36,248 bases of DNA. Origin: Pseudomonadota bacterium. GTDB lineage: Bacteria; Pseudomonadota; Gammaproteobacteria; Xanthomonadales; Rhodanobacteraceae. The notes beneath the pieces were generated by a model. That model worked only from the letters and a program-made list of their open reading frames with translations, was not told the DNA's origin and ran no database searches. The position numbers and the translations under genes are program-made. Location of the stretch: contig JAJYSM010000031.1 in assembly GCA_021793575.1 (NCBI GenBank), forward strand, positions 1-36,248, in the 5' to 3' direction. This document shows positions 1-36,248 of the stretch, piece after piece; the stretch's first letter is position 1, and each line of letters opens with the position of its first letter.

Positions 1-860
1 CGCCGCCGCTGCTCGCGCGGCGCGGTCCAGTCGTTGTTGAACAGCGCGGGCTCCCAGCTGCCGTAGGTGGGATTGGGCAGCACGAACCAGCGCGTGCCGA
101 TCCACCCCAGGTAGGGCTGGATGTCCCGGCGCCGCGCCGCCGGCGTATTGGCCGCGACGGTGACGAAGTCGCCGAGCTGGTCGCCGAACTGCATCAGCAC
201 GCGGTACTGGCGGCTGATCAGCTGGCGGCGGCAGCTTTTTTCGGTGCCGATCTGCTCGCAGCCCGCCACGTAAGTGCCCAGGCCCAGCAACGCCTCTGGT
301 CCGGACACCGGGAAGCCGTCCTTGTGCAGGTTGGCCAGCGTCACTGCGTCCAGGTCCTTGGCGCGGTTGGAGACGTAGATCACCGCAATGCCGTGCTGCT
401 GGGCGTAGCGGGTGAAGGCGACCGCGCCGGGCAGCGCGCGCGCCTTCTGCTCCTTGCACCAGGCGGCCCAGTCGGCCTCGTTGTATTCGCCGCCGCTGCG
501 GATCAGGCGCGCCTGGTAGGGCGAGTTGTCCAGCACGGTCTCGTCGATGTCGAGCACCACCGCCGGCTTCAGCCCCGCGCTCGGCGTCACGCGGTCGTCG
601 CTGGGCAGCGCGTCCCACGCGGGATCGGCGAGGGCGGCGAGCAGACGGGACTGCGCATCGCGGTAGGTCTGCAGGTAGACCAGGTCGTGCTCCACCGCAT
701 TCTGGGTCCAGCTGACCGCGTTGAGGTTGTCGTCGGCCGGCGTGCTGGCGGGCGCGGCGGCGTGGGTCAGCGCAGCGACCGGCGCGGGTTTCGGCGCCGG
801 CGCGGCGCAGCCGGCCAGCAGGGTCAGCGCGATCAGGGTGGCAGGCAAGCGGCGTGGCAT
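1..860 (-). CDS. HAD-family acid phosphatase, lipoprotein e(P4) type (3' end missing)
   Basis: Reading the minus strand from ATG at 860 gives about 286 residues that run off the window with no stop. The N-terminus is a lipoprotein signal peptide ending in a lipobox (LLAGC, Cys at about residue 18), followed by an Ala/Pro-rich linker. The HAD motif I sequence DIDETVLDNSPYQARL matches the class C (e(P4)) acid phosphatases, in which the first Asp is the nucleophile and the second the acid/base; VIYVSNR fits motif II. Members remove phosphate from nucleoside monophosphates such as NMN at the outer membrane or in the periplasm. GAGGAA lies about 7 bases upstream of the ATG. The gene diverges from the AI-2E-family gene across about 120 bases. 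The family call is firm; the substrate is not known. Confidence 0.9.
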   Translation of the reverse strand, partial: MPRRLPATLIALTLLAGCAAPAPKPAPVAALTHAAAPASTPADDNLNAVSWTQNAVEHDLVYLQTYRDAQSRLLAALADPAWDALPSDDRVTPSAGLKPAVVLDIDETVLDNSPYQARLIRSGGEYNEADWAAWCKEQKARALPGAVAFTRYAQQHGIAVIYVSNRAKDLDAVTLANLHKDGFPVSGPEALLGLGTYVAGCEQIGTEKSCRRQLISRQYRVLMQFGDQLGDFVTVAANTPAARRRDIQPYLGWIGTRWFVLPNPTYGSWEPALFNNDWTAPREQRR

Positions 861-982
861 GGGCAGTTCCTCACGGGGCACATCAGCATGGGCAAAGTCT
901 ACGACAGCGATGTGTCGGGGCTGGCCGCCATTGCATGCTGTCTGACAGACTGGAGGCCCGCACCCCCACGGATCTGACCCGC

Positions 983-2014
983 ATGGATACTCCGCTGCCG
1001 GCCCTGCGCGATTCGTCCTCCGCCATTCGCATCGCCAGCTACGTGCTGGCCGCCGCGATGCTGCTGCTTGTCCTCGGCCTGCACATGCTGCCGGCGCTGC
1101 TCGCCGGCCTGCTCGTCTACGAGCTGGTGCAGGCGATGACCCCGCTGCTCGGCCAGCGCATTTCCGGCGATCGCGCGCGGGTACTGGTGGTGACCGTGCT
1201 GGGGGCGATCGTGGTGGGCCTGCTGATCCTGCTGGTCCTTGGCGTGATCAGCTTCTTCCGCAACGAGATCGGCAACCCCGAACTGCTGTGGCAGCAGCAG
1301 CTGATGCCGCTGGTGGAAAAAGCGCGGCAGCAGCTGCCGGCGGTGCTGGTCGACCATCTGCCGGACAGCGTCGACGACCTGCGCGTGGGCGCGGCGGAGC
1401 TGGCGCGCAAGCATGCGGGCACCCTGCAACTGGCCGGCAAGGAGGCGGTGCGGCTGTTCGTGCACATCCTGATCGGGCTGGTGCTGGGCGCGATCATCGC
1501 GCTCAGCCATACCCGTCCCGCGCATCAGGTCGGCCCGCTCGCCGCGGCGCTGGGGCTGCGCTGCCGGCGGCTGGCGGCGGCGTTCCACAACATCGTCTTC
1601 GCGCAGGTCAAGATCTCGCTGATCAACACCGTCTTCACCGCGATCTTCCTGCTCGGCGTGCTGCCGCTGCTGGGCATCCACGTGCCGCTGGCCAAGACGC
1701 TGGTGGTGGTCACCCTCATCGTCGGGCTGCTGCCGGTGGTCGGCAACCTGCTGTCGAACACCGCGATCACCATTGCCGCGCTGTCGGTATCGCTGGGCGT
1801 GGGCATCGCCGCGCTGGGCTTCCTGCTGCTGATCCACAAGCTGGAATACTTCCTCAACGCCCGCATCGTCGGTACCCAGATCAACGCCCGCGCGTGGGAG
1901 TTGCTGATGGCCATGCTGCTGATGGAAGCCGCGTTCGGCCTGGCCGGCGTGATCGCCGCGCCGATCTACTACGCCTATCTGAAGAGCGAGCTGGAAGCGG
2001 AGCGGCTGGTGTGA
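983..2014 (+). CDS. AI-2E family (PerM/YdiK-like) membrane transporter
   Basis: A 343-residue integral membrane protein. Hydrophobic segments pair near the N-terminus (residues about 17-50), then one at about 70-95, a soluble stretch of about 90 residues (DLRVGAAELARKHAG), and four or more C-terminal helices. This is the layout of the AI-2E transporter / PerM superfamily, including the conserved QINARAWELL and GLAGVIAAPIYYAYLKSEL-like end. Family members export autoinducer-2 or act as Na+/H+ antiporters or permeases, so the substrate cannot be read from sequence. I start at ATG 983 because the frame upstream (to 854) overlaps the divergent promoter region and codes a non-hydrophobic, low-quality leader. 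No strong ribosome site is visible at 983. The gene converges on rep with about 60 bases between the stops. Confidence 0.82.
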   Translation: MDTPLPALRDSSSAIRIASYVLAAAMLLLVLGLHMLPALLAGLLVYELVQAMTPLLGQRISGDRARVLVVTVLGAIVVGLLILLVLGVISFFRNEIGNPELLWQQQLMPLVEKARQQLPAVLVDHLPDSVDDLRVGAAELARKHAGTLQLAGKEAVRLFVHILIGLVLGAIIALSHTRPAHQVGPLAAALGLRCRRLAAAFHNIVFAQVKISLINTVFTAIFLLGVLPLLGIHVPLAKTLVVVTLIVGLLPVVGNLLSNTAITIAALSVSLGVGIAALGFLLLIHKLEYFLNARIVGTQINARAWELLMAMLLMEAAFGLAGVIAAPIYYAYLKSELEAERLV

Positions 2015-2077
2015 GCCGAGTTGAGCGCCTTTTGTCGGGTCGCCGTCGCAGGGTGAAAAATTCGCTCTGCGCCGCGG

Positions 2078-4060
2078 TCAATGGTTTGCCGCCAGCATGG
2101 CGGCGATTTTCTGCATGTGCGACTGCGCGGTCTCGCGGGTGACTTCCTGGTCCGCCTCGGGGTCCTTGCCCTGCCAGTGCAGGTCGGCTTGCGGCAGCTC
2201 GTGCAGGAAGCGGCTGGGCTGGTTGCTGTGGACGTCGCCGTAGCGCTTGGTTCTGGCCGACCACGACAGCGTCAGCAGCTCCTTGGCGCGGGTGATGCCC
2301 ACGTACAGCAGGCGGCGCTCCTCGTCCAGCCGGCCCTCGTCGATGGCGCCTTCGTGTGGCAGCGTGCCGTCCTCGCAGCCGACGATGAAGACGAAGCGGA
2401 ACTCCAGCCCCTTGGCCGCGTGCAGTGTCATCATGCGCACCGCGTTGCCGGGATCGTCGCGGTCGGCGTGGCTGAGCAGGGCGAGCTGGGCGGCGAGGTC
2501 GCCAGCGCTGCTGCCCTTCTGCATCGCGCGGAACCAGTCGGCCAGCTCCTTCAGGTTGCCCAGCCGGCGCTCGCGCAGGCTGGCGTCCGGCGTGCTGGCG
2601 GTGATCTGTGCGGCGTAGCCGGTGCGTGCCAGGATCGTCTCGACCAGATCGGCCGCGTTCTGGTGGATCGAGGCGCTGCGCAGTTCGTCCAGCAGGCTGG
2701 CGAACGCCGCCAGCGCCGCCGCCGGCCGCGGCGTGAGCTGGCGCAGCACGCCATCGCTGCGGGTGGCTTCCAGCAGCGAGCAGTGCCGGCTCTGCGCGAT
2801 GCGGCCGAGGCTTTCCAGCGTGGTCGAACCGATCTCGCGCTTGGGCACGTTGACCACGCGCAGGAACGCGGCGTCATCGCTGGGGTTGGTCAGCAGGCGC
2901 AGGTAGCACAGCAGATCCTTCACCTCGGCGCGGTCGAGGAAGGAGAGCGCGCCGGTGAGGTGGTAGGGAATGCGCGCCAGGCGGAAAGCTTTCTCTAAAA
3001 CACGCGCCTGGAAGTTGCCGCGGTACAGCACCGCGATGTCGTGCCAGCGCGCCTTGTGCTTCTCGGCCAGCGCGGCGGCGATCGCGGCGACGCGCTCGGC
3101 CTCGTGCTCGGCCTCCTTGCATTCCAGCACGCGGATCGGCGCGCCTTCGGGCAGCTCGCTCCACAGCTTTTTTTCGTGCAGGTGCGGGTTGTTGCCGATC
3201 AGCTGGTTGGCCGCGCGCAGGATGCGTTTGCCGCAGCGGTAGTTCTGCTCCAGCTTGATCACGCGCAGGTTCGGCCAGTCGCGGCCGAGCTGGTCGATGT
3301 TTTCCGGATTGGCGCCGCGCCAGGCGTAGATCGACTGATCGTCGTCGCCCACGCAGGTGATGCCGCCGCGCTCGCCGGCCAGCACTTTCAGCAGCCGGTA
3401 CTGCGCGTCGTTGGTGTCCTGGTATTCGTCCACCAGCAGATAGCGCAGGCGCTCGCGCCAGCTGCTGCGGGCCTCCTCGTCGGATTCCAGGATCTGCAGC
3501 GGCAGCCGGATCAGATCGTCGAAATCCACTGCGTTGAACGCGGCAAGGCGCTGCTGGTACATGTCGTAGATGGTCGCCGCCTCCAGCTCGCGCGGGCTGC
3601 GCGCGGCGGCCAGCGCCTGCTCCGGCGAGAGGCCGCCGTTCTTGGCGCGGCTGAGCAGGTTGCGGATGCCGAACAGCACGTCGGGCTTTATGCCCTTGGG
3701 GGCCAGCTCCTTGATGATGCCGCCGCTGTCGTCCGCATCCAGCACCGAGAAGCCGCGCCGCAGGCCGGCGCGGGCGTGTTCGATCTGCAGGAATTTCAGC
3801 CCCAGCGCGTGGAACGTGCTCACCGTCAGCGCCTGCGCATCCTCGGCGTTGACCAGCTGGGCGACGCGCTCGCGCATCTCGCGCGCGGCCTTGTTGGTGA
3901 AGGTGATCGCGGCGATCTTCGACGGCGCCAGGTGGCGGCGTGCGATCAGCCAGGCAATCTTCTGGGTGATTACCGAGGTCTTGCCAGAGCCGGCGCCGGC
4001 CAGCACCAGCAGCGGGCTGTCGCAGTGTTCGACGGCGGCCAGTTGTTGCGGATTGAGCAT
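2078..4060 (-). CDS. rep: ATP-dependent DNA helicase Rep
   Basis: A 660-residue superfamily 1A helicase that unwinds 3'-5' and helps replication forks past obstacles. Visible motifs in order: [11 protein letters not shown] (Walker A, about residues 19-29), [12 protein letters not shown] (Ia), [10 protein letters not shown] (Walker B), [13 protein letters not shown] (III), QNYRC (IV), [11 protein letters not shown] (V) and YVGITRAKE (VI). The opening [20 protein letters not shown] aligns with the E. coli Rep start and the length is close to E. coli Rep (673), so I prefer Rep over UvrD/PcrA. The frame stays open to 4216, but those 52 extra codons are a translated REP palindrome, so the start is ATG 4060. 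It diverges from tdk. Confidence 0.94.
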
Positions 4061-4128
4061 GGAGTCCAGGCGGTCTGCGACGCGACGGACGATGGTAACA
4101 GGCCCCTGCAGGATATCGCTTCCAGTAA

Positions 4129-4203
4129 GAGCGACTTCAGTCGCGATGCTGTTGCTTTGATGCAGCATGAATACAAGGGCATCGCGGCTGAAGCCGCTCC
4201 CAC
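4129..4203. repeat. REP-type palindrome between divergent rep and tdk
   Basis: The left arm GAGCGACTTCAGTCGCGATG (from 4129) and the right arm ending GAAGCCGCTCCCAC (to 4203) are imperfect reverse complements separated by about 28 bases. The same core occurs at 5704-5782 and 18524-18595. It matches the Xanthomonadaceae/Pseudomonas class of REP sequences mobilised by RAYT transposases (family knowledge). It lies in the 198-bp divergent upstream region of rep and tdk, not in the more usual 3' position. Confidence 0.85.
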
Positions 4204-4258
4204 AAGAAGGCCGCAAGCGCCCGCGCTACCATGCACGGCATCTTCCAGGCGCACCGGC

Positions 4259-4921
4259 ATGGCCAAGCTCTATTTCTATTACTCGGCAATGAACGCCGGC
4301 AAGACCACCGCGCTGTTGCAAAGCGCGTGGAACTACCGCGAGCGCGGCATGCGCACGCTGATCCTCACGCCGGCGCTGGACAACCGCTACGGTGAGGGCA
4401 TTGTGGCCTCGCGCATCGGCCTGAAAGCGGACGCGCGGCGCTTTGGCCCGGAGCAGAACCTGTTCGCGCTGATCGAGGCAGATATCGCGGCGCACGGCGC
4501 GCTGCACTGCGTGTTCGTCGACGAGGCGCAGTTCCTGACCAAGGCGCAGGTGTGGCAGATCAGTGACGTGGTCGATCGCCTGCACATCCCGGTGCTCGCC
4601 TATGGCCTGCGCACGGATTTCCGCGGCGAGCCGTTCGAAGGCAGCCTGTATCTGCTGGCCTGGGCGGACAACCTGCAGGAGATCAAGACGATCTGCCACT
4701 CGGGCCGCAAGGCCACCATGGTGGTGCGGGTGGACGAGCGCGGCCGCGCCGTCACCGACGGCCCACAGGTTGAGATCGGCGGCAACGAGCGCTATGTCTC
4801 GGTGAGCCGCGTCGAATTCAAGAAGATCAGCGAGGGAAACGGCCGCATCGAACTGCAGCAAAGCGTGCTGCCGCTCGGCGATGAGCCCCGAGCGCCATCC
4901 ATCACCGAAGGAATGCCATGA
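4259..4921 (+). CDS. tdk: Thymidine kinase (type II)
   Basis: A 220-residue cytosolic kinase that phosphorylates thymidine to dTMP in the salvage pathway. The P-loop is SAMNAGKTT (residues 9-17). The DEAQF motif carries the catalytic Glu at 89. The nucleoside-binding end GGNERYVSV is present. In the E. coli enzyme zinc is held by a C-H-C pair and a C-x-x-H pair; here the matching positions read Cys146, Ser148, Ser183 and Glu186, so three of four ligands are gone. I recall the same in Xanthomonas enzymes, so this is probably a lineage trait and not decay. ATG 4259 is the first in-frame Met matching the family start. The stop overlaps the next gene's start by 4 bases (ATGA). Confidence 0.95.
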
Positions 4922-5685
4922 GCCACCCGATCGTCATCCCCGCCTGGCCGCGCCCGCACTGGCAGGCCAGCGACGAGGACATCCTGCTGCAGTTCTACGT
5001 GTTCGGAAAGTTCGAGGCGGTGCGCGTGCCCTCGCTGGACTACGGCAGCGACGGCCTGCCGCCCGGCATCACGGCGACCAATCATCATCACCCTGATCTG
5101 CGCGCGTGGGAGGGATATCCGCTGAAGGGCGCGATGGGTCGCATGTTCAGGGACGATGCGCCCGCGGCGTACCAGCGGGCCGTCGACGCGCCCGAGGTGA
5201 TGGTGGTGCGCGGCACGTTGAAGGACAGCCCGGACACCGGCTACCTGCGCGACACGCTGGGCGTGCTGGCCGGCATGCTCGACATCGGCGGCGTCGCGAT
5301 CCTCGATCCGCAGATCCTCGGCCTGCTCGACGCCGACGCGTGGCGTCGGAAATACCTTGTTCGCGACGGCGCGCCGATCCGTAACCACCTGCTGATCCTG
5401 CGCGACGGCGAGCCGCAGCCGAACCACTCGTGGATCCACAGCCGCGGCATGCGCAAGTTCGGTCGCCCCGACGTCAGCATTCACCAGGTGCCCGAGCGCG
5501 ACACCGACCGCGCCGGCGCGCTGTGCCAGCAGCTGGCCGAACTGCAGGCGCTGGGCGCGCATTTCAGCGACGGTCAGCGGCTGGAGGTCGAGGGCCTGCC
5601 TGCCGGCGTCGTGGCGCACCTGCGCGGCGGCCTGGGCGACCCGGATTTCAACAACACCTTCGTCGAGCTCCACTGGCCCCGGTGA
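4918..5685 (+). CDS. Conserved-looking protein of unknown function, overlaps tdk
   Basis: 255 residues, soluble, with no signal peptide or membrane segment. I do not recognise the family. Visible features: a His-rich stretch [13 protein letters not shown] (about residues 53-65), a central hydrophobic segment [24 protein letters not shown] that looks like a buried beta-alpha core, and a C-terminal block [22 protein letters not shown] with the feel of a DUF4261-like fold (weak impression only). The start is well set: GAAGGA sits about 6 bases before ATG 4918, which overlaps the tdk stop, so the two genes are translationally coupled. The gene ends just before a REP palindrome and converges on mutM. 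Codon use resembles the neighbours. Confidence 0.8.
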
Positions 5686-5703
5686 AGCGGGCAATCCCGG
5701 ACA

Positions 5704-5782
5704 GTGGGAGCGACTTCAGTCGCGATGCTGTTGCTTTGATGCAGCATCAGAACAAGAGCATCGCGACTGAAGTCGCTCCCAC
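5704..5782. repeat. REP palindrome with perfect 26-bp arms
   Basis: A perfect inverted repeat: arm 5704-5729 (GTGGGAGCGACTTCAGTCGC then GATGCT) and its exact reverse complement at 5757-5782, around a 27-base spacer. It lies between two convergent genes and ends 4 bases from the mutM stop codon. RNA from either side would fold it, so it could also act as a bidirectional 3'-end stabiliser or terminator (inference). Confidence 0.9.
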
Positions 5783-5786
5783 AGCG

Positions 5787-6614
5787 TCACTTCTGGCAGC
5801 GCGGGCACCAGAACGTGGAGCGCTGCCCCAGCAGCGCCTGTTTGATCGGTGCGCCGCAGACCTTGCACGGCTCGCCGGCGCGACCGTAGACGTTGAGCTC
5901 GCGGAAAAAATAGCCCGGCGCACCGTCGGGGTTGAGGAAGTCGCGCAGGGTGGTGCCGCCGCGCTCGATCGCCCACGCCAGGATGCGCTTCACCTCCGCA
6001 GCCAGTCGCGCATAGCGGGTGCGTGATACGGCGCCGGCATCGCGGCGCGGGTCGATGCCGGCGGCGAACAGCGCCTCGCTGGCGTAGATGTTGCCTACGC
6101 CGACCACGTTCGCGTTGTCCATCAGGAATAACTTCACCGCCGCACGGCGGCCGCGCGAGCGCTGCCACAGCGTGTCGCCGTCGAAGGCGTCGGTGAGCGG
6201 CTCGGGGCCGAGCGCGGCCAGCAGCGGATGGACTTCACCCGGCGGTTGCCACAGCAGGCAGCCGAAGCGGCGCGGGTCGGTAAAGCGCAGCACGCGCTCG
6301 CGCTGGCCGGGCGCGCCTTCCAGCATGATATCGACGTGGTCATGCGCGCCCAGCGGCGCGTCCGGCGGCAGCACCCGCAGCATGCCGGACATGCCCAGGT
6401 GCAGCAGCGCGCTGCCGGCCCCGGTGTGCAGCAGCAGGTATTTCGCCCGGCGCTCCACGTCCATGATGCGCTGGCCCGGCAGCAGCGTGCTGATCTCGGG
6501 CGGGATCGGCCAGCGCAGATCGCTCCGGCGCAGCGTCACCCCGAGCACCTGCCGCCCGATCAGATGCGGTGCGATGCCGCGACGGGTGGTTTCGACTTCG
6601 GGCAGTTCGGGCAT
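5787..6614 (-). CDS. mutM: Formamidopyrimidine-DNA glycosylase (Fpg/MutM)
   Basis: A 275-residue bifunctional glycosylase/AP-lyase that removes 8-oxoguanine and formamidopyrimidines. It begins [14 protein letters not shown]: Pro2 becomes the catalytic N-terminal amine and Glu3 the acid. ERRAKYLLL carries the conserved Lys near residue 58. LGMSGMLR and [15 protein letters not shown] (helix-two-turn-helix) are present. The C-terminal zinc finger is intact (CKVC ... CPRC). Length is typical. It starts 6 bases after the gnd stop, so it is probably transcribed from the gnd side. There is no room for a T-tract terminator before the REP palindrome. Confidence 0.97.
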
Positions 6615-6620
6615 GCGCCA

Positions 6621-8030
6621 TCAGCTCCAGTCGGCGTGGAAGCTGCCCGGCTGGTCGATGCGCTCGAAGGTGTGCGCGCCGAACAGGTCGCGCTGGGCCT
6701 GGATCAGGTTGGCCGGCAGCCGCGCGGCGCGATAGCCGTCGTAGTAGGCGATGGCGGAGCTGAAGCCGGGCATCGGCACGCCTGCGTACACGGCGGTGGC
6801 GACCACCTCGCGCAGCGCCGACTGATACTTCTGCGCGATGGCGCGGAAGCTCGGCGCCAGCAGCAGGTTGGCCAAGCTGCCGTCGTGCCGGTACGCCTCG
6901 GTGATGTCCTGCAGGAAGCGCGCCCGGATGATGCAGCCGCCGCGCCAGATGCTGGCGATGGTGGCGTAGTCCAGCTGCCAGCCATATTCGTCGGAGGCCG
7001 CGCGCAGCTGCGCGAAGCCCTGCGCGTAGGAGACGATCTTGCTGAGGTACAGCGCGCGCCGCACCGATTCGATGAAGGCCTCGCGGTCGCCCGCAAACGG
7101 TGTCGCCGCGGGTCCTTGCAGCTGCGTGCTGGCGGCGATGCGCTCGTCCTTCAGTGCGGACAGCATGCGGGCGAACACCGACTCGGTGATCAGCGGCAGC
7201 GGCACGCCGAGGTCGAGCGCGCTCTGGCTGGTCCACTTGCCGGTGCCCTTCTGCGCGGCGCGGTCGAGGATCACGTCGAGCAGATCCTTGCCGGTCTGCG
7301 GGTCTTTCTTGGTAAAGATCTTCGCGGTGATCTCGATCAGGTAGCTGTCCAGCTCGCCCGCGTTCCACTCGCCGTAGATCCTGGCCAGCTCCGCGTTGGA
7401 CAGGCCGAGCACCTGCCGCAGCACCGCGTAGCTTTCGGCGATCAGCTGCATGTCGCCGTACTCGATGCCGTTGTGCACCATCTTCACGTAGTGGCCGGCG
7501 CCGTCCGCGCCCATGTACGCCACGCAGGGCGTGCCATCCGGCGCGCGGGCAGCGATCTGCGTGAGGATGGGCGCCACCAGATCGTACGCATCGCGCGGCC
7601 CGCCGGGCATGATCGATGGCCCGTGCAGCGCGCCCTCCTCGCCGCCGGAGACGCCGGTGCCGATGAAGTGCAGGCCGGCCTTGGCCAGCTCCCGGTTGCG
7701 CCGGATGGTGTCCTTGAAATTCGTGTTGCCGCCGTCGATCAGGATGTCGCCCGGGTCCAGCAGCGGCCGCAGCTGCGCGATGGTGTCGTCGGTGGGCGCG
7801 CCGGCCTTCACCATCAGCAGGATGCGGCGGGGCTTTTCCAGCGACTCGACGAACTCTTCGAGCGTGTAGGTGGGCACGAGGTTCTTGTCGCCGTGCTCGG
7901 CGATCACCGCGTCGGTCTTCTCGCGGCTGCGGTTGAAGATCGACACCGCGTGGCCGCGGCTCTCGATGTTCAGCGCCAGGTTGCGGCCCATCACGGCCAT
8001 GCCGACCACGCCGATGGCTTGCCTGTTCAT
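6621..8030 (-). CDS. gnd: 6-phosphogluconate dehydrogenase, decarboxylating
   Basis: 469 residues, the standard length of the NADP-dependent enzyme of the oxidative pentose phosphate pathway (6-phosphogluconate to ribulose 5-phosphate plus CO2). The Rossmann motif [15 protein letters not shown] is at residues 7-21 and the NADP-binding Arg in NRSREKTD at about 33. [35 protein letters not shown] (catalytic Lys) and the C-terminal [21 protein letters not shown] with GAHTFERID are all present. GGAGGT lies 7-8 bases before ATG 8030. It sits between the ABC-transporter block (64 bases upstream) and mutM (6 bases downstream). glk lies elsewhere in the window, so gnd and glk are not in one operon here. 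Confidence 0.97.
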
Positions 8031-8093
8031 CGTCCGACCTCCGGGTTCATTACCGTCGATATGGGGAGCGGCCGGCGCGGTGCAAGCCGCCGC

Positions 8094-8585
8094 TCAGTGC
8101 AGCTCGGTGGTGCGGGTGGCCGGCGACGACGGCATGTAGCGCGGCGACACCAGCGCGATGCGCCGGCCCACCCGCACATAGTGCTGCGGCCCGGTGACCG
8201 CGGTGGCGCCGAACTCCAGCGCGTGGCCGTCCAGCACCAGCACGGCCTGCGGCGGCGCCAGCCCGATCCTGGCGGGATCGAAGTCGCTCGCCTTGCGCCA
8301 GCCCAGCACCGGCGCGGCGGCGATGGCGGTCAGGTCGTCGAGGCGGCTGTCGATGGCGCGCGCGGGCGTGCCGTCGGTGCGCCACCAGTGGCCGGCGCGC
8401 TTTTCGTAATGCAGCGTGGGCGCACCGGGCAGTGTCAGCGCGACGCGGGTGATGGCGGCGGGACTCAGCGCGGTGAGGTTGCCCGGGGCATGCAGTGCAT
8501 CGCGGCGCAGCTGCCAGCCGGCGAGCAGCAGCAGCGCGGCCACCGCGAGCAGCAGAAGCAGGCGCTGGCGCGCGGCGCGCTTCAT
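8094..8585 (-). CDS. Small membrane-anchored DUF4340-like protein of the ABC block
   Basis: 163 residues with one N-terminal membrane anchor (LLLLLAVAALLLLAGWQL, about residues 9-26) and a soluble periplasmic domain. The domain begins LSPAAITRVALTLPGAPTLHYEKRAGHWWRT and continues with a substrate-free beta-rich pattern. This resembles the DUF4340 proteins that commonly follow GldG-like genes. It starts 1 base after the upstream GldG-like gene ends, so the two are coupled. It is shorter than many DUF4340 proteins, having about one copy of the repeating domain. Function unknown; presumably part of the ABC complex. Confidence 0.78.
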   Translation of the reverse strand: MKRAARQRLLLLLAVAALLLLAGWQLRRDALHAPGNLTALSPAAITRVALTLPGAPTLHYEKRAGHWWRTDGTPARAIDSRLDDLTAIAAAPVLGWRKASDFDPARIGLAPPQAVLVLDGHALEFGATAVTGPQHYVRVGRRIALVSPRYMPSSPATRTTELH

Positions 8586-8586
8586 C

Positions 8587-9945
8587 TCAGCGCCGGCGCC
8601 GGCGCCACACGATCACGCCGCCGGTCAGCAGCAGCAGCAGCGGCAACGCGATCAGGAAACCGAAGCTGAGCGCGTTCAGCTCGCCCTGCGAGATCTGCAG
8701 CAGGCGGTCGGGCGCGCCGCGCGGCGGCAGGTTCACCAGCTTGTCGTCGCCGAGCAGCCAGTCGAACACGCGCTCGCCCAGCGCGCGGTTGCCGCCGTTG
8801 CCGAGGTAGGTGTTGGAGAGGAAGTCGCCGTCGCCGATCACCACCGCGCGCTGCTCGCTCTTGTCCGGGCTGGGCGACAGCCGGCTCAGCGCGTAGCCGA
8901 AATCCAGCGGCCCCTTCAGCTCGCCGAGTTTGGCATCGAAGCGGATCTCGCTGGGCTTGCGGTTGTCGATCGGCCTGAACTCGGTCCAGCTCTGCGCACT
9001 CGAGCGCAGGAACGGCACCACCGCCCAGTCGCCCGGCTGCGCCACCCACGCCAGCGCCGACACCTGCGGGAACAGCGTGGTCAGCGTGAAGCCGCGGGTG
9101 ATCGCGTTCAGCGGGTAATCGCCCAGCGCGATCATGCGCGGATCGTGCAGCCCCAGCGCCGCGCCCGAGCCGTCCACCAGCACGCCCGGCAGCACGCGGA
9201 TGCCGAGCGCCGCGGCCAGCGGCTGCAGGCCGAGATCGTCATTGCCGGGATCGCTCAGCCAGAGCAGGTTGCCGCCGTCCTGTACGTAGGCAACCAGCGC
9301 CTGCACCGCCGCCGGCGCCAGCGGCACCGAGGGGCTCGCCAGCACCACCAGGTCGGTGTGCTGCGGCACCGCGCTGACCTGGGCGAAATTCAGCGGCACC
9401 GCGCGCATGCCGCGCTGTTCCAGCTGACTCATGAAGGTGCCGAGGTCGGCGTTGGCCTTGCCGTCGGCGTTGCGCTCGCCGTCGCCGGTGACGAAGGCCA
9501 CCACGCGGTCGTCGCCGCGGATCAGCCGCTCCAGTCCGTTGGTGAGGCTTTCCTCGGACAGTTCGTCCAGCCGCTGCTCGTGGCCGCGGTAGTGCACGAT
9601 CAGCGCGCCATCGACGGTGATGCCCAGTTCGCGCATCTTCGCCGGGTCCAGCTGCGGATCGACGAAGCGCAGGCTGAGGTCGGGCTTGACCTGCTGGTAA
9701 CGCTGCACGAAGCCGGCAATCGCCTGGCGCAGGCTGCCCTGCGGGCTGGCGTAACTGACGATCTGCACCGGCCCGGGCATCGCCCTGAGCACCGCGCGGC
9801 TGGCGCTCGACAGGCTGGTGCGACCGTTCGCGGTCCAGTCGGACTGGTGCGCGTAGCGGGTGCCGAGATAGCCGATGGCACCCGCACCCAGCAGCAGCAG
9901 CAAGGCAAACAGCCAGCCGTCCAGACGTCTGAACAGATTGCGCAT
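8587..9945 (-). CDS. GldG-family ABC-transporter auxiliary protein
   Basis: 452 residues. An N-terminal membrane helix (about 11-28) is followed by a large periplasmic domain with the GldG/ABC_transp_aux pattern: LSSASRAVLRAMPGPVQIVSYASP, FVTGDGERN, LVVLASPSVPLAPAAVQALVAYVQDGGNLLWLSDPG (a glutamine-amidotransferase-like fold) and a C-terminal helix ending in WRRRRR. In gliding Bacteroidetes GldA/F/G form an ABC system. In Proteobacteria the role of this protein is unknown. A longer frame continues upstream to 10671, but the first part only shadows the permease; ATG 9945 overlaps the permease stop by one base, which sets the start. Confidence 0.85.
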   Translation of the reverse strand: MRNLFRRLDGWLFALLLLLGAGAIGYLGTRYAHQSDWTANGRTSLSSASRAVLRAMPGPVQIVSYASPQGSLRQAIAGFVQRYQQVKPDLSLRFVDPQLDPAKMRELGITVDGALIVHYRGHEQRLDELSEESLTNGLERLIRGDDRVVAFVTGDGERNADGKANADLGTFMSQLEQRGMRAVPLNFAQVSAVPQHTDLVVLASPSVPLAPAAVQALVAYVQDGGNLLWLSDPGNDDLGLQPLAAALGIRVLPGVLVDGSGAALGLHDPRMIALGDYPLNAITRGFTLTTLFPQVSALAWVAQPGDWAVVPFLRSSAQSWTEFRPIDNRKPSEIRFDAKLGELKGPLDFGYALSRLSPSPDKSEQRAVVIGDGDFLSNTYLGNGGNRALGERVFDWLLGDDKLVNLPPRGAPDRLLQISQGELNALSFGFLIALPLLLLLTGGVIVWRRRRR

Positions 9946-10715
9946 CAGCCACGCTCCCGGTCGCTGGAAAGCCGCCGCGTGGCCAGCGCCAGCGCCAGCG
10001 CGATCAGCAGCACGAACCACAGCACGTCGCTGGTCGAGACCAGCCCGCGCAGCAGCGGCTGCTCGTGCGTGCTCATCGCCAGCCAGTTGACGGCGCCGCC
10101 GGTGACTCCGGCCATCTGTGCGCCGAAGTTCACGCTCCACAGCGCCAGCGTCAGCACCAGCGCCGCGGCGGCGGCAATCGCCGGATGCGAGGCGAACGTG
10201 GAGCAGGCCACGCCTAGCGCGGCCAGCGCCGCCAGCATCAGCAGCAAGCCCAGCGTGGCCGCCGCCAGCTTGCCCCAGTCCAGGTGCGTGGCATGCGCCA
10301 GCGCCAGCGGCATCGCCAGGGTCAGCGCCAGCCACAGCAGCAGCCAGCCCAGCACGGCCAGGTACTTGCCCAGCACGATCTGCGGCGCGCTCAGGCCGGC
10401 GGCAAACAGCAGCGGCAGCGTGCCGTCGCGGCGCTCGCCGGCCAGCACCGACATGCTCAGCAGCGGCACCACCAGAAAGGCCAACTGGGCCAGCTGGCCC
10501 AGCAGCGGCACGGCCACCAGATCGGTAAAGCCGGGGCCGTCGGGCAGCGCCGCGCGCTGGATCTGGGCGGCCAGAAAACTGCCCAGCAACAGGGTGAAAT
10601 TCCACGCCAGCCAGGCCAGCGTGAGCGCGCCCAGCACCCAGGCCAGCGGTCGCACGATCAGCCGGCGCCATTCCAGCCGAGCCACACTCAGGGTGTTGCC
10701 GATGGTGTGACTCAT
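9945..10715 (-). CDS. ABC transporter permease (GldF-like)
   Basis: 256 residues, six predicted membrane helices. It starts MSHTIGNTLSVARLEWRRLIVRPLAWVLG, the usual ABC-2 permease opening (a cytoplasmic amphipathic segment followed by TM1). The motif LSMSVLAGERRDGTLPLLFAAGLS is the conserved ABC-2 coupling region (ER.xGTL...L). It overlaps the ATPase gene by 4 bases (ATGA) and the GldG-like gene by 1 base, so the three are one translational unit. Substrate unknown. Confidence 0.88.
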   Translation of the reverse strand: MSHTIGNTLSVARLEWRRLIVRPLAWVLGALTLAWLAWNFTLLLGSFLAAQIQRAALPDGPGFTDLVAVPLLGQLAQLAFLVVPLLSMSVLAGERRDGTLPLLFAAGLSAPQIVLGKYLAVLGWLLLWLALTLAMPLALAHATHLDWGKLAAATLGLLLMLAALAALGVACSTFASHPAIAAAAALVLTLALWSVNFGAQMAGVTGGAVNWLAMSTHEQPLLRGLVSTSDVLWFVLLIALALALATRRLSSDRERG

Positions 10716-11470
10716 GCGGCGCGGGCCGGTGCGGGGGAGCGGTTCATCGCGATCTCGAAAAAAGTGCGCTCCAGCGCGGCATGGTCGTCGCCATGCACCC
10801 GATCAGCGTGGCGCAGGTTGCCTTCGTGCAGGATCGCCACGCGATCGCACACGGCGGTCACCTCGGTCAGCAGGTGGGTGGACAGGATCACCGCCGTGCC
10901 GGAGGCCGCCTCCTCGCGGATCAGCGTGCGCAGCGCGGCCACCTGCACCGGGTCGAGCGCATTGGCCGGCTCGTCCAGCACCAACAGCGCCGGCCGATGC
11001 AGCAGCGCGCAGGCCAGCCCCAGTCGCTGCCGCTGGCCTTGCGACAGCACGCCGGCCAGCCGCCGGGCCAGCGGCTGCAGCTGCAGCCGTTCGATGATTG
11101 CCGTGCGCGCCTGCCGCAGCGCCCCACCGCGCAGTCCGCGCAGGCGGCCGTGCGCGTCCAGATGCTCGCTAACCGTGAGTTCGGCCCACAGCGGCGCACG
11201 TTCCGGCAGCCAGCCGATCAGCTGGCGCGCCAGCTCCGGCTGCTCCAGAAAGTCCGCGCCGTTCAGCTGGATGCTGCCGCTGTCCGGGCGCAGCGCGCCG
11301 GCCATCATCGACAAAGTGGTCGACTTGCCCGCGCCATTGACCCCGAGCAGGCCCAGCACCTGGCCGTGCGGCAGGGTCAGGCTGAGATCCTGCACGGCCG
11401 GCCGGCCGGCACGCCGGCGGTGGACCTGCTGCATGCACAACACGGGCGCGGAGTCGATGGTCGGAGTCAT
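10712..11470 (-). CDS. ABC transporter ATP-binding protein (GldA-like)
   Basis: 252 residues with one nucleotide-binding domain: Walker A GVNGAGKST (about 43-51), a Q-loop region, signature LSQGQRQRLGLA, Walker B LLVLDEPANALDP and the switch His in STH. The signature is LSQGQ in place of LSGGQ, which is common in ABC-2 exporters. It is the first gene of the minus-strand run (ATPase, permease, GldG-like, DUF4340-like, then gnd and mutM). It drives the neighbouring permease. The divergent upstream region of 185 bases is shared with the desaturase gene. Confidence 0.92.
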   Translation of the reverse strand: MTPTIDSAPVLCMQQVHRRRAGRPAVQDLSLTLPHGQVLGLLGVNGAGKSTTLSMMAGALRPDSGSIQLNGADFLEQPELARQLIGWLPERAPLWAELTVSEHLDAHGRLRGLRGGALRQARTAIIERLQLQPLARRLAGVLSQGQRQRLGLACALLHRPALLVLDEPANALDPVQVAALRTLIREEAASGTAVILSTHLLTEVTAVCDRVAILHEGNLRHADRVHGDDHAALERTFFEIAMNRSPAPARAA

Positions 11471-11655
11471 GGCGCGATTGTCACGGCGGCCACACGGTTA
11501 AACAACCTCCAGATCACGACGCGTGAACTTGCGCCACATTAACGTGGGCTGCGTGGTCGGCTGATATCATCAAACGCCTGTGGTGCCTCGTACCATGCTG
11601 GCGGGTACGGAAACCCGGCGACTAGACTGATTTTGTTCCCGACCCGGTGCCTTCC

Positions 11656-12849
11656 ATGCTCGACGCAGTGCTCAATTTCCTCAACCAGGGTGTCACCGGC
11701 GCGAGCTGGGGATCGATGCTGATCTACCTGCTGGTAATGACCCAGCTCACCATCTTCACCGTGACGCTGTACCTGCATCGCAGCCAGACCCACCGCGGCG
11801 TCGATTTTCACCCGGTGCTGGCGCACTTCTTCCGCTTCTGGGGCTGGCTCACCACCGGCATGGTCACGCGTGAATGGGTGGCGGTGCACCGCAAGCACCA
11901 CGCCAAGGTCGAGACCGAGGAAGACCCACACAGCCCGATGATCTACGGCATCAGGAAGGTGTTCTGGGACGGCGTGTCGCTGTACCGCGATGCCTGCGAG
12001 TCCAAGGCCGACATGCAGCAGTACGGCCGCGGCACGCCGGACGACTGGGTCGAGCACAAGGTCTACGGCGCGCACCCCTACTGGGGGCCGACCCTGATGC
12101 TGCTGATCAGCTTCGCGCTGTTTGGCGTGATCGGCGCGGCGATCTGGGCCGTGCAGATGATCTGGATCCCGTTCTGGGCCGCCGGCTTCGTCAACGGCAT
12201 CGGCCACTGGGCCGGCTACCGCAACTTCGAGAGCGCCGATACGGCGCGCAATCTGATCCCGTGGGGCTTCTGGATCGGCGGCGAAGAGCTGCACAACAAC
12301 CACCACGCCTTCCCCAGTTCGGCCAAGTTCGCGCTGCGCAAATGGGAGTTCGACATCGGCTGGGCGGCTATCTGCGGCCTGCGTGCGCTGGGTCTGGCCA
12401 AGGTGCTGCGCGTGGCACCGTCGCTGGACGTGCGCCCCAACGTGCGCCTGCCGGACGCCGACACGCTGAAGGCGGTGTTGACGCATCGCTTCCAGGCGAT
12501 GACCGACTATTACCGCGGCGTGATCGTGCCGACGCTTGGCGATGAAGCGCAGCACGCCGGCGAGAGCCTCAAGTCGATGCCGCGGCGCATCCGTCGGGCG
12601 ATGGCCGACGGCGGCCGCTGGCTGGACAGCGAGGGCCGCGACCGCCTGCAGGCCGTGCTGGCCAGGCGGCCGAATCTGGTGGTGGTGTTCGACTTCCGCA
12701 GCCGTCTCGCGGCGCTGATGGAGCAGCGCGGCGCCGAGCAGGCCCTGAAGGGCCTGCAGCAGTGGATCCACGACGCCGAGGAGAGCGGCATCCGCGCCCT
12801 GCAGGAGTTCGCCCAGCGGCTCAAGGGCTACGCTGTCGCTGGTACCTGA
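11656..12849 (+). CDS. Fatty acid desaturase (acyl-CoA / delta-9 type)
   Basis: 397 residues. The three histidine boxes of the membrane di-iron desaturases are present: HRSQTH (about 35-40), HRKHH (about 77-81) and HNNHH (about 214-218). Hydrophobic pairs lie at the N-terminus and at about 150-190. It introduces a double bond into saturated acyl chains and so adjusts membrane fluidity. A C-terminal extension of about 130 residues (from DYYRGVIVPTLGDEAQH) is charged and helical, longer than in minimal desaturases. ATG 11656 is chosen over GTG 11647, three codons earlier; neither has a clear ribosome site. Two hairpin terminators follow. Confidence 0.92.
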   Translation: MLDAVLNFLNQGVTGASWGSMLIYLLVMTQLTIFTVTLYLHRSQTHRGVDFHPVLAHFFRFWGWLTTGMVTREWVAVHRKHHAKVETEEDPHSPMIYGIRKVFWDGVSLYRDACESKADMQQYGRGTPDDWVEHKVYGAHPYWGPTLMLLISFALFGVIGAAIWAVQMIWIPFWAAGFVNGIGHWAGYRNFESADTARNLIPWGFWIGGEELHNNHHAFPSSAKFALRKWEFDIGWAAICGLRALGLAKVLRVAPSLDVRPNVRLPDADTLKAVLTHRFQAMTDYYRGVIVPTLGDEAQHAGESLKSMPRRIRRAMADGGRWLDSEGRDRLQAVLARRPNLVVVFDFRSRLAALMEQRGAEQALKGLQQWIHDAEESGIRALQEFAQRLKGYAVAGT

Positions 12850-12873
12850 GTTTGCCCGCAGGATGATGGATCA

Positions 12874-12900
12874 GGAAACCCGCCGATCGGCGGGTTCCTT
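12874..12900 (+). terminator. Intrinsic terminator after the desaturase gene
   Basis: A stem of GGAAACCCGCCG pairing with CGGCGGGTTCC around a very short loop, followed by TTT. It lies about 25 bases after the desaturase stop. Confidence 0.75.
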
Positions 12901-12936
12901 TGGCGGAGCACGCGCGTGTTATGGCCGGCATTCCCT

Positions 12937-12969
12937 ACGAAAAACCCGCCATGAAGGCGGGTTTTTCGT
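12937..12969. terminator. Bidirectional intrinsic terminator
   Basis: A perfect 14-bp stem, ACGAAAAACCCGCC and GGCGGGTTTTTCGT, around ATGAA. The A and T runs are inside the stem, so RNA from either strand ends in a GC-rich hairpin with a U-run. It separates the desaturase from the convergent rpmB-rpmG operon. Confidence 0.85.
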
Positions 12970-12980
12970 CAAGGCACTGG

Positions 12981-13012
12981 ATCCCGGATCGTCGCTGCGC
13001 GCCGTCCGGGAT
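12981..13012. repeat. Short inverted repeat (dispersed-repeat look)
   Basis: ATCCCGGA (12981-12988) and TCCGGGAT (13005-13012) form an 8-bp perfect stem around a 16-base GC-rich spacer, followed by GACG. This resembles a short intergenic palindrome often seen in GC-rich proteobacteria. No function is visible. Confidence 0.5.
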
Positions 13013-13026
13013 GACGTTACGGCAAA

Positions 13027-13053
13027 GGCGTTCGCGTTAGCCGCGAACGCGCC
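13027..13053 (-). terminator. Probable terminator of the rpmB-rpmG operon
   Basis: Read on the minus strand, a GGCGCGTTCGCG / CGCGAACGCC hairpin with loop GCTAA is followed by TTTGCC. It starts 6 bases after the rpmG stop codon. The stem has a 2-base bulge and the T-tract is short, so RNA may also end at the stronger hairpin at 12937-12969. Confidence 0.6.
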
Positions 13054-13059
13054 GGAACG

Positions 13060-13227
13060 TCACTTGATCTTGCCTTCCTTGTAGATCACGTGCTTGCGCA
13101 CGACCGGATCGTATTTACGGAACTCGAACTTTTCCGGCGTGTTCTTCTTGTTCTTCTGCGTGGTGTAGAAGTGGCCGGTGCCGGCCGAGGAGATCATGCG
13201 GATCTTGTCTTGCGATTTGTTAGCCAT
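13060..13227 (-). CDS. rpmG: 50S ribosomal protein L33
   Basis: 55 residues beginning [20 protein letters not shown] and ending [11 protein letters not shown], essentially the E. coli L33 pattern. It has no CxxC pair, so it is the zinc-independent form. It is the second gene of an operon with rpmB (10 bases between them), the usual arrangement in gammaproteobacteria. It is a small protein of the large ribosomal subunit near the E site. Confidence 0.97.
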
Positions 13228-13237
13228 GGCTCAATCC

Positions 13238-13474
13238 TCAGACCTTGTCGCCGCGGGCGCGCATCTCGGCAATCACGGCTTCGATGCCATTCTTGTCGAT
13301 GGTGCGCAGGGCGTTGTTGGAGACGCGCAGCTTGATCCAGCGGTTTTCGCTGGCCACCCAGAAGCGACGCTCATGCAGGTTGGGCAACCAGCGGCGACGG
13401 GTGCGGTTGTTGGCATGCGAGACGTTGTTGCCGCTCTGCACACCTTTACCGGTGACTTGACATACACGGGCCAT
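13238..13474 (-). CDS. rpmB: 50S ribosomal protein L28
   Basis: 78 residues beginning [20 protein letters not shown] and ending [12 protein letters not shown], matching bacterial L28 in full. A strong ribosome site, GGAGGTCATC, precedes ATG 13474, so the 10-codon upstream extension of the frame is not used. It is the first gene of the rpmB-rpmG operon. L28 binds 23S rRNA and is needed for late assembly of the large subunit. Confidence 0.97.
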
Positions 13475-13826
13475 GATGACCTCCGTAAGAATGGACTTCA
13501 GCAAACCGGGATTTCAAAAAGCCTGCGCCTGATGAAGCCGGTTCGGTCGAAGCCGGAATGCCGCCCGTTAGCCAGGGCAGTATCGGCCCAGCGGCGCCAT
13601 ACGCCACGCGATGCTGGAGGATGTTGCGCTTGCCTGGCCGTGAGATCCGCATCGCGTGGCGGACCACCCGGAAGCACCGGGCCGGCAGGGGCAAGCCGCG
13701 TATTCTTGCAGAAAAACAGGGTGGTACGCAATCTGCGCGCTGCGCGTGAAGGGCAACCAGCGTGCGTGCTGCGGGGATGTATGGAACAATCGTCCTCTTT
13801 TGACAGCAGAACTTGAGGGAATCCCG
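13475..13826. other. 352-bp divergent intergenic region rpmB / secB
   Basis: No convincing gene. Open frames here lack ribosome sites and recognisable proteins. For rpmB, TTGCGT and AAGAAT spaced by 18 bases on the minus strand near 13690-13725 could be a promoter, which would give rpmB a leader of about 200 bases (weak). On the plus side, TTGAGGGA before secB is its ribosome site. Confidence 0.5.
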
Positions 13827-14330
13827 ATGGCAGAAGTGATCGCCAACGACCAGACCAATGGTCAGGCCAATCAGGCGCAGTTGATGGTGCAGAAGATCTA
13901 CGTGAAGGATGTCTCCTTCGAGGCGCCCAACGCGCCGCAGATCTTCCACGAGATCGACGAAAACGACCAGCCGCAGGTGCAGCTCAACCTGGGCCACAAG
14001 GCCAGCGATCTGGGCAACGGGCTGTACGAAGTCGTGCTCAGCCTCACGCTGACCTGCACCGTGGGCCAGCGCACCGCCTACCTGGCCGAAGTGGAGCAGG
14101 CCGGGCTGTTCGGCATCGCCGGCTTCAACGAGATGGACCATGCGGGCATCATCGGCAGTTACTGCCCGAACCTGCTGTTTCCGTATGCGCGCCAGGTGAT
14201 TTCCTCGCTGGTGCTGGAAGGCGGCTTCCCGCCGTTCCTGCTGCAGCCGATCAACTTCGATGCGCTGTTTGCCGAACAGCAGCGGCGCATGGCCGACGGC
14301 GACGCGGCTCCGGCCATGCTCAACAGCTGA
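13827..14330 (+). CDS. secB: Protein-export chaperone SecB
   Basis: 167 residues. It keeps preproteins unfolded and hands them to SecA. Family features: [20 protein letters not shown] near the start, an acidic character, [23 protein letters not shown], the conserved [32 protein letters not shown] and a short disordered tail. ATG 13827 has TTGAGGGA upstream and a family-like start; the frame upstream of it is non-coding. gpsA follows after 10 bases, as in many gammaproteobacteria, so secB-gpsA is an operon. Confidence 0.97.
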
Positions 14331-14340
14331 GCCCGGCGTG

Positions 14341-15366
14341 ATGGCCGAACGTCCCCTTCTGGCCGTGCTCGGCGCCGGCTCCTGGGGCACGGCGCTGGCG
14401 GCGCTGACCGCCCGCAACGGGGTGCCGACCCGATTGTGGGGCCGTGACCGCGCCGCACTGGCGGCGATGGCGGCGAGCCACCGCAACCAGCGCTACCTGC
14501 CCGAGATCACGCTGCCACCCGAGCTGCACTACCAAAGCGGGCTGGCCGACGCCGTGCGCGGCGCCGACATCGTGCTGATCGTGGTGCCCAGTCACGCCTT
14601 CGCCTCGATGCTGGTCGAGCTGGCACCGCTTCTCGATGCCGGCACCGCGATCGCCTGGGCCACCAAGGGCTTCGAGCCGGGCACCGGACGCTTCCTGCAC
14701 GAGCTGGTGGCCGAGTGGCTGCCGGGCCGGGCCGCGGCGGTGGTCACCGGGCCCTCGTTCGCCCGTGAAGTGGCGGCCGGGTTGCCCAGTGCGGTCACCG
14801 TGCACTCGGACGATGACGCGTTCGCGCAGCGGCTGGCCGGCCTGCTGCACGCGCCCAACCTGCGCGCGTATTCGGGCGGCGACGTGCTCGGCGCCGAGCT
14901 GGGCGGTGCGATGAAAAACGTGCTGGCGGTGGCCACCGGCATCGCCGACGGCATGCAGTTGGGGCTGAACGCCCGCGCCGGCCTGATCACCCGCGGCATG
15001 AACGAGATGCTGCGCCTCGGCGTGGCGCTGGGCGCGCGGCCGGAAACCCTGATCGGCCTGTCCGGCCTCGGTGACCTGGTACTGACCTGCACCGGCGACC
15101 TGTCGCGCAATCGCCGGCTCGGGCTGGCGCTCGGTCACGGCGTGGCGATCGACGAGGCGCTGCGGCAGATCGGGCAGGTGGTGGAGAGCATCCTCACCGC
15201 CGATGAAGTGGCGCGACTGGCCGACAAGCACGGGCTGGATCTGCCGATCAGCGCCGGCGTGCGCGCTGTGCTGCACGGCGAGGTCACCCCGGTCGACGGG
15301 CTCAAGGCGCTGATGGCGCGCGAGCAGAAACCGGAATACCCGCGCGGCCTGTTCGGCACCGCCTGA
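14341..15366 (+). CDS. gpsA: Glycerol-3-phosphate dehydrogenase [NAD(P)+]
   Basis: 341 residues. It reduces dihydroxyacetone phosphate to sn-glycerol 3-phosphate for phospholipid synthesis. The Rossmann motif [12 protein letters not shown] is at about residues 9-20. [53 protein letters not shown] (catalytic Lys) and [23 protein letters not shown] follow in order. Length is typical. A GTG codon directly precedes ATG 14341; the ATG fits the family best. It is co-transcribed with secB. Confidence 0.97.
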
Positions 15367-15463
15367 CGCCGCTTCCCGCACGCCATCCGCGGCGGCATCA
15401 ACGACGCGCGCATTCCGTTCGCGCACTGCTAAGCTCAGTGTTTTGGTTGTCGCCACGGATCGC

Positions 15464-18400
15464 ATGCGCATGCAGCAGCCGGACGAGAAGCAGCATCCCA
15501 GCGACGCGCTGCCCGGCGACGACGAGGGCTTGCCGCTGGCATGGCGACGGCTGCTGGCGGCGCCCGTCGCGGCGGCGCCCGACGACCACGGCGTGCTCGG
15601 CTTCTTCCTGGAGGTGCTGCCGGAGGAGGGCGCCGCCTTCGCCCGGCTGGACGTGGCGCCGGTGCTGCTGGCGCAGGCCGAGCACGGCCATTACGCGCGC
15701 CCGGTGCCGCTGGACAGCCGGCATCTGGTGCAGTCTCCGCTGCAGCCGCACGAGCAGCGGCTGGCCGCGACCCTGCTCGGGCTGCCGCTGAGCGTGCGCA
15801 AGAGCCGCAGCTATGCGCGGCTCAGCGGTCATGTCGGCGACGCCCTGCTCGCCGAAATACTCGACACCGCGCCGTGCTTTCTCGGCGGCCTGGCCGGACT
15901 GCGGCTGTCGCGCGGCAAGTCGCACCCGCTCAACTGGCACTGGCAGATGGAGCCCGACGGCGGCCAGCGCCTGCAGCCGGTGCTGCCGCACAGTCAGCGG
16001 CTGCTGCGCATCGACGGCCTGTGGTATCTCGACGCCGAGCGCGCCACCGTCGGCCTGCTCGACGCCGCCGCCGAGGAAACGCGCTGGCTGGAACTGCCCT
16101 CGCTCAAGCACGAGCACGGCCGGCGCTTGCGCAGCCGCCTGCCGGGCAGCCGGCTGGCCACGCGGGTGCCGCTGCCGCAGGTGTTCGGCGAAGTGCGGCG
16201 CTCGCAGCTGGCGCCCAAACCGGTGCTGACCCTGCACGCGCTGACCCGCCACGCGCGGCTGGCCGCCGGCACGCCGCCGCTGGGCTATGCGCGGCTCGCC
16301 TTCGACTATGCCGGCGAGCGGCTGCCCGGTCGCGGCGGTGAGCCGCTGGTGCGGCGCGTGCGCAACGGCCAGCTGGTCGAGATCACCCGCCGCCGCGCCG
16401 AGGAGCTCTCGGCGATGGAGCAGCTGGAGCATGCCGGCCTCACCCCCGGCGTGGATACCGAAGGTCTGCCGTGGGACGTGGCCGACACGCTGCCCGACGA
16501 CGCCTGGCTGTTTCCCGGCACCGGTTACGCCGGTGCGCTGGAGGTCAATACGCCGGCACGCTGGCTCGCCCTGCGGCCGCGGCTGGAGCAGGAAAACTTC
16601 CAGGTCGAGTACGCGCCGAGCTTTCCGTTCGAGGTGCTGGAAGGCCCGGTGCGCTGGTACGGCCATGCGGTGGAGGACGCCGACGACCAGGCCTTCAACC
16701 TGGAGATCGGCATCGAGCTGGACGGTCAGCGGCACAACCTGTTGCCCGCGGTGGCGCAGGCGCTGGCCGAGCATCAGCTCAACCTGCGGCCGGCGCCGAA
16801 CGAGCCGGAGGATGCCGTGTGGTATGCGCCGGTGGACGCGCGCCGCCGCGTGCCGGTGCGGCTGCAGGAGCTGCGCGGCCTGCTGGCGCCGCTGGCCGAA
16901 TACCTGGAGAAACCGCGCAAGCAGCTGCATCTGCCGCGGGTGCAGGCCGGCCGGCTGGAGGAGCTGGCGGCGGCGATGCCCGGCGGCAGCACGCTGGAGG
17001 CGGCCGAGCCGTTGCTTGGCTTTGCCGCGCGCCTGCGCGATGCCGCCGAGCGCGCCAGCGATGCGGTGCCCGACGGGCTCACGGTGGAGCTGCGGCCGTA
17101 CCAGCGCGAAGGCCTGCGCTGGCTCAACGCGCTGGCCGAAGCCGGGGTCGGCGGCGTGCTGGCCGACGACATGGGGCTGGGCAAGACGCTGCAGCTGGTC
17201 ACCCACCTGCTGTCGCTGAAACAGGGCGGCGCGCTGAGCCACCCGGCGCTGATCGTGGTGCCGACCAGCCTGATTCCGAACTGGCAGTCGGAGATCGCCC
17301 GCTTCGCGCCGGCGCTGCGCGTGCTGACCCTGCACGGGCCGCAGCGCGCCGAGGAGTTCGCCCAGCTCGGCGCGCAGGACATCGTGCTCACCAGCTACGC
17401 GCTGCTGCCGCGCGACGTGGTCACCCTGCGCAGGCAGCCGTTTGCGCTGATCGTGCTGGACGAGGCGCAGCAGGTGAAAAACCCGCGCACGCAGGCGCGC
17501 CGCGCGCTGCTCAGCCTGCGCACCGCGCGCTACGTCTGCCTCACCGGCACGCCGCTGGAAAACCATCTGGGCGAACTGTGGTCGCAGATCGACCTCGCGG
17601 TGCCGGGCCTGCTCGGCGACGAGAGCGCGTTCCGCCGCTACTACCGCGTGCCGATCGAGAAGCAGCACGACGAGGAATGCCAACAGCGGCTCAACCTGCG
17701 CCTCGCGCCCTTCATCCTGCGCCGGACCAAGGCGCAGGTGGCCAGGGAGCTGCCGCCGAAAACCGAGATCACCCGCCGGGTGGTGCTGGAAGGCCGCCAG
17801 CGCGACCTCTACGAAGGGCTGCGCCTGGCGCTGACCGAGGAGCTGCGCGAGGTGATCGCCCAGCGCGGCATCGCGCACTCCGGCATCGTGGTGCTGGACG
17901 CGCTGCTCAAGCTGCGCCAGGTCTGCTGCGATCCGCGACTGGTGAAGCTCGAAGCGGCGCGCGACGTGCATGAGTCGGCCAAGTTCGAGCTGCTGATGGA
18001 CATGCTGCCGGCGCTGCTCGACGAGGGGCGCAAGGTGCTGCTGTTCTCGCAGTTCACCGGCATGCTGAAACTGATCGCCGCCGAACTCGATCGCCGGCGC
18101 ATCCGCTACGTCACCCTCACCGGCGAGACGCGCGATCGCGCCGAGCCGGTGCAGCGCTTCCAGAACGGCGAGGTGCCGCTGTTCCTGCTTTCGCTGAAGG
18201 CCGGCGGCGTCGGCCTCAACCTCACCGCTGCCGACACCGTGATCCACTACGACCCGTGGTGGAACCCCGCCGCCGAGGCGCAGGCCAGCGACCGCGCCCA
18301 CCGCATCGGCCAGGACAAGCCGGTGTTCGTGTTCCGCCTGATCACCAGCGGCACCGTGGAGGAGCGCATCGAGCAGCTGAAGGAGCGCAAGGCCGAGCTG

Positions 18401-18487
18401 GCCGCCGCCGTGCTGGAAGGCGGCGGCAGCCGCGAAAAGCTCAGTTTCGACCAGGGCGACCTGGACGCGCTGCTGGCGCCGGGCTGA
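15464..18487 (+). CDS. SNF2-family (RapA-like) helicase/ATPase
   Basis: About 1007 residues. The first 530 or so form an N-terminal region I cannot assign; it has no visible SWIM-type Cys/His cluster. The C-terminal half is a complete SNF2 motor: [22 protein letters not shown] (Walker A, about residue 570), [25 protein letters not shown] (motif II, about 665), [15 protein letters not shown] (III), LFSQFTGML (IV), [25 protein letters not shown] (V; split here only by reading order) and SDRAHRIGQ (VI, about 940). Such proteins translocate on double-stranded DNA and remodel bound proteins such as stalled RNA polymerase. ATG 15464 or 15470 is the likely start; a TTG at 15443 is possible. A very long antisense frame here is only a GC-codon shadow. 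Confidence 0.93.
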   Translation: [1007 protein letters not shown]

Positions 18488-18523
18488 GTGAGTTCCCTTG
18501 GCGTGCGCCTGGGAGCGGCTTTT

Positions 18524-18595
18524 GTGGGAGCGGCTTCAGCCGCGATGCTCTCGCCCTGACCAAACCAAAAGCATCGCGACTGAAGTAGCTCCCAC
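18524..18595. repeat. REP-type palindrome between convergent genes
   Basis: Arms GTGGGAGCGGCTTCAGCCGC (plus GATGCT) from 18524 and its imperfect complement ending TAGCTCCCAC at 18595 flank a 20-base spacer. Partial extra half-copies (GGGAGCGGCT at 18511 and GCGCTCCCAC near 18618) lie on both sides, suggesting a cluster with decayed copies. Same family as 4129 and 5704. Confidence 0.85.
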
Positions 18596-18654
18596 AAGAA
18601 CATTCGCGCACAAGGTGCGCTCCCACGACAAATCGGGGTTATTCGAGGTACCGC

Positions 18655-19338
18655 TCAGCTGCGCGCCACCACCTCGTCGATATGCCGCAGCAGGTCGGCC
18701 GGGTCTTCGTAGACGCGGAACGCGCCGGCCTGTTCGAGTTCCTGCTGGCCGTAGCCGCCGGAGAGCAGGCCGATGCCCAGCGCGCGGGCGCGCTGCGCGG
18801 CGAGCATGTCCCACACGCTGTCGCCGACGACCAGCGACTGGTGGATGTCGCAATCGAGCCGCGTGGCCGCGGTGACGAACAGATCCGGATCGGGCTTGGC
18901 GTGGCGCACCTGGTCGCGCGTCACCACCGGCACTTGCGCCGGGTCCACGCCCAGCGCGGCGAGGTTGTGCGCGGCGGTTTCCATCCGGCCGCTGGTGGCG
19001 ATCGCCCACGGAATGCCGTTGTCGCTGAGGAAGCCGAGCAGTTCGCGCGCGCCGGGCAGCGGCCGCACCGCGCCGCTGGCGGCCTGCCGCGCATACGCGG
19101 CGGCGTGCGCGCGGCTCAGGCGTTGCATCCGCTCGGAGGTGATCTCGATGCCGGTCTCGCGCAGCAGCATGTGGGTGAACAGCCCGCCGCTCATGCCGAT
19201 ACGGCGGTGGATGCGCCACACCGACAGGTGCACGCCCTCGCTGTCCAGCGCCTCCTTCCACGCCAGCACGTGCTGGTAGACGCTGTCCACCAGGGTGCCG
19301 TCGAGGTCGAACAGAAAGGCGGTGTCGCTGCGTGACAT
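18655..19338 (-). CDS. HAD-family (subfamily IA) phosphatase
   Basis: 227 residues. Motif I is FLFDLDGTLVDSVYQHVLAW (nucleophile Asp11 and acid Asp13). A helical cap follows with RRIGMSGGLFTHMLL, then motif II (IATSGR, about residue 115), a motif III Lys (RHAKPDPDLF) and motif IV VVGDSVWDML. The layout matches phosphoglycolate phosphatase or beta-phosphoglucomutase-like enzymes; the substrate is not evident. Start ATG 19338 fits the family. It follows glk on the same strand after 67 bases, so it may be co-transcribed with it, which would make a sugar-phosphate substrate plausible (inference). Confidence 0.9.
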   Translation of the reverse strand: MSRSDTAFLFDLDGTLVDSVYQHVLAWKEALDSEGVHLSVWRIHRRIGMSGGLFTHMLLRETGIEITSERMQRLSRAHAAAYARQAASGAVRPLPGARELLGFLSDNGIPWAIATSGRMETAAHNLAALGVDPAQVPVVTRDQVRHAKPDPDLFVTAATRLDCDIHQSLVVGDSVWDMLAAQRARALGIGLLSGGYGQQELEQAGAFRVYEDPADLLRHIDEVVARS

Positions 19339-19405
19339 GAGCGCTCCGGCGCGGTGCGGGTCGCTCGATTATGGCAGCCTGCGCGCGGCCGCCGAACGGC
19401 GGGAT

Positions 19406-21545
<2,140 letters not shown>

Positions 21546-21682
21546 CCGCCACGCTTGCCCGGAAAATTCCCTGAAACCGGCCGCGGCAGGACCCGTGCGA
21601 TAGGCAGCATGCGAGGAGGGTGCCACCCGGTTTCCCATCCTGACCACGCAGCCCTGGTCGAGCGCCGGGGCGAAGGAGTGCC

Positions 21683-22618
21683 ATGAAGCCGTGGATCGTG
21701 TTGCTCTGCCTGTCGCTGGCGTGCCTGGGCGCGCAGGCGAAGGCCGCTGTCTGGCAGCCCGCCGCAGGGCACACGCAGCTGCCGCTGTGGCCGGGCGCGG
21801 TGCCCGATGCGCAACCGGTGCCGGGGCCGGAAACAGTAACGCTGCGTACGGAACACCTGATCGCCGGTCGGCCCTGGATGGCGGTGGCCAACGTGAGCCG
21901 GCCCACGCTGACGGTCTATGCACCCAGGAGCAAGAACACCGGCGCCGCGGTGGTGGTGTTCCCGGGCGGTGGCTTCCAGGTGCTGGCCATCGACCTCGAA
22001 GGCACCGAGATCTGCGGCTGGCTGACGTCGCGCGGCATCACCTGCGTATTGTTGAAGTACCGCGTGCCGAGCGCGCCCTACGGCGTGCGTTGCAACTGTT
22101 ATTCCTTTGCCCTGTCGGTGCCCGCGCTGGAAGACGCCCAGCGCGCGCTGCGGCTCGTGCGCTTCCACGCCGCCGATTGGCATGTCGACCCGCACAAGGT
22201 CGGAGTGATCGGCTTCTCGGCGGGTGGCTACCTGGTGGCCGAGGCCAGCACGAATTTCAAGCGCCGCCTGTATGCGCCCGTGGATGCCGCCGACAAGGAG
22301 AGCAGCCGGCCAGATTTCGCGATGGCGATCTATCCAGGGCACTTGGCGACCGACGACGACAAGCTCAACCCCAACGTGCCGGTCACCGGCGACACATCGC
22401 CCACCTTCCTGGTGCAGGCGGAAGACGACTACGTCGATGGCGTGAACCAATCGCTGGTTTACTACGCCGCGCTGAAGAACGCCGGCGTGCCGGTGGAGAT
22501 GCATCTGTATGCGCACGGCGGGCATGCGTTCGGCTTGCGGGTGACCAAGTTTCCGATCACCGACTGGCCGAGGCTGGCCGAGGCGTGGCTGCAGACAATC
22601 GGCATGATTCCGAACTGA
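21683..22618 (+). CDS. Secreted alpha/beta hydrolase (acetyl-esterase/lipase-like)
   Basis: 311 residues with a Sec signal peptide (IVLLCLSLACLGAQAKA, cut at about 20). After a short N-terminal strand region (AAGHTQLPLWPGAVPDAQ), the alpha/beta fold shows an oxyanion strand VVVFPGGGF, the nucleophile elbow GFSAGG (Ser about 178), an acid in QAEDDYVDGVNQ and a catalytic His in HGGHAFG. This resembles the BD-FAE / xylan-esterase group of esterases acting on acetylated plant polysaccharides, but the substrate is inferred. GGCGAAGGAGTGCC precedes the ATG. It follows hemB by 137 bases on the same strand; a separate promoter is likely. Confidence 0.87.
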   Translation: MKPWIVLLCLSLACLGAQAKAAVWQPAAGHTQLPLWPGAVPDAQPVPGPETVTLRTEHLIAGRPWMAVANVSRPTLTVYAPRSKNTGAAVVVFPGGGFQVLAIDLEGTEICGWLTSRGITCVLLKYRVPSAPYGVRCNCYSFALSVPALEDAQRALRLVRFHAADWHVDPHKVGVIGFSAGGYLVAEASTNFKRRLYAPVDAADKESSRPDFAMAIYPGHLATDDDKLNPNVPVTGDTSPTFLVQAEDDYVDGVNQSLVYYAALKNAGVPVEMHLYAHGGHAFGLRVTKFPITDWPRLAEAWLQTIGMIPN

Positions 22619-22708
22619 GTGCTGCCTGAATATCTGCGCCACAAGATATCGTGGTGACGTTCAGTTCTTGCGGCAAGCCAGCGCGCGTCGCAGTAACAAG
22701 AGCTTTCA

Positions 22709-23317
22709 CCCTCCTTGCGGAGGGCGAGTCACTTTCTCTTGCGTGGCCAAGAGAAAGTAACCAAAGAGAAGGCCACCCCGCTTGGCGCTTGTTGGGCCTC
22801 CTGCCCAACAAGTCCGTGAGCCGGGGCCGGGCTTTTCGAACGGGCCTCCTGCCCGTGCGAAAAGGAACCGACGTCCTGTCGCTTCCCGCTGCGCGGCCTG
22901 TCGACCCCGCCTCACCGCCGCACAAGGGACCCCGGGAAGAGCAGCGGGCCATCCTGGCCCGCACTCGGTGAAAAGCTGGAAGCAAAAGCAGAGCAACAGC
23001 AGAACTTCGCTCTGGTGTTGCTTCGTTCTTGATCGGCAGTTGGCTTGGCTGTTCTGAAAAGTACGCGCAGGATGCGCGTTGCTCTGCCCGGGGCCCCTCT
23101 GAAGCGGCGGGCGGGTGGAGGAAAAGCCCGCAGGGTGGCTTGCATGGATGCAAGCCAGTTTGGCGTCAGCACAGGATGGGCTGTCGACAAACCCCGTAAC
23201 CCGACCGCGGACTTTGCGGGCAGGAAGCCCGCAAAGCGCGCAAGCGGGGTGGCTTTCTCTTTTGGTTACTTTTCTCTTGGCCACGCAAGAGAAAAGTGAC
23301 TCGGTCGCCGAAGGCGA
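22709..23317. repeat. About 600-bp nested inverted-repeat element (non-coding)
   Basis: The outer arms 22725-22784 (60 bp) and 23241-23303 (63 bp) are reverse complements with one substitution and three single-base indels. Each arm is itself a hairpin: 22732-22757 (10-bp stem, loop CGTGGC) and 23268-23297 (12-bp stem, loop GCCACG); the two loops are complementary. Further hairpins flank the arms (22709-22724 and 23305-23317) and lie inside them (22788-22812, 22832-22864, 23212-23236). A second inner inverted repeat pairs the 22912-22945 region with about 23075-23118. The whole folds about a centre near 23014. Frames on both strands are repetitive shadows with no ribosome site. I recall similar sequences across Xanthomonadales, often mis-annotated as small proteins, but cannot confirm this here. 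Confidence 0.88.
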
Positions 23318-23328
23318 TCGACCGCTCT

Positions 23329-23373
23329 GCACTTGCTTTCGATGGGATTAAATCGCGACAGCGAGCGAAGTGC
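23329..23373 (+). promoter_or_regulatory. Hairpin in the pyrC upstream region
   Basis: GCACTT (23329-23334) pairs with AAGTGC (23368-23373) across 33 bases, directly after the inverted-repeat element and about 90 bases before pyrC. A leader role is only possible; no promoter is clear. Confidence 0.3.
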
Positions 23374-23461
23374 TCGAATTGATGACCGCTCACGGCACAG
23401 GTCCGGGTCGCGCTCGCGCGATACCATTGCCATCTCCGACCGCACACCCGAGCCCGGATCC

Positions 23462-24514
23462 ATGACACCCACACGCCTCGAAATCACCCGCCCCGACGAT
23501 TGGCACCTGCATCTGCGCGATGGCGACGCGCTGGCTTCGGTGATCGGCCACACCGCCGAGCGCTTCGCGCGCGCCATCGTGATGCCCAACCTGAAGCCGC
23601 CGGTGACCACGGTGGCGCAAGCCGTGGACTATCGGCGACGGATCATGGCGAGCCTGCCGGCAGGCTCACGCTTCCAGCCGCTGATGACGCTCTATCTCAC
23701 CGAGAACACGCCGGTCGAGGAAATCGCCCGCGCCAAGGCGAGCGACAGCGTGTTTGCGGTGAAGTACTACCCGGCCGGTGCCACCACCAATTCCGACTCG
23801 GGCGTGCGCGAGCTGTCGCGGGTGTATCCGGTGATCGAGGCGATGGAGCGCCACGGGCTGCCGCTGCTGCTGCATGGCGAGGTGACCGATCCGGACATCG
23901 ACATCTTCGATCGCGAGCGCGTTTTCATCGAGCGCCACCTGCTGCCGCTGCAGGCCAGGTTTCCGGGGTTGCGCATGGTACTGGAGCACATCACCACCCG
24001 CGACGCGGTGGAGTTCGTGCGTGGCGCACCGGCCAACGTGGCGGCCACGATCACGGCGCACCATCTGCTGCTCAACCGCAACGCGCTGTTCGAAGGCGGC
24101 ATCCGCTCGCACCACTACTGCGCGCCGATCCTCAAGCGCGAGACGCATCGCGCCGCGTTGCTGCAGGCGGCCACCAGTGGCGACGCGCATTTCTTCCTCG
24201 GCACGGACAGCGCGCCGCACGCCCGCGAAGCGAAGGAAACCGCCTGCGGATGCGCCGGGCTCTACACCGCCCATGCGGCGATCGAACTGTATGCCGAGGC
24301 GTTCGAGCAGGCGGGCCGGCTGGACCGGCTCGAAGCGTTTGCCAGCTTCTACGGCGCCGACTTCTACCGCCTGCCGCGGAATCAGGATCGGCTTGTGCTC
24401 GAACGCACGCCATGGGTGGTGCCGGATGAATATCCCTTGGCCGGCTCCACCTGCAGGCCCATGCGCGCCGGCGAGTCCGTGGCGTGGGCGCTGGCGGAAA
24501 CGACGGCGTCCTGA
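23462..24514 (+). CDS. pyrC: Dihydroorotase
   Basis: 350 residues, homodimeric class II dihydroorotase of pyrimidine synthesis (carbamoyl aspartate to dihydroorotate). The metal-binding [11 protein letters not shown] motif is at about residues 12-22, [18 protein letters not shown] holds the carboxylated Lys (about 103), LLLHGEV and VLEHITT carry further His ligands, and [13 protein letters not shown] the catalytic Asp. The frame upstream to 23333 does not encode a family sequence; ATG 23462 matches the family start. It converges on gshA with 6 bases between the stop codons. Confidence 0.96.
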
Positions 24515-24520
24515 CTCCCC

Positions 24521-25888
24521 TCAATACGCGAACTCGCGAAACACCGGGTCCACGCTGCCGCCCCACGCGCCGTGGAACAGCTCCAGCTTGCGTTCGGCCG
24601 GGGTCTGGTTGGCCTGCACGATCTCGATCATCGGTTCGAGGAAGATGCTTTCGTCGGCGCCGTGCTTGTTGAGGCGGGCGCGGCGCTTGAGGCCGTGGGC
24701 GGCGATCTTCAGCGCTTCCTCGGCGAGGTCGCGCACGCTGCCGCCGCGGAACGGCAGCTTCAGCGCGTGCTTCGGCACGCCGTCGCGCAGGGCGTGGCGC
24801 TCGGTGCGGCTGAAGTCCTTGACCAGATCCCACGCGGCGTCCAGCGCCTCGTCGTCGTAGAGCAGGCCGACCCAGAACGCGGGCAGGGCGCACAGCCGGT
24901 TCCACGGGCCGCCGTCGGCGCCGCGCATTTCCAGGTACTGCTTGAGCCGCACTTCGGGGAAGGCGGTGGTGAGGTGGTCGGCGAAGTCCTTCATGGTCGC
25001 GCGGGTGCCGGGCAGCGCCGCCAGTTCGCCGGCCATGAAGCGCTTGAAATCCTGCCCGGCCAGGTCGCGGTAGCTGCCGTCCTGCAGGCTGAAGTACATC
25101 GGCACGTCGAGGATGTAGTCGACGTAGCGCTCGTAGCCGAAGCCGTCCTCGAACACGAAGTCGAGCATGCCTGTGCGCTGCCGGTCGGTGTCGGTCCAGA
25201 TGTGCGAGCGGTACGACAGATAGCCGTTTGGACGTCCCTCCGTGAAGGGCGAATCGGCGAACAGCGCGGTGGCGATGGGCTGCAGCGCCAGGCTCACGCG
25301 AAACTTCTTGATCATGTCCGCCTGGCTGGAGAAATCCAGGTTCACCTGCACGGTGCAGGTGCGCGTCATCATGTCCAGCCCGAGCGAGCCGACCTTGGGC
25401 ATGTACTCGCGCATGATCTTGTAGCGGCCCTTGGGCATCCACGGCATCTCGTCGCGACGCCACTTGGGCTGGAAGCCCATGCCGAGGAAACCGATGCCCA
25501 GCTCGTCGGCGACCGAGCGCACGTCTGACAGATGACCGTTCACCTCGCAGCAGGTCTGGTGGATCGTCTCCAGCATGGCGCCGGACAGCTCCAGCTGGCC
25601 GGCCGGCTCCAGCGTGATCGAGGCGCCGTTGCGGGAAAGCGCCACCGGGTTCTCGCCCTCGCGGCTGACGTCCCAGCCGTAGCGGGTGGCCAGCGTCTCC
25701 AGCAGCACTTTGATGCCGCGCTCGCCCTCGAAGGTGGGCGGCCGCAGGTCGTCGGTGCGAAAGCCGAACTTCTCGTGCTCGGTGCCGATGCGCCACGCCT
25801 CGCGCGGCTTCTCGCCGGCGGCAAGGTAATCGGTCAGCTGCTGGCGATCCCGGATCGGGGTGCTCTTGACGGCACTGGGTATGGACAC
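24521..25888 (-). CDS. gshA: Glutamate-cysteine ligase, plant/alphaproteobacterial type
   Basis: 455 residues. It makes gamma-glutamylcysteine, the first step of glutathione synthesis. The pattern ([25 protein letters not shown]-like [78 protein letters not shown]) is that of the plant-type enzyme, not the 518-residue E. coli GshA; this type is usual in Xanthomonadales. The start is GTG 25888 ([18 protein letters not shown]): GAGG lies about 8 bases upstream and length matches the family. The frame continues to 26041, but the extra 51 codons are unlike the family. Confidence 0.94.
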
Positions 25889-26048
25889 GGGCAGAGCCTC
25901 ACTGGATGAGCGAGTCACTATGGGGGTGTTGCGTGACAACGAAAAGGGGGAGAGGGCAAATAAATGTACGCGGGGGTACAGGTGGGGCTGCGGCTCGGCG
26001 TTCTGCACGGTTGCAGCCGCATCACGCGATGCGACGGTCAATCCATTT

Positions 26049-26831
26049 TCAGTGCGCCGTTGCGCCGTCAGGGCAGCTCAGCCGCCGGGTCAGCGATGCA
26101 GGCAGGCTGCGGTGCTGGCCGATGGTCGCCAGCGAAATGCCGGACTTGCGTAACTGGATGAAGCGGTCGTCGATACACGGGTTGGCGCCGTGATCGAGCA
26201 GGCGCTGCACGACGGCGGCATCGCCGTGAACCGTGGCGATGACGAGCGCATCGGCGCTGTGGGGAGTCGGCCGCCAGCCGAGATTGGCGTGATGGCGCAA
26301 CAAGACGTCCAGTGTGGTCGTATCGCCGCAGTCGGCGGCAACGATGATGGCCGGCCCGAGCTGCTGCTCCTGATTGGATATCACGCCAGCCGCGCTGAGC
26401 ACCTTGACCGCGCGAGGCCCACCGAAATGCGGATCCTGCTTCATGTCGTCCACGGTCTGCCGGTAAAAGCTGTCCTGCATGGGCGGTATCCAGCCCACGC
26501 CATCCACCGCGGCGCCGTCGTCCAGCAGGCCATCCACCACTGTGGCCTGACCGGCATAGGCGGCGGTGAGCATGGCGGTCTGGCGCCAGCGCGCCATGTC
26601 GGCGGGTTTCAGCTGGGCGAGTTGTCGGCGCACCTGCGGCAGCTTGCCGTCGATCGCGTCCACCATCAGTGCGTTCACGGCGGCAGGGGCGTCATACAGG
26701 CCGTGCAGCCACAGCTTGCGAATCAGTGGAGTGCCCTGCCGGCACAGTGTGGGCACCGGAAGATTGTCCGCTGCCACCGCGGCACGCGACAGCAGCAGCG
26801 TGCATGTCGCCAGTACGATGAGAGCCCGCAT
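26049..26831 (-). CDS. Exported ankyrin-repeat-like protein
   Basis: 260 residues with an N-terminal signal peptide ([17 protein letters not shown], cleavage after about 20), so probably periplasmic. Ankyrin-like helical pairs are visible: [73 protein letters not shown] and [24 protein letters not shown]. Cys pairs in the mature part would allow a disulfide. Function and partner unknown. It lies between the rho terminator and gshA, in the same direction as both, with its own leader of about 65 bases after the rho terminator. Confidence 0.85.
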
Positions 26832-26895
26832 CCGTGTCGCCTCCGTCCCGACCCGTGCGCGATTCCAGCCGAAGCCGGGCGGCCGCGCAAGTGCG

Positions 26896-26927
26896 CAAAA
26901 ACGACCAGGCCGGCAAGATGCCGGCCT
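26896..26927 (-). terminator. Intrinsic terminator downstream of rho
   Basis: On the minus strand AGGCCGGCA and TGCCGGCCT form a perfect 9-bp stem around TCT, followed by GGTCGTTTTTGCG. It lies about 130 bases past the rho stop codon, so the rho message has a 3' untranslated region that includes the G-rich repeat at 27025-27052. Confidence 0.8.
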
Positions 26928-27024
26928 GATGGGTAGGGTTTGGCATGGCAGCGGCCAGAGCCGAAAAGCGGCCCCTCACCGCACCGGGGGAGAAGGGCAG
27001 GAGCGGGCAAGTTGCGATCCTGCC

Positions 27025-27052
27025 GTTCCCCGTTCCCCGTTCCCCGTTCCCC
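27025..27052 (-). repeat. Four perfect heptamers GTTCCCC; G-quadruplex motif on the rho-sense strand
   Basis: Four tandem copies of GTTCCCC on the plus strand. Read on the minus (rho mRNA) strand this is four GGGG runs separated by AAC, the canonical G4 pattern with 3-base loops. It begins 6 bases after the rho stop codon (27059-27061). Confidence 0.9.
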
Positions 27053-27058
27053 GCTACA

Positions 27059-28903
27059 TCACCGCTTCATCGAATTGAAGAACTCGTCGTTGGACTTGGT
27101 GTTCTTCATCTTGTCGAGCATGAACTCCATCGCGGTCAGCTCGTCCATCGGGTGCAGCAGTTTGCGCAGGATCCAGATCTTGGCAAGCATGTCCGGCTCG
27201 ATCAGCAGATCCTCGCGGCGGGTGCCGGAGCGGTTGATGTCGATGGCCGGGTAGACGCGCTTCTCGGAGATGCGCCGGCTCAGATGGACTTCCATGTTGC
27301 CGGTGCCCTTGAACTCCTCGTAGATCACCTCGTCCATCTTGCTGCCGGTTTCGGTCAGCGCGGTGGCGATGATGGTGAGGCTGCCGCCTTCCTCGACGTT
27401 GCGGGCGGCGCCGAAGAAGCGCTTCGGACGCTGCAGCGCGTTGGCGTCGACGCCGCCGGTGAGCACCTTGCCGGAGCTGGGCACCACGGTGTTGTAGGCG
27501 CGGGCGAGGCGGGTGATCGAGTCGAGCAGGATCACCACGTCGCGCTTGTGCTCGACCAGCCGCTTGGCGCGCTCGATCACCATCTCGGCGACCTGTACGT
27601 GGCGGACCGCGGGCTCGTCGAAGGTGGAGCTGATGACCTCGGCGCGCACGGTGCGGGCGATCTCGGTCACCTCTTCCGGACGCTCGTCGATCAGCAGCAT
27701 GATCAGGTGTGCTTCGGGGTGGTTGTACTGGATCGCCTGTGCGATGTTCTGCAGCATCATCGTCTTGCCGGACTTCGGCTGGGAGACGATCAGGCCGCGC
27801 TGACCCTTGCCTATCGGTGCGATCAGGTCGAGGATGCGGCCAGTGATGTCCTCGCTGGAACCGTTGCCGCGCTCGAGCTTGAACGACTTGCGCGGGAACA
27901 GCGGGGTGAGGTTCTCGAACAGCATCTTGTTCTTCGATGCTTCCGGCGGATCGCCGTTGATCGTTTCCACCCGCAGCATGGCGAAGTAGCGCTCGCCTTC
28001 CTTCGGATGCCGCACGCGGCCGGTGATGTAGTCGCCGGTGCGCAGGTTGAAGCGGCGGATCTGGCTGGGCGATACGTAGATGTCGTCGGGGCCGGCGAGG
28101 TACGACTCGTCGGCCGAGCGCATGAAGCCGAAGCCGTCCTGCAGGATCTCCAGCACGCCTTCGGCCCAGATGCCGCCGCCGGAGCGGGCGTGCGCCTTGA
28201 GTACGTTGAAGATCACGTCCTGCTTGCGGGCGCGGGCGACGCCCTCGTAGACGCCCAGCGACTCGGCGAATTCCAGCAGCTGGATTGCGTTCTTGCGCTT
28301 GAGCTCGGTGAGGTTGATGACGCGGTCGTTGCTGCCCGGATCGGCGTTGTCGTCATCCACCGGCAGGCCGTTCGGGTTGGGTCGCGGGTTGTTGCGCTGC
28401 GGTTGCGGTTGCTGCGGGTTGCCACCGCGCTCGTTGCGCCGGCGCCGGCCGCGGCCGTCGCGCGGCTCGCGGCTGGCATTCTGTCCCTGCGCCGGGTTCG
28501 GGCCCTGGTTGGGGCCGGCATTCTGAGCCTGCGGCGGGTTCGGGTTGTTGTTGCCCTGGCTGCCCGTGGCCTGAGTCTGGCCGGAATCGGCACGTTGGCC
28601 TGCCTCCTGCGGCTGGCCTGGCTGGCTGCCCGGCTCGCGCGATTCATGTGGCGCACGCGGCGGCGATGGTTCGCTGTAGGAGGGAGCTGGCGGCGGCGCT
28701 GGCACGGGCGGCAGCGCGGGCATCGCCGGCCTTTCGGCGGCTTCGGAGCGGTCGGCTTTCGCCGCGCTCTCGGCATGCGCTGCGGCGATCGCTGCCGCAG
28801 TTCGGCGCGGCGCGCGGGCGCGCGGCTCCGGCTTGCCTTCGACAGCGGGCGTGAATTCGGCGCCGGTGCCGGCGTTCGGGGTTTTGTTTTCGGTATCGGA
28901 CAC
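27059..28903 (-). CDS. rho: Transcription termination factor Rho with a long disordered N-terminus
   Basis: 614 residues against 419 in E. coli. From about residue 196 ([18 protein letters not shown]) it follows E. coli Rho throughout: [14 protein letters not shown] and [41 protein letters not shown] (primary RNA site), [10 protein letters not shown] (Walker A, about 375), [12 protein letters not shown] (Walker B), the Q-loop [18 protein letters not shown] and the R-loop region. Residues 1-195 are low-complexity: first Ala/Pro/charged, then Asn/Gln/Pro/Gly-rich (about 100-182) with an [11 protein letters not shown] patch near 152-162. The start is GTG 28903, with AGGA 6 bases upstream; a TTG two codons earlier has worse spacing. 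Rho is a hexameric RNA translocase that ends untranslated transcripts. Confidence 0.97.
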
Positions 28904-28909
28904 GGGCAA

Positions 28910-29089
28910 TCCTCGCGGGGCGCCGTTGAATTACAGGAGGGAGGATGTGCGTCGCGCGGAGCGCGCTCAGGGACAGGACTGTCCCGACGGACGCGTGGAA
29001 TCTAGCACCCGCTGCGTGCCGGCGTAAAGCCTCGGCACGCTGCCGGACAGGTCCGGACAGGCTTCACGCAGCGGGTTGCGGTGACGAAA
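28910..29089 (-). promoter_or_regulatory. Structured trxA-rho spacer (probable regulatory leader of rho)
   Basis: Inside this 180-base spacer ACCCGCTGCGTG (29007-29018) and CACGCAGCGGGT (29065-29076) form a perfect 12-bp stem. Nested inside are AAGCCT/AGGCTT (29027-29032 with 29059-29064) and CCGGAC/GTCCGG (29043-29056). A separate 7-base palindrome, GGGACAG and CTGTCCC, is near 28971-28986. No T-run follows, so this is not a simple terminator. It may be an attenuator or processing site between trxA and rho. Confidence 0.6.
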
Positions 29090-29416
29090 TCAGAGCGCCT
29101 TGTCGATCATCTGGGTCAGCTGGCCCTTGCTGACGGCGCCGATCTGGGTCGCCTCGACCTTGCCGTTCTTGAACACCATCAGGGTGGGAATGCCGCGCAC
29201 GCCGTAGGCGCGCGGGGTCTGCTGGTTGTGGTCGATGTTCACCTTGACGATGCGCAGCTTGCCCGCGTACTGCTGCGCCAGTTCGTCGAGCATCGGCGCG
29301 ATGGCCTTGCACGGGCCGCACCACTCGGCCCAGAAATCCAGCAGCACCGGCGTGTCGGATTTGAGCACCTGCTGCTCGAAGGCGTCGTCGTTCACATGGG
29401 TAATCAGGTCGCTCAC
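29090..29416 (-). CDS. trxA: Thioredoxin 1
   Basis: 108 residues. The catalytic motif WCGPC is at about residues 32-36, with the conserved cis-Pro in RGIPTLMVFKNG. It is the main cytosolic disulfide reductant and also a subunit of some enzymes. The start is GTG 29416 (MSDLITHVNDDAF), with GGAG 7 bases upstream. The trxA-rho pair with divergent rhlB matches the E. coli neighbourhood. trxA lies just upstream of the structured rho leader. Confidence 0.97.
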   Translation of the reverse strand: MSDLITHVNDDAFEQQVLKSDTPVLLDFWAEWCGPCKAIAPMLDELAQQYAGKLRIVKVNIDHNQQTPRAYGVRGIPTLMVFKNGKVEATQIGAVSKGQLTQMIDKAL

Positions 29417-29839
29417 CGGGGATCTCCGTGGCTGTGGCGCAAAAGGCGGGGTGATTCAGGATGGGGCGGCGAACGCATGAAAACAAGCCGGCGGCGGGGT
29501 GAAACGATGCCGAACCGAGGTTGGCAGACTGCGGGGGCCGTCATCGGCTACACTCAGGCGCCCATGAAGCGCGTGTTGCGCCGGTTCGGTGGAGGTGCCT
29601 TGATGGCACACCACATTCCAGCGCAACTCCGGGCACGATTCAAGGGCAGCCTTCCGGGCCGCCCGTCGGACCGCCGTCATAACCGGCGTCGCACGCCGCG
29701 GCGCGACCTTGCCGACTCCGGGATTGCACGCTTCGCTGCGCCATGCGCAACCGTCCTGCACCGTCGTGCGCCGATGTCCGGCGACTGACGCGAGTGCAGC
29801 GCGCCACGTCGCCGACAGGCAAGGTTTTCACCTCCCCTT
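29417..29839. other. 423-bp divergent intergenic region trxA / rhlB
   Basis: No gene is supported. The frames are short and GC-shadow-like, with no plausible protein. A TACACT hexamer near 29549-29554 could be a -10 element for rhlB, giving a leader of nearly 290 bases, but no good -35 is seen. For trxA, TTGTTT and CATCCT at 17-base spacing on the minus strand is a weak candidate. The length suggests a long rhlB leader with unknown regulation. Confidence 0.4.
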
Positions 29840-31600
29840 ATGTCCCAAACCGTACTCACCGATACCTTTTTCACCAACTTCGATCTTCATCCGCTGCTGC
29901 AGCAGGGCCTCGACGACAGCGGCTTCACCCGCTGCACGCCGATCCAGGAAATGACCCTGCCGCTGGCGCTGGCCGGGCGCGACGTCGCCGGCCAGGCGCA
30001 GACCGGCACCGGCAAGACCTGCGCCTTTCTGGTCGCGCTGATGAACCGCCTGCTCAACAGCCCGGCCGTGGCCGAGCGCCGGGACAGCGACCCGCGCGCC
30101 CTGATCATCGCGCCGACCCGCGAGCTGGCGATCCAGATCGACAAGGACGCCCGCGCGATCGGCCGCCACACCGGCCTGCGCACCGCGCTGATCTACGGCG
30201 GCGTCGACTACGACAAGCAGCGCCAGCAGCTGAAGGACGGCTGCGACATCATCATCGCCACGCCCGGTCGCCTGCTCGACTACCACAAGCAGGGCGTATT
30301 CGGCCTCAACGGCGTCGAGGTGATGGTGATCGACGAAGCCGATCGCATGTTCGACCTCGGCTTCATCGCCGACGTGCGCTTCATCTTCCGCCGGCTGCCG
30401 GCGCGCGAGCAGCGCCAGGTGCTGCTGTTCTCCGCCACCCTCAGCCATCGCGTGCTGGAGCTGGCCTACGAGCACATGCACAACGCCGAGAAGCTGGTGG
30501 TGGAGAGCGACAACGTCACCGCCGACAGGGTGCGCCAGCTGGTCTACTTCCCGGCCAAGGAAGAAAAGATGCCGCTGCTGCTGAACCTGCTCGAGCGCAC
30601 CCAGGCCGAGCGCAGCATCATCTTCGTCAACACCAAGATGGCCGCCGAGCGCATCACCGAGCGGGTCAAGCGGCAGGGTTACCGCGCCGGCGCGATCTCC
30701 GGCGACGTGCCGCAGCTGAAGCGACAGAAGCTGCTGCAGCGCTTCCAGGACGGCCAGCTGGACATCCTGGTGGCCACCGACGTGGCCGCGCGCGGGCTGC
30801 ACATTCCGGCGGTCAGCCATGTCTTCAACTACGACCTGCCGCAGGACGCCGAGGACTACGTGCACCGCATCGGCCGCACCGCGCGGCTGGGCGCCGAGGG
30901 CGACGCGATCAGCTTTGCCTGCGACCTGTACGCGATGTCGCTGCCGGACATCGAAACCTACATCGGCCAGAGCATTCCGGTGGCGAGCATGGACGCCGAC
31001 CTGCTGATCATGCCCAAGCCGAAGGCGATCGATGCCGAGTTCGTCGCCCATGCGGCCGCCGACAGCGCCGAATTCGGCGATATCGTGCCGCCGCGGCCGG
31101 GCGAAAAGCCGCGTCGGCCGAATGGTTCCGGCAGCCGCGATGGCGCGCGCCGCAGCAGTTCGACGCGTCCGCCGCGCGAGCGCAAGCCGCCGGCAGCCGC
31201 GGTGGTCGAAAGCCCTGCCGCGATCCCCGCGGTGGTGGCTGCGCCGCCGCAGTCGGCGCCAGCCGGCGATGCGCATGCGGCATCCGCCGAGAGCACGCGC
31301 AAGCCGCGGCGCCGGCGCGGTGGTCGCGGTCGCCGCGGCGAGAACGGCGCGGCGACCGCGGTCGAGGCGAACGGCAGCCCCGCGCACGGGCACGCCGCCG
31401 CCAGCGCCGAGGGCAATCGCGCGCCGCGCGGCGAGCGCCGGCCGCCGCGCGAGCGCAGCGGCGCGGAGCCGGCCGCAGGCACCAGCCGTCCCTCGCGCCA
31501 GGTGGTGGTGACCTCCGGCAAGCCTGGCGAGCATGCCCACGCCCATCCGAAAAAGCCCGGCCTGTTCCGCCGGCTGACGCGGCTGTTCACCGGCCGCTGA
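29840..31600 (+). CDS. rhlB: DEAD-box RNA helicase RhlB with a long basic C-terminal tail
   Basis: 586 residues against about 420 in E. coli. The core shows TPIQEMTLP (Q motif), AQTGTGKT (I), [10 protein letters not shown] (Ia), TPGRLLD (Ib), [13 protein letters not shown] (II), FSATL (III), RSIIFVNTK (IV), [16 protein letters not shown] (V) and [10 protein letters not shown] (VI). RhlB unwinds RNA for RNase E in the degradosome. Residues about 415-586 are disordered and Arg/Ala/Pro-rich, with [14 protein letters not shown] and [12 protein letters not shown] patches. It is divergent from trxA-rho, as in E. coli. The neighbour relation and motif IV-VI wording support RhlB over RhlE. Confidence 0.93.
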
Positions 31601-31607
31601 GCCGGCC

Positions 31608-31638
31608 CGATCGCCGCCGCCTGACGCGGCGGCGATCG
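31608..31638 (+). terminator. GC-rich hairpin after rhlB (possible terminator)
   Basis: CGATCGCCGCCG and CGGCGGCGATCG form a perfect 12-bp stem around a 7-base loop, 7 bases after the rhlB stop. No T-run follows, so it may instead protect the 3' end or work with Rho. Confidence 0.55.
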
Positions 31639-31721
31639 GCGTGCAGGCAAGTCCGCATCTGGGTGCCGGCTTACCTTATCCTTGCCGTTGATACGACGAC
31701 TGGCAGGCTCGGGGATACTCG

Positions 31722-32399
31722 GTGATCCATTTTGATCAAGTCAGCAAACGCTACGAGGGCGGCCACGAAGCGCTGTCGCAGCTTTCGTTCGAGGTGCCGA
31801 CCGGCGAGATGGCCTTCGTCACCGGCCATTCCGGCGCCGGCAAGAGCACCTTGCTGAAGCTGCTCGGTCTGATCGAGCGGCCGTCGCACGGTGCGATCAC
31901 GCTGGACGGGCAGAACCTCGCCAAGATCCGCCGCGGCGGCATTCCCAAGCTGCGTCGGCGCATCGGCATGGTGTTCCAGGATCACCGGCTGCTGATGGAG
32001 CGCACGGTGTTCGCCAACGTCGAGCTGCCGCTGGTGATCGGCGGCGTCGCCCGCGCCGAGCGCGTGCGGCGGGTGCGCGCGGCGCTGGAGAAGGTCGGCC
32101 TGCTGGCCTACGAGCGGCAGCTGCCGGCCACCCTGTCCACCGGCGAGCAGCAGCGTGTCGGCATCGCCCGCGCAATCGTGGCGCGACCCACGCTGCTGAT
32201 CGCCGACGAGCCGACCGGCAACCTCGATCCGCAACTGGCGCTGGAGGTCATGGGGCTGTTCGGCGAGTTCCAGCAGGTCGGCACCACGGTGCTGATCGCC
32301 AGCCACGATCTGCCGCTGATCAAGCGCATGAAGAAGCGCGTGATCGTGCTCGACCATGGCCGGCTGGTGGCCGATCTGGCCGCCCAGGAGGTGCTGTGA
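31722..32399 (+). CDS. ftsE: Cell division ATP-binding protein FtsE
   Basis: 225 residues, GTG start at 31722. The family opening MIHFDQVSKRYEGGHEALSQLSF is present. Walker A GHSGAGKST is at about 35-43, then VFQDHRLL (Q-loop), LSTGEQQRVGIARA (signature), LLIADEPTGNLDP (Walker B) and ASHD (switch). With FtsX it couples septal division to activation of peptidoglycan hydrolases through EnvC-type activators. ftsX follows with overlapping or nearly overlapping codons. No strong ribosome site is seen for the GTG. Confidence 0.96.
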   Translation: MIHFDQVSKRYEGGHEALSQLSFEVPTGEMAFVTGHSGAGKSTLLKLLGLIERPSHGAITLDGQNLAKIRRGGIPKLRRRIGMVFQDHRLLMERTVFANVELPLVIGGVARAERVRRVRAALEKVGLLAYERQLPATLSTGEQQRVGIARAIVARPTLLIADEPTGNLDPQLALEVMGLFGEFQQVGTTVLIASHDLPLIKRMKKRVIVLDHGRLVADLAAQEVL

Positions 32400-32401
32400 A
32401 C

Positions 32402-33367
32402 ATGCCACCCGAAGCCGCACCCGATACCGCGCCGCGCAACGAGCACAGCCGCGGCCGGCGCGTCGCCAGCTGGCAGGAGCACCACCGCTGGAGCGCGGCG
32501 GCCAGCCTGCGCCGGCTCGCCTCGCGCCCGCTCGGCAGTCTGCTGACGATTGCCGTGATGGGGCTGGCGCTGGCGCTGCCGCTGGCGTTCTACCTGCTGC
32601 TGGGCAACGTGCAGAAGCTGGGCGATGCGCTGGGCCAGAGCCAGGCGATCAGCGTGTTCATGCAGCCGGGCCAGAATGCGCAGCAGGCGCAGCTGCTGGC
32701 GCGGCAGCTCGGCGCGCGCCCCGAGGTTGCCAGCGTCACCATCAAGACGCCGCAGCAGGGCATGGACGAACTGGCGAAAATGCAGGGTTTCAGCGGTGCG
32801 CTGCAGACGCTCGACAGCAACCCGCTACCCTACGTGCTGCAGCTGCAGCCGCGGGCGGAGCTGAGCGCACGCGCGGCGGCGCAGCTGGTGACCGACCTGC
32901 GCGGCATGCGCAGCGTGGACATGGTGCAGGACAGCGGCAGCTGGCGGCAGCGGCTGGATGCGCTGCTCGCCGTCGGCAATCGCGCGGTGCTGGTGCTGGC
33001 CTCGCTGCTGACGCTGGCGGCGCTGCTGGTGGTCGGCAACACGGTGCGCGTGGACATCGCCAGCCGCAGCGAGGAGATCGGCGTGCTGCTGCTGGTCGGC
33101 GCCAGCAGCGCGTTCGTGCGGCGGCCATATCTGTACGCCGGCATCTGGTACGGCCTGTTCAGCGGCATCCTGGCCGCGCTGCTGGCGGTGCTGATCGAGC
33201 TGGCGCTGGCCGGCCCGGTGGCGCAGCTGAGCCAGGCCTATGCTGGCAGGCTGCAGGTCGGCGGTCTGCCGCTGTGGCTGCTGCTGGCAGTGCCGCTGGC
33301 GGCCGCCGCGCTGGGCTGGCTGGGCGCGCGGCTGGTCAGCGCGTGGCAGCTGCGCAAGGCGGCGTGA
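32402..33367 (+). CDS. ftsX: Cell division protein FtsX
   Basis: 321 residues in the family topology: a charged cytoplasmic N-terminus, TM1 (about 42-66), a large periplasmic domain of about 140 residues, and three C-terminal helices (about 204-226, 250-275, 294-317). The domain carries the FtsX-type sequence AISVFMQPGQNAQQAQLLARQL and the C-terminal region RVDIASRSEEIGVLLLVGASSAFVRRPYLY is conserved. It recruits cell-wall hydrolase activators. AGGAGG lies 10 bases before ATG 32402 but only 4 before GTG 32396, so I prefer the ATG; the GTG would overlap the ftsE stop. Confidence 0.94.
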   Translation: MPPEAAPDTAPRNEHSRGRRVASWQEHHRWSAAASLRRLASRPLGSLLTIAVMGLALALPLAFYLLLGNVQKLGDALGQSQAISVFMQPGQNAQQAQLLARQLGARPEVASVTIKTPQQGMDELAKMQGFSGALQTLDSNPLPYVLQLQPRAELSARAAAQLVTDLRGMRSVDMVQDSGSWRQRLDALLAVGNRAVLVLASLLTLAALLVVGNTVRVDIASRSEEIGVLLLVGASSAFVRRPYLYAGIWYGLFSGILAALLAVLIELALAGPVAQLSQAYAGRLQVGGLPLWLLLAVPLAAAALGWLGARLVSAWQLRKAA

Positions 33368-33435
33368 TGGTGGCTTGGCCGGGTGACGCCCGTCGCAACC
33401 GTCGCCGTGGCCGCCAGTGCACTATCGCGATGGAA

Positions 33436-33458
33436 GCGGGCGCAGGGGGTGCGCCCGC
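33436..33458. other. Perfect 9-bp hairpin in the ftsX-response regulator gap
   Basis: GCGGGCGCA and TGCGCCCGC flank GGGGG, about 70 bases after ftsX and 45 before the next ATG. No T-run follows. It could end or protect the ftsEX transcript. Confidence 0.5.
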
Positions 33459-33503
33459 CGGTCATCGGCACGGATCGCCTCGGCTTGGGTGGATAAGCAG
33501 GGC

Positions 33504-34343
33504 ATGAGTACGAATATCAGCAGTCGTCTGCTCACCGAGGCACCGCGGGTGCTGGTGGTGGACGGCTCGCGCGTGGTGCGGCAGTTGATCAGCCGGGTGC
33601 TGCAGGCCGAGCTGCCCGGGGTCGAGGTGGTCGGTTGCGGCAGCGGCGTCGAGGCGCAGCAGGTGCTGGGCGAGGGCGTGTTCGACTTCATCACCATCGC
33701 GCTGCGCCTGCCCGACATGGACGGGCTGGAGCTGGCGAAGTTCGTACGCGAGTCGGCGCCGCAGACCTACGTGCCGATCGTGGTGGTGTCCGGCGACGTC
33801 GAGGACCGCCTGCACCGGCGCTCGCTGGGCGAACACGTCACCGACTATTTCGACAAGGCGCTGGGCTTCCAGGCGCTGGCGCAGTTCATCCGCGGCTATG
33901 TGAGCCCGCAGGCGACCGCCGAAGGCACCGTGCTGTATGTCGAGGACAGCCGCGTGGTGGCGCTGGCGACACGCCGCATGATGGAAAAAATCGGCCTCAC
34001 CGTGCGCCATGTGGTCAGCGTGGAGGATGCGCTGGCCATGCTCGAAACCGATCGCGTGCTGGGCTGGGTGGGCGCCGACGTGGTGCTCACCGACGTCAGC
34101 CTGAAAGGCGAGCTGACCGGCGGCGACCTGCTCGAGCGCATCCGTGGCGAGTTCGGTTACGGCAAGGGCAGGCTGCCGGTGCTGGTGATGACCGGTGACG
34201 AGAATCCGGCCAACCAGACGGCGCTGATCAAGGCCGGTGCCAACGACCTGGTCGAGAAGCCGGTGGAGGAAAAGCTGCTGATCACCAAGCTGCTGTTCCA
34301 GTTGCGCGTGGCGCAGCACCTGCGCGGCCGCACCGACGCATGA
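33504..34343 (+). CDS. Double-receiver response regulator (first receiver lacks its phospho-Asp)
   Basis: 279 residues: two REC domains in tandem and no output domain. Receiver 1 (about 14-125): [10 protein letters not shown] has DG in place of the acidic pair, and the phospho-site reads [15 protein letters not shown] with Ala66 where Asp belongs, though the FDK Lys remains. Receiver 2 (about 140-270): YVEDS (Glu147-Asp148), [10 protein letters not shown] (Asp197), a Thr in VLVMTGD and VEKPVEE (Lys252) are all present, so it should be phosphorylatable. No kinase is nearby. ATG 33504 is preferred because upstream codons are non-family. It overlaps ung by 4 bases (ATGA). Confidence 0.9.
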
Positions 34344-35041
34344 GCAGCGGCCAGGGTCAGCTGCAGGCTGGCTGGAAGGCGCGCATCGGCGACTATCTGC
34401 AGCGCCCCGAGATGCAGGCGCTGGCCGCTTTCCTGCGCGCGGAGAAACAGGCCGGCAAGCGGATCTATCCGCCCGGCCCGGAGATCTTTGCGGCGTTCGC
34501 GCACACCCCGTTCGAGGCGGTGCGGGTGGTGATCCTGGGACAGGATCCCTACCATGGCCCCGGCCAGGCGCACGGCCTGTGCTTTTCGGTGGTGCCGGGA
34601 GTGCGGGTGCCGCCGTCGCTGGAAAACATCTTCAAGGAGATCCAGCGCGACCTGGGCATCCCGCGCCCCGGCCACGGCTGCCTGACGCCGTGGGCCGAGC
34701 GCGGCGTGCTGCTGCTCAACAGCGTGCTGACGGTGGAGGATGGCCGTGCCGGCGCGCATCAGGGCAAGGGCTGGGAGGGCTTCACCGATGCCGCCATCGA
34801 CGCGCTCAACCGCGAGCGCGAGGGGCTGGTGTTCCTGCTGTGGGGCGCCTATGCCCAGCGCAAGGGCGCACTGATCGACAGCGCACGCCACTGCGTGCTG
34901 AGCGCGGTGCATCCGTCGCCGCTGTCGGCCCATCGCGGCTTCATCGGCTGCGGCCACTTCTCTGCCGCCAACCGCTACCTGCAGCAGCACGGCAGCGCGC
35001 CGATCGACTGGTCGCTGCCGCCGCACACGGACCTGCAGTAG
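34340..35041 (+). CDS. ung: Uracil-DNA glycosylase, family 1
   Basis: 233 residues. It removes uracil from DNA arising by cytosine deamination or dUTP use. The water-activating motif GQDPYHG is at about residues 67-73 (Asp69). [49 protein letters not shown] and the [11 protein letters not shown] loop with the catalytic His (about 190) follow in order. It is translationally coupled to the response regulator. rpoH is the next gene on the same strand. Confidence 0.97.
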
Positions 35042-35142
35042 TTCGTCTATTTGCTGACATCGTTAACGGAACTGGACAACTCGGCACAGGGCTGGATTAC
35101 TGCGGCCAATATCTGTACGATATGGTTCATTAAGTCGCCGCC

Positions 35143-35170
35143 GGAACTTGTCCGACTCTTAGCACTCTCA
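35143..35170 (+). promoter_or_regulatory. Sigma-E-type promoter of rpoH
   Basis: GGAACTT (35143-35149) and TCTCA (35166-35170) are separated by 16 bases. This is the sigma-E / AlgU pattern (GGAACTT, 16 bases, TCTGA) with one mismatch in the -10. The start of transcription would be near 35177, giving a leader of about 38 bases. A weaker sigma-70-like pair, TGGATT and TACGAT, 17 bases apart, lies further upstream. Confidence 0.7.
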
Positions 35171-35185
35171 ACACCCGACTGCTAA
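35159..35185 (+). promoter_or_regulatory. CIRCE operator (HrcA site) over the rpoH promoter
   Basis: TTAGCACTC (35159-35167), a 9-base spacer, then GACTGCTAA (35177-35185). The consensus is TTAGCACTC-N9-GAGTGCTAA, so 17 of 18 operator bases match and the spacing is exact. It covers the -10 and the start site of the sigma-E-type promoter. HrcA bound here would block that promoter. Confidence 0.9.
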
Positions 35186-35214
35186 ACTGCGGCGTCATTC
35201 AGGAGGTTCCAACC

Positions 35215-36075
<861 letters not shown>

Positions 36076-36101
36076 GCGACGCGTCCCGCGTGCTCCACCG
36101 C

Positions 36102-36124
36102 AACGGCCCCGCGAGGGGCCGTTT
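36102..36124 (+). terminator. Intrinsic terminator of rpoH
   Basis: AACGGCCCC and GGGGCCGTT form a perfect stem around GCGA, followed by T then GCATG. The stem ends about 6 bases before the intron-like sequence at 36130. Confidence 0.85.
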
Positions 36125-36129
36125 GCATG

Positions 36130-36248
36130 GTGCGCCCGGCAGGGCGCACCTGCTTGGAGGTGAAAGTCCTCTATCCACCCGGCAAGGGGAAGGATTAGCC
36201 AGAGGCAAGGGCGATCGGGTGACTGGTCGTCTGAAGGAAGCCCGAGGC
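36130..36248 (+). mobile_element. 5' end of a group II intron (cut off by the window edge)
   Basis: The last 119 bases begin GTGCGCCC and fold at once into an 8-bp hairpin with GGGCGCAC around GGCA. They continue with GGAGGTGAAAGTCCTC, CCAGAGGCAAGGGCG and TCTGAAGGAAGCCCGAGGC. GTGYG at the 5' splice site and the GGTGAAAGTCC and TCTGAAGGAAGCC blocks are hallmarks I know from bacterial group II intron domain I. The reverse transcriptase/maturase would lie beyond the window. Placement just after an intrinsic terminator is typical of class C introns. The family is recognised by pattern; class and completeness cannot be set here. Confidence 0.8.

Follow-up and report, generated by a model that had tools for sequence, protein, structure and literature searches.

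The rpoH gene of this genome is probably controlled by a sigma-E promoter that has its -10 and start region within a CIRCE element, an arrangement in which HrcA and the sigma-E polymerase would compete for the same stretch of DNA. A first-pass annotation of the window (the whole stretch of DNA analysed here, 36,248 nucleotides) had read this as one site serving both envelope stress and HrcA control of rpoH. That reading is supported by our comparison of rpoH upstream regions, from whose sequences we infer HrcA binding, repression and sigma-E dependence at rpoH. Far from being confined to this genome, the site is the rule at rpoH among those sampled members of the order that have HrcA (62/65), and the arrangement is present in other gamma- and betaproteobacteria as well.

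Elements in front of rpoH

The downstream protein is RpoH (TIGR02392, 408.8 bits against a cut-off of 323.1). Its gene starts at 35215, after an intergenic gap of 173 bases, and the gene upstream, which ends at 35041, we take by its look to be uracil-DNA-glycosylase-like. Within the gap, the promoter string proposed by the first-pass annotation, GGAACTT-N16-TCTCA, matches letter for letter at 35143-35170 and partly coincides with the CIRCE at 35159-35185, which lies 29 bp before rpoH (Table 1). The letters of the operator likewise agree with what had been claimed. In full it reads TTAGCACTC-TCAACACCC-GACTGCTAA, with an exact 9-bp spacer and 17 of 18 consensus bases when held against TTAGCACTC-N9-GAGTGCTAA, the consensus used here; the sole mismatch is at the third base of the right arm, which has C where the consensus has G. 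The sigma-E-type -10 consists of the TC that closes the left arm and the TCA of the spacer.

Table 1. Features of the rpoH upstream region, in positions of the window
Feature	Position	Strand	Basis
Sigma-E-type -35, GGAACTT (7/7)	35143..35149	+	Letters read directly; GGAACTT-like in 72/105 rpoH-CIRCE sites, 16-17 bp before CIRCE
Sigma-E-type -10, TCTCA (TCNNA)	35166..35170	+	16 bp after the -35; its TC closes the CIRCE left arm
CIRCE, predicted HrcA operator, TTAGCACTC-N9-GACTGCTAA	35159..35185	+	17/18; 0/100 shuffles; presence tracks HrcA across genomes
Approximate start expected from the sigma-E promoter	35177	+	Inferred from promoter geometry, about 7 bases after the -10
P1, second promoter, sigma-70-like, TGGATT-N17-TACGAT with upstream TG	35093..35121	+	Alignment of 16 relatives
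TGTAC-N6-GTTCA over the P1 -10, possible operator	35114..35129	+	23/26 same-family loci
Shine-Dalgarno, AGGAGG	35201..35206	+	Letters read directly
rpoH, sigma-32, 286 aa	35215..36075	+	TIGR02392 profile match

The two halves of the site differ in how far their letters speak for themselves. With up to three mismatches allowed, the window holds a single CIRCE and 100 shuffles hold none, whereas the promoter string with one mismatch allowed was present in 37 of 100 shuffled versions of the window. What makes the promoter half credible is therefore where it stands and how it is conserved, and not the string alone.

About 50 bp further upstream lies a second promoter, P1, which an alignment of 16 relatives resolves as TGGACA-N17-TACNAT with a TG before the -10. 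It was missed by a consensus scan because the -35 of this copy is weak. Since P1 is present, the sigma-E/CIRCE site does not carry all rpoH transcription and is one of two inputs. A slightly loosened pattern, TGTAC-N6-GTWCA, spans the -10 of P1 in 23 of 26 loci of the family, some of which have the perfect palindrome TGTAC-N6-GTACA; P1 may thus be read by sigma-70 and have a regulator of its own. A wider regulon for TGTAC-N6-GTWCA was considered and rejected, as the genome holds only one other exact copy, at 25965-25980 of the window, near the start of a gene that is presumably gshA.

Two further candidates were set aside. Scanning 35000-35260 revealed no consensus sigma-70 promoter over CIRCE, and an RNA thermometer in the rpoH leader found no backing in the fold around the start codon, which is ordinary (z-score -0.37; 63/200 shuffles as stable). 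Rfam models gave no match at gathering scores anywhere in the window. Soon after rpoH, at 36130-36248, the contig seems to end inside the 5' part of a group II intron: RF02001 is matched from 36213 with 25 bits, below the gathering score of 32 and cut by the contig end, and DNA similar to this segment is found in 143 plasmid records.

Conserved spacing and shared bases

For comparison, we assembled 190 rpoH upstream regions, comprising 80 from named species and 110 from genomes of the order. The latter (30 returned as loci and 80 chosen across families) were taken from the 152 genomes with an rpoH match among 160 searched, and the two samples were pooled without a check for double entries. One locus (L053) was left out throughout for its 30-base upstream; another (L070) holds part of rpoH only, which makes its upstream wrong, and is counted in the named table of 79 loci and in the sigma-E retention count and dropped from the table of 78 species. 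We called a CIRCE at rpoH when at least 15 of 18 bases agreed, accepting the standard or the alternate base at one position per arm. This threshold was reached by mononucleotide-shuffled upstreams in 2 of 3,800 trials, and by 105 of the 190 rpoH upstream regions.

At these 105 sites, the distance between the -35 and CIRCE is narrowly distributed: 59 have a GGAACTT-like -35 at 16 bp, 13 at 17 bp, 6 at 14 bp and one each at 12 and 25 bp, and at the other distances from 7 to 25 bp no such -35 (at least 6/7) occurs among them. Joint conservation of the two elements upstream of rpoH, which the first-pass annotation had proposed as a check, is hence seen at 72 of the 105 sites, counting those at 16-17 bp. 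Our control consisted of 46 CIRCE sites away from rpoH in the genomes of named species, 39 of which stand before groES. None of these 39 has a GGAACTT-like -35 at any distance from 7 to 25 bp; instead, TTGA is found within 45 bases upstream in 35/39, as in sigma-32 or sigma-70 promoters.

The -10 itself is a composite, in which the TC of TCNNA is the end of the left arm of CIRCE and the NNA falls on the first bases of the spacer, a stretch that the HrcA consensus leaves free. At rpoH sites with the -35, the third spacer base is an A in 65 of 72 cases, compared to 5 of 25 at rpoH sites without it and 4 of 39 at groES sites. Overall, TCNNA stands 15-17 bp from the -35 in 70 of the 79 rpoH sites that have one, while shuffling the nine spacer bases in 200 rounds yielded a mean of 21.7 and a maximum of 32 (of 79). 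Where CIRCE is placed 2 bp closer to the -35, TCNNA is still found at 16 bp in four of six sites; as it stays fixed at this distance though CIRCE has shifted, the -10 follows the promoter and not the operator. An accidental overlap would draw on the commonness of the promoter string in window shuffles and on the CTC carried by CIRCE arms, by which TCNNA near GGAACTT is expected occasionally. Such an origin is already contradicted by the controls, namely the spacer A that groES sites rarely have despite the same arms and the excess over shuffled spacers, and we regard it as scarcely credible.

A second reading would make CIRCE act chiefly on P1, by roadblock or looping, and leave the sigma-E-like string as a minor or dead promoter. 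It finds some encouragement close to home, where P1 shows good conservation within the window's own family, as judged by the motif over its -10, and where the sigma-E element is uneven: only 2 of the 5 genomes of the genus that we examined pass our strict sigma-E test, and in three of the four relatives, which fail it, the -35 is GGAACCA-like, so that sigma-E strength may vary. Set against this is the wider comparison, in which the -35/CIRCE distance and the TCNNA in CIRCE are kept across distant groups, many of them without the P1 motif, with nothing similar at the 39 groES sites of the sampled genomes. We consider this reading unlikely and favor the sigma-E promoter fused with CIRCE. The fusion does not extend to every operator, since 25 of the 105 rpoH-CIRCE sites are without even a weak GGAACTT-like -35. 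Many of these come from Burkholderiales (among them Herbaspirillum, Pandoraea and Trinickia), and going by their sequences HrcA must act on another promoter there.

HrcA and the operator across genomes

Both regulators presupposed by the first-pass annotation are encoded in the genome. There is one HrcA (PF01628, 218 bits; TIGR00331, 309.6 bits, cut-off 197.2), whose gene is adjoined by grpE, and one RpoE above the cut-off (TIGR02939, 320.9 bits, cut-off 236.15). The frame next to rpoE carries an RseA_N domain (59.8 bits, cut-off 24) and scores 45.6 against the NCBIfam RseA equivalog, below its cut-off of 263; upstream of rpoE itself stands GAACTT-N15-GTCTGA. Allowing up to three mismatches, CIRCE is found at two places only in the 3.2-Mb draft genome, at rpoH and, as the single further copy, before groES, and a reversed control pattern is found nowhere in it. 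No CIRCE was seen before hrcA-grpE, where the best candidate in 4,180 bases had 11/18. The predicted HrcA regulon is therefore groES and rpoH. The window belongs to the family of Dyella, one genome of which (G104) has its site with letters and contig position identical to those in the genome of Dyella flagellata (L004).

Across the order, the operator keeps company with its presumed repressor. HrcA and rpoH-CIRCE occur together in 62 genomes, HrcA only in 3, CIRCE only in none and neither in 45; a lack of the operator in relatives, which the annotation had named as a refutation, is therefore not what is seen, and neither is a lack of hrcA, its other such condition. In named species (n=78), the corresponding numbers are 40, 5, 3 and 30. 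In these tables, absence of HrcA means that the genome is not among the HrcA matches listed, and some genomes are incomplete drafts. The three exceptions in the order are of different kinds: by eye, one (L155, genome G147) has two perfect CIRCE arms with an 8-base spacer and another (L118, genome G219) has worn arms about 6 bp apart, while the third (L156) has HrcA and nothing CIRCE-like before rpoH. Pseudoalteromonas luteoviolacea (L032) combines a divergent HrcA (E 1.2e-11) with a perfect rpoH-CIRCE in a clade otherwise without HrcA among the genomes sampled; no GGAACTT stands near this operator, and the pair was either regained or retained.

To what extent these counts reflect shared descent can be read from trees of rpoH proteins. 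In a tree of 124 proteins, independent pairs changed the same way in five cases, the opposite way in none and without difference in one (median p 0.0625). This tree leaves out three metagenome drafts with CIRCE in which no HrcA was found (L012, L057 and L067); they are kept in the counts of rpoH-CIRCE sites, in the table of named species, in the sigma-E retention count and in an earlier tree of 107 proteins, which gave a median p of 0.5. Raw counts tie HrcA strongly to CIRCE, and the direction is consistent; with few independent changes, phylogenetic power is low.

The same counts bear on whether the operator could be a relic, a slowly decaying sequence through which HrcA no longer regulates rpoH. 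The one mismatch in the window's CIRCE would fit such decay, as would some Xanthomonas-like rpoH sites that are worn at their outer bases (L006, L129). A relic would not be expected to remain intact in 62/65 genomes with HrcA and in 0/45 without, nor would its arms tend to change together, as they do in the Xanthomonas-like family described below. We therefore hold this explanation to be very unlikely.

Natural losses of HrcA indicate what becomes of the promoter. At rpoH, the strict sigma-E test is passed by 49/65 HrcA-bearing and 27/45 HrcA-less genomes of the order, the latter retaining a sigma-E-like promoter within 220 bases of the gene (shuffled mean 0.48). In two members of one genus (L120 and L121), the sigma-E elements are intact and CIRCE has worn away. 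The base preceding the TC of the -10 is a G in 21 of the 27 HrcA-less order genomes with a sigma-E-like promoter; named species that have such a promoter but neither HrcA nor CIRCE show the G in 12 of 16 cases. HrcA-bearing members with CIRCE have a C at this position in 31/46 and a G in 15/46.

This base is also where the operator varies within the family of Xanthomonas-like members (f2), to which the two genomes with a worn CIRCE belong. Their rpoH operator is mostly TTAGCAGTC-N9-GACTGCTAA; among the 22 genomes in which both sites are readable, both arms have the alternate form in 16/22 at rpoH and in 2/22 at groES, and the left arm has the G in 18/22 rpoH compared to 10/22 groES sites (Fisher p 0.027, kinship ignored). 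One possibility suggested by these sequences is that the change gives the -10 the G favored by CIRCE-free sigma-E promoters and that the other arm follows for symmetry; because the left-arm contrast is modest, we keep it as a possibility only. In the window, the left arm is standard and the right arm alternate. As a separate observation, made by eye, the sigma-E -35 of rpoH is immediately preceded in three loci of this family (L008, L124 and L125) by a palindrome of the form CGTTCCA-N4-TGGAACG, which was not seen in the family of the window.

From this pattern, we would tentatively sketch a history, to which we give somewhat less than an even chance. The rpoH promoter of the beta-/gammaproteobacterial ancestor may already have been a fused gate (sigma-E AND NOT HrcA, on shared bases), and the enterobacterial form with sigma-E only would be what remained after loss of HrcA and drift of the -10 to GTCNNA. 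In f2, the operator would have changed symmetrically (CAGTC...GACTG), providing the preferred G with the palindrome kept.

Predicted circuit and known systems

Free GroEL keeps HrcA active, as established for HrcA of Bacillus, and misfolded outer-membrane proteins cause RseA to release sigma-E. Applied to the rpoH site, HrcA would be active as long as GroEL is free and would cover the -10 and the start near 35177; once unfolded protein occupies GroEL, HrcA would fail and the promoter would open. Envelope stress, by releasing sigma-E, would lead to rpoH being transcribed. The predicted logic is sigma-E AND NOT HrcA, placed inside a loop running from sigma-32 to GroEL, HrcA and back to rpoH. Since the only other site of HrcA is groES, sigma-32, GroEL and HrcA would be joined in negative feedback, in which the step from sigma-32 to groES is itself a prediction for this genome. 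P1 would supply basal rpoH, and HrcA on CIRCE could hinder its transcript as a roadblock. In Xylella under nitrogen starvation, rpoH is reported to rise two-fold and hrcA four-fold (PMC3224663). Such a joint rise does not favor simple repression there.

The closest known counterpart of the promoter is P3 of E. coli rpoH, a sigma-E promoter with a GGAACTT-type -35, 16-bp spacing and a TCNNA-type -10 in front of the gene. The site described here resembles it in the type of its -35, in its spacing and in the type of its -10, and in that envelope stress would feed the heat-shock sigma factor; regulation of rpoH by sigma-E in E. coli is stated in PMC10433810. A P3-like promoter was also evident in the enterobacterial loci that we sampled (e.g. 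L045, L054 and L061). In contrast to the present site, the enterobacterial genomes sampled yielded neither hrcA nor CIRCE, and their -10 is operator-free and mostly GTCNNA.

The operator, in turn, is like that of HrcA/CIRCE control of groESL, in this genome and in relatives, with the same operator and presumably the same repressor. The groES copies differ in sitting behind a TTGA-type promoter (35/39), in having no GGAACTT and in rarely having A as spacer base 3 (4/39). To judge from the title of their survey of HrcA/CIRCE regulons of beta-, gamma- and epsilonproteobacteria, which PMC545781 and PMC1978210 cite, Permina and Gelfand (2003/2004) are the most likely to have described CIRCE at rpoH in these groups before. 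For Geobacter sulfurreducens, a full CIRCE 51 bp before rpoH has been described and HrcA control of sigma-32 predicted (PMC545781, Table 8). In the parts of that paper accessible to us, rpoH-CIRCE is listed for this organism alone among the species studied, and, unlike here, a sigma-E promoter that has bases in common with the operator is not named. CIRCE at rpoH is not mentioned in the excerpts consulted of PMC11764788, PMC10696704, PMC10490939, PMC10433810, PMC9866376 and PMC1978210. In Xanthomonas campestris, rpoH reportedly could not be deleted (PMC6085468). Both inputs were already known; for their fusion on shared bases at rpoH, we found no account in the open-licence literature.

In the E. 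coli model, heat-shock control consists of post-transcriptional control of sigma-32 together with the sigma-E promoter. For many HrcA-bearing proteobacteria our analysis predicts a different wiring, in which the supply of chaperonin would feed back on rpoH transcription, and would do so at the very bases that read envelope stress. The site also offers a clear case in which a promoter element and the operator of a repressor evolve as a single sequence, and in which lineages that have lost the repressor serve as natural controls.
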